The position numbers and the translations under genes are program-made. This document shows positions 1 through 64,000 of a stretch of 64,000 nt of DNA, in pieces (position 1 is the first letter of the stretch; the number at the start of each line of letters is the position of its first letter). The DNA comes from Luteibaculum oceani (GTDB taxonomy: Bacteria > Bacteroidota > Bacteroidia > Flavobacteriales_D > Luteibaculaceae), in the NCBI RefSeq assembly GCF_007995015.1, contig NZ_VORB01000006.1:62001-126000 (forward strand), written 5' to 3'. Below the pieces are notes generated by a model, which worked only from the letters and a program-made list of their open reading frames with translations, searched no databases and was not told where the DNA came from.

Positions 1-278
1 CAGGATATGTGGCAGGAGCTCACGAGGATTGGACTTACTATATCATTGATACCACTAAAACATCACAAATGGTTGGATTGGGTGATAACGCCGGATTTAT
101 TTCAAACATCACTATTCGCCCATCAGATTACTCAATGGGATTCCAGATTGGAGAAGGTGGAGCAAATGATAAGAACTCTGCCTACGGAATGGCTGGATGG
201 TTCTGGTACGAACACCCAGATGGAGATCTTAGAAAAGCCGACTGGAACTTAGATGTTATTCTTTGTGAGGAGAAGTAG
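1..278 (+). CDS. C-terminal end of a secreted/lipoprotein-type protein (partial)
   Basis: The reading frame is open from the window edge (first full codon at base 3) to the TAG at 276-278, giving about 91 residues of C-terminus; the true start lies upstream. The tail matches the C-terminus of the next gene (582-2309): both share a VAG.....DW.YYI block, a VGLGDNAG motif and a YG.(A/S)GW motif, and both end shortly after a D.(N/D)V strand. The two are therefore tandem paralogues, at least in this domain. I do not recognise a named family for the domain; it looks like a beta-rich extracellular module. A terminator follows at once. Confidence 0.8.
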   Translation, partial: GYVAGAHEDWTYYIIDTTKTSQMVGLGDNAGFISNITIRPSDYSMGFQIGEGGANDKNSAYGMAGWFWYEHPDGDLRKADWNLDVILCEEK

Positions 279-301
279 TAAACTGTTAAAATAATAGATT
301 T

Positions 302-335
302 AAAAGTCGCCGTAGCACTACGGCGACTTTTTTTA
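302..335 (+). terminator. Intrinsic terminator after the partial gene
   Basis: A 9-bp GC-rich stem (306-314 with 319-327) with loop GCAC is flanked by four A's and followed by a run of T's, so the stem can extend by A-T pairs. It begins about 25 bases after the stop at 278. Confidence 0.9.
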
Positions 336-548
336 TGTCCGTTGTTAATCGATGTCCCTTTGTGGCTAATCGAATTAGGTGCAATAAGAGTCTGAATTGT
401 GGGCATTTTTACCTTGATATCACTCCCGATTGGTTGGTTTTTATTCTGGAAATAGTCAATTAAAGATTTATATCATCGGTATAAATGATGTTAGCCGTAA
501 GATAGGTTGAGATAGGGCAAAAGCCCTGTAAAATCAAGGTTTGCGGCG
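336..548. other. Intergenic spacer without a gene
   Basis: The stretch between the terminator and the promoter-like box of the next gene has no open frame with coding character on either strand. I see no further repeat or RNA structure. Confidence 0.6.
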
Positions 549-556
549 TAAATTTG
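549..556 (+). promoter_or_regulatory. Bacteroidota -7 box TAAATTTG
   Basis: The sequence matches TAnnTTTG exactly, 25 bases before the ATG at 582. No TTG -33 element is found at the usual 17-23 base spacing, so only the -7 half is supported. The same octamer, preceded by GGCG, occurs before the thioredoxin gene at 38072. Confidence 0.5.
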
Positions 557-581
557 AGTCGAACTAAATGGTCCCAACTAG

Positions 582-2309
582 ATGAAAACGTCAATTAAAC
601 TTTTAGGATTAGCATTATCGGTATTGGTATTGCTAGATTCCTGTACAAAATCGGATCTTTCCCCTGATCCTCAGACTCAGAGTGAGCGGATTCAAGTAGA
701 AACAGATCGGACTGTGTTACGTCAACGTATGGACATGGTTCGTCGTCATTTACAGAGCGATTTACACAAAAGCTTTGTACCCATCGATTTAGAAGTTGTA
801 GCAGAAGTGGCTGCCCCTGTTGTAGGGGGTGTTGGCTTAGCTGCAACACATATTCAATTCGATGGCAATCTTGCATATGTTACTTACCACGAGGTAGGTG
901 AGGGATATGGAGGTGCGTTGGATATCTTCGATGTAACTGATCCAAACAACCCAGTGCTTATTTTCCAAATGACTATTGCAGATACGGATTTGCATAACCT
1001 GGATATTGCAGGTGGGGCACTTTACATAGCAGGTGCCCGCGATGTATTGTCCTCCCTGTATAGCACTTCTATTACTCAGGGTGCAGTGGCGCAAAGATGG
1101 GATTTGGATGGCTCAGGCCTTCCAACCACCATGACTGAAGTTGCTCTGCCTTCATATTCAGCAAATAGTATACGTTATAATCCAGCAGGTGTGCTTGTTT
1201 CAACAGGTGATGTAGGTGGTGGAAGTTTCATTTTAGATCCAATCACTATGGCATTGGTGGATGACATCAACGTAAACGATGCTAAATACATACACGGAAC
1301 TGCAGATTATCTATGTGTACTAGCCGGTGAAGGAGCAGACTCAAGATTATTATTTTATGGTGCTTCTGGTTTTACAGCTGGTCCTATTTTAAATGTACCG
1401 TTAACTGGTTACGACGTAACTACCGTTGGAAAAAACGCCATTGAATGTTATGATGATTACGTATTAGTTAACCTGGGTGACGATGGGCTTCTTAAAGTGG
1501 ACCGTCATACGGGTAATATTCTCGGAGAATACGAATTTGTTGATGGAGATGGAATCGCTATTTCCGCTGTTGAATTCGGAGATTATACCATTTTAGCCTA
1601 CGGTTGTGATGGTGTGCTAATATTGGACGAGAATACTGGTACATACCGATTAATCTCTTCTTACAAATTTTCCGATAACGGCTCAGTTAACCACGTTTCA
1701 ACCAACGGCGAAGTAATTTTTGTAGCCTCAGGTTTGCAGGGTATTAGAATTCTTAAGAATGTAGAGAAGACTTGTACCTTAGAGCATATCCAAGATGGAG
1801 CGGTTGAACGTTCCGTTTGGTTTGAACTTTACCACCCTTCAACCTCCGCTCACCAGGCATTTAAATGGGAGTCTGGAACAGGGTCTTTTGTGGATAACGG
1901 CGATGGAACTGCGCAAATTACCGGAACTATCGTGAGCCTTAAAAATCCTAACGATAAATGGGAGTTAACCATAAATTTGGCTGAGAAAAAGAACTGGACT
2001 CAATGGTCAAGTTTAGGTAGATCATACGTTGCTGGTCCAGATCATATACCAGGAAGTCACAAAGATTGGTTCTATTACATTATGGATCCAAGCCCAACTA
2101 ATCCTTCAACAATAGTTGGTTTAGGGGATAATGCTGGAGTGACAAAAGAATTACAACACAAACCAATTGCATATAAATACGGATTCCAACTAGGTATGAG
2201 TGGAAATGTAAAAAATGCCCAGTATGGACTCTCAGGATGGTTAAGCTATCTCAACTCCGCCGGAGATAGAAGAACCTTAGATATAAACGTAAATGTTACG
2301 GGTTGTTAG
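582..2309 (+). CDS. Lipoprotein with beta-propeller (LVIVD-like) repeats and a C-terminal domain shared with the upstream gene
   Basis: The 575-residue product begins with a lipoprotein signal ending in LLDSC (Cys about residue 20), so it is predicted to be anchored in the outer envelope. Residues about 65-390 contain repeated strands of the form 'xLYIAGA.D', 'DYVLVNLGDDGLL', 'YTILAYGCDGVLIL' and 'VIFVASGLQGIRIL', typical of LVIVD-type seven-bladed propellers found in Bacteroidota surface lipoproteins. Residues about 395-575 form a separate C-terminal domain homologous to the end of the gene at 1-278. It is monocistronic, with a promoter box at 549 and a terminator at 2391. The substrate or partner is unknown; propellers of this kind usually bind ligands rather than catalyse. 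Confidence 0.8.
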   Translation: MKTSIKLLGLALSVLVLLDSCTKSDLSPDPQTQSERIQVETDRTVLRQRMDMVRRHLQSDLHKSFVPIDLEVVAEVAAPVVGGVGLAATHIQFDGNLAYVTYHEVGEGYGGALDIFDVTDPNNPVLIFQMTIADTDLHNLDIAGGALYIAGARDVLSSLYSTSITQGAVAQRWDLDGSGLPTTMTEVALPSYSANSIRYNPAGVLVSTGDVGGGSFILDPITMALVDDINVNDAKYIHGTADYLCVLAGEGADSRLLFYGASGFTAGPILNVPLTGYDVTTVGKNAIECYDDYVLVNLGDDGLLKVDRHTGNILGEYEFVDGDGIAISAVEFGDYTILAYGCDGVLILDENTGTYRLISSYKFSDNGSVNHVSTNGEVIFVASGLQGIRILKNVEKTCTLEHIQDGAVERSVWFELYHPSTSAHQAFKWESGTGSFVDNGDGTAQITGTIVSLKNPNDKWELTINLAEKKNWTQWSSLGRSYVAGPDHIPGSHKDWFYYIMDPSPTNPSTIVGLGDNAGVTKELQHKPIAYKYGFQLGMSGNVKNAQYGLSGWLSYLNSAGDRRTLDINVNVTGC

Positions 2310-2390
2310 CTTGCCACAGCAGGCTACGGACATGTAGTTTAATAATGACGGTGGGGACTATCAAATAGAAAATGCATGGCCCGTAACAAC

Positions 2391-2424
2391 AAGGGGAGGT
2401 ATCGTAAGGTGCCTCCCCTTCTTT
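2391..2424 (+). terminator. Intrinsic terminator after the propeller lipoprotein
   Basis: A 9-bp stem AAGGGGAGG / CCTCCCCTT (2391-2399 with 2412-2420) with a 12-base loop is followed by a T-rich tail (CTTTG). It lies about 80 bases after the stop. Confidence 0.75.
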
Positions 2425-2756
2425 GTATCGCATACATTTTATTTTTACAATTGAGATGAATATTTCCTTCTTATTTTATGTTCGCTAATTCATGCTGCAA
2501 TGCGATAGCAAGGGGTTCACTTTCTGCAATTCCAACATTGTTTAACCCTAGGAAGGGTAGTGCTTGGTGGAGGACCATAGCAAGCTTAAATGCATAAACA
2601 ATTAAGTAGTATAGAAATTTCTGATCTCCCCAATTCCAGCAACTAATGTTGGATGGTTTACTGGCTCTGGAAATTTAAACATACAATGGGATTGATTGCA
2701 TTGCACATAATGAAAAGAGCGATTTTTGGATTCTTTGCTTTCATCCAACTTTATAG
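2425..2756. other. Intergenic spacer with a doubtful short minus-strand frame
   Basis: No convincing gene is present. On the minus strand an open frame of about 67 codons ends at 2471-2473, with its only ATG at 2576-2578 (36 codons, residues like VGIAESEPLAIAL). It could be a gene remnant or chance; I do not recognise it and leave it uncalled. Confidence 0.4.
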
Positions 2757-2790
2757 CACAAAAAAAGGGAGGCCTGTAATAGACCTCCCA
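2757..2790 (-). terminator. Terminator of the subtilase gene
   Basis: Read on the minus strand, a stem of GGGAGG with CCTCCC (one internal mismatch, then a closing G-C pair) is followed by seven T's. It lies about 25 bases after the stop of the protease gene. Confidence 0.8.
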
Positions 2791-2816
2791 ACCAAAGTGA
2801 TAACTAGATTTAAGCT

Positions 2817-4178
2817 CTAGCGTATTGCTATAGGGTCATTGTTTCCATCTGGATCTCCTATGCAGTTTTGTGTACTGTTTATTTTTCCATTTAACAGTAA
2901 AATTCCAGCAGCATGTGGGGCTGACATAGAGGTTCCGCTAATAGTGGTATAGCTGTTGTTAGACCATGTTGAGGTTATCTCGTAACCTGGAGAAGTGTAA
3001 TCGCAAGCGGCACCGTAGTTAGAGAAATAAGCAAAAACATCATTTTTGTTTATTGCAGAAATGGTGAAAACATTCGCTCCGTTGGCTCGAGCAGGAGAGT
3101 AGTTTGAAACGTCTTCGGAGTAATTTCCAGCAGCTATAGTAAAGAATATGCCTTTTTGTGCGGCTGCAATAACGGCATTGTCCAAACTGCTTGAAGCAGG
3201 ACCAGCTAAACTTAAGTTAGCTACATCACCAACCCTTCCGTTTGCTGCTACATAATCTATACCTGCAATCACGTCCGAAACAGACCCATTACCATTGTCA
3301 TCAAGAACTTTAACCGAAACTAAAGTCGCATTTTGAGCCATTCCCACTACTCCAAAAGTATTGTCAATGGCTCCAACAATTCCAGCGACATGAGTTCCAT
3401 GGCCGTTATTATCATTGGCTGAACTGGTGGTGAAGTATGAAGATTTCGAGCTACTAACATTTAAATCATCATGGTCTAAATCGATTCCAGTATCTAATAT
3501 CCATGCAGTTTTCCCTGAACCATCACCAAATCCGCCGCTTCTAGTAATTCCCCAAGGAACAATTTGTGTATTGGGCTCAGGTGCAGGTGGTTCTTGTGTT
3601 GGATCTTCCTCTGGAGCTGGATCGGAACCTCCTTTATCCTTTCCACCACCTTTTCCGGGTTTGCCTCCTCCTGTTCCGTCATCTGGAGTTGGGTCACTTC
3701 CTCCTCCGCCTTTACCTTTACCACCCTTTCCGGTTACTTTGTATTGGTCTTTCGATTTTCCCTTGTTTGCGCGCTTTTCACCATCAATGATAGATACGAT
3801 TTGGTCTTGCTCTACGCGTTCAACCAACCCTGAATTTTCAAGTAATTTTGCAGCACTTTCAGACATTTCTACGGCAACACCAATAATGGAGGCGTGATAA
3901 ACATGGTTGATTTTTGCTTCTATACCAAGGGTACTTGTAATGGTGTTAAAGCTTTTTCTAATATCCTCGGGGTTAGCGTTGTTCGAGCCTGGTAGGGGTA
4001 ATCCAGACTGCTTTAACTCAATGATGTATTCGTTTGGAATTTTCTCACCATTCGAATTTGCTAAGGCATGAACTTGGTTCATGTCATTGGTGAAATCTTT
4101 GGGAGATTCTTTCTGGCAGGCTATTGCTGCCATACCTATAATAGCCACAGCCATTATGGGGCGATGTAATCTTTTCAT
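2817..4178 (-). CDS. Subtilisin-like (S8) serine protease, lipoprotein
   Basis: The ATG at 4176-4178 (453 residues) is chosen because it gives a clean lipoprotein signal ending in AAIAC; a longer frame adds 12 residues that spoil it. The order is lipobox, an inhibitor-I9 type prodomain (about residues 40-130), a low-complexity Gly/Lys then Pro/Glu-rich linker of about 75 residues, then the S8 catalytic domain. The catalytic triad is visible: Asp in ILDTGID, His in NGHGTHVAG, Ser in GTSMSAPHAAG. The protein stops soon after the catalytic domain and has no T9SS sorting domain. It presumably cleaves proteins at the cell surface or in the periplasm. The linker between propeptide and enzyme is unusual. 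Confidence 0.93.
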   Translation of the reverse strand: MKRLHRPIMAVAIIGMAAIACQKESPKDFTNDMNQVHALANSNGEKIPNEYIIELKQSGLPLPGSNNANPEDIRKSFNTITSTLGIEAKINHVYHASIIGVAVEMSESAAKLLENSGLVERVEQDQIVSIIDGEKRANKGKSKDQYKVTGKGGKGKGGGGSDPTPDDGTGGGKPGKGGGKDKGGSDPAPEEDPTQEPPAPEPNTQIVPWGITRSGGFGDGSGKTAWILDTGIDLDHDDLNVSSSKSSYFTTSSANDNNGHGTHVAGIVGAIDNTFGVVGMAQNATLVSVKVLDDNGNGSVSDVIAGIDYVAANGRVGDVANLSLAGPASSSLDNAVIAAAQKGIFFTIAAGNYSEDVSNYSPARANGANVFTISAINKNDVFAYFSNYGAACDYTSPGYEITSTWSNNSYTTISGTSMSAPHAAGILLLNGKINSTQNCIGDPDGNNDPIAIR

Positions 4179-4348
4179 AACAATCGGTTTAACATAGACA
4201 ATGGGTCTAATCAAATTTCTTGTTAAGTGTCTATTGAATTACGAATGTCTTTGAAATCAAACCATGAACTAAGCTACATCAATAACTATCAATTTAGCCT
4301 GAACAGTATGCTGTACAACACTTTTGCGGGTTTTCGATAAGGCGTAAA

Positions 4349-4392
4349 TAAAAAACGACTGACTAAATTCAGGATTCGGTCAGTCGTTGTTT
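4349..4392. terminator. Bidirectional terminator between subtilase upstream region and mutB
   Basis: A perfect 10-bp stem AACGACTGAC / GTCAGTCGTT (4354-4363 with 4379-4388) is flanked by A's on the left and T's on the right. It serves the minus-strand mut operon, whose last stop is at 4420. Confidence 0.85.
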
Positions 4393-4419
4393 TTATAGGA
4401 TAAAGAAATTGAGACTTTT

Positions 4420-6546
4420 TTAGCTCTGTTTTCCTTCTATTAGGATGTCTAATAATTCTATTGCTGCACTGGCAATTTTAGTTCCTGGGCCAAAGATTCC
4501 AACTACTCCAGCATCGTACAAGTAATCGTAATCTTGTCTCGGAATAACTCCGCCAGCCACAACCAGTATCTCGGGTCTACCAAGTTTCTCTAATTCTTGA
4601 ATTAATTCGGGAACTAATGTTTTGTGCCCTGCTGCTAAAGAAGACACTCCAACAATGTGTACATCGTTTTCTAATGCCTGTTTCGCAACTTCTTGTGGGG
4701 TTTGGAATAAGGGGCCAATATCCACGTCAAAACCGATATCGGCGAAGGAAGTAGATATCACCTTGGCACCGCGGTCGTGGCCGTCTTGTCCCATTTTGGC
4801 TACCATAATTCTGGGTCTTCTTCCCTCTAGACTTTCGAATTTATTTACACGCTCTTTCGCTGTTTTGAAATCTTTATCTTCTTTCACAGTCTCTTGATAT
4901 ACTCCACTAATGCTATTGATGGTAGCCTTATACCTTCCGAAAGTTGTTTCCATGGCCGAAGAAATTTCTCCCAGTGTAGCTTTTGCTTTTGCAGCTTCAA
5001 CCGCCAATTCCAACAGATTACCATTTCCAGATTTTGCCGCCTCGGAAATTGCATCCAATGCCTTTTGGGTAGCTTCGCTATCTCTCTCGTTGCGCAATTG
5101 GGCTAACTTCTCTTTCTGCTCGGCAATTACCTTGGTGTTATCTACCTCTAAAATTTCAATGTCGGCTTCCTCTTCTGTTTGATAGGCATTAACCCCTACG
5201 ATAACATCCTGTAAGCTGTCTATTTTTCCTTGTTTACGGGCAGCAGCCTCCTCAATTCTCATTTTCGGCAAACCAGTTTCTATGGCTTTAGCCATTCCTC
5301 CTAGCTCCTCTATTTCCTTAATGTGAACTCTGGCTTTGTCTATTAACTCCTTGGTTAACGACTCCACTAAATAACTTCCTCCCCAGGGGTCAATAGATTT
5401 AGTTATACCCGTTTCGTGCTGAATAAATAATTGCGTGTTTCTAGCAATACGCGCCGAGAAATCAGTTGGCAGTGCTATGGCCTCATCCAAAGCGTTGGTA
5501 TGCAGCGACTGAGTTCCACCAAATGCAGCTGCCATGGCTTCAACGGTTGTTCTACAAACATTGTTATAGGGGTCCTGCTCTGTTAAACTCCAACCCGATG
5601 TCTGGCAATGTGTTCGCAAGGCCATGGATTTTGGATTGGTTGGATTGAATTGTTTTACAATATCCGCCCAAAGAACACGAGCTGCACGCATCTTAGCAAT
5701 CTCCATGTATGGATTCATTCCAATAGCCCAGAAAAAAGAAAGTCTTGGTGCGAAATCATCGATGCTTAATCCGGCATCTAAACCGGTTCTTATGTATTGC
5801 AGTCCATCGGCTAGGGTATATGCCAACTCAAGATCGTTGGTAGCGCCTGCCTCTTGCATGTGGTAACCCGAGATACTAATGCTGTTAAATCGGGGCATTT
5901 TTTCCGAGGTGTACTTAAAGATGTCGGCAATTATGCGCATAGAGGGAGCAGGCGGATAGATATAGGTGTTTCTAACCATAAACTCCTTTAAAATGTCGTT
6001 TTGTATGGTTCCGGCCAATTGTTCTGGTGCTACACCTTGTTCTGCCGCCGCTGCTATGTAAAAAGCCATAATCGGAATTACTGCTCCGTTCATAGTCATC
6101 GATACCGACATTTTATCCAGCGGAATTTGATCGAATAAGATGCGCATATCCAAAATGGAGTCTATAGCAACTCCAGCTTTCCCTACATCTCCTTTTACCC
6201 TTGGATTGTCGCTATCATAACCCCGATGGGTAGCCAAATCAAAGGCAATGGATAAGCCCTTTTGTCCTGCAGCTAAATTCCTTCTATAAAATGCATTACT
6301 TTCTTGAGCGGTACTAAAACCTGCGTATTGGCGAATGGTCCACGGGCGGATCGCATACATACTGGCATAAGGCCCTCTTAAATAAGGAGCCTCACCAGCA
6401 CCGTATTTTTTTAAGAAAGCCAATCGCTCGTTATCAGTATACTTTGATACTACAGCAATGCCTTCTGCGGCGTCAAATGATTTTACCTTCCCACGACTTG
6501 GCATCGCGTCGAGGTTAAAATTTGCTTTGTTTTTCGATGCGGCCAT
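4420..6546 (-). CDS. mutB: Methylmalonyl-CoA mutase, large (catalytic, B12-binding) subunit
   Basis: The 708-residue product has the family's usual length and interconverts succinyl-CoA and (R)-methylmalonyl-CoA with adenosylcobalamin in propionate and odd-chain/branched amino-acid metabolism. The N-terminal TIM-barrel holds [11 protein letters not shown] and the GGTQSLHTN segment; the C-terminal cobalamin domain holds the DGHDRG signature (His is the lower cobalt ligand), followed by [12 protein letters not shown] and VVAGGVIP. It starts two bases after the mutA stop, so the two form an operon and a heterodimer. A terminator follows. Confidence 0.97.
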
Positions 6547-6548
6547 GT

Positions 6549-7853
6549 TTATTTCAGTTTCAAAGTTTCCAAAATGGTGTACGCCTCTTTTCCCGCTGGG
6601 GGATAGAGGTTTTCACCTATCATTTCTAATTCTTTGGTCTCAAAAAGAGTTCTCAATTGGGTGGAACATAAATCTACCTCGCTTACAAAGTTTTTGCTGT
6701 GTGCAAATTGGTGCCAATCGTAGTACACAAAAGACCTGGATTTTTCAATAGCACCAAAAACCAATTCCTGCGTAAGTTTTTCTACGTAGTAACTGCCTGC
6801 GGTTGGGTCAACGTAATGTCCTAGTTTAGATTCCTCCTCTAAAATGGTGGCGACATTGGCGCTTACTCTAGGGATGAAGTTTTTCTCCTCAGTTTTAAAA
6901 TCGCACAACACAACAGCTTCGGGGTTGCAAGCGAAAGCTCCAAAAGCAAATGAAGAAAGACGGATTAGATTTACCTCTTCATCGTTGGTTCCTCTAAAGA
7001 GCTGATTGTATGCAATAAGAAATCCTCCTGGGAAAATTTTGGTTAAATCTAAATTCGACTCCTGCAGCGTTTTCGAAAACAAACAGCAAAGGGCTCTGTG
7101 TTTAGCAATTTCTGCAAACAGTTCTGGGTTTGCTGCGTAGGAAAATTGCACGCCATTTATAAGATTCTCTCTTTCCGAACTCTTTTCAGCAATAGCTACC
7201 CAATCTTTGAAAAACAAACTCATGGCGGCCAGCTGTAATTCGAAGTTACACCCAGTGCCGGCCAATCCATTAAAATCGAATAAGTAGCGAAGGATAATTC
7301 CTTTGTTTCTCGCTATTTCTTGCGCTTCGGTGAACTCCTCACTTAGCTTTTTAAGGTTAAAAGATGAGTGAAAGGGAGATAGGTCTATTTGAAGTTTACA
7401 TCCAGAATTTAATGGCATTTCGTCTATACAGGCCAAAATGTTTTTAGGATGACAATCCACCGAAATTTGCAGTAAGCCAGTATCTATATCCTTAAAAACT
7501 TTATTCCAATCTATGCAGTCTTTTGAACTTTTAAATTGTAGGTAGCTAACGCCTTGCTGTAAAACCACCAGAGCTTTTTTATTGGCGTCCTCCTCTTTGT
7601 CAATAAAAATCTCATATCCTTTTTGGGTGCTCTGCGAAGCAAAAAATTGAACTGCGGATTGTACCAATTTGGGATCAATGGTTAACTTTTCAATATCCTC
7701 GGCAGTTTGATACGCATCAATAGCTGGGGCAGATACAAAATGTGATATCAGGTGGTCTTCGAACTTTTTTCCTTTTAATTCTTTTTCCACTTTAGCTCTC
7801 CACATACTCTTTGGAAAGTTTGGGAAATCCTCAACAGCACTGTTTAAACCCAT
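6549..7853 (-). CDS. mutA: Methylmalonyl-CoA mutase, small subunit
   Basis: The 434-residue product resembles the mutase barrel ([29 protein letters not shown] near the C-terminus) but ends without the cobalamin-binding domain, as in small subunits of the heterodimeric enzyme. It is shorter than actinobacterial small subunits, which retain a degenerate second domain. It is promoter-proximal to mutB with a two-base gap, and the partner subunit supplies catalysis. The start ATG at 7853 gives a plausible cytoplasmic N-terminus. Confidence 0.93.
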
Positions 7854-7994
7854 GTTCTGAAAATTTTTTGCAAGATAGGACGACTGGAGAAATTACAGGA
7901 ACTTGGTTAAGAATCTTATAGAATTAAACTAATAGTTCATCAAATCGACCTTTAAAATTTGATTCTGATATGTATATGGCTAAAATTGCAGAAA

Positions 7995-9227
7995 ATGCGC
8001 CCCAATTTTCTGTCATATCGTCTAATTATTGTTTTGTTAACCCTGTCCAATGTGGTTTTTGGAGGGGGCTACCAGGTCAATTTGCAGGGTGTAAAGCAAA
8101 CTGGAATGGGGCATTGTGGGGTCAGTTTGTACCAAGGACCCTCGGCAATATTTTTTAATCCAGCGCAGCTAGGGTTTAGTACCAACAAAACAGCTATTAG
8201 TTTCGGAGTTAATTTGGTGGATGGTAGAATAGTTCATTATAATCCAGCAACCAACCAACAATATAGAAATCAAAGAGGTCTTTCCACGCCATTTAGCGTT
8301 TACGCCACTCGTAAATTAGGAAAGGGTTTTGCCTTTGGTATTGGGGCCTACACACCCTACGGATCATCTTTAAAATGGGAAGATAATTGGGCCGGGAGAT
8401 TTGTGGTAACCGATATTTCGCTAAGAGCAATTTATGTTCAGCCCACTATTTCCTACGGTAGAGGTCCATGGAGCATTGGAATAGGAGTTATGGCAGGATT
8501 TGGAAGTTTAAATTACAAGAGAGATATTCCTGTAACTGACTCAGAAGGAGAGTATGGAAGTGTTCTATTAACGGCGAGTTCAAGGGCTATTGGCTTTAAC
8601 CTAGGTACTTCAATAGAATTAAGTAAAGGCTTTGTGTTTGGAATGAGTTATAGAACCCAACACACGTTTAAGGCTGAAAACGGATTTGCAGATTTTACCG
8701 TTCCCGAAACCGCATCCGAACAGTTGTACGACCAGAATTTTAGTTCGCAAATTAGCGCTCCCTCAAATTTTATGGTAGGATTAAGTCTTCAGCCCAACGA
8801 TAAATGGGCATTTACGGGCGAAGTTAATTTTACGGGATGGAGTGTTTACCAGAAATTAGAGATAGATTTTGAGGAAAATACTGATGTTCTCAATGATATT
8901 TCGGAGCGAAGAAATTGGAGAGATTCGGAAGCTTTTCGATTTGGTGTATTGCGGAAAGCTGGTCAAAGTCTAACCCTAAGGGCAGGGTTTTCCAGAGATT
9001 TAACCCCCACCAACAAACAATTTTACGGTCCAGAAACACCGGATTCGGATCGCAATGGATACCACGCGGGGTTTACCCTTAAGATAAAGAAGAAAATATC
9101 CTTTGATGCCGCTTTTCAATGGGCTGAAACCGACGAAATTACGGCCTATCACGAACCCTCAGGTTTTGGTGGTAAATACAAGGGTAGAGCATTTGTTTAC
9201 TGTTTTGGATTCTCATATGGACTGTAG
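7995..9227 (+). CDS. FadL/OmpP1/TodX-family outer-membrane transport protein
   Basis: The ATG at 7995 is chosen because it opens with a signal peptide (MRPNFLSYR then a hydrophobic stretch to VVFGGG); a longer frame from 7959 puts 12 extra residues before it. The 410-residue product has the FadL hallmarks: a mature N-terminus with GYQVNLQG, a SAIFFNPAQL block and many amphipathic strands ending in an aromatic C-terminus (FSYGL). FadL proteins are 14-strand barrels that pass long-chain fatty acids or other hydrophobic compounds. The next gene overlaps its end by 11 bases, so the two are translationally coupled. Confidence 0.92.
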   Translation: MRPNFLSYRLIIVLLTLSNVVFGGGYQVNLQGVKQTGMGHCGVSLYQGPSAIFFNPAQLGFSTNKTAISFGVNLVDGRIVHYNPATNQQYRNQRGLSTPFSVYATRKLGKGFAFGIGAYTPYGSSLKWEDNWAGRFVVTDISLRAIYVQPTISYGRGPWSIGIGVMAGFGSLNYKRDIPVTDSEGEYGSVLLTASSRAIGFNLGTSIELSKGFVFGMSYRTQHTFKAENGFADFTVPETASEQLYDQNFSSQISAPSNFMVGLSLQPNDKWAFTGEVNFTGWSVYQKLEIDFEENTDVLNDISERRNWRDSEAFRFGVLRKAGQSLTLRAGFSRDLTPTNKQFYGPETPDSDRNGYHAGFTLKIKKKISFDAAFQWAETDEITAYHEPSGFGGKYKGRAFVYCFGFSYGL

Positions 9228-10518
9228 TTTTTGGAAAATAGTATTAGCACTGGTTTTATTTACAGCCTGTGATCCAAATATTCAGGAAGCCGAAGTGCCA
9301 TTTGAGTTTGAAGAGGGTAAACTCGATTTTTCTAATTACGTGGCAGTTGGCGACGAGATTACCGCTGGCTTTCAGGACAATGAACTCTTCTTTTCCGGTC
9401 AGTTAAATTCTTACCCTTCACTTCTTAACACGCAGTTTATCCTTTTTGGTGATCACCGATTTATTAGTCCCTTTATGTACGACGATGTTGGTTTTGGAAA
9501 CCGGGTTGCATTGGGCTATAAACACGATTGTAACGATGTTGAGGAATTAACCATCGTAGATTATGAAGGGGAGTCAAATCCTAGAAATTTTGAGCGTTGG
9601 CAAGGAGCGCGCTTAAATAATCTGGGTATCCCAGAATTAAAAATAAGTGATCTAGAGGCTAGAAGATACCATCAGGTTAATCCCTATTGGTCTAGGGTAG
9701 CACACGATGATAATCAGTTGGTTCTTGAGCGAGTATCCGCGGAAAACCCAACCTTTTTTACAGTTTGGTTGGGGCTAAATGATATTTTGAAGTGGGCAGA
9801 AAGTGGAGGTATTTATGTTACAACCGATGCTCATTTTCCAACCAGCGACGTACAATTTCGAAGAAACCTAGGTCATTTGTTGGACAGTTTAATGGTAAAT
9901 GGGGCCAAAGGATTAATTGGCAATATTCCCGATATAACCGACTTTCCATTTTTTGAGTTAATTCCAAGAAATGCTTTAACGTTAACTCAGGAGCAGGCCG
10001 ACCAGTTAAATGTTTTGTATGCATTTAACCCTGAGGTGAATTTTAAGGAGGGAGAAAATAACTTTATCGTACAAGACTTCGGTTTACCTCGGCATGTAAA
10101 AGAAGAGGAGAGAATACTTTTAAGTGTTGATATAGACTCCATAAAATGTGGAGGATACGGATCGGTGATTCCATTTGGTTCCGTTCACGTGTTATTGGAG
10201 GAAGAAATTGGGGTGATAAAGGAGTATATCGCTATCTACAATAATATAATTGAGGAGTTAGCCGCGGAGCGTAATATACCCGTTGTAGATTTTAATCAGT
10301 GGTACAGGCAAATTCAGGATAAGGGAATTTTGTGGAACGGGGTAAACACCAACTATACCTTTGTAACCGGAGGCTTTTTCTCTATGGATGGATTATTTCC
10401 AACCCAAAGAGGTGCGGCGTTAATTGCCAATGAGTGGTTAAAAGTCTTGGAGGAGCAATATGGAGTAAAGTTACCTATGTTAAATCCAAATGAGTTCGAG
10501 GGCGTAAACCTTCCTTAA
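9217..10518 (+). CDS. SGNH/GDSL-hydrolase-like lipoprotein with catalytic Ser and His replaced
   Basis: The start at 9217 (433 residues) gives a short lipoprotein signal ending in LFTAC. The fold is recognisable from block I (YVAVGDEITAGF), block III (WLGLNDI) and block V (DGLFPTQRGAALIANEW). In active SGNH enzymes block I is GDS or GNS and block V is DxxH. Here the nucleophile position is Glu (residue 47) and the His position is Phe (residue 394), while the block III Asn and the block V Asp remain. Family members often follow a FadL gene in Bacteroidota. I infer a non-hydrolytic, possibly lipid-binding partner of the channel. Confidence 0.85.
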   Translation: MDCSFWKIVLALVLFTACDPNIQEAEVPFEFEEGKLDFSNYVAVGDEITAGFQDNELFFSGQLNSYPSLLNTQFILFGDHRFISPFMYDDVGFGNRVALGYKHDCNDVEELTIVDYEGESNPRNFERWQGARLNNLGIPELKISDLEARRYHQVNPYWSRVAHDDNQLVLERVSAENPTFFTVWLGLNDILKWAESGGIYVTTDAHFPTSDVQFRRNLGHLLDSLMVNGAKGLIGNIPDITDFPFFELIPRNALTLTQEQADQLNVLYAFNPEVNFKEGENNFIVQDFGLPRHVKEEERILLSVDIDSIKCGGYGSVIPFGSVHVLLEEEIGVIKEYIAIYNNIIEELAAERNIPVVDFNQWYRQIQDKGILWNGVNTNYTFVTGGFFSMDGLFPTQRGAALIANEWLKVLEEQYGVKLPMLNPNEFEGVNLP

Positions 10519-10835
10519 TTTTTATCGCGAACGATTAGGAATATCTCCTCATTGGGTTTTTTCATAAAGTACTTTTCCCTCGCGAATTTCTCTATGTTTT
10601 TGATGTCTGAAGAAAGATTTTTTTCATCTAATTCCAATTCCTCAATTCGGTCTTGGTAGTAGTTGCGTTCTTCTTCCAGTCTGCTTAAATCGCTGCGCCA
10701 TTTGTATAGGTCTACAAAGGTGTATGAGTCGAAAAAAGCTACAAATAGTACGAATACAAAAAACGTGGCGAAGTATTTATTGGCCATCCAGTTGGGAATA
10801 CGTTCTATGTGTTTGCGCAATTCCGCCTTTTTCAT
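10515..10835 (-). CDS. FtsB/DivIC-family septum formation protein
   Basis: The 106-residue product has a short basic cytoplasmic N-terminus, one membrane segment (about residues 22-40, FFVFVLFVAFF) and a coiled coil (about 45-88), ending with KNIEKFAREKYFMKKPNEEIFLI, the conserved tail of FtsB/DivIC proteins. It would act at the divisome between FtsL and FtsQ/DivIB. Its stop overlaps that of the convergent GDSL-like gene in a TTAA palindrome. A perfect -7 box lies only five bases before the ATG, which suggests a nearly leaderless mRNA. Confidence 0.9.
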   Translation of the reverse strand: MKKAELRKHIERIPNWMANKYFATFFVFVLFVAFFDSYTFVDLYKWRSDLSRLEEERNYYQDRIEELELDEKNLSSDIKNIEKFAREKYFMKKPNEEIFLIVRDKN

Positions 10836-10840
10836 GGTAC

Positions 10841-10848
10841 CAAAGATA
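10841..10848 (-). promoter_or_regulatory. -7 box TATCTTTG abutting the ftsB-like start
   Basis: On the minus strand, TATCTTTG-GTACC-ATG leaves five bases between box and start codon. It is an exact match to TAnnTTTG. Confidence 0.55.
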
Positions 10849-11250
10849 CGCGTAAATAAAGCGAATTATTGTACTGGTGGATTTAGAATTTAACAGTGGG
10901 GTTTTAATAGCTCACTAAAAGAGCTAAACAGGTTTAAGACCCTGTTTTGTGGTTCACATTCTCGCGGTGGTCATACAGCGCTAAGTGGTCATTTATATTA
11001 CGAAGAAGTTTAAGAGTATTGAATTGCGTTAGTTCCAAATCCTTATGGAAATTCTTTACCAAGAGAGATTTTTTAGGAGAGAATAAGGGTTTGGTTTCTT
11101 TCTTGAGTCTTTAAATTGATGGTTTTTATCTAAAAGTTCAAAATATGACAATCCGCATATTAACTCGGATTACATGTCAGATAATTTCGATTAAAGAATT
11201 ATAGGGATTAGAATAGCGAGGTAATTCAAACCCAAATAATCCCATGGAAA
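10849..11250. other. Intergenic region upstream of cassette A1-B1
   Basis: This 400-base AT-rich stretch has no gene. A small hairpin AAACAGG / CCTGTTT lies at 10926-10947. A second ATG at 11244-11246, in a different frame from the A1 start, reads into the CT repeat and stops at 11131+200 (TAA at 11331-11333). No clear TTG/TAnnTTTG promoter was found. Confidence 0.5.
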
Positions 11251-14200
11251 ATGAAATTACCTTTTTTAAAATCAATTTTATACTTACTCTCTCTCTCTCT
11301 CTCTCTCTCTCTGCCAGTACTAGGGCAGAATAATCCGTCCTGCGACAATCAGGGGCTAGATAAAGCGATGTACGTAGACGATTTTATGCGGTTCATTGAG
11401 CCGAGTCAATTCAATTACACCCATGCAAATTATAACCTGTACAATGACTCTACGTCCATTGACTGGGTCGGATATAGAAAAAGGGCCGATTTTAACCGTA
11501 GTATTTTAGGAAACCCCCAAAAGGAGCATGCGCTTTTATGGTATGCTCAGAAAAATAAAATTAACTATCTAATTATGTTTGGTACCAGTTGGATATTCGA
11601 CCAGGGTACTTCAAAAGAAAATCACATTTATTCTGCTTATAGAGATTTGCTAGCCGAATTTACTTGTAAAGCATCCCAATTAGGAATTGAAGTGGGCCTT
11701 GCGCTAAATGAAAACTTTGATAACTACAGTTCTGACTTGAAGAGTAACCGGGAAGTTGAGAATGTACGTAGAGTTTCCAAACAAATGCTGGTTGAACAAT
11801 TAGATAACGACACGTTATGGGAAGGGTGGGAAGTGATAAGTCCCATAATCGATCGTTTTCCTAATGCTGAAATAACCATAAATCCAGTATTAAGTACAGT
11901 TATAGCCATACGCGATTTTAATAAAGAAATAGATTCCTATAGATCTAGAAATAACCAGAAATCTGGAGGTTGTTCTGGGCTCCTAAAGAATTTAGGAATC
12001 AAAGCCATTTGTACGGAATATGAATGGTGGTTACCGGATGGCCAGGAGTTACAAGACTTTCCAACGAAGCCACAGGAATTAATTGAGTACAACAGAACTG
12101 TGCTGGACAGTCTAGTATGGCGATTTGACAACAAATTTTTACCCTATTTAAGGGCTTTAAAAGTGTTTAAAGATACTGGAGAAATAGCTCGGGTTGAGTC
12201 TTACTTATCACCTTGGTGGTATCCTGGTTTGGAGGGAAACAATCAGGCTCCGTATGATCAGGAAGACTATTACCAGAAGTTTTATGAGATAGACGGGAAT
12301 CCCAACGATACAGCCGCATTGTATTACAAATTTGCCGCGCAAGCCAACCCTTTGTTAGACCGTTGGCATATCGCAGCATGGACTACAACCCCGTGGGATA
12401 TTGATGGAATGGAGGCATATCGCAAGATGGTGTCTATGATTAAAAGCCAGGTGGAGCATCCTTCTTACAATGGGGACAGCATCGATATTTTCCCGATTTT
12501 TTATACAGAATCCTCCAATTTTATTAAAGAAGAAGATTTCTATCCGAAGGAGGATGACCCTAATCATGTACCAGGTGATGGACAGTATAGTGATTACGTG
12601 GGCGATCTCTTAAGTAAAGGTAAAAATGCTAATGGCAAGAGTATCCAGGAAATACAAAGTGATTTTAAAGCTTCTTGGGATACGATTATTGGAGATGGAA
12701 ATAACATAAAACTTGGTGGTTTTAATTGGTTTATGTGGAGTATAATGCCACACATTATTTACAGTGATGACACTACCTCATCTGATACCCTAAAATTTAG
12801 AAAGAACCCACATTACGGGAACCGGGAATTGGTAGACTTATACATGCATTTTTTTCCTGACCCTGCAAAAGGGTTGCATACCCTAGAAATTTATAATAAT
12901 GCAAGAGCTCCTTTTGGTAACCAGAATAAATGGTTTCAAAATGGGCATGATTACCAATGGAGGTATGTTACACAATATTTAAAGAAGAACAGCCAAACGT
13001 GGGAATGGGATCCTAAAGATGTAATCAATAATCGTTCAAGATCGGCAAGGGTTCACACCTATGATCCAAGTGGATTAAATGGCGGTCCGATAGCCGTTAA
13101 GGATTCAATATATTATGTGCAAACTACAGATAACAATGGCTGTATAACTACATCAGCTCCAGTTCTGGTGAAATTCCAGAATAAAGAATTGTACATAAAA
13201 GATTATGAGCTGGATGATGGAAGTGAACCTTTACAAACACCGACGAACCAGAATAATTTAAGATTTTGGACAAGCATTTGGGTAAACCAAATTGAGGATG
13301 TTTCAAATGCGGGAGGGTTGGAGTCATCGCGCCCTATTCCAGGCGAAGATCATTGGGTGCACGTTAGGTTAACCAATAAAGGAAATGAACCCACTCGTGG
13401 AGGTGAAAAGTTGAGTGTATACTTCGCTAAAAAGAGTACGGACCAACCTTGGCCAAGGAATTGGATTTGGAATCCGGTTAGCGGGAAGTTTGTTGGTGAC
13501 AGGATAAATCATGCTCCCGTTTATATTCCTCCCATTTCAGCAAATACAGATACGGTAATAAGTATTTTATGGAAAGGTGGCCCAGATCCAGAGGTGTTTG
13601 ATGAGCCTATTGAGTTTTTAAGTGGTTTGTTCGGGGGGATTTCTTTCTCAGGACTACAGTATAAACTCCTGTCTCTGACGTACCATGATAACTTTGATTT
13701 TCTCGCGAGAATTGAGCGATCGGAAAACCCTCCTTATGGTATGGTAGCAGAAGAAAGCTCTAACATTATGGATAATGTTATTGCCAATAATGCAATTTCA
13801 CTCAATAAAACTTTGGATATAACCGTAAGTGGGAAGTTATTTTATTTTGGTTCAAACAAAGAATCTAAAGGAGAAAATCAAGATAACAGAGACTTAAGTC
13901 TGAGAAAAAATCAAGCGGAAGTAGATACCATTGGCAATGGTTCTTTGCACCGGTTTTTGGGATGGCAGACTACTAACTTAGAGGTGGCTAACTACCGAGG
14001 GAAGGCTAGTTTGCAGCTTAACTTTACACAAAGTGATTCTGGAACCCACTCATTAAATAATGATGGAGCCGTTATAATTAACCTTGGGCAAAATTTATTT
14101 ACTAAATGGGTGAATTCTGGAATGCAAGGAGCTGGGGTAGAAATATTTCCACTTAGTGGACATATTCCTTCCACTCAATTTGGTGCAGAAGAACCTGAGC

Positions 14201-15006
14201 ACCAAACAATAGATACCCTGCATACCACCATAAGGCTAACCGCAGCCAATGCTTGGGTAGGTGGCTTAAATATGAAACATGAAGAATTAAGAAATATTGA
14301 AATTGGCTTTCGCATGGACAGTGCTTTGGCCAAGGAAACCAATGAGGACGAATATTATAAATTTAAAATTCAGCAACGAGTAAACAGTCTGAGCCAACAA
14401 AACGAGTTGACCGGAGAGCAGGTTTATAATTTGCATTACCTTAAATGTGCAAAACCTGAAATTGTGAAGGTGCAAATTGGAGATATTGTCAATCTAACAG
14501 CACATACAGTAGGTGCTGAATTAGCAACAAGTTTTCAATGGGTGAAGAACGGGGAGGATATAGTTGGTGCGGTGTTACCTAATTTTAGACCAGATTTATC
14601 CCACCCTGGTAATTATAGTGTAAAGGTAAGGTACGATAACGGTTGCATTGCAGAGTCCGATGATATGGAGTTGAATTACAGCTCTAATCCATCACCAAGT
14701 TTATTAAATAGAGGAGGTGGAGCTGATGGGAAGGTGTTACATATTTCAGAGAAGAATTCTTTGGGAGTGTCCGCTTACCCCAACCCGATGAAAGAGTCGT
14801 TAGAAATCATTTTTAAAAAGCAAGTCTTTGGAATTTCAAAGTTGATGTTGTTTGATATGACGGGGAAACTGGTGGTAAAAAGAGATTTAAGTGAATCTAA
14901 TTTGTACAAGCATAAAATTGATGTGAGTTCACTTGAATCCGGCTTTTACACCCTAGTAATAGAGGGAGGCTCCGAGAAATACAGTAAAATATTAATAAAA
15001 GAGTAA
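11251..15006 (+). CDS. A1: large T9SS-exported protein, TIM-barrel-like N-domain, CARDB/Ig-like modules, sorting domain
   Basis: The 1251-residue product starts with a signal peptide whose core is five Leu-Ser pairs encoded by a CT microsatellite. An N-terminal region (about 30-530) holds MYVDDF, YLIMFGTSWIF, TEYEWW (residues 255-260) and a late W.MW.IMPH strand, a pattern that suggests a TIM-barrel glycoside-hydrolase-like fold. A CARDB-type domain follows (about 640-860, with WP.NWIWNPVSGKFVGDRI), then beta-rich and Ig-like segments (about 1080-1150). Residues about 1172-1251 are a type A T9SS sorting domain (YPNP, DMTGKLV, LESGFYTL, KILIKE). It is a paralogue of 29452-33150 and lies three bases before B1. 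Its substrate is unknown; I infer a secreted carbohydrate-active or binding protein. Confidence 0.85.
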   Translation: MKLPFLKSILYLLSLSLSLSLPVLGQNNPSCDNQGLDKAMYVDDFMRFIEPSQFNYTHANYNLYNDSTSIDWVGYRKRADFNRSILGNPQKEHALLWYAQKNKINYLIMFGTSWIFDQGTSKENHIYSAYRDLLAEFTCKASQLGIEVGLALNENFDNYSSDLKSNREVENVRRVSKQMLVEQLDNDTLWEGWEVISPIIDRFPNAEITINPVLSTVIAIRDFNKEIDSYRSRNNQKSGGCSGLLKNLGIKAICTEYEWWLPDGQELQDFPTKPQELIEYNRTVLDSLVWRFDNKFLPYLRALKVFKDTGEIARVESYLSPWWYPGLEGNNQAPYDQEDYYQKFYEIDGNPNDTAALYYKFAAQANPLLDRWHIAAWTTTPWDIDGMEAYRKMVSMIKSQVEHPSYNGDSIDIFPIFYTESSNFIKEEDFYPKEDDPNHVPGDGQYSDYVGDLLSKGKNANGKSIQEIQSDFKASWDTIIGDGNNIKLGGFNWFMWSIMPHIIYSDDTTSSDTLKFRKNPHYGNRELVDLYMHFFPDPAKGLHTLEIYNNARAPFGNQNKWFQNGHDYQWRYVTQYLKKNSQTWEWDPKDVINNRSRSARVHTYDPSGLNGGPIAVKDSIYYVQTTDNNGCITTSAPVLVKFQNKELYIKDYELDDGSEPLQTPTNQNNLRFWTSIWVNQIEDVSNAGGLESSRPIPGEDHWVHVRLTNKGNEPTRGGEKLSVYFAKKSTDQPWPRNWIWNPVSGKFVGDRINHAPVYIPPISANTDTVISILWKGGPDPEVFDEPIEFLSGLFGGISFSGLQYKLLSLTYHDNFDFLARIERSENPPYGMVAEESSNIMDNVIANNAISLNKTLDITVSGKLFYFGSNKESKGENQDNRDLSLRKNQAEVDTIGNGSLHRFLGWQTTNLEVANYRGKASLQLNFTQSDSGTHSLNNDGAVIINLGQNLFTKWVNSGMQGAGVEIFPLSGHIPSTQFGAEEPEHQTIDTLHTTIRLTAANAWVGGLNMKHEELRNIEIGFRMDSALAKETNEDEYYKFKIQQRVNSLSQQNELTGEQVYNLHYLKCAKPEIVKVQIGDIVNLTAHTVGAELATSFQWVKNGEDIVGAVLPNFRPDLSHPGNYSVKVRYDNGCIAESDDMELNYSSNPSPSLLNRGGGADGKVLHISEKNSLGVSAYPNPMKESLEIIFKKQVFGISKLMLFDMTGKLVVKRDLSESNLYKHKIDVSSLESGFYTLVIEGGSEKYSKILIKE
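11287..11312 (+). repeat. (CT)13 dinucleotide repeat inside the A1 signal-peptide codons
   Basis: Thirteen uninterrupted CT units encode alternating Leu and Ser. Gain or loss of one unit shifts the frame and meets a stop (TAG or TAA) within about 20 bases after the repeat, so slippage would switch A1 off. The paralogous A2 gene has no such repeat. Confidence 0.95.
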
Positions 15007-15009
15007 ATC

Positions 15010-16515
15010 ATGCAATCGTCTAAATACATAATCATAATAACTGTACTGTTATTGGCTAGTGATGTATTTTCTCAATTGCCAATACATAAGCAATGGGAAA
15101 ATATTTACGGTACAGCAGATATGGATAATCCTGATAAACTGTTTGATTTAGGAAATGGAAATTATGCAGCCAGTGGGTTTGTAAATGGAGGACAAAATCG
15201 AGAAGATTACGGCCATTGGTTTGGTTTTGATCAAACTGGTAACGAGATAATCTCAGGAGGTACTAATGTTACGATTGAAGACTTAGTTTTATCAGCAAAT
15301 AAAGAATATGTATTTGGTTACAGAGGTGTTTGCAGACAAAATTTTAAAAAAAACTTTAAGGATTTTAATCTTACCATTCTTGATTCCACAGGGGCAATTA
15401 AAACCAACTGTTTTGGAACCTATGGGGATGAATATCTAATGAGGTTTATGAACTTAAATTCCAATGGTTATTTGTTACTGGGAGATAAAGACAGTAATGA
15501 TCCAGATAGTTTATACTCCCAATCAAAAGGTTCGTATGATGCATGGTTTGTGAAAACGGATAATGAGGGGCTGTTGGAGTGGGAGATGTCGATTGGTGGG
15601 AGTAATTATGATGGGGTTGCATATGCTAATCAATTGGATGATTCAACGGTTATAGCGGCGATATATTCATATTCTAATGATTCAGACTTCGCATTTTTGG
15701 AGAACGAAAATGCTGAGAGATTTTTAGTTTTCGTAGAGATAAATGTTAATGGTAAAATCAAGTATTTAAGTCAACTGCTATTTACCGATCTGTCTCAACA
15801 AACTACAGTTTCAAGTAATTCGTTAATAATCGGTGATTATTTTTATCTAGCTGGTCCAGTGGGATTTGGAGCTGGGACAAATGGTGAGTTAATTAAAATT
15901 AATTACAAGGATGGTACCGTAGCATATAAGAAAACATACGGTGGTTCGGATTTTGACGGTTTTTTCAATATTTATGGTAGAGAAAATGGGAATTTAGTTC
16001 TCGGGGGAAAAAGCAAGTCAACCGATGGGGATTTGCAAGGTAAAAATAGTCCATTTAATACCTGGATTATGGAGGTGGATACCGCAGGAAATATTGTTGA
16101 TCAGATTTTCCCTCTGGGTAGGGGTACAGCTGGTTCCTTTTATGATTTTCTACTTACGGATGAGGAGGAAATAATAGTTTTATCTGCTAATGGTTCCAAA
16201 GAAAATTTCCCAGAACACTATGGTCCATTTGATCATGAAATTCCAACAGATTTTTACATTTATAAATTAGGTTACAACCCAGTTAGTTCCATATCGGATA
16301 AGGAAGGTTTTCAAGGTTCTTCCGCCTACCCCAACCCCAACAATACGGGTATTTTAAATACCAATCTTAAAGCCAATTATTCTTTGCTAGATATCCAAGG
16401 ACGTACCCTTAAATCTTTTGTTCAAAGCGATGCTTTAGATATTTCGGATGTGCAAAGCGGTACCTATTTACTAAAATACGAAAGTGGAGCAACGGTTAGG
16501 ATTGTTGTTGAGTAG
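15010..16515 (+). CDS. B1: T9SS-exported beta-propeller-like protein
   Basis: The 501-residue product has a signal peptide (about 1-21, ending DVFSQ). It then carries repeated blade-like units, with motifs such as WFVKTDNEGLLEWE, IGGSNYDG and TWIMEVDTAGNIV, resembling the 'delta-60'/SBBP-type propellers of Bacteroidota. It ends in a short type A sorting domain (YPNPNN, LLDIQGR, DVQSGTYLL). It starts three bases after A1 and is paralogous to B2 at 33152 (both begin with an EW/WEN(K)IYG motif after the signal). The consistent pairing suggests that A and B act together at the surface. Function unknown. Confidence 0.85.
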   Translation: MQSSKYIIIITVLLLASDVFSQLPIHKQWENIYGTADMDNPDKLFDLGNGNYAASGFVNGGQNREDYGHWFGFDQTGNEIISGGTNVTIEDLVLSANKEYVFGYRGVCRQNFKKNFKDFNLTILDSTGAIKTNCFGTYGDEYLMRFMNLNSNGYLLLGDKDSNDPDSLYSQSKGSYDAWFVKTDNEGLLEWEMSIGGSNYDGVAYANQLDDSTVIAAIYSYSNDSDFAFLENENAERFLVFVEINVNGKIKYLSQLLFTDLSQQTTVSSNSLIIGDYFYLAGPVGFGAGTNGELIKINYKDGTVAYKKTYGGSDFDGFFNIYGRENGNLVLGGKSKSTDGDLQGKNSPFNTWIMEVDTAGNIVDQIFPLGRGTAGSFYDFLLTDEEEIIVLSANGSKENFPEHYGPFDHEIPTDFYIYKLGYNPVSSISDKEGFQGSSAYPNPNNTGILNTNLKANYSLLDIQGRTLKSFVQSDALDISDVQSGTYLLKYESGATVRIVVE

Positions 16516-16546
16516 ACAACTAAAGAAGTACTTTATCCTCACCTAA

Positions 16547-16582
16547 TAAAAAGACCCCAGCAAGTTGTTGTCGGGGTTTTTT
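16547..16582 (+). terminator. Terminator of the A1-B1 operon
   Basis: ACCCC (16554-16558) pairs with GGGGT (16573-16577), with flanking A and T runs extending the stem, followed by six T's. It lies about 35 bases after the B1 stop. Confidence 0.8.
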
Positions 16583-16622
16583 GTGGCCGCCCAGTGAGCA
16601 GTTATTGTAGTTTTTGGCAGGT

Positions 16623-17363
16623 TTAAAACTCCTTCAACCTCGGGTTTTCCCAATTTCTTGGATCTTGGTTATATAGCTTGCACATGCTGTCGTAAAGTCT
16701 TGGTTCTTTTCTGGCGAAATGTTTGGGCTGCTCAAAAAAGACTTCGGCTGATACGGCAAACATTTCTAGCATGTTTTTAGCGGCATAAGTCCTAAAAAGT
16801 CTTTGGTCTCCGTTTAAAATACGTTTGCGCTTTTTCGCTGCATAAAAATGCCAATCTTTCATTCCTTGGTTGTCCAAAAACTGTCCCATTCCTTCGTCCA
16901 GTTGATTTTCATAATAAAGGCAATGAGCAAATTCGTGGAGCACCAAGTTTAAACCGTCGTCGGGAATTACAAAGCCTTTTTCTACATAAGGCCAAGTAAG
17001 TGTAACACGGTGTTTATGTGGGTTAACATCCCCTTTAAATTTTCCTGCAATATGGCGGTAGGAGTAGGGCTTAGCTGCTAAATAGATGTAGTTAAACACA
17101 TCTAAAACATCCTTCTTAAACCCAAAAGTAAGCTGTACAAATCCACCGGAAATAATGAGCTCCATTTGGTTGGTAAGGTTAAGCCCAGGTGCGCATTCAA
17201 ACACCGTATTTCTCTGGAAATGAAGGATCCTAAGCTGAAACGCCTTTTGAAGCTCTGGGCTTAATCCTGCGTAGTAGGGATTCCATCTATTTAGCATTCT
17301 ATGGCAGTTCGCTAGAGTTCTTTTACTCGTAAAAAAGTGGTGGATTTTGTATTTCAGTCTCAT
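16623..17363 (-). CDS. MtfA-family zinc-dependent peptidase
   Basis: The 246-residue product carries the zinc site HEFAH with a downstream EGMGQFLDNQG segment, as in the MtfA (M90) family, whose E. coli member is an aminopeptidase that binds the Mlc repressor. No signal peptide is visible and the N-terminus is basic, so it is probably cytoplasmic or membrane-associated. It is a single gene between convergent and repeat-rich DNA, and no promoter box is evident. The Mlc link cannot be assumed here, as no Mlc homologue is in the window. Confidence 0.85.
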   Translation of the reverse strand: MRLKYKIHHFFTSKRTLANCHRMLNRWNPYYAGLSPELQKAFQLRILHFQRNTVFECAPGLNLTNQMELIISGGFVQLTFGFKKDVLDVFNYIYLAAKPYSYRHIAGKFKGDVNPHKHRVTLTWPYVEKGFVIPDDGLNLVLHEFAHCLYYENQLDEGMGQFLDNQGMKDWHFYAAKKRKRILNGDQRLFRTYAAKNMLEMFAVSAEVFFEQPKHFARKEPRLYDSMCKLYNQDPRNWENPRLKEF

Positions 17364-17478
17364 GTTTGAGTTCGGAAACTAAGGTTTTTTGGTAAGAGGG
17401 ATGCTTTTTTAATCAGTTCAACAAAATGCTTTATGCTATACGCTTTGCTTGCATTGGACCATAGATTAAGAGATGAAT

Positions 17479-17585
17479 GGATGAAGGATAAATCGTTTTG
17501 GCCTAGATGCAACGGATGGACTAATCTTAAAGCTACGTTTCGGGAAGATGAAGGATGAAGGATGAGGGATAAATCGTTCTGGCCT
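17479..17585 (+). repeat. Imperfect 26-bp direct repeat with a GATGAAG microsatellite
   Basis: Copies at 17479-17504 and 17560-17585 differ at two positions. Between them lies a run of GATGAAG-like units (17545-17567). Part of the second copy (17560-17570) is repeated in inverted orientation at 17688-17698 (11 bp, perfect), so the block could fold back over about 140 bases. No gene is present in this stretch. Confidence 0.8.
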
Positions 17586-17705
17586 GTGAATCTCGGGTTA
17601 ATTAGCCTGTAAACTTTTTATTAAACGAGAAAAAGGATGAAAAGAGGGATAATTTGCGTTGATTTATAAGCTTCCGATTTTCCCTTAATCCCTCATCCCT
17701 AATCA

Positions 17706-17987
17706 AAATATTAATCTACGTAATCTGTGGTGCACCTCGATACACCCCTACGTCTAGCGGGTCGATGCGCTCGGCGAACCCTCGCTCCGATTTAGAAATA
17801 AAAAAAACTGTGGTGAATCTCGATACAAATTTGTTTGCTTCTTTTAATTTGAAGCATCCAAATTCACTCGATTTGACTGAGACAACTACCTCAGACCACA
17901 AAAAAAACTTTGTGCAACTTCGTGTCCTTTGTGGTGAAAAATAACTCTGTGAACCTCGGTGTATCTCTGTGGTGAAAAACCGTGGTG
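17706..17987. repeat. Dispersed intergenic repeat, copy 1 (core 17819-17880)
   Basis: Segments of the type 'TGTGGTG..CCTCGATAC' recur several times here and again at 34763-35107. The best-conserved core (17819-17880, starting CTCGATACAAATTTGTT) matches 34910-34969 with a few substitutions and small indels. Scattered TTTGTGTCCTTTGTGGTG-like units follow. It is non-coding; a 103-codon frame across it is made of repeat sequence. Confidence 0.8.
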
Positions 17988-18024
17988 AAAAAAAAGCCAC
18001 TCCAGAAATCTGAAATGGCTTTAA
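17988..18024 (-). terminator. Terminator of the small barrel-protein gene
   Basis: On the minus strand AAAGCCA (18016-18022) pairs with TGGCTTT (17993-17999), followed by a run of eight T's, about 25 bases past the stop. Confidence 0.8.
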
Positions 18025-18045
18025 CAATGTACAATGTCATCTCTA

Positions 18046-18558
18046 TTAGAAAGCGACCTTGATTCCAAGTCCCGGATCTAATCCAAATCCAACTAAACCA
18101 GAGCTATGAATGTCTATCATGGGTTTCAGGTCTATACTAAAGGCAACTGGGATAGGAGGGATTTTATATTCCAAACCTACAATTCCATCAATACCAAGGC
18201 TAACTCCGTTATCGTAATCGTGGTAATACCAGTCGTAGTCTCGGTAGTATCCATCTCTACTGTAAAAGGCAACGTGACCACCAGCACCGTAGTAAACTTT
18301 AAGGCCTGGAGCACCTGTATGACTGTGATGCTCGATTAATCCAGTTAGTCCAAATCCACGGTTCCAAAAGCTCAAAATACCTTCGAAAGCTCGGTGACTA
18401 TTACTAAAATGTTTAAAGGTTAATCCTGAGGTTCCTCCTGCTCTTAAACCAATGGCAGTATGATATTCTCCACTATGCTGAGCAAATAGATTGGGAGAAA
18501 TGGTCAAACCAATGATAAAAGCAGAAAGACAAAATAGGTTTCTAATTGTACGTTTCAT
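18046..18558 (-). CDS. Small secreted/outer-membrane beta-barrel-like protein
   Basis: The 170-residue product has a signal peptide (MKRTIRN then hydrophobic to NLFAQ) and alternating hydrophobic strands with many Gly, Tyr and His residues (TAIGLRAGG, GLTFKHF, VYYGAGGH, GLEYKIP, GLGIKVAF), ending in a Phe. This is typical of small outer-membrane barrels in Bacteroidota. A Tyr/Asp-rich stretch at about 100-118 may be a periplasmic or surface loop. It is monocistronic with its own terminator. No specific function can be assigned. Confidence 0.75.
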   Translation of the reverse strand: MKRTIRNLFCLSAFIIGLTISPNLFAQHSGEYHTAIGLRAGGTSGLTFKHFSNSHRAFEGILSFWNRGFGLTGLIEHHSHTGAPGLKVYYGAGGHVAFYSRDGYYRDYDWYYHDYDNGVSLGIDGIVGLEYKIPPIPVAFSIDLKPMIDIHSSGLVGFGLDPGLGIKVAF

Positions 18559-18721
18559 TGTTTTAGGGTTTTGGTTTGATTATGCTGTTCCAAAACCCAT
18601 TCCATAGTGTTGGTTACTTTTGTTAAGTATCTGCTATACAGGTGTTTGTAAGTTTTTTTAATAGCGGCATTTACTTTTCAATTCGGAAAATATTTTCATT
18701 TTGAAAATGATGGAAAACAAA

Positions 18722-18750
18722 AAAAGCTACCCCGAAGAGTAGCTTTTATA
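18722..18750. terminator. Bidirectional terminator after the P5C dehydrogenase gene
   Basis: A 9-bp palindrome AAAAGCTAC / GTAGCTTTT (18722-18730 with 18739-18747) has an 8-base loop. On the minus strand it gives a T-run 20 bases after the pruA stop. Confidence 0.85.
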
Positions 18751-18767
18751 ATCGATTTGGATAGAAA

Positions 18768-20393
18768 TTATCCTAAAAATGGATATCTGTAATCTGTTGG
18801 TGGAACAAAGGTTTCTTTCAATGTTCTAACCGAAGTCCAGCGAAGTAGGTTTAGGTAGAAACCAGCTTTATCATTGGTTCCAGATCCTCTAGCTCCTCCA
18901 AATGGTTGCTGTCCTACAACGGCTCCAGTTGGCTTATCATTTAAGTAGAAGTTACCTGCATTTTGCTCCAATAGATCAGTAAGCTCAGAAAGAACGTAAC
19001 GGTCTTGAGAGAAAATGGCACCTGTTAGCGCATACTCCGAAGTGTCGTTAAGGATTTTAACGGTCTCTTTCCACTCGTCTTTTGGATAAACGTAAATGGT
19101 AAGTACCGGTCCAAAGATTTCCTCGCACATGGTGCGGAATTTAGGGTCTTTAGCTACAACAACAGTCGGTTCTATAAAGTAACCTTTGCTATCGTCGTAG
19201 TTTCCACCTGCAATAATTTCGGCGTCCTTAGAATCTTTTACAAAATCGATGTAAGAAGCGATTTTATCAAAGGCGCGCTTGTCTATAACGGCATTTACGA
19301 AGTTCCCGAAATCTTCGGTTGGTCCAACTTTAAAGCTGTTAACCTGCTTAACAAGTTCTTCTTTAACTTCTGGCCAGATGTTGTCAGGAATATATGCTCT
19401 AGAAGCGGCTGAACATTTCTGACCTTGGAATTCGAAAGCTCCTCTAGCTAAACCAGTAGCAACTTGTGCAGGTTTAGCGGTATGGTGTGCAAAAACGAAG
19501 TCTTTTCCACCCGTTTCACCAACTATTCTGGGGTATTGCTTATAAATGTCGATGTTATTGCCAATTTCTTTCCACAGGTGCTTAAACACGGCGGTAGATC
19601 CTGTAAAGTGTAATCCAGAGAATTCTGGATGTTTAAATACGATGTCTCCAACTTCTGGTCCGTCTGCAACAACCATGTTTATAACTCCATCGGGTAATCC
19701 AGCTTCTTTAAAAATGCGCATTACCTGGTTGGCAGAATACATTTGCGACTCTGCTGGTTTCCAAACGCAAACATTCCCCATAAGCACTGCAGACATTGGT
19801 AAGTTACCAGCGATAGCAGTAAAGTTGAACGGAGTAATTGCGAAAACAAATCCCTCTAGTGGTCTATATTCTAATCTGTTCCATGTTCCAGGGGCAGAAA
19901 TAGGCTGCTTCTCATAAATCTCAGTCATGAACTCCACGTTAAAACGCAAGAAATCTGCCAATTCACAAACGGCATCAATTTCAGACTGGAAGCAGTTTTT
20001 ACTTTGAGCAAGCATGGTACCGGCATTCATTTCGTAGCGGTACGGTCCAGAGATTAAATCGGCCGCTTTTAAAAAGATCGCAGCTCTGTCTTGCCAGGCC
20101 ATTTTCGACCATTTTTTTCTTGCTTCAAGCGCACTGTCTATGGCTTTTTTTACGTGCTCTCCGGTTCCATACGAGTAATGACCAAGGATATGTTGATGAT
20201 CGTGAGGAGGGGACATAGGCCTTTTATCGGCTGTTTCTATTTCCTCCGACCCAATGTATAGGGGAACGTGAACTTGTTTAGATCTTAGGGCTTTTAAAGT
20301 ATCCTGTAATTTTTCTCTTGCTGTAGAACCTGGTTCGTATTGGTAAATAGGTTCATTAACAGCCTTTGGTACTCTAAAATAGGCGTTAGACAT
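18768..20393 (-). CDS. pruA: L-glutamate gamma-semialdehyde (1-pyrroline-5-carboxylate) dehydrogenase
   Basis: The 541-residue product is the length of stand-alone P5C dehydrogenases of the ALDH4 type. It oxidises glutamate semialdehyde to glutamate with NAD+ in proline catabolism. The active-site Cys is in EFQGQKCSAASRA, the general base Glu in VGETGGKDF, and the NAD-binding stretch is FTGSTAVF. No proline dehydrogenase lies beside it, so the first step is encoded elsewhere. The next gene upstream on the same strand is apaG, with only a 30-base gap, so co-transcription is possible. Confidence 0.95.
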   Translation of the reverse strand: MSNAYFRVPKAVNEPIYQYEPGSTAREKLQDTLKALRSKQVHVPLYIGSEEIETADKRPMSPPHDHQHILGHYSYGTGEHVKKAIDSALEARKKWSKMAWQDRAAIFLKAADLISGPYRYEMNAGTMLAQSKNCFQSEIDAVCELADFLRFNVEFMTEIYEKQPISAPGTWNRLEYRPLEGFVFAITPFNFTAIAGNLPMSAVLMGNVCVWKPAESQMYSANQVMRIFKEAGLPDGVINMVVADGPEVGDIVFKHPEFSGLHFTGSTAVFKHLWKEIGNNIDIYKQYPRIVGETGGKDFVFAHHTAKPAQVATGLARGAFEFQGQKCSAASRAYIPDNIWPEVKEELVKQVNSFKVGPTEDFGNFVNAVIDKRAFDKIASYIDFVKDSKDAEIIAGGNYDDSKGYFIEPTVVVAKDPKFRTMCEEIFGPVLTIYVYPKDEWKETVKILNDTSEYALTGAIFSQDRYVLSELTDLLEQNAGNFYLNDKPTGAVVGQQPFGGARGSGTNDKAGFYLNLLRWTSVRTLKETFVPPTDYRYPFLG

Positions 20394-20423
20394 AAAATTG
20401 ATTTTTACTTTTTATGGTTGTTT

Positions 20424-20810
20424 TTAATTAAGTCCAATTGGATATTGAAACCACAGCGCAGGAACACTTATAAAAAATGTTTCCCCTGTAATTTGGTCCT
20501 CAAAGGTATAGTAACCTTCCATTTTTCCGAATGGGGAGCGCAAATGACAAAAAGATGAGTATTGAAAATCCTCTCCAGGCTCTATCGTTGGTTGTTTTCC
20601 AACCACGCCTTCTCCTTCTACAAAGTGATTTTCAGAACCTGGATCCCAAATTTCCCAAAAACGCGATAATAGCTTAACGGGGTTGTTGTGGTGATTTTCT
20701 ATGGCTATGGTGTAGCTAAAGAAAAAGTAAGGTGCGGTAGGATTAGACTGGTCAGCCTGATAAGCCGTTTGCACGCTTACTTTAACCTTGTATTTATCCT
20801 TAATATTCAT
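20424..20810 (-). CDS. apaG: ApaG-family protein
   Basis: The ATG at 20808-20810 (128 residues) is preferred because the longer frame overlaps the neighbouring gene. The fold is a fibronectin-III-like beta sandwich with conserved blocks YTIAIENH, LLSRFWEIWD, VVGKQPTIEPGEDFQY, SPFGKMEGYY and FISVPALW. ApaG is linked to Co2+/Mg2+ resistance in enterobacteria, though its biochemical role is unclear. It is directly downstream of the T9SS plug gene (7-base gap) and upstream of pruA. Confidence 0.93.
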   Translation of the reverse strand: MNIKDKYKVKVSVQTAYQADQSNPTAPYFFFSYTIAIENHHNNPVKLLSRFWEIWDPGSENHFVEGEGVVGKQPTIEPGEDFQYSSFCHLRSPFGKMEGYYTFEDQITGETFFISVPALWFQYPIGLN

Positions 20811-20817
20811 AATCCTA

Positions 20818-22095
20818 CTAATTAAGCACACTATTCAGTTGCTGGAACCCGATTACTCGACTACTTTCATCAGATATCCCACGAAAGTATACGAATATAT
20901 GGTATTGATTTTCAGTTTGCCAATAAGATCCTTCTAAAAAAGGTTGAATTGTTCCATCCTCTTCTTTTAAAACGTAACGGTAGGAGTAAAACCCTTGTTT
21001 TATGGGGACTGTAGTCTCGTAGTGCTTACGAGTGGGGTTGTAGGAAAGCTCAAATCGCTCGCGGTGCGCAGCCCCCATCCAATTTCCTTCAATAAAAAGT
21101 TGTCCTTCGTTGTATGGGTAATCGGTTTTAAGGCTAAAAAGCACATTCAAATAGTCTGAGTCTAAATGGGGCGTGGTTCCCTGATTGTTGTATATATAGG
21201 CGTTGCCATTTAAGTCTTCGTAACTGGTGTAGGCCTCGCCAATTCTAGATATATCCCGGTACAGTTGCACAAAGAAGGGGCTTTGCTCTTTATCCAAAAT
21301 ATATACCCTAGCCGATTGATAGCTTAAGTCACGCAAATCGAAAATTCTATATTCATTTCCACCTGGAAAAACATTCAGGGTGTCTCCATCAAAAACCAAT
21401 TCTCCGGGGCGATAGAAACGAGGTTTGAGTCCATATTTAGCGTTGCTCCAATTTCCGTTTTGCACTATAGTAGCCTGTACCTCGGTTTGTGTATTTCCGT
21501 ATGGAAAATTTTGATCGTAAACCGAAAAATCGACTTCTTGGTATGCATCGCGGATCGACATTCTATCGGGCATTTTAACCTTGCCTTGCACCTTAACGGC
21601 TTCCTCATAAATCACAAAGCGCTGACGTAGGTATATCACTTTATCATCGTATGTATTAAATACTTCCACCACGTAATTGCCACTTCGTGTAAAGGCGAGT
21701 TGTTTGTTTGGGATTTCAAGCTCGTAATGGGTAAAAGGAGTAAGAGTATTAAAGCTGTAATCGTAATTCTGTATCGGCGCTTTGGGGTACCCACGTACAT
21801 ATTCTCCCTCTTTTAGAGATGATTTTGTCCAATTCGCATTGCAGTGAATAATACGGTAGGATAATTCTGTTGATGCATCCCCTAGTTCGTCGAATCGCAG
21901 AATAAGTGGGGAAGGGGCATTAAGTTGTATAAAGGGATAGCTTAAAGGAACTCCCTTAATGTTAAAAAGAACGGTTTGGATGTTGGGATTGAATACTTGG
22001 TTTTGGAGGACTTCGGAATTTGGGTTAGCGTGGATTTTGTATGGAATCCAGCTAGATAGAAAGATTATAAATAAGATGGCGGATAATTTTGGCAT
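20818..22095 (-). CDS. Type IX secretion system plug protein (DUF5103 family)
   Basis: The ATG at 22093-22095 opens with a signal peptide (to about residue 23, KIHANP); a longer frame would overlap the divergent promoter. The 425-residue product carries the family block with YRIIHCNANW, EYVRGYP and YELEIPN, several beta-sandwich domains and a C-terminal region ending VIGFQQLN. In Flavobacterium this family closes the periplasmic side of the SprA translocon when no cargo is engaged. It is consistent with the T9SS cargo genes in this window. Confidence 0.85.
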   Translation of the reverse strand: MPKLSAILFIIFLSSWIPYKIHANPNSEVLQNQVFNPNIQTVLFNIKGVPLSYPFIQLNAPSPLILRFDELGDASTELSYRIIHCNANWTKSSLKEGEYVRGYPKAPIQNYDYSFNTLTPFTHYELEIPNKQLAFTRSGNYVVEVFNTYDDKVIYLRQRFVIYEEAVKVQGKVKMPDRMSIRDAYQEVDFSVYDQNFPYGNTQTEVQATIVQNGNWSNAKYGLKPRFYRPGELVFDGDTLNVFPGGNEYRIFDLRDLSYQSARVYILDKEQSPFFVQLYRDISRIGEAYTSYEDLNGNAYIYNNQGTTPHLDSDYLNVLFSLKTDYPYNEGQLFIEGNWMGAAHRERFELSYNPTRKHYETTVPIKQGFYSYRYVLKEEDGTIQPFLEGSYWQTENQYHIFVYFRGISDESSRVIGFQQLNSVLN

Positions 22096-22152
22096 ATCAA
22101 TGCTTGTAAGGGTTTGATTTATAACCAATTGCTTAAAGGGTTAAGAATCTTC

Positions 22153-22181
22153 TTGTTGGAAGCAACAAATTTATATTTTTG
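22153..22181 (+). promoter_or_regulatory. Promoter of the nqr operon
   Basis: TTG at 22153-22155, an 18-base spacer and TATTTTTG at 22174-22181 match the Bacteroidota TTG/TAnnTTTG promoter exactly. The nqrA ATG follows 31 bases later. Confidence 0.75.
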
Positions 22182-22212
22182 TGCTCCCGAAAATAAGCCT
22201 GACCAGTTAAGG

Positions 22213-23586
22213 ATGTCTAAAACAGTTAGAATTAAAAAGGGCCTAAATATAAATCTCGAGGGACAACCCGAGAAAATTTACGCCACAGCACCGCAACCCA
22301 AGGTGGTTGCGCTTAAACCCACCGATATTGCAGGTTTAACTCCTAAGTTAAAGGTTAAGGAAGGCCAGGAGGTACTTGCCGGAGACGCTTTGTTTTTCGA
22401 CAAGGATCGTCCGGAGATCCAGTTTCCTTCTCCCGTTAGTGGCGAGGTAGCCGAAATTATCCGTGGTGCTAAAAGAAAAGTTTTGGAAATTCGCGTATTG
22501 GCCGATGCCGAAACGCGTTATCGCGAAATGGAAGTGCCGAATATAGGTACTGCTTCTGTAGACGACCTTAAGAAGGTGCTTCAGGAGTCTGGACTTTGGA
22601 GTTTTATTATCCAGAGACCATACGCGGTAGTTGCAGATCCAAAATCAGAACCTAAGGCAATTTTTATTAGTGGTTTCGATACCAATCCACTTTCTGCCGA
22701 TATGGATTTCTGTCTTTTCGAACAGGAAAAAGATTTGCAAACCGGTTTAGATGTACTTTCTAAACTTACCTCTGGAAAGGTTCATTTGTCGTTATCGGCA
22801 GAGCCTGGTTACGGAGAGGCTTTCAAAAACTTGAAAGCTCCTAACCTTGAGGTGCATAAGGTTTCAGGTCCACATCCAGCAGGAAACGTTGGGGTGCAAA
22901 TCCACCATATAGACCCAATTAATAAAGGAGAAATAGTTTGGACTATCACTCCTCAAGAAATGGTGTTTATCGGTAGATTATTCAACCAAAAGAAAGTAGA
23001 TCTTACCAAGATAATTGCAGTTGCTGGTTCTGGAGTTAAGGCTCCAAAGCACTATAAAACTGTAGTAGGAGCTCCATTAAACGGAATCTTAGACGGAAAC
23101 ATTAAAGATCAGGGGGACTACAGAATTGTTTCTGGTAGTCCACTATCTGGAGAAATGGTTTCTACCGAAGGATTCCTTGGATACTATGATAATCAAGTAG
23201 CTGTGTTGCCAGAAGGTAATGATCCTAAGTTTGTTCTTACCGATGGGTGGTTAAGCCCAGGGTTTAACAGATTCTCTGCTTCTAAAGCATATCCAACTTG
23301 GTTAATTGGAAAAAACAAAAAGTACGACATAGACACCAATCTAAACGGTGAGGAGCGTGCTTTTGTAGTTTCTGGACAATACGAGAAAGTATTCCCATTT
23401 GATATTTATCCGGTTCATTTGATCAAAGCTATTTTGGCAAATGATATTGAGTTAATGGAGAACCTTGGAATTTACGAGGTGGCACCAGAAGACTTTGCGC
23501 TTTGCGAGTTTGTTTGTACTTCTAAAATAGAGGCGCAACAAATAGTAAGGGACGGAATTATGAACCTTAGAGCCGAAATGGCGTAA
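22213..23586 (+). CDS. nqrA: Na+-translocating NADH:quinone reductase subunit A
   Basis: The ATG at 22213 (457 residues) opens MSKTVRIKKGLNINLEG, the typical start of NqrA; an upstream in-frame start would include the promoter. It is the large peripheral cytoplasmic subunit near the quinone site. Conserved stretches such as HPAGNVGVQIHHIDPI and the CEFVCTSK near the C-terminus are visible. It heads nqrABCDEF, which couples NADH oxidation to Na+ export. Confidence 0.96.
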   Translation: MSKTVRIKKGLNINLEGQPEKIYATAPQPKVVALKPTDIAGLTPKLKVKEGQEVLAGDALFFDKDRPEIQFPSPVSGEVAEIIRGAKRKVLEIRVLADAETRYREMEVPNIGTASVDDLKKVLQESGLWSFIIQRPYAVVADPKSEPKAIFISGFDTNPLSADMDFCLFEQEKDLQTGLDVLSKLTSGKVHLSLSAEPGYGEAFKNLKAPNLEVHKVSGPHPAGNVGVQIHHIDPINKGEIVWTITPQEMVFIGRLFNQKKVDLTKIIAVAGSGVKAPKHYKTVVGAPLNGILDGNIKDQGDYRIVSGSPLSGEMVSTEGFLGYYDNQVAVLPEGNDPKFVLTDGWLSPGFNRFSASKAYPTWLIGKNKKYDIDTNLNGEERAFVVSGQYEKVFPFDIYPVHLIKAILANDIELMENLGIYEVAPEDFALCEFVCTSKIEAQQIVRDGIMNLRAEMA

Positions 23587-23617
23587 GAGATTACGAAATC
23601 TTAAAATTTAAAGTAGC

Positions 23618-24796
23618 GTGAAAGCTCTTAGAAAGTTTATAGAAGCACAGCAACCCAAATTTGATAAAGGCGGGAAGCTAGAAAAGTACTGGGTGTTTTT
23701 CGATGCCCTAGCTACGTTTGCATTCACCCCGGGGCATACCGCTCCAAGAAAGGGTGCGCATATTCGCGATGCAATCGATCTAAAGCGTACCATGATGATG
23801 GTAATTCTTGCTTTAGTACCATGTTTAATTTTTGGAATTTGGAATGCAGGTCACCAACACTTTTTAGCTGTTGGAGAAGCGGCAACTTTCATGGATAAAT
23901 TCCTTTTTGGTGCCATCAGAATCCTTCCCTTAGTGGTGGTTTCTTATGGAGTTGGTTTGGCAGTGGAATTCATTTTCTGCGTTATTAAAGGTCATGCCAT
24001 TCAAGAAGGATTCCTGGTTTCGGGAATGTTAATTCCACTTTGTTTACCTATCGACGTGCCTTTATGGATGGTTGCAATTGCAACAGCGTTCGCCGTACTT
24101 ATCGGTAAAGAGGTATTTGGTGGAACGGGGATGAACATCCTAAACGTTGCGCTTACTGCACGTGCATTTTTATTCTTCGCATATCCAACAAAAATGTCGG
24201 GTAACGCAGTTTGGATTAACACTGCAGGAAAATCTACAGTAGATGGATTTACTGGGGCTACTGCTCTAGGAGACGCTGCTGCTAAAATGCCTATGGAAAG
24301 CTTTACTGAAAAGTATAGCCTAATGGAGGCCTTTATGGGGTATATCCCTGGATCTATTGGAGAGACCTCTACCTTGATGTGTCTTATTGGAGCGGGTCTT
24401 CTTCTTTTCACTGGAATTGCATCTTGGAGAATTATGATTTCTGCCTTTGTTGGTGGATTTGTAATGGCTTCAATCTTTAACTGGGTTGCTCCAGCAGACA
24501 ATACGCTAATGCAACTTTCTCCACTTTACCATTTAAGTTTAGGAGGATTTGCTTTCGGTATGGTGTTTATGGCTACTGATCCGGTTACGGCTGCTCAAAC
24601 TAATACAGGAAAAATTATCTACGGTTTCTTAATCGGTTTCCTTTCGATTATGATTCGCGTATTTAACCCTGCATATCCAGAGGGAGTATTCCTTGCGATT
24701 CTATTCATGAACGTAATGGCTCCATTGATTGATCACTATGTAATTCAGGCAAACGTTAAGAGAAGACTTGCCAGAGTAAAAACTGCAAACGCGTAA
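23618..24796 (+). CDS. nqrB: Na+-translocating NADH:quinone reductase subunit B
   Basis: The start is GTG at 23618, which gives the usual NqrB N-terminus MKALRKFIEAQQPKF. The 392-residue product is an integral membrane protein with about ten hydrophobic segments. The covalent FMN site is the Thr in DGFTGATAL (NqrB carries FMN on Thr, attached by ApbE). RKGAHIRDAIDLKRTMM is also conserved. A 31-base gap separates it from nqrA and 6 bases from nqrC. Confidence 0.96.
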   Translation: MKALRKFIEAQQPKFDKGGKLEKYWVFFDALATFAFTPGHTAPRKGAHIRDAIDLKRTMMMVILALVPCLIFGIWNAGHQHFLAVGEAATFMDKFLFGAIRILPLVVVSYGVGLAVEFIFCVIKGHAIQEGFLVSGMLIPLCLPIDVPLWMVAIATAFAVLIGKEVFGGTGMNILNVALTARAFLFFAYPTKMSGNAVWINTAGKSTVDGFTGATALGDAAAKMPMESFTEKYSLMEAFMGYIPGSIGETSTLMCLIGAGLLLFTGIASWRIMISAFVGGFVMASIFNWVAPADNTLMQLSPLYHLSLGGFAFGMVFMATDPVTAAQTNTGKIIYGFLIGFLSIMIRVFNPAYPEGVFLAILFMNVMAPLIDHYVIQANVKRRLARVKTANA

Positions 24797-24802
24797 TTAG
24801 AT

Positions 24803-25546
24803 ATGGCCATCAATAAGAATAGCAACGGATTTACTTTTGGATTCGCCATTATTATGGTGATTGTAGTAGGAGCAATTTTGGCTTCTGCAGCTATGGCACT
24901 TAAAAAGCCACAGACCGAAAACGTTAAGCGCGAGAAAATGAAGGACATTCTAGCTGCTGTGCAGGTAGAAGTTTCTATGGACGAGGCTCCTGAAGCGTTT
25001 AGTCAGTATGTTAAAGAACGCCTGGTTCTAGATTATAACGGAAATGTGGTTAACACTACAACCGGAGAAATTAATCCAACCGAGAAAACAGACGCTTTTA
25101 ATGTAGACGTTAAAAAGGAGTTTAAATCGATTGATAACCCAGAAGAAAGAAATTACCCACTTTTTGTTTGCGAAAAGGATGGTAAAACCTTTTATGTACT
25201 TCCATTAGTTGGAAAAGGACTATGGGGACCAATTTGGGGATACTTATCTCTAAAAGACGATTTAGTAACTATTTACGGTGCTTCTTTCGACCACAAAACT
25301 GAAACTCCTGGATTAGGAGCTGAGATTAAAGAATCTTTTTTCGAAGATCAGTTTAAAGGGGAAGAGATTAAAGATGAAACGGGTGATTTCGCTGCAATCA
25401 AAGTAGTGAAAGGAAATTCCGATCCATCTGATAAGCATGCGGTAGACGGTATCACAGGTGGAACCATTACTTCGGTAGGGGTTCAGGAAATGGTAAACCG
25501 TACCCTTAAAGTTTACAACACATATTTTTCTAATAAGCAAGGATAA
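24803..25546 (+). CDS. nqrC: Na+-translocating NADH:quinone reductase subunit C
   Basis: The 247-residue product has one N-terminal membrane segment (about 11-32) and a periplasmic domain with the FMN-attachment motif DGITGGTITS, whose Thr is flavinylated by ApbE. PLVGKGLWGPIWGYL and ETPGLGAEI are family hallmarks. It receives electrons from the 2Fe-2S centre of the complex and passes them to NqrB. Confidence 0.96.
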   Translation: MAINKNSNGFTFGFAIIMVIVVGAILASAAMALKKPQTENVKREKMKDILAAVQVEVSMDEAPEAFSQYVKERLVLDYNGNVVNTTTGEINPTEKTDAFNVDVKKEFKSIDNPEERNYPLFVCEKDGKTFYVLPLVGKGLWGPIWGYLSLKDDLVTIYGASFDHKTETPGLGAEIKESFFEDQFKGEEIKDETGDFAAIKVVKGNSDPSDKHAVDGITGGTITSVGVQEMVNRTLKVYNTYFSNKQG

Positions 25547-25554
25547 TAAGCCTC

Positions 25555-26238
25555 ATGAGCGATACAGCAACACAAACTCAAGAAGCGCCGGCTAAACAGT
25601 CAGAGCCTCTATTTTCTGCAAAGAATAAGAAGCTATTAACCGATCCGCTTAACGATTCTAACCCAATTACGGTTCAGGTACTTGGTATTTGTTCTGCACT
25701 TGCGGTAACTGTACAGATTAAGAACTCATTTGTAATGTCTATTTCGGTGATTGCCGTAATGGTGTTGGGTAACTTAATCGTATCTCTTTTAAGAAATGTA
25801 ATTCCATCTCGAATTAGAATTATTGTGCAATTAGTAATTGTTGCATCTCTGGTAATTCTAGTAGATCAAATACTTAAGGCATACGTTTACGAAGTAAGTA
25901 AGCAACTCTCCGTATTCGTTGGACTTATTATCACCAACTGTATTATCATGGGACGCCTAGAGGCATTTGCACTAGGTAACAAGCCTTGGCCTTCTATTTT
26001 AGATGGTATTGGTAATGGTTTGGGATACGGTCTTATCCTTGTAGTAGTAGGGTTTTTCCGCGAACTATTTGGTTCTGGAAAAATTTGGGGATACCCAGTA
26101 TTCGAGAAAATCGGTCTTTACGATCTAGGGTACATGAACAACAACTTGATGATTCTTCCTCCAATGGCTTTGATTATTGTAGGAGTGTACATCTGGGTTC
26201 AGCGTGCAAGAAATCCTAAACTAGTAGAAACCAACTAA
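25555..26238 (+). CDS. nqrD: Na+-translocating NADH:quinone reductase subunit D
   Basis: The 227-residue membrane protein has about six hydrophobic segments and conserved LGICSALAVT, LIITNCIIMGRLEAFA and DGIGNGLGYG. The Cys residues in GICSA and TNCIIM ligate the intramembrane iron centre shared with NqrE. The N-terminus (about 40 hydrophilic residues rich in Gln/Glu) is longer than in many homologues. Confidence 0.95.
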   Translation: MSDTATQTQEAPAKQSEPLFSAKNKKLLTDPLNDSNPITVQVLGICSALAVTVQIKNSFVMSISVIAVMVLGNLIVSLLRNVIPSRIRIIVQLVIVASLVILVDQILKAYVYEVSKQLSVFVGLIITNCIIMGRLEAFALGNKPWPSILDGIGNGLGYGLILVVVGFFRELFGSGKIWGYPVFEKIGLYDLGYMNNNLMILPPMALIIVGVYIWVQRARNPKLVETN

Positions 26239-26251
26239 GAACATATAAGCA

Positions 26252-26869
26252 ATGTTAGATCTGGTAAACATATTTGTAAAGTCGATTTTTATCGACAACA
26301 TGATTTTCGCCTACTTCTTGGGTATGTGTTCATACCTAGCGGTTTCTAAAACTGTTAAAACTGCAGTAGGTCTTGGAGCAGCTGTAATTTTCGTACTTGG
26401 AATTACTGTTCCGATAAACTATTTGTTAGAGAACTTTGTTCTTAAAGAAGGAGCGCTAGAATGGATAGACCCGTCGTTCGCATCTGTGGACTTATCTTTC
26501 CTAAGCTTCATCATGTTCATCGCCGTAATTGCATCCATGGTACAATTAGTGGAAATGATCATTGAAAAATTTGCTCCGGCATTATATGGCGCACTTGGTA
26601 TTTTCTTACCTCTTATTGCGGTAAACTGTTCTATCCTTGGAGGATCATTGTTTATGCAAGAGCGTCAGTATGCAGGAATTGCAGAGGCAACAGTTTTCGG
26701 ACTTGGATCTGGAGTGGGTTGGTTTTTAGCAATTGTTGCTATTGCAGCAATTAGAGAAAAAATCCGTTACTCAAACGTTCCAGCACCACTAAGAGGACTG
26801 GGTATTACTTTTATAATAACTGGGCTTATGGGATTAGCTTTCATGAGCTTTATGGGAATAGAACTTTAA
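26252..26869 (+). CDS. nqrE: Na+-translocating NADH:quinone reductase subunit E
   Basis: The 205-residue membrane protein is related to NqrD and inverted relative to it in the membrane. Conserved [17 protein letters not shown] and [11 protein letters not shown] supply the two Cys ligands of the NqrD/E iron centre. [11 protein letters not shown] and [12 protein letters not shown] follow. Confidence 0.96.
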
Positions 26870-26887
26870 TAAAGAATTATAGTATTC

Positions 26888-28180
26888 ATGGGTCCAACAT
26901 TAATTACAACCATAGTTGTTTTCTTAATAGTTGTATTGCTATTGGTGAGTATCCTGCTTTATGCTAAAGCAAAATTATCGCCATCAGGAAACGTAAAGCT
27001 TTTAATTAACGGAGAGCGCGAGGTAGAAGTGCCAGCTGGTGGTACACTACTATCTACCTTAGGTAACGCAAAAATATTCCTTCCTTCTGCCTGTGGTGGA
27101 GGTGGAACTTGTGTTCAATGTAAATGTCAAGTTCCTGAAGGTGGTGGAGCTATTCTTCCAACCGAAGAACCTCACTTTACCCGTAAGGAAATTGCCGAAA
27201 ACTGGCGTTTAGGATGTCAGGTAAAGGTTAAAAACGACATGAAAGTTGAGGTTCCAGAAGAGGTATTTGGAATCAAGAAATGGGAAGCAACAGTTGTTAG
27301 AAACTACAACGTAGCATCTTTTATCAAGGAGTTCGTAGTAGAAATTCCAGAAGATATGGATTACAAGGCGGGTGGATACATCCAAATTGAAATTCCTAAA
27401 TGCGAAATTCCTTATTCGGATATTGATATTACTGCTCACCCGAAAGAGCATCCAGGAGAGCCTGATAAGTTTAAGTTAGAGTGGGATAAGTTTAACCTTT
27501 GGCCACTTGTAATGAAAAACAACGAGCCTGTAGAGCGTGCGTACTCTATGGCTAGTTACCCAGCAGAAGGGCGTGAGATTATGCTGAACGTGCGTATCGC
27601 TACTCCACCATGGGATAGAGAAAGAAACAAGTGGATGGATGTAAATCCAGGTATCGCTTCTTCTTACATCTTCTCAAGAAAAGTTGGAGATAAAGTAACC
27701 ATCTCTGGTCCTTACGGTGAATTCTTTATTAAAGAAACCGATGCTGAAATGTTGTATATCGGTGGTGGAGCTGGAATGGCACCAATGCGTTCTCACCTTT
27801 ATCACTTATTCCGTACACTTAAGACCGGAAGAAAAGTGACTTATTGGTACGGTGGACGTTCGAAAAGAGAGCTTTTCTACATCGATCACTTTAAAGCGCT
27901 AGAGAAAGATTTCCCGAATTTTAAATTCTACATGGTACTTTCTGAGCCTTTAGAAGAAGATAATTGGAAGGTAATGGAAAGCACCGAGGATGAAGGAGAC
28001 GGATTCGTTGGATTTGTTCACCAAGCGGTAATCGATCAATACCTTACTAAACACGACGCACCTGAGGAAATAGAGTTCTATTTCTGTGGACCGCCAATGA
28101 TGAACCAGGCGGTACTTAAAATGTGCGACGACTGGGGTGTACCAGAAGAAAATGTATCCTTCGATGACTTTGGAGGTTAA
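26888..28180 (+). CDS. nqrF: Na+-translocating NADH:quinone reductase subunit F
   Basis: The 430-residue NADH-input subunit has an N-terminal membrane anchor (about 3-26), a 2Fe-2S ferredoxin domain ([12 protein letters not shown], last Cys in RLGCQV), an FAD domain (RAYSMASYP) and an NADH domain ([23 protein letters not shown]). It ends in VSFDDFGG as usual. The apbE start lies inside its last codons and a terminator hairpin follows its stop by 10 bases. Confidence 0.97.
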
Positions 28181-29147
28181 TCATAAAATCAAAAAAGCTC
28201 TTCCGATTGGAGGAGCTTTTTTTTGCTTTCTACTTTGCCTGGCCTGTGGAGATTTAACAAATCAAAAGCAGGAAATAAGAGGCTATGCACAAGGCACTAC
28301 CTATAATATTTCCTTTTACGGCAATGCCTCTAAATCCGAACTGCAGAGCGGAATAGATAGTATGCTGCTTCGTATGGATCATGCCTTATCCAACTATAAA
28401 GCTAGCTCGCAAATTTTCCAACTTAACCAGTCAACAGACACCATTTACACCCTTGAAGATTCTTGTGGGTTTTGGAAACGAGTATGGTTGGTAAGTAAAG
28501 AAGTGCATCAGAAATCTAAAGGTGCTTTCGATCCGAGCATTTACCCTTTGGTTAAAACCTACGGATTTGGCCCCAACCAGAAACCTAGCATAGACAGCAC
28601 AGCCAATATCGACTCGCTGAAAGCTTTAGTTGGATTTGAAAATTGGTCGGCATCTTGGAAAGACGGAAAATCATTTACCCTACAAAAGCCGCTAGGTGCT
28701 CAGTTAGATTTTAACGCCGTTGCTCAAGGTATGGCAGTCGATTTAATATCTGAGTTTCTCGAAAGCAATAACATTAAAAGCTACTTCGTAGAATTAGGTG
28801 GCGAAGTACGAGTGGGAGAACCTAAACCTGGCAATTTACCTTGGGTTTTAGGAATAGAGACTCCAAACAATACCACGGAACGCACTCTTTCTGATACCCT
28901 ACAGATTAAAAACATATCGGTAGCTACAAGCGGAAGCAACAGAAAGTATTACGAGCAAGACGGTAAGAGGTACAGTCACGCTATTAATGCTAAAACAGCT
29001 GCTCCGGTATCACACAATGTGCTAAGTGTAACCATCAAGCATAAAAGTTGCGCCTATGCCGATGCATGGGCCACAGCTGCTTTGGTTTTAGGAGAGGAAA
29101 GCAAGGTGCTTTTGGAAGAAGAGAGTATTGGGTTTATTTTTCAGTAG
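28164..29147 (+). CDS. apbE: FAD:protein FMN transferase (lipoprotein), Nqr flavinylation enzyme
   Basis: The ATG at 28164 overlaps nqrF by 17 bases and gives a lipoprotein signal ending in LACG; the next in-frame Met is over 60 codons further, so the signal codons must be used. The 327-residue enzyme transfers FMN from FAD to Thr in NqrB and NqrC. Motifs: [67 protein letters not shown] and SHAINAKT. Its signal-peptide codons coincide with a terminator-like hairpin. Confidence 0.95.
28191..28226 (+). terminator. Terminator-like hairpin inside the apbE signal-peptide codons
   Basis: A 14-bp stem (28191-28204 with 28209-28222, one G-U pair) with loop GATT is followed by a run of eight T's. It lies 10 bases after the nqrF stop but 27 bases inside apbE, where it encodes [11 protein letters not shown]. 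Confidence 0.8.
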
Positions 29148-29451
29148 ATCCCCAAGAAAAAGTGGATAAGAAATAACTTTGTTTAGAAAATAAAGTTACT
29201 TATGAAACCCTTTATTTGTCAATTAGGTTTTGTGTAATTAAGGTGATTATTATCATTTATCTGTTTTTTAGTCTAATTTTGAAGCTTTGTAATTTTTTAA
29301 AATGTACTCATAATCCTACTAGGTTATTCGTTAGTTTAAAAAAGGAGTAAACAATTTGTTTACCCTAGATTAATTTTAGGTGGTCTTTGCAGGTTATTTT
29401 TTTAGTTAGGATTAAATTTAAATATTTGATACCTATCAAATCCAATCCCCT
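29148..29451. other. AT-rich spacer upstream of cassette A2-B2
   Basis: No gene is visible in these 304 bases. A weak 7-bp hairpin TAACTTT / AAAGTTA (29174-29180 with 29192-29198) lacks a T-run. The region is strongly AT-rich before the A2 start and probably holds its promoter, though no exact TTG/TAnnTTTG pair is seen. Confidence 0.5.
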
Positions 29452-32400
29452 ATGTTACTAAAAGACTACTTTAAGTTTTCCCTTATTCTAATTTTTCTTT
29501 TTCAAATTGACCTTTCTAAGGCTCAAACTAATTGGCTTTGCTCCCCACCAAGCGGTGAGGATCGTGGAATGTATGTTAATGACTTCATCCACAATATGCG
29601 TTACAGTTATGGGTTTACAAATAACGGATCGCAATCACCAAGTACAGTAATCTTCCACAACGAAGATAGGGCAGACTTCGACCTTTCTATTTTAGGTAAT
29701 CCCGATAAGGAAAATGCCTTGCTCTTTTATGCTGAAAAAAATCAGATTGATTATCTAATCCTATATAACACATCTGGAATTTTCAGATACGAAAATTCTC
29801 ATCTGCTATCCAAGTATGAGGATTTACTCGCAGATTTTATTCAAAGAGCTGGGCCTGATATAAGGGTAGGTCTTTCATTTGGACCTGAATTCACTGAATT
29901 TGAGGGAGGAAATTACGATGAAGCACCCTCAGATGGTTTTTCCCAGGGTGGTGGAACTCCTCCGGGGCCACCAATACCAGAACCACCTATCTCTGGTGAC
30001 CCTGAGAATCCTACCGAAGAGCCGGCAATAAATCTAAACGAATTAGAGAGTGGTAATACAAGAGTTTCAAAGGTAGAGATTATTGAGGCATTGGGAGGTG
30101 ACACATTATTTGATGGTTGGCCAATTCTGCAAGATATAATGACCAATACACCCGATGCAGAACTCACCATAAATCATGAAATTTATGCCTTATCTCGCAT
30201 GTATTCATGGGTGAAACATGCCCGTGATAATGTTGTAAACGATGATGTAAAAGTTCCTTCCGAAGCAACAACGGGCGGGGATGATGATGAGGAAAACCCA
30301 CTACCCGGTGGCAACTACAGAAAAAGTTTTAGTGTCCCTTTTTTAGTTACAGAGTACGAATGGTGGCACATTGATCCGAATAATGGAGTTGATTATTCTA
30401 ACAGGGAAAAAAAACGACAAGATGAGGTTTTTAAAAACGGTTTTGTAGATAAAATAGGACGGAAAAGAGCAAGTTTCAAATCAATTTTACAGGCAATGTA
30501 TGCCTTCAGAACGGGAGACAATAGCATAGTTGACCAAATTTATGTTTATCAGGGATATTTCCCGAAAGATGTAAATGATGTTCTTAACGATAGTGCTGGA
30601 TATCCTCCTCTTTATTTTGATTGGGCGGGGGATATTATCAATTGGTCAGATAGAGTTCTAGCTGTTAATTATACTAACGATCCTAGTAAAATAGGATTTG
30701 ATGAGCCATATCTTATTCTTCATGAGTTATTCGCCAAACAATCAAAAGTAATACGTAAAAAATATGACTTTACGAACTTGCTTTCAGCACAAAATGGACA
30801 TTTTTATGACCATAAAAGAGAAACAAATTATGCCCCTGCCGAAGGGATAGGTACTTTTCTTAGCAGAAAATACTCAATAGCGAGGGTTGAAGGATTAGCA
30901 AGATACGCTTGGGATAGTCTTAAGACTGAAAATCGCTTTAGCGATGATTATGATGCTAATTACTTTAAATACAAAGGTTCAGCGTGGTTCTCTTATCAAA
31001 TTATGCCCTATCCATTCTACAAAAGAGGCAATACTAAGTCTGATAATCGAATTCAAAAAGGGGGTACGAAATCTATAGTGGATTTATTCCATAATTATTA
31101 TACCAATAATTCTACGGCAATAGATTTTGAGGTGTATTATGTTGACGATGGAGTGGATGAGGCCCTAGCGAACACGGACTCCAGAAAATTTGATATTTAT
31201 TCTACTCGAGATTTTGATATTGATACAACAAAAATGATGAGCTTCAGCAATAAGCGGTTCTCCCTACCACCTGATAATAAATACTACTATCTTGAACACG
31301 AGGACGATAATAGTTGTAAATTCACTTCAGTTCCTGTTGGGGTGTTTAAATATAATAACGACTTATACATTCGGGATTTTGAAAAGGGAGATTCTGGAGG
31401 TGAAAACCAACCAAGATCTAAGCAGGGAGTATGGAAAAGTCCCGATATAAGCATTACCAATACTACCTTTACTTCAAACAATGTTGAACGTGAGGGGTAT
31501 GGTCCCACGGGTAGAAATAAGGTAAGAGTTACTATCCATAACAAAAAAGGTGGACAGGATTATTACTACAAAGAGAATACATACCGCTTAGATTTATTTT
31601 GGACTTTATTCACTCCTGGTTCTCCTTGGCCTTTGCAGTGGATAAACAATAGAAGACCATCCGATGGGAAAATTGTGGGTGATAGAATAAATATTACACC
31701 TATTTATTTAAACAAAGATATACCCGCTGGTCGCAGTGAAACCTTTGTTTATGAGTGGGATCCTTCAGAATTCGGAATTGATCCAACAATTGATCCCGAT
31801 CCGCATATATGTATAACCGCAAGGCTAGTAAGGTCAGAAAATCCCTCTAATTCCTATGGGATGACTTATCAAGAGCAGGATCAATATGATGAAAATGCGT
31901 TTAATAATAATTCCTACGCGTATAAAAATGTTCGTTTTATCAACAATGGTTCCGTTTCTGGAACTGCTTCATCCAATGGTAACCTAATAAACGACGATTT
32001 TCAATATGACGCAGGTAATGAAATAGAAATACCAGATTTTACGTCCTCGAATTTAAGGTCTAGTGGAAGAATTTATTTTTCCAATACCAAAGCGGATACT
32101 TCTTTTCACAGATTAGATTTTAACCTTCAAAGCAACTCTAATGGAAAAACTATTCTAGATTATGGAAGGGTTTTTATGGAACTCAATGGGTCAATTTATG
32201 ATAAGTGGAAACAAGGAAATATGCGGTCCTCCGGCATCCAACAAATTGGTGGCATCCCAGATATATCAGAGAGATTAAGGCTTTTAGAAATTACTAATAA
32301 TGCAGGGTTCCTGGATAGTATGTTGTTTTTTCCTTTTGAATTCGAAAATTTTAGATTATTGTTTTTGTCCGATACCCTTGAATTTGGTTTGGATACGGTA

Positions 32401-33150
32401 GAGGTTCAGTTTAAACAATCTTCCGCAATGGCTGGTACGACGTTATCAAGTATGGGCGGGGCTTCTGTACTATTTACAACTGCTAACTGCCCTGCTCCCA
32501 AACTTGATTATGCTTTAGTAAACTCGGATGGTGTAATTACCATTTCAAATAGCGGTGAATTCTCAAATGCTAGCTTTACTTGGTATTCTGGTGACTCACT
32601 ATTGACTAATGATAGTTTGTCTTATTTAATTCCACATGATTCTGGTTCCTTTTTTGTGGAGGCAAGCTTTACCCATGGTTGCATTTCTAGATCTGATACC
32701 ATAACCATTCTTGAAGAGGAGCCTGGTTCGATTGTAATTGACAGAAATAGTGGTGCACCAACAAAATTTCTGGCAGATATGGGCTCAGAATCAGAAGTTG
32801 AGGATGGCATCGAAAAGACAGAAATTTATAGAGATAACTTTCTTGATTCAAGTTCATTAAGAAATCAACCTGAAGAAGATAAAGGAGAGTTGTATTTTTC
32901 TGTTTTCCCTAATCCTGTATCTGATGTTATAAGGGTTGTAGTTTCTGGAACGAGATTAAATGAAGATTTTACTGTAAATATATTTGATGTAAATGGTAAG
33001 TTGGTGATGACCAAACATGTTAACGAGACAAAGGTTGGTGATAAAACTGTTACAAATATGGATGTATCCAATATGGAACCATCTTCGTATTTAATTAAGG
33101 TGGTAACCGAACAAGGACAGATTAAGTCCATGCCTATAATCAAAAAATAA
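29452..33150 (+). CDS. A2: large T9SS-exported protein, paralogue of A1
   Basis: The 1232-residue product has an ordinary signal peptide (LILIFLFQIDLSKAQ) and follows A1 block by block: GMYVNDFI, SILGNPDKENALLFYAEKN, YLILYNTSGIF, TEYEWW (residues 300-305), a W..YQIMPYPFY strand, a CARDB-type domain (WPLQWINN, GKIVGDRIN) and a type A sorting domain (FPNPVSD, FDVNGKLV, MEPSSYLI). It differs by a Pro-rich insertion (about 165-190, GTPPGPPIPEPP) in the N-domain and lacks the CT repeat. It stops one base before B2. Glycoside-hydrolase-like fold is inference from the motif pattern; substrate unknown. Confidence 0.85.
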   Translation: MLLKDYFKFSLILIFLFQIDLSKAQTNWLCSPPSGEDRGMYVNDFIHNMRYSYGFTNNGSQSPSTVIFHNEDRADFDLSILGNPDKENALLFYAEKNQIDYLILYNTSGIFRYENSHLLSKYEDLLADFIQRAGPDIRVGLSFGPEFTEFEGGNYDEAPSDGFSQGGGTPPGPPIPEPPISGDPENPTEEPAINLNELESGNTRVSKVEIIEALGGDTLFDGWPILQDIMTNTPDAELTINHEIYALSRMYSWVKHARDNVVNDDVKVPSEATTGGDDDEENPLPGGNYRKSFSVPFLVTEYEWWHIDPNNGVDYSNREKKRQDEVFKNGFVDKIGRKRASFKSILQAMYAFRTGDNSIVDQIYVYQGYFPKDVNDVLNDSAGYPPLYFDWAGDIINWSDRVLAVNYTNDPSKIGFDEPYLILHELFAKQSKVIRKKYDFTNLLSAQNGHFYDHKRETNYAPAEGIGTFLSRKYSIARVEGLARYAWDSLKTENRFSDDYDANYFKYKGSAWFSYQIMPYPFYKRGNTKSDNRIQKGGTKSIVDLFHNYYTNNSTAIDFEVYYVDDGVDEALANTDSRKFDIYSTRDFDIDTTKMMSFSNKRFSLPPDNKYYYLEHEDDNSCKFTSVPVGVFKYNNDLYIRDFEKGDSGGENQPRSKQGVWKSPDISITNTTFTSNNVEREGYGPTGRNKVRVTIHNKKGGQDYYYKENTYRLDLFWTLFTPGSPWPLQWINNRRPSDGKIVGDRINITPIYLNKDIPAGRSETFVYEWDPSEFGIDPTIDPDPHICITARLVRSENPSNSYGMTYQEQDQYDENAFNNNSYAYKNVRFINNGSVSGTASSNGNLINDDFQYDAGNEIEIPDFTSSNLRSSGRIYFSNTKADTSFHRLDFNLQSNSNGKTILDYGRVFMELNGSIYDKWKQGNMRSSGIQQIGGIPDISERLRLLEITNNAGFLDSMLFFPFEFENFRLLFLSDTLEFGLDTVEVQFKQSSAMAGTTLSSMGGASVLFTTANCPAPKLDYALVNSDGVITISNSGEFSNASFTWYSGDSLLTNDSLSYLIPHDSGSFFVEASFTHGCISRSDTITILEEEPGSIVIDRNSGAPTKFLADMGSESEVEDGIEKTEIYRDNFLDSSSLRNQPEEDKGELYFSVFPNPVSDVIRVVVSGTRLNEDFTVNIFDVNGKLVMTKHVNETKVGDKTVTNMDVSNMEPSSYLIKVVTEQGQIKSMPIIKK

Positions 33151-33151
33151 A

Positions 33152-34762
33152 ATGTCTAGACGATTATTTCTTAGTATTCTGATATTTATGTCTTGGGTAT
33201 TTACAGCAAATGCCCAACAGGATACGCTTTTTGAGGAGTGGAATAAAATTTACGGCTCCCATGAAGAGGAAGTGCCTGTAAACATGATTCAGTTGGATGA
33301 AAATCGCATTTTAATTTATGGGCAAATAGCGGATCCGCCGCCCCAAGGTTATATCCGAGATAGTTACTTTCTTGAAGTAGATACCAATGGGTCTATCTTA
33401 AATGAAAAAGTTGTTGATTTTGGTGGCGATGAGGTACTAAGAATGAAAGTTTTAAGTAACGGAGACCTGTTGTTATTTGGATCCTGTTCTTATTGCTATT
33501 CTGAAACCCATGAAATAGGTGGAATTGAAGGGCAACAACTCTATTATGACGTATTTGTAGCGCGCTTAGATAGGGATTTAAATGTTTTGTGGAATCGATG
33601 TTTGGGTAGTAGTGGCGATGATCAGATGTTAACGGTATATGAATTGCCTAATGGTCACATAAAAGTTTATGCCGAGCAAGATTCTAGATTTTTAGATGGT
33701 GAACCACAGAATTCCTATTATTTATATGGTAGAAAACCCTGGGTATTTGAACTGGATCTTAATGGAATAATGACAAAAAATGAGAGTTGGGATGACACAA
33801 CTAGATATAAATATTCCAGTGTAAGTACGATAAAGGAAAAACCAAATGGTAATGGTCATATTGTAGTTTTAGAGCAAACATTAAAGGAATCAATTGAGAC
33901 TCAGGTCTCACAGGAGTTATTGGTTTTAAGCTTTAATGAAAAAGGAGAGGCTACTGATAGTTCTTTAATCGAGCTGTCGAAAAGAAATACCTTTAATATG
34001 TCCTTTTATCATTATTTTCTAAAAAACGATAGTATATTACTCGTTGATGGAAGTTTTGAACCCTGGGACGGATCAGGATATGAACCTGAAAATTATAATG
34101 GTGGTTGGCTAGATTTGGTTTGGGCCAGAATAAATCTGAAATCCCAAATTATAGAGAGGTTGGTATTCATTGGAGATTCCACTGATGGATTTCCGCATGC
34201 ATCGGACGGCGGGTCTACTTGTAGTCGATTTAATGAAAATACCTATACTAGTTATTTTTATGGTATAAAAAGGGAATACCCTTTGTTTAATCTAACAGTA
34301 TCCGATGATCAACAATTAAAAGTGGAATTTGACCATCAGGGGAATATTTTAAACATGGAGGCTTTAGATGATCTTCCTTTTTGTAACCGTGAAAATAATT
34401 TTGTGAAAATTTCGTCCACCAGCTATTTTGAATTACATGCAGGTTACGATATTGAAAAAAGTGATTTTTATTTCCCCGGTTCTCGAGAAAAACCACCAAG
34501 TATCTTTATTCGCAAATGGAGTAAGCTAGCACAGGGGTCTACTTTTGCTAATTCTGAAGATCCAATAATAATATTCCCAAACCCTAGTGAAAGCGATATA
34601 ATAAACCTAAACGGTAAATCAGATTTTGAGCTTTTTCAGTCTGATGGAAAATTGTTAGGTCGTTACAAGGCAAAAAACCAACTTAATATTTCTGGTCTTA
34701 GTGATGGGGTTTACCTTATTCGTCGCAGCGATGGAAAAGTAGCTCGTTTTATTAAAGAGTGA
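33152..34762 (+). CDS. B2: T9SS-exported beta-propeller-like protein, paralogue of B1
   Basis: The 536-residue product has a signal peptide ending TANAQQ, then WNKIYGSHEEE and repeated blade motifs (YFLEVDTNGSILNE, FVARLDRDLNVLWNR, PWVFELDLNGIM). It ends in a short type A sorting domain (FPNPSES, LFQSDGKLL, LSDGVYLIR). Like B1 it directly follows its A partner. Cys residues at about 110-115 (SCSYC) are not shared with B1. Function unknown; co-occurrence with A suggests a surface complex or a shared substrate. Confidence 0.85.
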   Translation: MSRRLFLSILIFMSWVFTANAQQDTLFEEWNKIYGSHEEEVPVNMIQLDENRILIYGQIADPPPQGYIRDSYFLEVDTNGSILNEKVVDFGGDEVLRMKVLSNGDLLLFGSCSYCYSETHEIGGIEGQQLYYDVFVARLDRDLNVLWNRCLGSSGDDQMLTVYELPNGHIKVYAEQDSRFLDGEPQNSYYLYGRKPWVFELDLNGIMTKNESWDDTTRYKYSSVSTIKEKPNGNGHIVVLEQTLKESIETQVSQELLVLSFNEKGEATDSSLIELSKRNTFNMSFYHYFLKNDSILLVDGSFEPWDGSGYEPENYNGGWLDLVWARINLKSQIIERLVFIGDSTDGFPHASDGGSTCSRFNENTYTSYFYGIKREYPLFNLTVSDDQQLKVEFDHQGNILNMEALDDLPFCNRENNFVKISSTSYFELHAGYDIEKSDFYFPGSREKPPSIFIRKWSKLAQGSTFANSEDPIIIFPNPSESDIINLNGKSDFELFQSDGKLLGRYKAKNQLNISGLSDGVYLIRRSDGKVARFIKE

Positions 34763-35107
34763 GTTGGGGGGTGCTGTCCTCGACTACGCTCGGACAGCGC
34801 GCTTCGGAGAAAAACAATCTGTGTTAATCAGTGTAATCTGTGGTAAAATTACCTCCGTGGTGCACCTCGAAATCCGGCAACCAAATGCTTTGAATCCTTT
34901 GTGGTTAACCTCGATACAAATTTGTTGGTCTTTTAATATGAAGCTTACAAATCCCCTCGATCTGATTGAAAACGCTTTCTCAGGCAATATCGAAAAAAAC
35001 AATCTGTGGTAATCCGTGTAATCTGTGGTGAGTAAAAAAAACTCTGAGAACCTCTGTGGTTCACCTCGATACAATCCCGCTCACCGCGGGATCACTCGGT
35101 GACCAAC
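34763..35107. repeat. Dispersed intergenic repeat, copy 2 (core 34910-34969)
   Basis: This non-coding 345-base block directly follows B2. It repeats 'AATCTGTGGTG' and 'CCTCGATACAA' units and shares the core CTCGATACAAATTTGTT..CTTTTAAT..GAAGC with 17819-17880. GC-rich pieces (CTCGACTACGCTCGGACAGCG-like at 34780-34800, and a CACCGCGGG palindrome-like piece near 35080) are embedded. Short frames across it are repeat-derived. Confidence 0.8.
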
Positions 35108-35299
35108 CTACTTGTCGTTTTTACACTGCTCCTCGGGCTTGGCGCCACACAAACTACAAGCTTCGCCTTCTTTGTTTAAGAAAGGACTTTGACTGGCACA
35201 AGTTCCAGCGAACTCTCCGCCTTTTTTAGCCCAGATTTTAATAGCAATTCCAGCAAAAGCTAATGCTAACATTCCTATGGCTATAAGTATCAATTTCAT
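35108..35299 (-). CDS. Small membrane-anchored four-Cys protein, possible NqrM counterpart
   Basis: The 63-residue product has one N-terminal membrane segment (about 3-24) and a short hydrophilic tail with four Cys: GTCASQ, EACSLCGAK and EEQCKND. NqrM of Vibrio, needed to load iron between NqrD and NqrE, has the same layout (one membrane segment, four Cys), but the sequences are not obviously alike. It lies 6 kb from the nqr operon, on the other strand, beyond cassette A2-B2. The -7 box lies four bases before the ATG. The NqrM link is inference. Confidence 0.75.
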   Translation of the reverse strand: MKLILIAIGMLALAFAGIAIKIWAKKGGEFAGTCASQSPFLNKEGEACSLCGAKPEEQCKNDK

Positions 35300-35303
35300 G
35301 GTT

Positions 35304-35311
35304 CAAAGATA
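35304..35311 (-). promoter_or_regulatory. -7 box TATCTTTG abutting the four-Cys protein start
   Basis: On the minus strand TATCTTTG-AACC-ATG leaves four bases before the start codon, the same arrangement as at 10841. Confidence 0.55.
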
Positions 35312-35327
35312 ATAATTTTAATAGCCT

Positions 35328-36062
35328 TTACTTGCATAACACTACCCGACCGCTTCCTTTCTCGACCAAATTTAACTCTGCGGGGCTTGGACACAGCTCT
35401 ACATCTCCGCTGCCATATAATTTCAAGTCGGCTCTCACACTAGCCCCCGCATTTATAGTTCTATTGGTTCGGCTGGTACAAAAAAGAAAACCAGATTCAA
35501 CCTGGCTCGCATCGGTGTATCCTGTTGAGGTGTTATACACGTATAAAACCGATGTTTTTCCTCGAGCAATGATAGATCCAGGCCCTGCATGGTGGCTAAG
35601 GTGAAGGGATTCTCCACTAAATAACAGTGAAGTATTTCCCACCGATCCCCAATGATCGATAAAGAATTGCTTGCTTCGAATGGTATCTAGTACGCTTACA
35701 TCTCCAACACCGTAGCATTGTATCCGCCTCAAAATGTCAAGCGGGCAGCTTATGCTTATTTCGGGTGTGTTTTCTTGGTTCTTAAGCCAGCGGCATTTAT
35801 TGAGATTGTCCAGGGTTAAAACACTGTCTTTTACGGTAAAATCAATTCCGTCTATGAGATTGGAACCATGTTTTATGGTTATCTCAAAGTTTATTCCTTC
35901 GCTAATTTTAAGGGGTAAATTGTCATATAGATTTATGCTGTGGAATGCATCCACTTCTGATACCATTTCTACCCGTTCTCCGTACGATTTAAAACAATTT
36001 CCTTCTTCGTCGCTACAGGAAATTAGAAATAAACACAGGATCAAAAAGAGGTGAATTCTCAT
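35328..36062 (-). CDS. GIN-domain (DUF2807) lipoprotein
   Basis: The 244-residue product has a lipoprotein signal ending LFLISC, then a right-handed beta-helix-like GIN domain (about 35-244) with FHSINLYDNLPLKIS at its start and the repeating short-strand pattern ending YGSGDVELCPSP and GSGRVVLCK. The family was named a putative autotransporter adhesin head domain, but its role is unproven. It overlaps the upstream PagL-like gene by four bases (ATGA), so the pair is translationally coupled. Several Cys residues (CYGVGD, FLFCTS, VELC, VVLC) are more than usual for an envelope protein. Confidence 0.85.
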   Translation of the reverse strand: MRIHLFLILCLFLISCSDEEGNCFKSYGERVEMVSEVDAFHSINLYDNLPLKISEGINFEITIKHGSNLIDGIDFTVKDSVLTLDNLNKCRWLKNQENTPEISISCPLDILRRIQCYGVGDVSVLDTIRSKQFFIDHWGSVGNTSLLFSGESLHLSHHAGPGSIIARGKTSVLYVYNTSTGYTDASQVESGFLFCTSRTNRTINAGASVRADLKLYGSGDVELCPSPAELNLVEKGSGRVVLCK

Positions 36063-37144
36063 TTTGTGGACGCTAAATTTAAGGTTAGACCAATTCCGAG
36101 GTGTTCTGCTTTAGCCTCATGGGTTTTCATTAAAATGGTCAGTCCAATTTTATCATTGATCATATGCTGAATTCCTGTTCGGTGAAACATGGCTTTAATT
36201 TCTCTTTGCTTGCTGTATGCATATATTCCGGTATGAAAGAAAAGGGAGGTTTTTCCGAAGTTTAGCCTCCCACCCAAAAATGGGCCGAATTGGATATTAG
36301 GGTTTTTAACCTGCCTTTTAACCCTTCCAGATTCCAGGTCAAAATCATTTTCAATGTAAGCGCCAATAGATTGGTTATAACCAGTGAGAACACCGAGTTC
36401 CCAGTTTATATTTCTTGCACTTTTAAAATTTCTTCGCAGTTCTATGTTTCCTACCAAATATTTATTCTGGTCCAGTATCGAGAGTTCTTTTATGCCGCCA
36501 TCAACGGTAATAGCCCAACTTGCTGGGTGATGGGCATTAACAGATTTTTCTGTTGGTGTTATCTTATCTGTATTTCCATTTAGAACAAATCCGAGATTAA
36601 AAGAAGGGATGTTTAGACCAAGGTTTGGTTTGCTTGTGGCTGCATTGCTGTAGTGATTTAAATCTATACCTAACGAAACAAGGTGGGGGCCGACAGCGAA
36701 GCTCTTTTGAATTTGTAAAAAAAGCGAAGCGTTTATGTGGGAACCAATCGCCAGGTTTTTTGGGTTTTTTTCTACGTGATATTTATTCGTAAGCCATGCT
36801 GGTCCACCTCCCAGAATAAAGGTTAAGGGGTATTTTCTTCGACTTAGTGGAAGGCTTACCTTATAATTGAAAGACCAGGCCGTGCCTAATAATTCTTTAT
36901 TTCCTAGGTCTATAAAATGAGCTTCGTAGCCTATCTTAGCTCCGTGGAAGCTCTTCTTCCAATTTCTTTCTTTTAAATCCCAGACAGTAAAACTTAATTT
37001 AGTATTCGCCGATTTAGGAAGGTGAACCATGTCTGTACGATGGGGAATTAAAAATCCTCTTCCCACCTTAAATTCCGCCCACTGGGCTTGTGCGTTCATC
37101 CCCAGGGTTACTACAAATAATAAGCCGAGCAGTGCTTTTAACAT
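36059..37144 (-). CDS. PagL-like acyloxyacyl hydrolase / lipid A 3-O-deacylase family
   Basis: The ATG at 37142-37144 (361 residues) gives a signal peptide (MLKALLGLLFVVTLGMNAQAQ). The PagL signature LNHYSNAATSKPNLGLN lies at about 160-178, with His and Ser of HYS as the expected catalytic pair and Asn-Leu-Gly-Leu-Asn following; GFELGVL-type and strand motifs support an outer-membrane barrel. It is longer than classical PagL (about 170), as usual for Bacteroidota. It would remove a 3-O acyl chain from lipid A; it overlaps the GIN lipoprotein. Confidence 0.85.
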   Translation of the reverse strand: MLKALLGLLFVVTLGMNAQAQWAEFKVGRGFLIPHRTDMVHLPKSANTKLSFTVWDLKERNWKKSFHGAKIGYEAHFIDLGNKELLGTAWSFNYKVSLPLSRRKYPLTFILGGGPAWLTNKYHVEKNPKNLAIGSHINASLFLQIQKSFAVGPHLVSLGIDLNHYSNAATSKPNLGLNIPSFNLGFVLNGNTDKITPTEKSVNAHHPASWAITVDGGIKELSILDQNKYLVGNIELRRNFKSARNINWELGVLTGYNQSIGAYIENDFDLESGRVKRQVKNPNIQFGPFLGGRLNFGKTSLFFHTGIYAYSKQREIKAMFHRTGIQHMINDKIGLTILMKTHEAKAEHLGIGLTLNLASTK

Positions 37145-37222
37145 GGTGGTAAAAATATACATTCATTGCGGTTAGCGCCATGCTTTGTTCCAGAGATATG
37201 CTGCCGTGAAAGTCTAAACCAA

Positions 37223-37230
37223 TACCTTTG
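37223..37230 (+). promoter_or_regulatory. -7 box TACCTTTG before mazG
   Basis: An exact TAnnTTTG match ends 18 bases before the ATG at 37249. This spacing recurs before the thioredoxin genes and supports the ATG over the upstream TTG (37228), which lies inside the box. Confidence 0.6.
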
Positions 37231-37248
37231 AAATCCAATAGAACCAAG

Positions 37249-38016
37249 ATGAATACACGCGATACCCAATTAAAAGCTTTTGATAGGTTGTTAACCATAA
37301 TGGATGAGCTGAGAGCTCAATGCCCGTGGGATAAAAAACAAACGCTAGAAAGCCTTCGTCACTTGAGTATTGAGGAGATATACGAATTGAGTGATGCCAT
37401 TTTAGAAGGAGACCTTGAAGAAATAAAAAAGGAGCTTGGGGATATTATGCTTCACATGGTTTTTTATGCCAAGATCGCATCGGAGAAGGGTGCATTTGAT
37501 ATAGCAGATGCCCTAAACGGAGTTTGCGATAAATTGGTGGATAGGCACCCACATATCTACGGAGATGTAAAGGTTGAAAATGAAGAAGAGGTTAAAGCCA
37601 ACTGGGAAAAATTAAAGCTAAAGCAAGGGAGTAAAGGTGTTTTGGCTGGAGTTCCAAATTCCCTGCCATCCATGGTTAAGGCTGCAAGAATTCAGGAAAA
37701 GGCTCGTGGGGTTGGATTCGATTGGGATAGAAAAGATCAAGTGTGGGCTAAAGTAGTGGAAGAATTGGAGGAGTTTAAATCCGCCGAAACCCAGGATAAA
37801 AGGGAAGCTGAATTTGGTGATTTACTTTTCTCTTTAATCAACTATGCCAGGTTCGAGAATATTAACCCCGATGAGGCATTGGAGCGAACCAATAAAAAGT
37901 TTATCAGCCGATTTAACTACCTCGAAGAAAAAAGCAAGGCCGATGGTAAGCAATGGGATGACATGAACCTTGCCGATATGGACAAGTATTGGGAAGAGGC
38001 TAAAAAGATTCAATAG
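37249..38016 (+). CDS. mazG: Nucleoside triphosphate pyrophosphohydrolase MazG
   Basis: The 255-residue product has two MazG domains in tandem. The first carries CPWDKKQT, EEIYEL and KKELGDIMLH (metal-binding Glu/Asp); the second carries VVEELEEFK and REAEFGDLLFSLINYAR. It hydrolyses NTPs to NMP and pyrophosphate and lowers ppGpp in stress in E. coli. It stands alone, divergent from the PagL-like gene. Confidence 0.95.
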   Translation: MNTRDTQLKAFDRLLTIMDELRAQCPWDKKQTLESLRHLSIEEIYELSDAILEGDLEEIKKELGDIMLHMVFYAKIASEKGAFDIADALNGVCDKLVDRHPHIYGDVKVENEEEVKANWEKLKLKQGSKGVLAGVPNSLPSMVKAARIQEKARGVGFDWDRKDQVWAKVVEELEEFKSAETQDKREAEFGDLLFSLINYARFENINPDEALERTNKKFISRFNYLEEKSKADGKQWDDMNLADMDKYWEEAKKIQ

Positions 38017-38071
38017 GTTTTCCTGATGATATTATAAATATTATAGATTTAGATTATAGGTTTTTAAGGCG

Positions 38072-38079
38072 TAAATTTG
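38072..38079 (+). promoter_or_regulatory. -7 box TAAATTTG before the thioredoxin gene
   Basis: An exact match ends 18 bases before the ATG at 38098 and lies in the longer frame's alternative start region, which argues for the ATG at 38098. Confidence 0.6.
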
Positions 38080-38097
38080 CCTAATAAAATACAGGAC

Positions 38098-38412
38098 ATG
38101 GCAGTAATAGCAGTAAATGATAGCAATTTCAAGTCACAGCTTGAGGGTAAAAAAGTAATTGTAAAGTACTTCGCCGATTGGTGTGGTAGCTGCAAACTTT
38201 TTGCACCAAAATTTAAGCGTTTATCAAACGATGAGCGTTTTAGTGGCATTGAGTTTTTAGAGGTTAATGCTGAGGAGAATCCAGAATCAAGAAAATTTGT
38301 AGGGGTAGATAACCTTCCATTTTTTGCAGTAGTAGATAACGGAGAAGTTGTTGAGGGAACATCCACCAGCAAGGAGGAGTATGTGGTAAAAATGTTGGAA
38401 AAACTCGGGTAG
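38098..38412 (+). CDS. Thioredoxin-family protein
   Basis: The 104-residue thioredoxin-fold protein has the active site WCGSC, followed by KLFAPKFKRL, the cis-Pro in DNLPFFAVV and a VNAEENPESRKF segment. It lacks a signal peptide and is cytoplasmic. The CGSC centre differs from the CGPC of the second thioredoxin at 61721, so the two probably serve different partners. The next gene starts one base after its stop. Confidence 0.92.
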   Translation: MAVIAVNDSNFKSQLEGKKVIVKYFADWCGSCKLFAPKFKRLSNDERFSGIEFLEVNAEENPESRKFVGVDNLPFFAVVDNGEVVEGTSTSKEEYVVKMLEKLG

Positions 38413-38413
38413 C

Positions 38414-38653
38414 ATGAAAATTTCAGCCATAAAAAAAGCCGTTGAGCATTACGATTTAAAGTCGCTTGAGCAGGCGGAAGAAGCCTTAATGAACGAGCAG
38501 TCTCTGCCAATAGAAATTGAGGGGGAAGACGAAGGAGAGCAATTAACGCACATAATAGCTGCCAAAGAAATAAGAAAGGAGATGGAGTCTGGGGTAGATT
38601 CTAAACAAGCTCTTCGCAATTATACGCAGCGAGTTAGAAACAGTATTTCGTAG
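38414..38653 (+). CDS. Small conserved acidic protein coupled to thioredoxin (DUF6952-like)
   Basis: The 79-residue cytoplasmic protein is helical and acidic, with AEEALMNEQ, the motif EIEGEDEGEQLTHIIAA and ALRNYTQRVRNSIS at the end. I recall this pattern as DUF6952, usually next to a thioredoxin in Flavobacteriia, but could not verify it. It begins one base after the thioredoxin stop and precedes a terminator, so the two form an operon; a role in thiol redox is inference. Confidence 0.8.
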   Translation: MKISAIKKAVEHYDLKSLEQAEEALMNEQSLPIEIEGEDEGEQLTHIIAAKEIRKEMESGVDSKQALRNYTQRVRNSIS

Positions 38654-38745
38654 TTACTAACATACTGTTGATAACTCTAATTGGTTAAATTACAGTGTGT
38701 TAGAGTGAATTATTAACAAGATTAACAAGAGATTGTTAATTACTT

Positions 38746-38777
38746 AAGAGCGAGGCGGACAGCTTCGCTCTTCTTTT
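38746..38777 (+). terminator. Terminator of the thioredoxin operon
   Basis: AAGAGCGA (38746-38753) pairs with TCGCTCTT (38765-38772), followed by CTTTTG. Confidence 0.8.
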
Positions 38778-38812
38778 GTGGAAATTAGTAGTCACGTAAA
38801 GTGTCTTCTTTT

Positions 38813-39733
38813 ATGCGCTACTTTTTAACCACATTCTTTTTAATTGGCTGGATCTCATCCTTTTGCCAGTGGGTAACCGTAGAGCCAAGGGATGTTAAGA
38901 AACTTTGTAGGGAGAAAATTCGAGTTTTCGAACTAAAGGAGGCCAACGATGAAGCAAAGGAGTTGAATGCTGTCATCAAGAAGTTTTTCACCAAAACTTG
39001 GGATATGTGCGAGGTGCAGTTTATACCGCATCAAGACAATAATCCCGAATACGAAAAGGAAGGTTTTCATATAGCCTTTTACTTTACCCAGAATCCACCT
39101 GATAAATCCCTGATTGGAAAGAATGAAAAGGGTGATTTTAATTTTCACCTAAATTTCAATAGCTGCAAGCCTGCGGATCGAGAATTAGCGCATTATCAGC
39201 GATCACTTATCTCTTACGATTTATGGAGAGATATACCTGGTACCATTGCTGATACAGCCCAAAGCATAGAGGATGCCCTTATAAGTTATACCTATAATAT
39301 CGGATTGAAAAACAAGTTGGCACTTACGCTTCATTGTTTTAAAACCCTTCTCGAGGATATTGTAGAAAACAAAAAGTCTACCATAGAAGATTTGGCGCAA
39401 AAGAATATTGCAACCGCAAATTACCCCATTCTGGTTTTTAATAAAGGAGACTTACCTAACTCCATTAACAAGGAAGATGAGTTTAAAAAATACACCAAAC
39501 GAAAAGTGTTGTTGGTGGAGCCCAAATATTTTAAGAATAGCAAACAGGGCTTTGTAGAAGTTGGGGTAGTTTTAATTTATCCGTACCGAGGAAAGGATAA
39601 ACAGGATATTATAAGCGTTTACGAAATTAATTCCGGTAAGTTAATCGGAAGATTTAATACAGTATTAGACAAAGCTGGAACCATCACCAAAAAGGAGGTT
39701 ATTCAAATACTGGATAATTTAGAAATGGTGTAG
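38813..39733 (+). CDS. Secreted hypothetical protein
   Basis: The ATG at 38813 (306 residues) gives a signal peptide (MRYFLTTFFLIGWISSFCQ); the longer frame uses GTG. The mature part is mixed alpha/beta without a domain I recognise. Features: early KKLCREKIRVFELKEAN and a Trp-Asp-Met-Cys segment, a middle block NFHLNFNSC, and a C-terminal DIISVYEINSGKLIGRF. Strands recur in a pattern that could be a periplasmic sandwich. It is flanked by terminators and is therefore monocistronic. Confidence 0.75.
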   Translation: MRYFLTTFFLIGWISSFCQWVTVEPRDVKKLCREKIRVFELKEANDEAKELNAVIKKFFTKTWDMCEVQFIPHQDNNPEYEKEGFHIAFYFTQNPPDKSLIGKNEKGDFNFHLNFNSCKPADRELAHYQRSLISYDLWRDIPGTIADTAQSIEDALISYTYNIGLKNKLALTLHCFKTLLEDIVENKKSTIEDLAQKNIATANYPILVFNKGDLPNSINKEDEFKKYTKRKVLLVEPKYFKNSKQGFVEVGVVLIYPYRGKDKQDIISVYEINSGKLIGRFNTVLDKAGTITKKEVIQILDNLEMV

Positions 39734-39754
39734 TGGAATACTCAGTATGGAGGT

Positions 39755-39790
39755 AAAAAAAAAGACCGACGATTTCGCCGGTCTTTTTTT
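39755..39790. terminator. Bidirectional terminator between the secreted protein and peroxiredoxin
   Basis: A GACCG-a-CG / CG-c-CGGTC stem with one mismatch is flanked by nine A's and seven T's, and serves both convergent genes. Confidence 0.88.
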
Positions 39791-39806
39791 ATTGAAAGTA
39801 TTTTGG

Positions 39807-40439
39807 TTAGTGAGTTGCAAGGTAATCTGCAATTCCTTCGTGAGATGCATTTAATCCATCTTCACCTTTTTTCCAGTTTGCTGGACAAACTTCTCCTTTT
39901 TCTTCGAAGTACTGAAGAGAATCAACCATTCTTAATGCTTCTTCAACGTTTCTTCCAAGTGGAAGGTCATTAACAACTTGGTGACGAACAACACCTTCTT
40001 TGTCGATAAGGAATAAACCACGGTATGCGATCATTTCTCCGTGAGCAATCATCTCACCGTCTTCGTTGTAATCCCATTCTCCTGCTAAAACATCGTAGTT
40101 GGTAGAAATGGTTTTGTTAGTATCCGCAACTAGTGGGTAAGTAATACCTTCTATTCCACCTTTGTCTTTCGGTACTTGTAACCATCCCCAGTGGCTTTGC
40201 TCTGTATCTGTTGAAACTGCAACAACAGCAGTGTCACGAGATTCGAACTCAGCAAGTTTAGCTTGGAAAGCGTGTAACTCGGTTGGGCATACAAAAGTGA
40301 AATCCTTTGGATAGAAGAATAATACTACGTACTTCTTCCCCTTGTACTGATCTAATGAGAAGTTATCTACGATCTCTTCTCCGTTTATTACTGCAGATGC
40401 AGTGAATTTTGGTGCTTCTTGTCCTACTAGAACTGCCAT
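39807..40439 (-). CDS. 2-Cys peroxiredoxin (AhpC/TSA family)
   Basis: The 210-residue enzyme reduces peroxides with thioredoxin as the likely donor. The peroxidatic Cys is in FYPKDFTFVCPTEL and the resolving Cys in GEVCPANW near the C-terminus, as in typical 2-Cys enzymes. DTEQSHWGW and YRGLFLIDKEGVVRHQ are conserved. A TACTTTTG -7 box lies 35 bases upstream of the ATG. It is monocistronic. Confidence 0.95.
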   Translation of the reverse strand: MAVLVGQEAPKFTASAVINGEEIVDNFSLDQYKGKKYVVLFFYPKDFTFVCPTELHAFQAKLAEFESRDTAVVAVSTDTEQSHWGWLQVPKDKGGIEGITYPLVADTNKTISTNYDVLAGEWDYNEDGEMIAHGEMIAYRGLFLIDKEGVVRHQVVNDLPLGRNVEEALRMVDSLQYFEEKGEVCPANWKKGEDGLNASHEGIADYLATH

Positions 40440-40474
40440 GTTATTCGGTTTATGTTTAAACTAATTTTCTGGTA

Positions 40475-40482
40475 CAAAAGTA
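40475..40482 (-). promoter_or_regulatory. -7 box TACTTTTG of the peroxiredoxin gene
   Basis: An exact TAnnTTTG match on the minus strand, 35 bases before the start codon; no -33 TTG at normal spacing. Confidence 0.5.
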
Positions 40483-40546
40483 CGCTTTGAAATGAGATTT
40501 TAAGCCCATTTCAAATTGTAATTTCTGATAAGAATATAGAGGATAA

Positions 40547-41257
40547 CTATACTAGGAAGTAGTAGATAAGCAAACCTGATATTATTGCTGCGAATTTCGA
40601 AGCTTTTAACCGGTGCCCATCCTCCACCTCGAATAGTATGGTGGTACTTACATGAAGAAAAATACCCACTGCAAATGCCGAACTAAGGTTGCTAAAGCGT
40701 TCGCTTATTATTTGCTCTGGGAAAAAATGCAGTGCAACTATAACAATGGGGGCAGAAAGGCAGAAAAGTCCAAACCAAATCCATCTGCTATAATTTTTAA
40801 GAGGTGTGGTCTTTAGGATGGATGCAAGGGTTAAAGCAATGGGGAATTTATGAAGTGCAATTCCAGTTAAATAGGTATTTCCCGAGCCTACATGGTTATG
40901 GCCACCAATGGGCATGGCTTCTAGCATAGAGTGTAATGATAATCCACCTATAACCAATAGTGGAAAGTACTTGCTAAAGTGCCCGTGACTGTGGTAATGT
41001 CCATGCTCAACTCCTTTGGTTACACTTTCTAAAATTACCTGAGCAAAAAATCCTAAAAGCACAAAGACACCCACAGTGGCTCCTTCGTGGTGATAGGCTT
41101 CTGGTAACAGGTGACAAAAGGATAAAGCCAATAAAAATGAACCCGAAAGCGAAAGCAAGGGTTTAATCCATCCTTGAGACTTAAGGGAACCGTTTAGAAT
41201 GATAATTCCTGGAATTACCGTAACTAAAAGGAGTACAACTATTTGTGCTGTTGGCAA
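40547..41257 (-). CDS. ZIP-family divalent metal transporter
   Basis: The 236-residue membrane protein has about seven to eight hydrophobic segments. ZIP metal-site motifs are FCHLLPEAYHH, the His/Glu-bearing HSMLEAMPIGGHNH and GIALHKFPIALTLA. A His-rich loop (EHGHYHSHGHF) between segments 3 and 4 is typical of zinc-handling members. It would bring Zn2+ or related ions into the cytoplasm. It starts two bases before the methyltransferase stop, so the two are one operon. Confidence 0.92.
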   Translation of the reverse strand: MPTAQIVVLLLVTVIPGIIILNGSLKSQGWIKPLLSLSGSFLLALSFCHLLPEAYHHEGATVGVFVLLGFFAQVILESVTKGVEHGHYHSHGHFSKYFPLLVIGGLSLHSMLEAMPIGGHNHVGSGNTYLTGIALHKFPIALTLASILKTTPLKNYSRWIWFGLFCLSAPIVIVALHFFPEQIISERFSNLSSAFAVGIFLHVSTTILFEVEDGHRLKASKFAAIISGLLIYYFLV

Positions 41258-41259
41258 GG

Positions 41260-41997
41260 CTATCTTTTTTGGGCTACCAAAATAAGTCTTTCGGAGCTAT
41301 CCTTACGGAAGGGTTTAAGGTCGTAATTACCGAAGGTATTTCTTAAATCAAACCCCGCATTACTCAATAAAAATTCGAAATCCACCAGTTCTAAAGCCTG
41401 AACCTTTTCGTGGAAGGTGTAGGGTTTATTCATGTGTTCGAAGCTTATGGTTTTAATAATATAACCTTGCTCCACGGTTCTGTTGATGTGAAAAGTAATC
41501 CCATCAATTTCCTTCACTTCTTCGTCCACCAAGTTTTTAATCACTTTGGTAGCGTTTAAGAAGTCAATAACCAATATCCCTTTATACTTAAGGTTTTTTC
41601 TAACTGCATTAAGGGTTTTGAGGTTGTCTGCTGTGTTGGAGAAGTAGCCGAAACTGGTGAAGAAATTGGTTACCAAGTCTGCCTCAACATCCGGGTACAC
41701 CAATCGCATATCATGGACATCGAATTTTAATTTTTCGTTCTCCATTTTCTTGGCTTCCGCAATGTTCTCCTCTGAAAGGTCAAGTCCCAAAACTCGGTAA
41801 CCGAGTTGGTTCATTTTTACGGAGTGTCGGCCCTTACCACAAGCCAGATCAACAATTTCTGCATCTTCCCCCAGCTTTAGGAAATCCATCAGGTTTTCTA
41901 TGAACTTTCCCGCTTCATCTTTATTCCTATCCTTATAAAGGATATGATAAAATGGACTGTTGAACCATTCAACAAACCAATTTTTCGATACTTCCAT
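41260..41997 (-). CDS. Class I SAM-dependent methyltransferase
   Basis: The start at 41997 (245 residues, MEVSKNWFVEWF) is preferred because a -7 box at 42017 would leave only seven bases before the alternative ATG at 42009; both are possible. The Rossmann SAM site is DLACGKGRHS with GLDLSEENI (acidic end of strand 2) and TNFFTSFGYFS. The substrate is unknown; small soluble methyltransferases of this type act on small molecules or proteins. It is the first gene of the operon with the ZIP transporter, head-to-head with priA. Confidence 0.9.
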   Translation of the reverse strand: MEVSKNWFVEWFNSPFYHILYKDRNKDEAGKFIENLMDFLKLGEDAEIVDLACGKGRHSVKMNQLGYRVLGLDLSEENIAEAKKMENEKLKFDVHDMRLVYPDVEADLVTNFFTSFGYFSNTADNLKTLNAVRKNLKYKGILVIDFLNATKVIKNLVDEEVKEIDGITFHINRTVEQGYIIKTISFEHMNKPYTFHEKVQALELVDFEFLLSNAGFDLRNTFGNYDLKPFRKDSSERLILVAQKR

Positions 41998-42016
41998 TGC
42001 CACTTCCATTCGCCGA

Positions 42017-42024
42017 CAAAAGTA
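42017..42024 (-). promoter_or_regulatory. -7 box TACTTTTG of the methyltransferase/ZIP operon
   Basis: An exact TAnnTTTG match on the minus strand; it ends seven bases before the ATG at 42009 and 19 before that at 41997. Confidence 0.5.
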
Positions 42025-42102
42025 AAATTATGTTTTGGCTGTGTAAAAAATAGCGTCTTAAAATGTGTTTTTGTGCCAAAAAAATATGAGCTTTCCAGCC
42101 CT

Positions 42103-44559
42103 ATGCGAGAAACCAGGTTTGTAGATGTAATTCTTCCGCTTGCGCTCCCCAAACTATATACCTACCGCGTACCATTCGAATGTAATGATGAAGTTGCGAT
42201 AGGTAAACGGGTGCTGGTGAATTTTGGGGCATCTAAAATTTACTCTGGTCTCATTGGAAAAATCCACGGAAATCCCCCCGAAGCCTACCAAGCTAAATAC
42301 ATTGAAGCTGTAATTGATGAATATCCTGTGGTTACAGATTTACAATTGAAATTCTGGGATTGGATTTGCGATTATTATCTGTGTTATGCGGGGGAGTTGT
42401 TATTGGCATCTTTACCAGCTAGCCTGCGTTTGGCAAGCGAAACCATTGTGGTACCAATAGATGCAGGTATAGGGGTGTACGATAAACTAACCGATGCTGA
42501 ACGTGTGGTTTTCGATGCCTTAATTGAAAATAACAGAATGGCATTGGCCGATATTGCCGATTTGCTGCAACGCAAATCTGTTTACCCACTAGTTAAATCA
42601 ATGTTGGAGAAACAAGTAGTGGGGATAGAGGAGGAGGTACATGATCGCTACAAAGTGTTAACCAAACCTTTTGTTTCGCTTGCTGAAAATTTTAAAAGTG
42701 ATGCCCAGCTAAATGAGGCCTTTGATTTATTAAAAAGGGCTCCCAAACAGCAAGATGCCTTAATGAAAGTGCTCCAATTGCTGGGTGGAAATCATCAGGC
42801 TAAAATCCCCAAGTCGACCATTATTTCCGCCGACGACTCTCTTAATGCTGCTATTAGTAGTCTGCAAAAACGCGGGATATTGAACATTGAATACATCCCT
42901 GTAGATCGGGTTAAGGGAAATGAGGCCGATGGCAAAGTTTTAAACCTAAGCGTCGCCCAAAATGGGGCGTTGGAATCTATTAAAGAAGGTTTCGAGCAGG
43001 ACAAAGTAACCTTATTACACGGGGTAACGGGTTCTGGGAAAACCGAAATTTACATTCGACTTATTGAAGAAACCCTAAAAAAAGGGAAGCAGGTACTTTA
43101 CCTTGTGCCAGAGATAGCCTTAACGGGGCAGTTAACTGGTCGTTTAGAGGCCTATTTTGGAAAACAACTTAGGGTGTATCACTCTAAGTTTTCCAATAAT
43201 GAAAGGGCTGAAATTTGGTATAAACTTTTAGATGGAACAGAGGTAAAGTTAGTAGTTGGAGCCCGCTCAGCTATGCTTATGCCCTTTTCTAATCTGGGCT
43301 TAGTTATTGTTGATGAGGAGCACGATGGAAGCTATAAGCAGCAAAACCCAGCACCGCGATATCAAGCTAGAGATTCGGCAATTATGCTGGCTAAAATGCA
43401 TAATGCAAAGGTGTTATTGGGTTCTGCCACACCTGCCATTGAATCTTATTTTAATGCCAAAAAAAGTAAGTTCCATTACGTTCCACTTTTGGAGCGCTTT
43501 GGCAAAGCCGTGCTGCCCAACATAGAATTAGTAGATTTGAAAAAGGCAACAAGAGATCAGCAAATTCAAGGAGAGTTTAGCGATCGCCTGCTCGATGCCA
43601 TTTCAGATACAATTAATGGCGGCGAACAGGTAATTCTTTTTCAGAATCGACGAGGTTTTTCTCCAAGGTGGCTCTGCACAACCTGCGGTTGGTGTCCGGA
43701 ATGTAAAAACTGCGATATTACGCTAACCTACCATAAATACAAGCATAATTTACGCTGCCACTATTGTGGTTACCTTCTAAATCCTCCACCCAAATGTTTA
43801 GCCTGCGGTTCTCCAAGTCTAAAAATGATAGGATTTGGTACCGAAAAAATTGAGGAAGATTTATCTATGCTACTAAAGGATGCTAGGGTTGGAAGGATGG
43901 ACTATGATAGCACTCGAGGGAAAAACGCTTACCAACAAATCATTCACGATTTCGAAACCAATAAGATCAATGTTCTGGTGGGTACCCAAATGGTAACCAA
44001 AGGGCTTGATTTTGATCGAGTGGGATTAGTCGGAATTTTGAGTGCTGATCAGATGTTGAGCTTTCCAGATTTTAGATCTAATGAGAGGTCTTACCAGCTT
44101 ATGATGCAGGTTGCAGGACGTGCGGGTAGGAGAGAAAAGCCGGGAAAAGTATTGATCCAAACTTACAATACCGAACATTGGTTATTGCAAGCAATAGTTA
44201 ACGGTAACCAAGATTTGGTTTATCAAAAGGAAACCCAGGATAGAAGGGAGTTTTTGTATCCTCCGTATTGCAGAATTGTAAATATAACGGCTAGCCACAT
44301 AGATAAACATACGGTGGAGGGTGCGGCTAAAGAATTAGCGAAACAATTGCGGGTATTCTTAGGTGCTCGAGTTCTAGGACCGGAATATCCACCTATTGCA
44401 AGGGTAAGGAACAAATACCGTATGGAAATTTTGGTTAAGCTTGATGGAAAGGTAGATTTGGTAAAAGCAAAAGCCTTAATTCAATCTAAATCCGAGGAAT
44501 TGAAACTGATTAAGGCTTTTAAGTCTGTTCGAGTTATACTAGATGTAGATCCCTATTAA
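42103..44559 (+). CDS. priA: Primosomal protein N' (replication restart helicase)
   Basis: The ATG at 42103 (818 residues) gives the conserved N-terminus RFVDVILPLALPKLYTYRVP. PriA restarts stalled forks. Visible parts: 3'-end-binding N-domain (about 1-105), Walker A GVTGSGKTEIY, Walker B DEEHD, the zinc knuckles with CTTCGWCPECKNC and RCHYCG..CLACG, and helicase motifs VGTQMVTKGLDFD and QVAGRAGR. Its stop overlaps that of the convergent Mpo1-like gene in a TTAA palindrome. Confidence 0.97.
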   Translation: MRETRFVDVILPLALPKLYTYRVPFECNDEVAIGKRVLVNFGASKIYSGLIGKIHGNPPEAYQAKYIEAVIDEYPVVTDLQLKFWDWICDYYLCYAGELLLASLPASLRLASETIVVPIDAGIGVYDKLTDAERVVFDALIENNRMALADIADLLQRKSVYPLVKSMLEKQVVGIEEEVHDRYKVLTKPFVSLAENFKSDAQLNEAFDLLKRAPKQQDALMKVLQLLGGNHQAKIPKSTIISADDSLNAAISSLQKRGILNIEYIPVDRVKGNEADGKVLNLSVAQNGALESIKEGFEQDKVTLLHGVTGSGKTEIYIRLIEETLKKGKQVLYLVPEIALTGQLTGRLEAYFGKQLRVYHSKFSNNERAEIWYKLLDGTEVKLVVGARSAMLMPFSNLGLVIVDEEHDGSYKQQNPAPRYQARDSAIMLAKMHNAKVLLGSATPAIESYFNAKKSKFHYVPLLERFGKAVLPNIELVDLKKATRDQQIQGEFSDRLLDAISDTINGGEQVILFQNRRGFSPRWLCTTCGWCPECKNCDITLTYHKYKHNLRCHYCGYLLNPPPKCLACGSPSLKMIGFGTEKIEEDLSMLLKDARVGRMDYDSTRGKNAYQQIIHDFETNKINVLVGTQMVTKGLDFDRVGLVGILSADQMLSFPDFRSNERSYQLMMQVAGRAGRREKPGKVLIQTYNTEHWLLQAIVNGNQDLVYQKETQDRREFLYPPYCRIVNITASHIDKHTVEGAAKELAKQLRVFLGARVLGPEYPPIARVRNKYRMEILVKLDGKVDLVKAKALIQSKSEELKLIKAFKSVRVILDVDPY

Positions 44560-45035
44560 TAGGGTATGCCAATTTTCTTGTAGATAAAGTGCATCAACCA
44601 CGCTGGTCCAATTAGTAAGAATTGAACATCCTTAAAAAAGGACGGTTTTTTTCCCTCAATTTTATGTCCAATAAATTGACCAATCCATGCTACAACAAAT
44701 ATTATAAAACTGGTAAGACCTATTGGTAATCCGCTGCTTTCCAAAATGGCACACAACCATAATACCAAGGCTGAAAAGCCTAACATTCCAATAAACAAAG
44801 GGATGGACATTAATAGATAAAAAATAGACCCAATAATTATCAACACAGTACCCCAATGCATGTAAGGTTGTAGAGGAGAAGATACCAGTTGGTCTAAAAA
44901 GCTATGCGGAATTGCTGCCAGTAATCCTACTATACTAAAGAATATGCTGGGAACGCAAATCCAATGAATCAGTTTGTTGGTGGCATTTTGGTGGCTTTCT
45001 CCATATTCCGAAAACCATTGGTTAGCAGATTTCAT
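44556..45035 (-). CDS. Mpo1-like / DUF962 membrane protein
   Basis: The 159-residue product has about four hydrophobic segments and the family hallmarks WFSEYGESHQNATNKLIHWICVP at the N-terminus and QFIGHKIEGKKP near the C-terminus, which contribute conserved His ligands. Yeast Mpo1 is an iron-dependent alpha-oxidation dioxygenase of 2-hydroxy fatty acids; the activity in Bacteroidota is not established. It lies directly after the RluA-type gene on the same strand (20-base gap). Confidence 0.9.
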   Translation of the reverse strand: MKSANQWFSEYGESHQNATNKLIHWICVPSIFFSIVGLLAAIPHSFLDQLVSSPLQPYMHWGTVLIIIGSIFYLLMSIPLFIGMLGFSALVLWLCAILESSGLPIGLTSFIIFVVAWIGQFIGHKIEGKKPSFFKDVQFLLIGPAWLMHFIYKKIGIPY

Positions 45036-45055
45036 GATTAGATGTTTTTCTAAAA

Positions 45056-45733
45056 TTAATTAGTTTTCTGAATAACCTTATCCCAAATTGCATCTCTTGG
45101 TGGAGGGGCTATTATAGTAATTTCTTCCTTTTTTACAGGGTGGATAAATTTTATAGATCTCGCATGTAAATGAATGGAGCCATCCTTATTGGCTCGCCTC
45201 GCACCGTATTTAACATCCCCTTTTATGCTAAACCCTTTTGCACTTAATTGACATCGGATTTGATGATGTCTGCCTGTTTCTAAAAGCACTTCTGCACAAC
45301 TGTAATTGTCTAAATGTTGGATGAGCTTATAACTCAATTTTGCTTCTTTAGCCCCTTTAGTTCCGGCTGCGCAAACCCTCGATTTATTTCTTTTTTCGTC
45401 CTTCACTAAATAGTCTTGGAGCTTGTTCTCTTCGGGGTGCAGCTTTCCCTCAACCACGGCCCAATAAACTTTCTCGTAAGCGTGCTTTTTAAACATTTCG
45501 TTAAGCCTGCTTAAGGCTTTACTGGTGCGTGCAAATAAAACCACACCTGTTGTAGGGCGGTCTAATCGGTGGGTTACTCCCAAGAAAACTTCGCCAGGTT
45601 TGTTGTATTTATCCTTTAGGTATTGTTTTACCCGCTCTGGAAGTGGGGTGTCGCCCGTTTTATCTCCCTGCACCAAATCTCCTGCCTTTTTGTTAATGGC
45701 AATGATGTGGTTGTCTTCGTATAAAACCTCCAT
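45056..45733 (-). CDS. RluA-family pseudouridine synthase
   Basis: The 225-residue catalytic core lacks an S4 domain. The catalytic Asp is in HRLDRPTTGVVLFA, followed by KALSRLNEMF and the TGRHHQIRCQL block. It isomerises uridine in rRNA or tRNA; the target site cannot be told from sequence. It starts six bases after the panB stop, in the order panB, pseudouridine synthase, Mpo1-like, a likely operon. Confidence 0.93.
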   Translation of the reverse strand: MEVLYEDNHIIAINKKAGDLVQGDKTGDTPLPERVKQYLKDKYNKPGEVFLGVTHRLDRPTTGVVLFARTSKALSRLNEMFKKHAYEKVYWAVVEGKLHPEENKLQDYLVKDEKRNKSRVCAAGTKGAKEAKLSYKLIQHLDNYSCAEVLLETGRHHQIRCQLSAKGFSIKGDVKYGARRANKDGSIHLHARSIKFIHPVKKEEITIIAPPPRDAIWDKVIQKTN

Positions 45734-45739
45734 TTAGTC

Positions 45740-46555
45740 TTAATACTGTTCCCTGTCGTTTGGAAAATCTTTAGATCGCACATCTTCCACATAAGTAGAA
45801 ATAGCGCCATGCATTTCATCGGCCAGGTTATGGTAGCGTCTTAAAAAACGGGGATTAAACTCTTGGGTAATTCCAAGTAAATCATGAGAGACTAAAACTT
45901 GTCCATCAACTCCAGATCCGGCTCCAATTCCAATCACAGGAATTTTTACGGTCTCCGCCACCTTTTTGGCTAGTTTGGCAGGAATTTTTTCAAGTACAAT
46001 AGCGTAGCATCCAACTTCTTCCAAGGCTTTTGCATCCTCAATAAGTCGTTCTGCTTCCTCCTCTTCTTTAGCCCTTACTGTGTAGGTACCAAATTTGTAT
46101 ATAGACTGTGGAGTTAGTCCCAAGTGTCCCATTACTGGAATTCCGGCAGACAGTATTCTGTGAATGGACTCTAAAATTTCTTTACCACCCTCTAGCTTAA
46201 CGGTATGAGCGCCCGATTCCTTCATTATTCGGATAGAAGAATTAAGGGCTTCTTTTGAGTTTCCTTGGTAGGACCCAAATGGAAGATCGACTACTACCAG
46301 TGCTTTACTCACACCTCGAACTACAGAGGCGGCATGGTATATCATTTGGTCTAGTGTAATAGGAAGCGTTGTTTCGTGTCCTGCCATAACATTACTGGCA
46401 GAGTCTCCAACTAGAATTACATCCACTCCGGCACCATCAATAATCTTCGCCATGGAGTAATCGTAAGCAGTTAACATGGCGATTTTTTCGCCTTTTAACT
46501 TCATTTCCTGTAATACGTGGGTGGTTATTCTTTTTACGTTTTTATGTACCGACAT
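45740..46555 (-). CDS. panB: 3-methyl-2-oxobutanoate hydroxymethyltransferase
   Basis: The 271-residue enzyme catalyses the first committed step of pantothenate synthesis (ketopantoate from 2-oxoisovalerate with methylene-tetrahydrofolate). Conserved [50 protein letters not shown] and [17 protein letters not shown] carry the Mg2+ and substrate ligands. No panC lies next to it. Confidence 0.97.
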
Positions 46556-46727
46556 AGCTTATTTGCTTGGGTGTGCAATGTAAAAGTACTTTTTAAATCG
46601 GGCAAAAAACTTTGAATTGCCCAATAAAAGGGGCTCAAATAAGTAAAATCACAAGTATTTTGTAGGGTGAGGCTTTAAGATTTTCTTGCAAGCCAATTCC
46701 AATAATTGCTGTTTCTTTGCAGCTCCT

Positions 46728-47783
46728 ATGAAAACAAGAGCACTTTTATTTTTCTGTCTTTCATTCATTTTTCTTGCCTGCGATGATGAAATCGATGTAT
46801 TCTCAGACGACCCCAACTTACCTGTGGTTTATGGGGTTTTAAACAGCAAGGATAGTGTGCACTACGTTAGAATAACTCGTACTTTCAGAGGAGAAGGAAA
46901 TAACCTAGAGTACGCCAAAATTCCTGATAGTAGTTATACGCAAATAACCAATGTAAAACTCGAAGCTCTTTCGGGGAGCTCGGTGAGAGCTACTTACACT
47001 GGGAATATGGTGGAGTTGGCTCCAAAAAAGGAAGGTGATTTTTTTACTGAGCCTAATTTTGCTTACGAGTTTCAAATCCCTGAGTTAGATAAATATTCAG
47101 AATACAGGCTGTCTTTCGATCATGCTGGAAACGAGGTTATGGCCCAAGCAACCATTCCATCTAAACCAAGTTTTGTTAACGTTGCAACTTTTTCGGTGGT
47201 TAATAATGACATAACCACTGGAAATCAACCCTTTTATGGCAACCTTATTTTCGATTATAATACAGCATCAAAGGGGAAACTATACCTGTTGAGTTTTGTA
47301 TTTAGGTATACCGAATTTTATCAGGATGGTTCCAGCGAGGAAAAAGAATTGGTAATGGACTTGAGTGAATTTCCTTCCCAAAATATATCCGGAGGCGATA
47401 AAATTAGATATCGTTTAAACGGTCTTAGTTTTTTAAGCCGATTGGCAGCATTGATAAAACCAGATCCAAACGTAAAGAGTCGTTTGGTTGGAAACGGAAC
47501 TGTAATTTTAACCTCTGTTGCAGAGGAGTTGTTTATATACCAACAAGCCACCAGTGGAACGGGAGGAGTAAGTCAGAGTAACCTGAACTACACCAACGTA
47601 TATATAGATAACGGAGAAACTGGATTGGGTATATTCGAAGGAGCTTCTACCATAGAGGCAACACGAGATTTCTCCAATTTTAGTGTTAAGGCCATTATTT
47701 TTAGCGAGCAAACAGCAGGATTGAAGTTCTGTACTGACAGACAGAGCATACTGTCTGACAATCCAAGTGCCGCTTGTGACTAA
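46728..47783 (+). CDS. DUF4249-like lipoprotein
   Basis: The ATG at 46728 (351 residues) gives a lipoprotein signal ending IFLACDDE. The PVVYGVLNSKDSVHYVRITRTF block after it is the hallmark of the DUF4249 group of Bacteroidota lipoproteins, which often travel with TonB-dependent receptors, though none lies here. The rest is beta-rich (YEFQIPELDKYSEYRLSF, ARLL-type strands). Its last codons contain a perfect 7-bp inverted repeat (CAGACAG / CTGTCTG, 47738-47757), and the first of three phased TGACAAT boxes overlaps its end. Confidence 0.82.
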   Translation: MKTRALLFFCLSFIFLACDDEIDVFSDDPNLPVVYGVLNSKDSVHYVRITRTFRGEGNNLEYAKIPDSSYTQITNVKLEALSGSSVRATYTGNMVELAPKKEGDFFTEPNFAYEFQIPELDKYSEYRLSFDHAGNEVMAQATIPSKPSFVNVATFSVVNNDITTGNQPFYGNLIFDYNTASKGKLYLLSFVFRYTEFYQDGSSEEKELVMDLSEFPSQNISGGDKIRYRLNGLSFLSRLAALIKPDPNVKSRLVGNGTVILTSVAEELFIYQQATSGTGGVSQSNLNYTNVYIDNGETGLGIFEGASTIEATRDFSNFSVKAIIFSEQTAGLKFCTDRQSILSDNPSAACD

Positions 47784-47844
47784 TCGTAAGCATTTTTGAC
47801 AATCTGTCAGACCGACTAATTTCAGGTCGGGATATTTTGACAAT
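47756..47844 (+). promoter_or_regulatory. Three TGACAAT boxes at exact 41-base spacing upstream of dnaK
   Basis: TGACAAT occurs at 47756, 47797 and 47838, each 41 bases apart. The second lies in a perfect inverted repeat TGACA-ATC-TGTCA (47797-47809), followed by a CCGAC/GTCGG hairpin (47812-47830). The last copy is 91 bases before the dnaK ATG. A regulatory role is inference. Confidence 0.5.
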
Positions 47845-47928
47845 TCTTCATTTTACACCTTTATGGCATAATGATTGACTAAGATTTCGCAGCATTAGTA
47901 ATCGCGAAAAAGAAATTATTCAATCGTT

Positions 47929-49851
47929 ATGAGCAAAGTAATAGGTATAGACTTAGGTACCACCAACTCCTGTGTAGCGGTAATGGAAGGGAACGAGCCT
48001 GTTGTAATTAGCAACAGTGAAGGGAAAAGAACCACTCCATCTATCGTTGCTTTTGTAGACGGTGGTGAAAGAAAAATTGGAGATCCGGCAAAGCGTCAGG
48101 CAATTACCAATCCAAATAAAACCATCTACTCTATCAAAAGATTTATGGGTAAATCCTTTGATGAGTGTAGTAAAGAGGTAGCAAGAGTGCCCTATTCTGT
48201 TGAAAAAGGAGATAACAATACTCCAAGAGTAAAAATCGACGACAGAATGTACACGCCTCAAGAAATCTCTGCAATGATTCTTCAAAAAATGAAGAAGACT
48301 GCTGAGGATTATCTTGGGCAAGAAGTAACTGAGGCTGTTATTACAGTACCAGCTTACTTTAACGATAGTGAGCGTCAGGCTACTAAGGAGGCAGGTGAAA
48401 TTGCTGGATTAAAAGTAAGACGTATCATTAACGAACCTACAGCTGCATCACTAGCTTATGGTTTAGATAAAAAGACAGAAGATGCTAAAATTGTAGTATT
48501 CGACTGTGGTGGTGGTACGCACGACGTTTCTATCCTTGAATTAGGAGACGGAGTATTCGAAGTAAAATCTACCGATGGTGATGTACACCTTGGTGGAGAC
48601 GATTTCGACCAAGTAATAATCGACTGGTTAGTAGAAGAATTTAAAAACGAAAATGGAGGATTGGATCTTTCAAAAGACCCAATGGCACTTCAGCGTTTGA
48701 AAGAGGCTGCTGAAAAAGCTAAAATTGAGCTTTCTAGCACCACTTCTACCGAAATCAACCTGCCATACATTATGCCGGTTGATGGTATCCCAAAACACTT
48801 AGTAAAATCGCTTTCAAGAGCTAAGTTCGAGCAATTAGCTGATGAGCTAATCAAAAGAACTATCGAGCCTTGTAGAACTGCACTTAAGAATGCAGATCTT
48901 AACGTTTCAGATATCGATGAGGTAATTTTAGTAGGAGGATCTACTCGTATTCCAGCGATCCAAGAAGCTGTAAAATCTTTCTTCGGAAAAGAGCCATCTA
49001 AAGGGGTTAACCCAGATGAGGTTGTTGCTTTAGGAGCTGCTATACAGGGTGGAGTATTAACTGGTGAGGTTAAGGATGTACTTCTTCTAGATGTTACTCC
49101 ACTTTCACTTGGTATCGAAACCATGGGAGGTGTAATGACCAAGCTTATCGAGGCAAACACAACCATCCCTACTAAAAAGTCGGAAACTTTCTCTACAGCA
49201 TCTGATAATCAACCTTCGGTTGAAATTCATGTGTTGCAAGGTGAGCGTCCAATGGCGAAAGATAACAGAACTATCGGTCGTTTCCACTTAGATGGAATTC
49301 CACCAGCGCCAAGAGGTGTACCTCAAATCGAAGTAACTTTTGATATCGACGCGAACGGTATTCTTCACGTAGGAGCCAAGGATAAAGCCACTGGTAAAGA
49401 GCAAAGCATCAGAATTGAGGCTTCTTCAGGATTGTCTCAAGATGAAATCGAGAAAATGAAGCGCGAAGCTGAGGCGAACGCTGAAACCGATAAGAAGGCT
49501 AAAGAAAATATCGAGAAGTTAAACCAAGCAGATAGCTTAATTTTCCAAACGGAGAAACAGCTTAAAGAGTTTGGAGATAAACTTCCAGAAGATAAGAAAA
49601 AGCCTATCGAGGATGCTTTAGCAGATCTTAAGAAAGCATACGAAAACAAAGAAGATATTGCTGGAATTGAAGCGGCTACTAACAAGCTGAATGAAGTATT
49701 CCAAGCGGCTTCTCAAGAAATGTATCAGGCGCAGCAACAAGCTCAAGGTGGCGCACAGCCTGGAGCAGACGCTGGAGCTGGAGCAAACGAAAATGCAGAC
49801 GAAGAGGTTTCTGATGTAGATTTCGAAGAAGTAAACGACGAGAAGAAGTAA
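47929..49851 (+). CDS. dnaK: Chaperone protein DnaK (Hsp70)
   Basis: The 640-residue ATP-dependent folding chaperone has the nucleotide domain with [18 protein letters not shown]-type [17 protein letters not shown] and [12 protein letters not shown], the interdomain linker [16 protein letters not shown], the peptide domain, and an acidic Gly/Ala-rich tail ([11 protein letters not shown]). No dnaJ or grpE lies downstream; the gene is alone and ends in a strong terminator. The upstream region holds phased TGACAAT boxes but no CIRCE-type inverted repeat. Confidence 0.98.
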
Positions 49852-49867
49852 TCTTCAATAACTCATA

Positions 49868-49904
49868 AAAAAGCCCGATTTGGTCCTTCCAAATCGGGCT
49901 TTTT
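49868..49904 (+). terminator. Terminator of dnaK
   Basis: A stem of about 15 bp (AAAAGCCCGATTTGG with its complement, 49868-49883 and 49889-49904) with a short TCCTT loop ends in a T-run. Confidence 0.93.
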
Positions 49905-49942
49905 ATTTTACTTAAACGGCTTGGAGCTGGTCTCCAACTTCG

Positions 49943-50533
49943 CTAGCCCATTAAAAATTTAATTCCCTCTTTAAGCATTTGTACTGCCATCATTACTAAT
50001 ATCATTCCCATTAATCGCTCTAAGGCAATCAATCCGCGCTTCTTCAAAATTTTTAAGAAGACCGGAGCCGTTAGTAATATGATGGAGGTCCCTATCCATG
50101 AAATACTTAGTGATAGGAACCAATCAAACATTTTCCCCGGGGCGTTTTGCGTCATAATAATTAACATGGCCAAAACCGATGGTCCTGCAATAAGCGGAAT
50201 GGCAATTGGAACCAAAAAGGGTTCACCATCTGGTGTGTAGCCCATAACTCCATCCTGTTTTGGGAATATCATTCTCAATCCAATAATCAAAAGAATAATT
50301 CCTCCCGATATTTTAACCGATTCCTGATCTAGCTGTAAGAAATCTAGTAGCGGTTTACCAGCAAATAGGAAGATATTAAGGATAACAAAGGCCATAAGTA
50401 GCTCGCGAATGATAATTTTTCGCTGCCGCTTAGGGTCTATTCCCTTTAAAACTGAAATTAATACGGGGATATTTCCTAAAGGATCCATCAAAAAGAAAAG
50501 TAAAACGGCTGACGACCAGATAGTTGCTTCCAT
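49943..50533 (-). CDS. MarC-family (UPF0056) integral membrane protein
   Basis: The 196-residue protein has six hydrophobic segments and the family motifs FFLMDPLGNIPVLISVL, GKPLLDFLQ, SGGIILLIIGLRMIF, PIAIPLIAGPSVLA and LERLMGMILVMMAVQML. E. coli MarC was first linked to antibiotic resistance, but that link has been doubted; transport of small molecules is possible. A -7 box lies 17 bases upstream. Confidence 0.93.
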   Translation of the reverse strand: MEATIWSSAVLLFFLMDPLGNIPVLISVLKGIDPKRQRKIIIRELLMAFVILNIFLFAGKPLLDFLQLDQESVKISGGIILLIIGLRMIFPKQDGVMGYTPDGEPFLVPIAIPLIAGPSVLAMLIIMTQNAPGKMFDWFLSLSISWIGTSIILLTAPVFLKILKKRGLIALERLMGMILVMMAVQMLKEGIKFLMG

Positions 50534-50550
50534 ATTGTTGAATTAGGCGG

Positions 50551-50558
50551 CAAAAGTA
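50551..50558 (-). promoter_or_regulatory. -7 box TACTTTTG of the marC-like gene
   Basis: An exact TAnnTTTG match on the minus strand, 17 bases before the start codon. Confidence 0.55.
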
Positions 50559-50678
50559 GCTATTCCAAATGGCTTCTTCGTTATTTCTCAACCACGTAAT
50601 TATTAGTGGAAAAAGTCGTTTTCATGTTTTATTTCTTTGGGAAAACTTCCAAGTTCATTTTATTATCTTACAACCCCT

Positions 50679-53288
50679 ATGTATCCTTCAGACCGATCTA
50701 ATTTAAAAATATGGCTCCTTGCAGCATTATTCGTAATGCTGGCTTCGCTCATTTTTACAGGATCCTATGTTTATCGCAGATACACCAATGTACTTGACCG
50801 GGTAAAAGACAAAATCCAACCTAATTTCTACTTACTTAAGCTTGAAGAGATAAACACAGGTCTTATTGAGGTGGAATCGATGCTTCAAAATTTCTACCTG
50901 TCGGGGGAAGAAGAATTTGTTGAAAGCTACTACCGGGAGCAAAATAATCTGCGTTACGATTTAAACGAGATCCTCAATAAACCTTCTTCAGATTCACTTC
51001 TTAATTTCTATTTGTATCGGCTGGATGAAGACGTAAGAAAACTAATGGATATCTACGAAAAAAGGTATCTGTCGCCAGAAGATGACAGGGTGGAAACGGC
51101 TCTTAATAGCTTAAAATCTAAGTTGGAACAGCAAGCAAGCAATTTAGAAACCATAAAAGCTAAAGTTACTGTAGAGCAAGAACAAGGAAATAGCGATGCC
51201 ACCCCAGATTTGGAAACTTCTGTGGATACGGCTATGACGCCAAAGGAAAAAGCGGTTGAGGAAAAAAGAGAAAGGCGAGGATTTATTAACTGGCTATTAG
51301 GGAAAGAAGATGAATCCACAGCAGAAGTTGATACCGAGGTAAAACCAGAGAAAAAGGAAAGCAAGCAGGAACAATTAAGCTCAAAGGAGAATACTTCGGA
51401 GCCTAAGCCTCAGGCTAATACTCGCTCACAGGAAATGTTAGATTCTATTAAGTCTCAAATTGCTTCCATTGGCAGGGCAGAGGAGTTGAGATTTAGCAAA
51501 GTAAAAGAGCAGTTTTTATTTCTTCATGAACAGGAAAAAAGGCTAAAAGCGAATATCCTACGGATAAGAAATAAGATTGAGGAAATAGAAAAAACAGCCA
51601 TTTCGAACGAAACTGCCTTTGCTGAGGCGGAGATTGAAAGCACCAACAAGTGGATCGGTGTTATTCTTCTGTTTCTAATTCTCCTAATCAGCTTAACTGC
51701 CTACGTAGTAATTAAAAATATAGAGCGAAATAAAGCTTATTTGCTAGCTCTTAGAAGTGCCAAAGCAGAAGCCGAAGAATTAGCGAAAACCAAATCTCGC
51801 TTCTTGGCCAACATGAGTCATGAATTGCGTACACCCTTAAATGCCATTTTAGGTTTTACCGACCAAATTATGGAGCGTAGTAGTGCGGGGAGTAAGGATA
51901 CTGAGCAACTCGGCATTGTTAAAAATGCCGCTGGTCACCTGTTGGATGTGGTGAATGAAGTTTTGGATTATACCAAGTTAAGTTCTAATACCATAAGAAT
52001 TAAGCACAGTACCTTTTCGTTGCATCAAGAATTGGAGCGCATTCACTTAATGGTTTCTTCGCTGGCAAATGAGGCCGGACTAGAGTCGACCTTAATTATC
52101 CAACCAAACACACCAGACCTGGTAAAGGCTGATTTGTTTAGAATTAGACAGTGTCTTTTAAACTTATTGGGAAATGCAATAAAATTCACAGATGAAGGCT
52201 CGGTAACCCTAAAGGTTGGACTGAAGGAAGAAATCGATCAGCACTACGTACTGTCTTTTGCGGTAATAGATACGGGAATAGGAATCTCTAAAGAGGAGCA
52301 GGGGAAAATATTTAACGAATTTGAGCAAGTTACCACCACCGGGAAGTCGGTTAAGGGAACCGGTTTAGGCTTGGCTATTACCAAAAGATTGGTGGAGTTG
52401 ATGGAGGGTAAAATTAAGCTGGAAAGTCAGGTGGGGTGGGGTACCACCATTACCATGACATTAAAGGCTTTAAAACCCGAAGATCAAAATATTTCAGCCC
52501 CTCCCAAGAAAGTTTTTGTAGAAGGTAAAAATTTAAGGGTGCTCATAGCCGATGATGAGGAGTACAACATTAAATTATTAAGCGCCATTCTGGATAAGCA
52601 CAACATCGTTCATGAGTCGGCAACAAATGGTAGTGAAACCATAGCATTGGCGGCACAGAGTAAGTTCGATGCACTGGTTATAGATCAGCGGATGCCTGGC
52701 AAAACTGGACTGGAAGTTTTAAAAGAACTGAAGGCAGATTACGACCATTACCGGCATGTTCCAGCAGTGTTATTGTCTGCGGCTGAAATTGATGATGACA
52801 CAGGATTTGTGGATGGAGACCCTAATGTTTTTGTGGTTAAAAAACCATTTAAGGAAACAGAATTACTTGGATTTTTGGGATTCTCAGCCATTAAGTCGGA
52901 GGTTACCACAACCGAGCAGGAAGGTATAAATATAGAGGGGTTATACCGTGCTTCTGGAGGAGACCATACCTTTGTTATAAATATGTTGGAAGAGTTTAAA
53001 AAAAATGCCGAAAATTCGCTCCAACAAATGCTGCAAGGGTTTGAAAGCGAGGATTATAATAGAGTGGCAGAGGTGGCTCATAGATTTAAACCTAGTTGTA
53101 AGCACCTTGGTTTGGATGCTTTGTATGAAATTCTAGATGGTTTGGAAACCGAAGGGTTTACGGCTGGATGTGAGAAAAAAGTAATCTCAGCTAAATTGGC
53201 CGCAGCAAAAATTGCCATTGCGAGGGGGATAGATCTTATTGATATTGAATTAGATAAAGAAACTGAAAAGAATGAGCAGGAAGATTAA
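50679..53288 (+). CDS. Hybrid sensor histidine kinase (HisKA-HATPase-REC-HPt)
   Basis: The ATG at 50679 (869 residues) opens just before the first membrane segment (about 10-30). A periplasmic region of about 290 residues is largely coiled coil, Glu/Lys-rich and low complexity in its middle. A second segment (about 324-345) leads to HisKA with NMSHELRTPLNAILGF (His about 380), HATPase (NAIKFTDEG, DTGIGIS, GTGLGLAI), REC (phospho-Asp about 668 in VIDQRMPG, Lys in VVKKPF) and HPt (His about 800 in VAHRFKPSC). It overlaps the response regulator by 17 bases. The signal is unknown. Confidence 0.95.
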   Translation: MYPSDRSNLKIWLLAALFVMLASLIFTGSYVYRRYTNVLDRVKDKIQPNFYLLKLEEINTGLIEVESMLQNFYLSGEEEFVESYYREQNNLRYDLNEILNKPSSDSLLNFYLYRLDEDVRKLMDIYEKRYLSPEDDRVETALNSLKSKLEQQASNLETIKAKVTVEQEQGNSDATPDLETSVDTAMTPKEKAVEEKRERRGFINWLLGKEDESTAEVDTEVKPEKKESKQEQLSSKENTSEPKPQANTRSQEMLDSIKSQIASIGRAEELRFSKVKEQFLFLHEQEKRLKANILRIRNKIEEIEKTAISNETAFAEAEIESTNKWIGVILLFLILLISLTAYVVIKNIERNKAYLLALRSAKAEAEELAKTKSRFLANMSHELRTPLNAILGFTDQIMERSSAGSKDTEQLGIVKNAAGHLLDVVNEVLDYTKLSSNTIRIKHSTFSLHQELERIHLMVSSLANEAGLESTLIIQPNTPDLVKADLFRIRQCLLNLLGNAIKFTDEGSVTLKVGLKEEIDQHYVLSFAVIDTGIGISKEEQGKIFNEFEQVTTTGKSVKGTGLGLAITKRLVELMEGKIKLESQVGWGTTITMTLKALKPEDQNISAPPKKVFVEGKNLRVLIADDEEYNIKLLSAILDKHNIVHESATNGSETIALAAQSKFDALVIDQRMPGKTGLEVLKELKADYDHYRHVPAVLLSAAEIDDDTGFVDGDPNVFVVKKPFKETELLGFLGFSAIKSEVTTTEQEGINIEGLYRASGGDHTFVINMLEEFKKNAENSLQQMLQGFESEDYNRVAEVAHRFKPSCKHLGLDALYEILDGLETEGFTAGCEKKVISAKLAAAKIAIARGIDLIDIELDKETEKNEQED

Positions 53289-54624
53289 AGTGTTTGTAGT
53301 TGAGGATGATGATTGGTTTGGAAGGCTGATTAATCACAGCATTTCTTTAAATCCCAATTGCGAAGCACATCGCTTTGGAAGTGCTCAGGAATTATATAGT
53401 CAGCTAAAGGAAGAAACACCAGATATTATTACCCTAGATTATCGTTTGCCCGACGCAAAAGGTGCCGAGGTGCTGGAAAAGGTTAAGGGGCAGTATCCAG
53501 AAACGGAAGTAATAATAATTTCTGAACAGCAGGATATAGCAACTGCTATGGAATTACTCCACAATGGCGCCTACGACTATATTGTTAAGGACGATAACCT
53601 TAAAGATCGTCTGCTTTTGAATTTAAATCGGCTTGAAAAGCAGTTAAGCCTGCAAAACAGGATAAAGGATTTGGAGCAGGAACTCTCCACTAAAAAGGAG
53701 CATAATTTTGTGGGTGAAAGCGATGCCTTAAAACCTATTAAAAAACTGGTGGAAAAGGCTGCTCAAAGTAATATTACGGTAACAATTTCTGGAGAAACTG
53801 GAACGGGTAAAGAAGTTATAGCACAATATATCCACCAACATTCTAAGGTTGCAGATAAACCGATGATAGCTGTAAACATGGCCGCAATTCCAGAGAATCT
53901 ATTGGAAAGTGAGTTGTTTGGTTATGAAAAGGGGGCCTTTACCGGAGCAGATAAAGCCAAACCGGGAAAATTTGAGGAGGCAAATGGTGGTACCTTATTT
54001 TTGGATGAGGTTGCCGAGCTTCCGCTGCACCTTCAGTCTAAACTTCTAAGAGTTTTACAAGAAAGGAAACTAACTAGATTGGGATCAAATAAGGAGATAT
54101 CCTTCGATTGTCGAATTATTACCGCCACTCACAAGGATTTGCAAAAGGAGGTACAGGAAAAAAGATTTAGGGAAGATCTATTTTTCAGATTATTCGGGAT
54201 TCAAATCAATTTACCGCCACTTAGGGATCGCGGTGAGGACATTATCCTACTCAGCGAGTTTTTTGTTTTAAAGGCGTCTAAGCAAAACGGCCTACCTGCA
54301 AAACCACTTGCTAGGGAGGCAAAGAAAAAATTAAAGTCCTACCAATGGCCAGGAAATATTAGAGAATTAAAGGCGGTAATGGAATTGGCATTGGTTTTAA
54401 GTAATGGGGAGGAAATTGAGGCAGAAGATATAAGCCTTCAGAATGCCGATTTACTGCAAACCCAATTGCAAAAAGAAAAATCGATGCGCCAATACGAAAT
54501 TGAGATTGTGCAGCATTACATGAAAAAATACGACGACAATACCAAAAAGGTAGCCGAGGTGTTGAGTATTGGCCAAACAACGGTTTATCGCCTGCTAAAA
54601 GAAGCAGAAGAAAAGGTGGCTTAA
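53272..54624 (+). CDS. NtrC-family sigma54-dependent response regulator
   Basis: The 450-residue product has REC (acidic pair EDDD, phospho-Asp about residue 56 in TLDYRLPDA, Lys in YIVKDD), an AAA+ sigma54-activator domain (Walker A GETGTGKE, sigma54-contact GAFTGA, Walker B GGTLFLDEV) and a C-terminal Fis-type HTH (VAEVLSIGQTTVYRLLKEA). It overlaps the hybrid kinase gene, which would phosphorylate it through the HPt domain, and requires RpoN at its target promoters. The downstream OmpA/Cbp1-type genes are candidate targets. Confidence 0.95.
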   Translation: MSRKIKVFVVEDDDWFGRLINHSISLNPNCEAHRFGSAQELYSQLKEETPDIITLDYRLPDAKGAEVLEKVKGQYPETEVIIISEQQDIATAMELLHNGAYDYIVKDDNLKDRLLLNLNRLEKQLSLQNRIKDLEQELSTKKEHNFVGESDALKPIKKLVEKAAQSNITVTISGETGTGKEVIAQYIHQHSKVADKPMIAVNMAAIPENLLESELFGYEKGAFTGADKAKPGKFEEANGGTLFLDEVAELPLHLQSKLLRVLQERKLTRLGSNKEISFDCRIITATHKDLQKEVQEKRFREDLFFRLFGIQINLPPLRDRGEDIILLSEFFVLKASKQNGLPAKPLAREAKKKLKSYQWPGNIRELKAVMELALVLSNGEEIEAEDISLQNADLLQTQLQKEKSMRQYEIEIVQHYMKKYDDNTKKVAEVLSIGQTTVYRLLKEAEEKVA

Positions 54625-54674
54625 GCTTTTTTAAATTCGATTCTTGGCAATCTTTTGATTCCATTTTATAGATT

Positions 54675-54706
54675 AACGACCCGCTTCTTGGGTCGTTTTT
54701 TTTTTA
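54675..54706 (+). terminator. Terminator of the kinase-regulator operon
   Basis: A perfect 8-bp stem AACGACCC / GGGTCGTT (54675-54682 with 54690-54697) is followed by nine or more T's, about 50 bases after the regulator stop. Confidence 0.93.
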
Positions 54707-54720
54707 CTTATGGGCAGTGG

Positions 54721-54830
54721 CATCCGGGTTCTCGCCTCAGCTACCATTTACAATCTACCAGCTACGACCTACTAGCTGCCAGATACTACCAGCTATTAAA
54801 TACTTCGAGATTTCCCCATCCAGCTTTTGG
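54721..54830. repeat. Degenerate CTACCAGCTA-type short repeats
   Basis: CTACCAGCTA occurs at 54755-54764 and 54786-54795, with variants CTACCATTTA (about 54741) and CTACTAGCTG (54769-54778). The rest of the 300-base spacer before the next gene has no open frame. Confidence 0.6.
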
Positions 54831-54960
54831 CTTTAAGCTTCTTGCCCTGAACTCATCCCAATTTTCAAAATGAAAAAGCTTTTCAAAACGGAAAGGAAAT
54901 ATCTTTTTCTTAGTTTTTATAAGTAACTGTTATTCAGTGATTTAAGTTGGGTAGTGTGGT

Positions 54961-54976
54961 TTGGCACGAGATTGTA
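54961..54976 (+). promoter_or_regulatory. Possible sigma54 (-24/-12) promoter, imperfect
   Basis: TTGGCACG at 54961-54968 matches the -24 element exactly. The -12 part is TTGTA at 54972-54976: GG and GT are separated by 9 rather than 10 bases and the C of GC is T. It lies 27 bases before the ATG at 55003, after a sigma54-type regulator gene. Confidence 0.35.
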
Positions 54977-55002
54977 TATATCACATACCAAACAGAAAAA
55001 TC

Positions 55003-55161
55003 ATGAAAACCGGATTCCAAAAACTTAAAGATGCCATCTCCAAACGATTTCCAAATTCTTTAATGAGGAGAGAGTTAGAGATAGAAGAAGGTCAGATGTT
55101 GTTTACCAACTTCGAGGCGTCGATTAAGCATATGGTAAGGTTTTATGATCGGATGTCGTAA
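55003..55161 (+). CDS. Small 52-residue basic protein, unknown
   Basis: The ATG at 55003 gives a 52-residue cytoplasmic protein with a basic helix (KTGFQKLKDAISKRF), then MRRELEIEEGQMLF and a C-terminal MVRFYDRMS. The longer frame begins with TTG within the promoter-like element and is not used. It has no membrane segment and no family I know. It is the first gene after the candidate sigma54 promoter and lies 36 bases before the OmpA lipoprotein, so co-expression is likely. Both ends read as a real helix pair, but the size leaves doubt. Confidence 0.65.
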   Translation: MKTGFQKLKDAISKRFPNSLMRRELEIEEGQMLFTNFEASIKHMVRFYDRMS

Positions 55162-55197
55162 CCCAAAAAAGCAAACAAAAACCTAAAAACAATAACC

Positions 55198-55983
55198 ATG
55201 ATTACGCAAAAAAATATCATCAAACTAGCAGCGGTGGCACTAATAGCTCCCATGGCTATTGGATGCGTAAGTCGAAGAAACTACGACAACCTGGAGGCAG
55301 AATATCTAAAGGTAAGAGATACAAACCAGGAGTTAAGATCAGAACTAGAAACTACTGAACAGCAGCTAACAGCCGTATCCAAGCAGCAACAGAAAATAGA
55401 AGAAGTTGCTATTGAAAAGCAGCAGGAGTTGTTGGATAGAGAGGCCAGACTAGAGCAAATGGAAGCCCTGGTAAGAGAACAAAAGCAAGCCGTTGCAGCA
55501 TTGCATCAAGAAGTTTGTTCTGCACTAAAATGCTTTACTCCCGATGAGTTAAAAATCGATGTTAGAAACGGGAAGCTTTATGTCTCACTTAGCGAGCAAT
55601 TGCTTTTCCCATCTGGATCGGCTAGCGTAAACAACAGGGGAGAGGAAGCTGTAACCATGTTGGCTGCAGTATTGAAAAACAGTGATTTGGAAATTATGGT
55701 AGAAGGTCATACCGACGATGTGCCAATTAAAACTGCCCGTTTCCAGGATAACTGGGCCTTAAGTGTAGCTAGAGCAAATGCAGTAACCCGACTATTTGTA
55801 GAAGAGGGTGTAGACCCACAGCGAGTTATTTCTTGCGGAAGGGGAGAATATATGCCTATCGCATCGAACGAAACCGCAGAGGGTAGACAAGCTAATAGAA
55901 GAACTGAGATAGTATTAGCACCAAGGTTGGATAGACTTTGGAAGCTTACAGAACAAGATCAATTAAACGCCCAACTTAAGTAG
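55198..55983 (+). CDS. OmpA-family lipoprotein
   Basis: The 261-residue product has a lipoprotein signal ending AIGC (Cys 23), a coiled coil (about 28-108, Glu/Gln-rich) and a C-terminal OmpA/MotB peptidoglycan-binding domain (about 130-240). The domain shows VEGHTDDVP, NWALSVARANAVTRLF and RQANRRTEI. Anchored in the outer membrane, it would hold peptidoglycan through diaminopimelate (Asp of HTDD and Arg of RANA). It lies between the small protein and the Cbp1-like gene. Confidence 0.93.
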   Translation: MITQKNIIKLAAVALIAPMAIGCVSRRNYDNLEAEYLKVRDTNQELRSELETTEQQLTAVSKQQQKIEEVAIEKQQELLDREARLEQMEALVREQKQAVAALHQEVCSALKCFTPDELKIDVRNGKLYVSLSEQLLFPSGSASVNNRGEEAVTMLAAVLKNSDLEIMVEGHTDDVPIKTARFQDNWALSVARANAVTRLFVEEGVDPQRVISCGRGEYMPIASNETAEGRQANRRTEIVLAPRLDRLWKLTEQDQLNAQLK

Positions 55984-56013
55984 TAGAATTTAAAACCATC
56001 AAAAACAAAAACC

Positions 56014-56952
56014 ATGAAAACCACAGAGAATAACAAAACCAATAACCAAGAAAAATCGAATACCATGAAAAATATAGCAATTGGAGTATTAGCCGTATGC
56101 GCGGTTGGATTAGGAGCTTTTGCTCTGGTACAATCGAGCGAGAAAACTGAATTGAAACAACAATTAGCTGCTTACGAAGAGCAGTATGGATTACAGTCTG
56201 CCGAGCAGATGGAATCTTACCGCGAAATAGAACAAAACCTTGCCAGTATTTCTATGCACGAAGGGAACATTAGAGAAAATATGAACCTGGAGGGTGTTGA
56301 AGATCCAAAAGCAAGAATTTCAGCTGAAATTCAGGCAATCGAGGATTTGATTGCAAAGAACAATCAGATTATTGAGGATCTTAACAAGAAGGTAGAGCAC
56401 AAGGATAGCAGATTGTCTGCATACAAAGCAGAAAATGGAAAGCTTAAAACGCGTTTGGAAACCTATAAAGAAGAAATGACAAAATTGGAGGCTCTAAATG
56501 CTGAATTAGCTGATAATCTTGAGAAAACTAAGGAGTTAAATAACACCTTAGAGCGTACGGTAAACAATCAAGATTCTACCTTGATAGCAAAAGAAAACTT
56601 GATTGCCGAGCAAGATCAAAAACTTCATAGAGCATACTACTTAGTAGGTGATCATAAAGAGCTTAAGGAAAAAAATATCGTTAACAAAGAAGGTGGAATT
56701 TTAGGGATAGCGGCTGCTAAAGAGTTGAATCCAAAGGTTAACGAAGAAGTATTTACAGAAATCGATTTGAGATTCTTAAAACGTATTCCAGTATATAAAA
56801 AGAACGCAGAAATCGTAACCAATCACCCTTCTGGATCGTACAAAATCGTTAGCGAAGGAAATACTATCCAATGGATAGAGATCAAGGATCCTGCAAAATT
56901 CTGGGAAAAGAGCAAATTCCTAGTAGTAGCAACCAAAGATAGCTGGATATAA
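56014..56952 (+). CDS. Cbp1-like coiled-coil membrane protein
   Basis: The 312-residue product has a short hydrophilic N-terminus, one membrane segment (about 19-42), a long coiled coil (about 45-205) and a C-terminal domain with RAYYLVGDHKELKEKNI, GGILGIAA, DLRFLKRIPVY, THPSGSYKI and ARFW.KSKFLV. This tail matches the Bacteroidota group annotated as Cbp1-family collagen-binding adhesins, a name taken from one member and not proof of function. The first Met (56014) or the later one (56065, MKNIAIG) could start it; the membrane segment suits both. It is the third gene of the OmpA cluster. Confidence 0.82.
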   Translation: MKTTENNKTNNQEKSNTMKNIAIGVLAVCAVGLGAFALVQSSEKTELKQQLAAYEEQYGLQSAEQMESYREIEQNLASISMHEGNIRENMNLEGVEDPKARISAEIQAIEDLIAKNNQIIEDLNKKVEHKDSRLSAYKAENGKLKTRLETYKEEMTKLEALNAELADNLEKTKELNNTLERTVNNQDSTLIAKENLIAEQDQKLHRAYYLVGDHKELKEKNIVNKEGGILGIAAAKELNPKVNEEVFTEIDLRFLKRIPVYKKNAEIVTNHPSGSYKIVSEGNTIQWIEIKDPAKFWEKSKFLVVATKDSWI

Positions 56953-56992
56953 TAAGGGCGCAGCATACCCATAAACTCACGTAAGTGGGGAC

Positions 56993-57034
56993 AAAAAAAG
57001 AGGCTGACTCTCCAAATGGAGGCAGCCTCTTTTC
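56993..57034. terminator. Bidirectional terminator between Cbp1-like gene and esterase
   Basis: A long stem GAGGCTG...CAGCCTC with an inner CTCC/GGAG stem is flanked by A and T runs. It serves both convergent genes. Confidence 0.9.
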
Positions 57035-57050
57035 CTTTTTTATAAGGGCA

Positions 57051-58298
57051 TTATTTTTTCACAAAACTGGCGGAATTTACCGTTCCATTCTTCTCTTTGG
57101 TAACCAGCATATAAACCCCATTTTTTAAGGCTGATATATCAATTTTATTCATCAAGATGCTGTTTTCTGTGTAATATACCACCCTTCCTTCGGGGCTAAT
57201 AATTTTAAGATCTACCAGCTCCATTGCATTTGCTACGGAAATAAAATCATGGCTTGGGTTAGGGTAAACCTGTGAATTGCGAGCTTTAGATTTTTCGGAA
57301 ATGCCAGAGGATACGGATCCACAAACTCTTTCGTACATAAATGCACTAGTAAAGTTAAATGTCGTATCCATGTATGCCGCATCTCCTACGAAAGGCACAT
57401 GGCCTGCACCTTTAAATGTATAGAAGTCGTTAATAACCCCAATTTCATTCGCACGACGGTGAATGGCTGCCGATCCAGCAACGGGATAGTTTATGTCCAG
57501 GATTCTAACTGTATCCTCATCGTAAGGAACGGTTTCATCTTGGTCTCCATGCATTGAAACAACAGGAACATCCCCCACTTCTAACCATTCTTTCTTGCCA
57601 AGGGCACCACAAAGATTAATAACTCCGGCAACTTTAGATGAGTATCCTGGATTTCCACTTCTTCCTTCTAATCCACCACTTCTTTCGTACTCCGGACGTA
57701 AGATCTCTGGAATTTCGTCGTCATTTAGGTAGGCAGTATGTAATGCACAAAAGCCTCCTGCAGAAACCCCTCCAACATAAATTTGGTTGGTGTCTATTCT
57801 AAATGGATTAGTAAGGTCTTTTGCAGAACGATATAAGAATCTTACCGCCGCCTTCATGTCGTGTGTTCCTTTTAATACAGCACGGGTAGCATTTTCTGGA
57901 GATGGATTAACCAAAAGCTCATCAGATAAACGGTAGTCTATAGAAACACAAACATATCCAAGCTGTGCATAGCGGTTACACAATTCAACAATGTCTGGAG
58001 AAACACGTGCTCCGTATACAAATGCTCCACCGAATGCAAATACAATTACTGGTCTTTCCTCTGTTTCAAGATCGGCTGCTGGCTGATAAACGTCTAAATA
58101 CAACGGGTAAGGGTTCGTACCGTTCGAATTTAAGGTGTCGAAAGTAACTTCTGCATTTCCGTATAAAATTCCAGGCGTTACCAAAACCTCATTAAAAATT
58201 GGGTCTTGGAATCTACCATTAGAACAGTCGTTTTGGGAAAATAGGGTTGAAACAGCGCCTAAAAATAGAGCGCAAAACAGCGTAAGCGTTTTATTCAT
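57051..58298 (-). CDS. Secreted alpha/beta-hydrolase (esterase/lipase-like) with T9SS sorting domain
   Basis: The 415-residue product has a signal peptide (to about FSQN), then an HSL/carboxylesterase-type fold. The oxyanion region is FAFGGAFVYG (in place of HGG), the nucleophile Ser lies in GVSAGG, the Asp in HGDQDETVP and the His in GAGHVPF. A type A T9SS domain ends it (YPNPSHDF, SPEGRVVYY, LKNGVYMLV, ASFVKK). It would be exported to the surface or medium and hydrolyse esters of unknown nature. A -7 box lies 26 bases before the ATG. Confidence 0.9.
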   Translation of the reverse strand: MNKTLTLFCALFLGAVSTLFSQNDCSNGRFQDPIFNEVLVTPGILYGNAEVTFDTLNSNGTNPYPLYLDVYQPAADLETEERPVIVFAFGGAFVYGARVSPDIVELCNRYAQLGYVCVSIDYRLSDELLVNPSPENATRAVLKGTHDMKAAVRFLYRSAKDLTNPFRIDTNQIYVGGVSAGGFCALHTAYLNDDEIPEILRPEYERSGGLEGRSGNPGYSSKVAGVINLCGALGKKEWLEVGDVPVVSMHGDQDETVPYDEDTVRILDINYPVAGSAAIHRRANEIGVINDFYTFKGAGHVPFVGDAAYMDTTFNFTSAFMYERVCGSVSSGISEKSKARNSQVYPNPSHDFISVANAMELVDLKIISPEGRVVYYTENSILMNKIDISALKNGVYMLVTKEKNGTVNSASFVKK

Positions 58299-58324
58299 AC
58301 TGGGTAATTTTGGTTGGTGAAATG

Positions 58325-58332
58325 CAAAAATA
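58325..58332 (-). promoter_or_regulatory. -7 box TATTTTTG of the esterase gene
   Basis: An exact TAnnTTTG match on the minus strand, identical to the nqr -7 box, 26 bases before the start codon. Confidence 0.5.
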
Positions 58333-58410
58333 ACCCAGAGGTGAAATTATAAGGGTGAGCGGGGAAACAAATTAATACTGACTATTGGTTACTTAAGTGT
58401 TAATTTTGGG

Positions 58411-58785
58411 TTAATCCCAATCCCCCCATTTTTCTAGATCGCGACGTTCTTTTTTGGTGGGGCGCCCTGTACCTCTATCTCTTCTGGCGAATACAATATC
58501 TCTTTGCATTTTTGCTTTGATGTATTCGGATTCTGGAGTGTGATCTATCACATAATTTTCAACCAGTTTGGCACCAACTCTTTTGTCTAATAGAGCTTTT
58601 ACCTCTATTTCTTTATGGATGACTCCTCTACGATAGGAGATTGTGTCCCCAATTTTTGTCTCTCGAGAAGGTTTTACAACTTCTCCATTGATTTTCACTT
58701 TTCCACCTCTTAGTGCATCGGTTGCCTGAGATCGGGTTTTAAACACCCGAACACACCAAAGCCACTTATCCAACCTTACTTGCAT
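58411..58785 (-). CDS. S4-domain RNA-binding protein, Hsp15-like
   Basis: The 124-residue basic protein has an S4 domain at the N-terminus (RLDKWLWCVRVFKTRSQA, GGKVKINGEVVKPS) and a Lys/Arg-rich tail (GRPTKKERRDLEKW). E. coli Hsp15 rescues stalled 50S subunits that carry a nascent chain on tRNA. A near -7 box, TAACTTTA, lies four bases before the ATG, as in the ftsB-like gene. Confidence 0.93.
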   Translation of the reverse strand: MQVRLDKWLWCVRVFKTRSQATDALRGGKVKINGEVVKPSRETKIGDTISYRRGVIHKEIEVKALLDKRVGAKLVENYVIDHTPESEYIKAKMQRDIVFARRDRGTGRPTKKERRDLEKWGDWD

Positions 58786-58843
58786 GGTGTAAAGTTACTA
58801 AGTGGCTTTTAAAATCAGTGTTGAAAGAGGTTAAATACCCATC

Positions 58844-59332
58844 TTATTTTCTGGGATGCTCCATTTTTCGATGCATTTTGTTTATCGCCTCTGCCTTCCC
58901 CTGCTTGCGTCCTTTTAGCAAAAGGTATTGTTCAAATTGCTCTTCGGTTAGAATGGATTTAACCTGACTGCGGTACTTTTCCTCCATTGCTTGTTTTTCT
59001 TGAGCATAAGCTTCTTTCTCGGCTTTTAGTGCTGCTCTTCTTGCTTCAAGGGCTTCTTGGTCATTCTTAAGCTCTTCGCGCTTGTCCTTAATTTCTTCTC
59101 TATGCTGTACAACAACATCTCTACGCGCCTTTTTTGCACGAGTCATTTCCTCTAACTCAGCAGTATGGATTTCAAGAAGTCTAGCTTTTTGAGTGGCATT
59201 CAGATCCAACTCTTTGGCAACTTTTTCGGTGAAATTTTCAGCCCTTTTATCAATGTCGTAGTCAACATTTGGTGATTGTGCCATCGCTCCTAAACTGGCC
59301 GATAGCAACATGGTAACGAATATCTTTTTCAT
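58844..59332 (-). CDS. Secreted Spy/CpxP-like coiled-coil protein
   Basis: The 162-residue product has a signal peptide (to about AMAQ), then an almost all-helical, highly charged body. The paired LxxxQ motifs of the Spy/CpxP type are seen as LDLNATQKARLLEIH and LTEEQFEQYLLLK. The middle is a Glu/Lys/Arg-rich coiled coil. It is probably a periplasmic chaperone or stress sensor; assignment to the family is tentative. A 43-base gap separates its start from the stop of the peroxidase gene, so the two may be co-transcribed. Confidence 0.75.
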   Translation of the reverse strand: MKKIFVTMLLSASLGAMAQSPNVDYDIDKRAENFTEKVAKELDLNATQKARLLEIHTAELEEMTRAKKARRDVVVQHREEIKDKREELKNDQEALEARRAALKAEKEAYAQEKQAMEEKYRSQVKSILTEEQFEQYLLLKGRKQGKAEAINKMHRKMEHPRK

Positions 59333-59374
59333 AACAAATGGTTTATTATGCTACAACGCAATTATCGTTCCAAA

Positions 59375-60718
59375 TTATAAATTACAGCCTAAATCGTTTC
59401 TAGATTCTGGGTCAGCTACGGGAAAACAGTTTCCAGAAGGCAGGGTAGAGGGAACCAATCGCTCTAGGTTTGGATCCTTTAATCCGTTTTCAATGAAATC
59501 GGTAAGTGCAACTATTTCCTCCTCCGTTAGACCTAAAGGTTTAAACGTTTCAGCTAACTGGCTGTCTGGAACCCCAGGGTTTTCCTTAATACCTTTATTT
59601 TTATATCTAATTACACTTTCTACGCTTCTAAAACTACCTCCATGACCGTAAAATGGGCTTTCAGTTAAGTTGTACAGTTGAGGTACTTTGAATTTATAGT
59701 TGTCATTAGGGTTTCCAGTAAATCCGCCGCGCCCATTTTTTGTCGCCTCGTCTACTGTTTTTAAAACTTCGGAATCTCTAAAGTCATTCATTCCCAAGGC
59801 ATAAAATTCCATGCTATTTAGGGCTGGTCCGGTATGACATGATGAACAATTTGCCTTACCAAAAAATAAGATTGCACCAGACTTTTGGCGTTCTGTCATG
59901 GCTGAAAAATTACCTCTCAACCACTGTTGAAAAGGAGCCTGGTTGGCTAGCAAAGTGCGTTCGTAAGCCGCAATTGCTTTTCCCATATTTTCCAAACTGT
60001 AAAGCTCACTGGTATTTAGGTTGCCGTATGCTTGGATAAATAGGTTTTTGTAGTCTGTGGTTTCGAACAATTGATTATTAGCATCCAGACGGTGGACCGT
60101 TAATCCCGCAATAGCTTGGGTTTCCAGTCCGTGCAGTTCTTTATTGTTTACCTCCTTTGGGGTACCAGCAGTCCATTGGTTTCGATAGTTTTGGTTTTCG
60201 CCAACTCCACCAAACTGTCCATTCCAAAGTTGCAATTCCTGAAAAGCGCTATTTAAGGCGGAAGGTGATCTGATTGGTTGCACATCTACGTCGTTTTCTG
60301 GGCAATTGGGGTCTTTTCTTCTGGCCTCACCGATTAAACCAAACCCTATTCCACCATCACCAATTCCCTGTTTTCTTCCGGCTTGAAATCCTGCTGCAAC
60401 ATGGTGGCATGAGGCACAACTGAAGGTTTGTCGACTGGCATCAAATTTGGGTTTTACTCCAATTGCTGTTTCGTGGAATAAAAATTTGCCTAATTCAACC
60501 TTGGCGTGTGAGAGTGGGTTTTTTGGATCCTGTGGGATACTTGCCAAATCTCCGTCATCAGGGAGTATGAAATAGTCCTTGCTCTTGTTTGGAGATTGTT
60601 CACTCAACAAAACGGCCAACCTTTGGTCGGTACCCGATGGAGTATTGTCATTAACTTCTTTACTACAAGCGGTAAAGAGAAAGGCGCCTATGGTACCTAT
60701 GTAGATAAGCTTTTTCAA
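59375..60718 (-). CDS. Di-haem cytochrome c peroxidase (MauG/CcpA family) lipoprotein
   Basis: The 447-residue product has a lipoprotein signal (GAFLFTACSKE), an N-domain haem motif CASCHH (about 100) and a C-domain haem motif CSSCH (about 290), each binding one haem c. Between them lie QPIRSPSALNSAF and, near the end, FKVPQLYNLTESPFYGHGGSF. These enzymes reduce H2O2 with cytochrome c or modify proteins. It is periplasmic, facing the intermembrane space. Confidence 0.93.
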   Translation of the reverse strand: MKKLIYIGTIGAFLFTACSKEVNDNTPSGTDQRLAVLLSEQSPNKSKDYFILPDDGDLASIPQDPKNPLSHAKVELGKFLFHETAIGVKPKFDASRQTFSCASCHHVAAGFQAGRKQGIGDGGIGFGLIGEARRKDPNCPENDVDVQPIRSPSALNSAFQELQLWNGQFGGVGENQNYRNQWTAGTPKEVNNKELHGLETQAIAGLTVHRLDANNQLFETTDYKNLFIQAYGNLNTSELYSLENMGKAIAAYERTLLANQAPFQQWLRGNFSAMTERQKSGAILFFGKANCSSCHTGPALNSMEFYALGMNDFRDSEVLKTVDEATKNGRGGFTGNPNDNYKFKVPQLYNLTESPFYGHGGSFRSVESVIRYKNKGIKENPGVPDSQLAETFKPLGLTEEEIVALTDFIENGLKDPNLERLVPSTLPSGNCFPVADPESRNDLGCNL

Positions 60719-60827
60719 TGCAGTGGGGTTTAATTACACTACAAATGAACGGCATACCTTAAAATGCCCGTAAAAAACTGAACAAAATCAAAGTTTAATA
60801 TGAGTCAGATTTTAATTCAAACCTGTC

Positions 60828-61547
60828 TCAAAAATTAAAATGCTTGGAGTTCCATATTCTGTTATTTAAACCAGAACATCGGAGAAAAAACCAATAACTA
60901 AACACCGCGCTACAAACAAAGATTCCGTAAAAGCTCTTAAATAAAAACAGAGACGAGGCTCCCAGTTGTACCGCTGAATTTTTAAAAATAAATTCAGGAA
61001 GGAGCATGCCGAATAAAATTCCTAGCAATAGAATGCTGGTAATGGTCCACCTTTCATTTCTCAGGACTCTTCCATAAAGAGCTCTGACGGGGTTTAATTC
61101 ACCACCCCATTTATGTATATAGTAATACCTTCCCGAAGAGGTGGCGGCAAACAAAATTGGATCGCTATTGATGTCGGAAAGCCTAAACATTTCTTCTGGA
61201 GCAAGAATATACAGGGAGTTTTCTATTTCTTGATTTCCTGTAAGCTTTTTTAAGTGATTAATTTTGTTGAAGGCTTCCGTGGGGACGATATTTTTAAAAT
61301 ACTTAATGGGAAGAAACCTCAGCCTGTAGCGTAATGCAAGTTCTTTGATCTGGTTAATGGTGTAACAGCGCTTTTCGTTAAGTAAACCCTCATCTATTTC
61401 ACCTAACCCTTCAGCAGTTTTGAATTGGTTTTGTTCGCGTTCTGCCAATAAGACCTCTGCATTAAGAATTGCTTTGGCCTCATTTATTGCGTTGTTAGCT
61501 CCTTTAATATCCTCAAGATGCTTTAGTAAATCTATTCCCAATTTCAT
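60828..61547 (-). CDS. Membrane protein of unknown function with two C-terminal segments
   Basis: The 239-residue product is mostly cytoplasmic. The first 60 residues are helical (KGANNAINEAKAILNAEVLLAERE), then a mixed region with RLRFLPIKYF and LYILAPEEMFRL, and a WGGELNP motif near 150. Two hydrophobic segments follow (about 175-193 and 203-222). No known domain is recognised. It stands between the di-haem peroxidase and a divergent thioredoxin gene. Confidence 0.75.
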   Translation of the reverse strand: MKLGIDLLKHLEDIKGANNAINEAKAILNAEVLLAEREQNQFKTAEGLGEIDEGLLNEKRCYTINQIKELALRYRLRFLPIKYFKNIVPTEAFNKINHLKKLTGNQEIENSLYILAPEEMFRLSDINSDPILFAATSSGRYYYIHKWGGELNPVRALYGRVLRNERWTITSILLLGILFGMLLPEFIFKNSAVQLGASSLFLFKSFYGIFVCSAVFSYWFFLRCSGLNNRIWNSKHFNF

Positions 61548-61667
61548 ATCGCCTGTTTACTAAAGACTAACTTTAAAAAAGAAAAAATGTTCCTAATTTA
61601 ACCAGTTAAATGTCAGTGGCTTCAATGCTTATAGGGTAACATATATTAACAGGGGGTTGGAAGGACC

Positions 61668-61701
61668 TTGTCGATAGATTTAGGAAATATCCTTAATTTT
61701 G
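61668..61701 (+). promoter_or_regulatory. Promoter of the trxA gene
   Basis: TTG (61668-61670), a 23-base spacer and TAATTTTG (61694-61701) match the Bacteroidota consensus; the ATG follows 19 bases later. Confidence 0.6.
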
Positions 61702-61720
61702 AGGCTAGAAATTTCAAATT

Positions 61721-62041
61721 ATGGCATTAGAATTTACAGACAATAATTTCGAGGCAGAAGTATTAAATTCAGATCAACCCGTATTAGTTGATTTCTGGGC
61801 AGAGTGGTGTGGGCCATGTAAAATGGTTGGACCAATCGTTGATGAGATTGCCAAGGAATACGAAGGAAAAGCAAAAGTTGGTAAGGTAAACGTGGATGAG
61901 AATCCTGGAATTTCAGCGAAATTCGGAATCCGTTCTATTCCTACCATCCTATATATCAAAAACGGTGAGGTTGTAGACAAATCAGTAGGAGCGGTACCAA
62001 AAGCTGCACTTACAGATAAGTTAGAGGCTCAGATCGCCTAA
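61721..62041 (+). CDS. trxA: Thioredoxin
   Basis: The 106-residue cytoplasmic reductant has the canonical [13 protein letters not shown] active site, the PTILYIKNG segment with its cis-Pro and a [19 protein letters not shown] stretch. It serves reductase partners such as peroxiredoxin. It has its own promoter and terminator. Confidence 0.97.
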
Positions 62042-62062
62042 TTGATACAAACAATATTTGTG

Positions 62063-62098
62063 AAATCCTCCATGCGAAAGCCTGGGGGATTTTTTATT
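62063..62098 (+). terminator. Terminator of trxA
   Basis: A 10-bp stem AAATCCTCCA / TGGGGGATTT (62063-62072 with 62083-62092, one G-U pair) is followed by a T-rich tail. Confidence 0.88.
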
Positions 62099-62106
62099 TT
62101 TCGGCC

Positions 62107-63033
62107 ATGGGAAAAATTGATAGGGAATTTGTTGGGTCATTTAAAAACCTAGAATTGCTTGCAAAGGAGGTAGTGCAAGGTTTTATGACGGGTTTACATA
62201 AATCCCCTTTTCGAGGATTTTCCGTTGAGTTCGCAGAACATAGGCACTACAATAGGGGTGAATCTACCCGCCATATAGATTGGAAACTATATGGACGAAC
62301 AGATAAGCTCTTTATTAAGGAGTATGAGGAGGAAACCAACCTGAGGGCATCGTTTATTATAGATGCTTCGCCTTCCATGTTTTATCCCGAGAAAAGTGAA
62401 AAGCAGCTAAGCAAATTTCAATATTCTATCTATGGCGCTGCAGTTCTTATGGAGCTTCTTCAGCGACAGCGCGATGCTTTTGCTTTAAACCTGTTTGATA
62501 GGGAGCTTTATTTCGATAGCGAAATGAAATCTACCCCTGCTCACAAACAATTTCTATTTAGTCAGCTGGAGTCGGAACTAAATAAAACCAAGGAAAAGCA
62601 GCAGGGAACAGACTTGGTGAATATTTTGCATCAAAAAGCTGAAACCTTACCTGCAAGATCTTTGGTGGTAATTTTCACTGATTTCTTTGTTGGTGGCTGG
62701 AAGGAGGAATTGTGGGAAGCATTTCGACATTTAGCTCACAAGAACCATGATATGGTAGTTTTTCATGTAAATGATAGGCGCAGCGAACACGATTTAGAAT
62801 TAAATACCCAATGGGCAAGAATAATAGACGCTGAAACGGGCGAAGAAATAAAATTAAACCCTGAGCAGTATCAAAAAAGCTATAGAGAGAAAATTTCGGA
62901 GCAGAATTTGAAAATTAAAACCGAGCTCTTGAATTTAAGAACTGACTATTATGTGGTTGATATTCAGGACGATTTCGAAAACTTAATGAGGGCTTATCTT
63001 TCGAGGCGAAAAAAAATATTACAGAGTAGATAA
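62107..63033 (+). CDS. DUF58-domain (VWA-like) protein
   Basis: The 308-residue cytoplasmic protein carries FAEHRHYNRGESTRHIDWKLYGRTDKLFIKEYEEETNLRA split here as its signature: the RHIDWKLYGRT block, followed by the DASPSM MIDAS motif (DxSxS) of a VWA-like domain. It usually sits beside a MoxR ATPase and membrane VWA proteins; none is in the window, so it stands apart from its usual partners. Possible function: chaperone or assembly of a membrane complex. Confidence 0.9.
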   Translation: MGKIDREFVGSFKNLELLAKEVVQGFMTGLHKSPFRGFSVEFAEHRHYNRGESTRHIDWKLYGRTDKLFIKEYEEETNLRASFIIDASPSMFYPEKSEKQLSKFQYSIYGAAVLMELLQRQRDAFALNLFDRELYFDSEMKSTPAHKQFLFSQLESELNKTKEKQQGTDLVNILHQKAETLPARSLVVIFTDFFVGGWKEELWEAFRHLAHKNHDMVVFHVNDRRSEHDLELNTQWARIIDAETGEEIKLNPEQYQKSYREKISEQNLKIKTELLNLRTDYYVVDIQDDFENLMRAYLSRRKKILQSR

Positions 63034-63040
63034 TTTTTTC

Positions 63041-63070
63041 TTGTGTGGGTAATATTTTCTATTACCTTTG
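63041..63070 (+). promoter_or_regulatory. Promoter of the tRNA-Asp locus
   Basis: TTG (63041-63043), a 19-base spacer and TACCTTTG (63063-63070) match the consensus exactly. It stands 36 bases before the broken tRNA copy. Confidence 0.75.
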
Positions 63071-63106
63071 CACCACTCTTAACAACAACGACAGTTAAGA
63101 AACTAC

Positions 63107-63160
63107 GGTCTGGTAGTTCAGTTGGTTAGAATCCTGTCCCGTTCATACGGGAGGGTCACG
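63107..63160 (+). pseudogene. Degenerate tRNA copy (tRNA-Asp-like 5' half, CAT-type anticodon arm)
   Basis: It shares a 35-base perfect duplication (63098-63132 with 63191-63225) with the tRNA-Asp that follows. After base 63132 it diverges into a TCCCG/CGGGA stem with a six-base loop TTCATA (one base short of a normal anticodon loop) and then loses the T-arm, so no acceptor 3' half is found. Confidence 0.7.
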
Positions 63161-63199
63161 AGCCACAAGGAACGAAAGGCTTATTGAAATAGAAACTAC

Positions 63200-63273
63200 G
63201 GTCTGGTAGTTCAGTTGGTTAGAATACCTGCCTGTCACGCAGGGGGTCGCGAGTTCGAGTCTCGTCCAGACCG
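63200..63273 (+). tRNA. tRNA-Asp (GTC)
   Basis: The cloverleaf is complete: acceptor GGTCTGG / CCAGACC, D-arm with AGTTCAGTTGGTT, anticodon arm CCTGC-CTGTCAC-GCAGG with GTC, T-arm with GTTCGAGTC, discriminator G. CCA is not encoded. It lies downstream of its broken copy and is followed by a terminator. Confidence 0.97.
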
Positions 63274-63274
63274 C

Positions 63275-63304
63275 AAAAAAGGGAAGCAAATGCTTCCCTT
63301 TTTT
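63275..63304 (+). terminator. Terminator of the tRNA-Asp locus
   Basis: A 14-bp stem (AAAAAAGGGAAGCA with its complement) with a two-base AA loop, in effect four bases, ends in six T's. Confidence 0.92.
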
Positions 63305-63351
63305 CGTTTTCCGAGCGTTCTTGTTTAAAGCAAATTCTGTACCTTATAGGT

Positions 63352-63606
63352 ATGTTCCAAGTCTATATTCTTCAAAGTTCCAAATCCAAAAAGTATTACA
63401 TAGGATACACAGGAGATAGCCTAGAAAATCGTCTTTCCAAACACAATCGTCCTCACAAAGGGTACACCGCTCGACATCAACCTTGGGAATTAGTTTATCA
63501 CGAAGAATATTCCAATAAGACAGAAGCTATAATGCGGGAGAAGAAATTAAAAGGTTGGAAGACCGCTAAGCGTATTTCTGAGCTTATACAAAGTACTCTT
63601 GATTAA
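63352..63606 (+). CDS. GIY-YIG domain protein
   Basis: The 84-residue single-domain protein has the variant signature VYILQSS...YYIGYTGDSLENRLSKHN, with Tyr, Arg and the His of the catalytic fold, and the later Glu in NKTEAIMREKKLKGW. Proteins of this UPF0213/YhbQ-like size are widespread and small, and their nuclease role is mostly inferred. It lies just after the tRNA-Asp locus, a place often occupied by mobile genes, but there is no sign of an integrase. Confidence 0.93.
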   Translation: MFQVYILQSSKSKKYYIGYTGDSLENRLSKHNRPHKGYTARHQPWELVYHEEYSNKTEAIMREKKLKGWKTAKRISELIQSTLD

Positions 63607-63631
63607 AATACCCATACCTACCAAGTAACAC

Positions 63632-63654
63632 GGGTACAAGTTTGAATTGTACCC
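63632..63654. other. Perfect hairpin after the GIY-YIG gene
   Basis: GGGTACAA / TTGTACCC (63632-63639 with 63647-63654) forms an 8-bp stem with a 7-base loop and no T-run. It could be a weak terminator or a protein-binding site. Confidence 0.5.
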
Positions 63655-63788
63655 TAGGCGTTGAACAAGTACTTAGAATGTTTTGTAAACTCGATTTTTT
63701 TCCAATGCAGAATTGAAACCATCCATTTGAATAAATCTGATTTTCACAAGAAGATTACATGGAGTAGGGAATTCTTTGAATGAAATGT

Positions 63789-64000
63789 TTACTCAATAAC
63801 CGTTACTGTACCGTAATAAGTTCTGTCTTCTTCTCCTTTGTGACCTTTTATACGAACCATAAAGGTGTAAGCGCCGATGGGTACCAATTCGCCAAGGTAG
63901 GTGCCGTTCCAACCTCGATCTGGATCTTGAGTTCGGAATATTTCCTCTCCCCAACGGTTATATATGCTAAAGTGTACAGCTCGGCCTTCTAACCCATTGT
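63789..64000 (-). CDS. C-terminal end of a T9SS cargo with gliding-motility-type (type B) domain, partial
   Basis: The minus-strand frame is open from the window edge to the stop at 63789-63791. The last 70 residues include SIYNRWGEEIF, GWNGTYLGELVPIGAYTFMV and GTVTVIE at the end, the hallmark of the 'gliding motility-associated C-terminal domain', which directs export by the T9SS (type B). The rest of this probably large surface protein lies beyond the window. Confidence 0.9.
   Translation of the reverse strand, partial: NGLEGRAVHFSIYNRWGEEIFRTQDPDRGWNGTYLGELVPIGAYTFMVRIKGHKGEEDRTYYGTVTVIE

What the first reader, a model, noticed from the sequence alone, without database searches (positions are those of the whole stretch)
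11251..11333. (CT)13 repeat inside the A1 signal peptide, a candidate phase-variation switch
Thirteen CT units encode the Leu-Ser core of the signal peptide. Loss of one unit would read into a TAG, and gain of one into a TAA, within about 20 bases after the tract. A second ATG at 11244 is out of frame now but would be in frame with A1 if one CT unit were gained, so a longer tract could still give a (different) N-terminus. The paralogue A2 has an ordinary signal sequence. Dinucleotide slippage is a known on/off mechanism for surface proteins (for example in Haemophilus and Neisseria); its use for a T9SS cargo is inference.
Basis: partly seen in the sequence, partly recalled or inferred. Interest (0 to 1): 0.75.

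Follow-up and report, generated by a model that had tools for sequence, protein, structure and literature searches.

The report
Slippage-prone CT repeat in signal peptide
A run of 13 CT units inside the export signal of a large secreted protein looks like a genetic stutter switch that can turn the protein on and off; the trick is known from Helicobacter, but here it sits in a bacterium and an export system where we found no report of it, and similar loci turn up in many other uncultured bacteria.

Summary
The repeat is real: (CT)13 at 11287-11312, codons 13-20 of a 1,251-aa T9SS cargo gene (A1, 11251-15006). It is the only CT/TC run of 11 or more bases in the 2.92-Mb genome, and no other alternating dinucleotide run of 9 units exists. 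ATG 11244 is indeed in frame at 14 units. A1 has no orthologue in the genomes searched, so tract variation in this gene could not be tested. Independent support comes from elsewhere: about 35 other CT runs of 10 or more units, in relatives and in a species-wide genome scan, sit in signal-peptide or pilin-leader starts. Only 6 of the 35 are in frame; the rest need one unit gained or lost to join an intact frame of up to about 1,400 aa, as expected of contingency loci caught OFF. Reversed-sequence controls give none. Five of those proteins carry the T9SS tail. Best reading: a slipped-strand on/off switch like Helicobacter pylori OipA/HopZ, on a T9SS protein. Switching itself is not shown, and intact MutS/MutL argues for a modest rate.

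The parts
11251..15006 (+). A1: 1,251-aa protein with signal peptide, N-terminal region of unknown family and a C-terminal T9SS type A sorting domain
   Evidence: PF18962 E 6e-13; TIGR04183 40.2 bits, cut-off 23
11287..11312 (+). (CT)13 tract, codons 13-20 plus CT of codon 21; hydrophobic core of the signal peptide
   Evidence: only CT run of 11 or more bases in the genome
11251..11325 (+). signal peptide MKLPFLKSILYLLSLSLSLSLPVLG (25 aa), predicted cleavage before Q26 (A2, B1 and B2 also have Q just after the predicted cleavage site)
   Evidence: sequences; hydropathy (max 10-aa KD 1.98, +2 before core); cleavage site is inference by pattern
11244..11246 (+). alternative ATG, in frame with A1 at 14 units; weaker start context than ATG 11251, net charge -1 before the core
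11321..11323 (+). TAG met from ATG 11251 after gain of one CT unit
11331..11333 (+). TAA met from ATG 11251 after loss of one CT unit
15010..16515 (+). B1: 501-aa second T9SS cargo, 3 bases after the A1 stop; probably co-transcribed, so an OFF frame in A1 could be polar on it (inference)
29452..33150 (+). A2: paralogue of A1 without the repeat (24% identity by BLASTP)
11133..11243 (+). 5' leader shared (94%) with a second, deleted copy of the A-B cassette at G000:C9:69326-71554; homology stops exactly at ATG 11244

Best explanation
A1 is a contingency gene. Slipped-strand mispairing at the (CT)13 tract during replication adds or removes a unit, shifting the frame inside the signal peptide and switching production and export of this T9SS surface or secreted protein. 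At 13 units the strong start (ATG 11251) is ON. At 12 or 15 units both starts end in stops and the gene is OFF. At 14 units the upstream ATG 11244 reads through with a different, negatively charged n-region, which may give weak or no export. The repeat can sit there because CTC-TCT in any length that keeps the frame still encodes a hydrophobic Leu-Ser core, so tract length is tolerated by the Sec signal. Shown: tract, frames, stops, alternative start, T9SS tail, rarity, and recurrence elsewhere. Inferred: actual slippage, expression, and the effect of each state.
For: Tract uniqueness and codon argument. Frame outcomes. Same design elsewhere: in 399 genomes of the order, 5 of 16 other CT runs of 10 or more units (after removing duplicates) sit in signal-peptide starts, all in one family, four of them one unit out of frame with intact ORFs of 163, 961, 1,313 and at least 1,421 aa. 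In the species-wide scan for an ATGAAA-preceded tract, 29-30 of 82-83 tracts pass the same signal-peptide and ORF test, 5 in frame and 24-25 out. Reversed-sequence control: 0 of 99 pass. In 395 genomes of the class, at least 11 distinct ATGAA-preceded tracts against 2 for the reversed pattern. T9SS sorting tail at or above NCBI's cut-off on five of those proteins: L051, L054, L139, L122, and L082 exactly at the cut-off. Known precedent of CT repeats in the signal-peptide region switching H. pylori OipA, with 8, 9 and 11 units seen in natural ON and OFF sequences.
Against: No read-level or strain-level variation could be examined, and no orthologue of A1 was found in 119 relatives or the species-wide scan. 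The genome has intact-looking MutS and MutL, which normally repair two-base slippage loops, so switching may be slow. A1 is the only such locus among about 90 genes with T9SS tails. The other loci are mostly MAG assemblies, in which tract lengths can be misassembled, and the OFF excess (6 of 35 ON, p 0.048 against one third) could partly reflect that.
Confidence: 0.7

Rival explanations
1. Neutral expansion: the Leu-Ser core tolerates CT slippage, so the tract drifted to 13 units and mutates now and then, but off-frame variants are simply deleterious and no adaptive switching occurs.
For: Signal-peptide cores accept Leu-Ser of any length; single locus in this genome; MutS and MutL present; no orthologue to show retention.
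Against: Long intact ORFs downstream of out-of-frame tracts in many genomes mean the OFF state is tolerated while the gene is kept; multiple such loci in single genomes (L145 and L079 from one MAG; G697 with two paralogues; G029 with two); CT runs this long are otherwise absent here.
Confidence: 0.2
2. Frame-preserving tuning: changes of three units (two residues) lengthen or shorten the hydrophobic core and tune export efficiency, rather than on/off switching.
For: 7, 10, 16 and 19 units all keep A1 open from ATG 11251.
Against: Single-unit changes are the commonest slippage event (general knowledge) and all shift the frame; the other loci are mostly found in off-frame states.
Confidence: 0.05
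3. Assembly or sequencing error in tract length: the true number differs and the gene is constitutively ON with another N-terminus, or OFF.
For: Draft assembly of 42 contigs; short reads can miscount dinucleotide runs.
Against: The assembled length is exactly the one that gives an open 1,251-aa frame from the start codon with the better context; a long CT run would still be there at any nearby length.
Confidence: 0.05

Closest known systems
Helicobacter pylori oipA/hopH, hopZ, babA CT-repeat phase variation
   Same: [quoted passage not shown] unit gain or loss shifts frame to an early stop (PMC10564699, PMC3960876)
   Different: Different phylum, unrelated protein, C-terminal T9SS sorting tail instead of an outer-membrane barrel; the alternative upstream ATG could open a second of the three frames; MutS/MutL are present here; no expression data
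Neisseria opa genes (CTCTT pentamer in the signal peptide; from memory)
   Same: Repeat lies in the signal-peptide core and switches translation frame
   Different: Five-base unit, a family of many loci, unrelated protein
Haemophilus influenzae tetranucleotide SSR genes such as lic1A (from memory; SSR overview PMC2651432)
   Same: Translational slippage switch; lic genes have alternative starts giving graded levels (from memory)
   Different: Tetranucleotide units, LPS enzymes, not a signal peptide; the dinucleotide case documented there acts in the hif promoter
CT runs of 10 or more units in signal-peptide starts of uncultured Bacteroidota and others (this work: L051, L053, L054, L056, L057, L082, L122, L139 and others)
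   Same: Same architecture and unit; five with T9SS tails at or above cut-off
   Different: Unrelated cargo proteins, probably independent origins; mostly found out of frame

Membership tests
SSR-mediated (slipped-strand) translational phase-variable gene | Perfect short tandem repeat inside the 5' coding region | tested here: met
   (CT)13 at codons 13-20
SSR-mediated (slipped-strand) translational phase-variable gene | Unit not a multiple of 3, one-unit change gives early stop | tested here: met
   12 units TAA, 14 units TAG from ATG 11251
SSR-mediated (slipped-strand) translational phase-variable gene | Tract length exceeds chance and coding constraint | tested here: met
   Markov expectation about 3e-12 per window, codon p about 2e-8
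SSR-mediated (slipped-strand) translational phase-variable gene | Tract length varies between cells or strains | not testable with these tools
   no orthologue or strain found; no reads available
SSR-mediated (slipped-strand) translational phase-variable gene | Expression differs with tract length | not testable with these tools
   needs a bench test
T9SS type A cargo | C-terminal sorting domain | tested here: met
   PF18962 49.2 bits (cut-off 27), TIGR04183 40.2 bits (cut-off 23)
T9SS type A cargo | N-terminal Sec signal peptide | tested here: met
   Positively charged start, hydrophobic core, VLG|Q cleavage pattern by inspection and hydropathy; no SignalP run
T9SS type A cargo | Genome uses T9SS widely | tested here: met
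   95 sorting-domain matches, about 91 over cut-off; the secretion machinery itself was not searched
H. pylori Hop adhesin family (OipA, HopZ, BabA) | Homology to Hop proteins | tested here: not met
   Pfam gives only the T9SS tail for A1, and NCBIfam only tail matches; the mechanism resembles, the protein does not

The most novel reading that the evidence does not exclude
CT runs in signal-peptide cores are a convergent, widely used but largely unrecognised contingency device for secreted proteins, T9SS cargo and pilins in uncultured environmental bacteria. In A1 two staggered ATGs make it a three-state switch (strong, weak or altered N-terminus, off).
Probability: 0.4. Interest if true: 0.7.

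Novelty: new member of a known kind. Interest (0 to 1): 0.52.

Why it matters
Phase variation in Bacteroidota is known mostly through DNA inversions (review PMC11868660), and slippage switches mostly from pathogens. A slippage switch on a T9SS cargo in an environmental Bacteroidota, with look-alikes across several phyla, would extend the mechanism to a major secretion system. It can be tested from existing raw reads.

Tried and rejected
Orthologues of A1: none in 119 relatives of the order or in the species-wide scan. AlphaFold of the A1 N-terminal region with A2 and A3 failed (mean pLDDT 33.7), so no fold search was made and the cargo function stays unknown. The near-identical C9 copy could not show tract variation, because it is deleted from ATG 11244 to 14488. 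Many CT runs in the order outside family f4 are intergenic or not in signal peptides and were not counted as support. Literature: no paper in the held library was found that links T9SS cargo with slippage phase variation; most subscription journals are not held. Promoter scan uninformative (16 hits against 19.7 in shuffles). One SabA paper look-up failed on a term-length rule and was not used.

Full report
Observation. The window carries (CT)13 at 11287-11312 in ORF 11251-15006. Codons 13-20 are CTC TCT four times, followed by CTG CCA GTA CTA GGG CAG, so the predicted mature protein starts at Q26 (by pattern, not SignalP). From ATG 11251 the frame is open at 7, 10, 13, 16 and 19 units. From ATG 11244 the frame is open at 8, 11, 14 and 17. 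So of the three tract phases, one uses ATG 11251, one uses ATG 11244, and one is closed from both.

Chance. A first-order Markov model of the window predicts about 3e-12 such runs per 64 kb and 1.5e-10 per genome. Given Leu-Ser four times, the codon choice has p about 2e-8, because CTC is only 4% of Leu codons. In the whole 2.92-Mb genome no other CT/TC run reaches 11 bases and no AC, AT or GC run reaches 9 units. A few G runs of 9-10 exist. The tract is a DNA-level feature, not a Leu-Ser preference.

The gene. A1 has a T9SS type A sorting domain and no other known domain. Its genome has about 91 such domains over cut-off, and only A1 has a CT run. B1, also with a T9SS tail, starts 3 bases after A1. 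A2 (24% identity) and A3 (L016:8716-11439) are paralogues with ordinary signal peptides. A further cassette copy at C9:69326-71554 (L015) keeps the 111-base leader (94%) and the C-terminus and lacks everything from ATG 11244 to 14488. About 250 bases at the junction are identical to A1 before divergence resumes, which suggests recent exchange between the loci. No orthologue of A1 exists in 119 relatives, and none was found in the species-wide scan, so tract polymorphism at this gene could not be tested.

Independent test of the idea. If CT runs in signal peptides are switches, other genomes should hold the same layout, often frozen in an OFF phase with the downstream frame intact. Of 399 genomes of the order, 14 (the window's own included) hold a CT run of 10 or more units. 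After removing duplicates, 16 tracts outside the window were examined, and 5 fall in signal-peptide starts. All 5 are in one family (f4; one contig there matches, in length and tract position, a record titled Cryomorphaceae bacterium T3Sed10_241). Four of the five are one unit out of frame, with open frames of 163, 961, 1,313 and at least 1,421 aa. They include Saprospiraceae, Alistipes, Aequorivita, Verrucomicrobia, Kiritimatiellae, Spirochaetia and a MAG with four pilin-like leaders. Five are in frame and 24-25 are one unit off, split evenly between +1 and -1. The same test on reversed sequences passes none of 99. A within-class search gives at least 11 distinct ATGAA-preceded tracts against 2 for the reversed pattern. 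Five of the proteins carry the T9SS tail at or above cut-off. One genome (G697) has two similar secreted proteins with 10 and 21 units, both off frame.

Mechanism. The best explanation is slipped-strand on/off switching within the signal peptide, with 13 units ON. ATG 11251 has the better start context (97th percentile of all window ATGs, against 85th for 11244) and a positively charged n-region; the 14-unit product starts MENEIT with net charge -1 before the core, so export may be weaker (inference). An OFF frame may also be polar on B1 (inference). The presence of MutS and MutL argues against a very high rate.

Known relatives. In mechanism it works like H. pylori oipA, hopZ and babA, whose CT repeats at the 5' end, in oipA in the signal peptide, switch expression (PMC10564699, PMC3960876). 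It is not a Hop protein. I found no report of slippage phase variation in a T9SS cargo in the held library, and the passages on Bacteroides that I saw in a 2025 review concern invertase systems and an older temperature-dependent shift, not slippage (PMC11868660). So: new member of a known kind, in a new setting.

Limits.

Noticed in passing
G000:C9:69326-71554 (L015:9327-11555): Second A-B cassette whose A gene is deleted from ATG 11244 to 14488 (window equivalents); about 250 bases at the junction are 100% identical to A1, then about 85%, suggesting recent gene conversion; the B copy next to it is intact (508 aa).
   Followed up: partly
L079, L145 (records CAIUKF010000012.1 and CAIUKF010000010.1): One uncultured MAG has four CT runs of 11-17 units, each in the leader of a type IV pilin-like protein (GFTIVELLVVIVVIGILAAI), in different phases: looks like a phase-variable pilin set.
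   Followed up: partly
L200 and L203 (G697; L094 = JAGPDT010000024.1): Two similar secreted proteins (one with DUF7948) in one genome, each with a CT run in the signal peptide (10 and 21 units), both one unit out of frame.
   Followed up: partly
G000:C5:12175-12184 (L219, minus strand): A run of 10 G inside a 166-aa open frame at codon 126, a possible C-terminal slippage site.
   Followed up: no
window 29452-34762: A2-B2 cassette, a diverged partner of A1-B1 with the same gene order and T9SS tails.
   Followed up: partly
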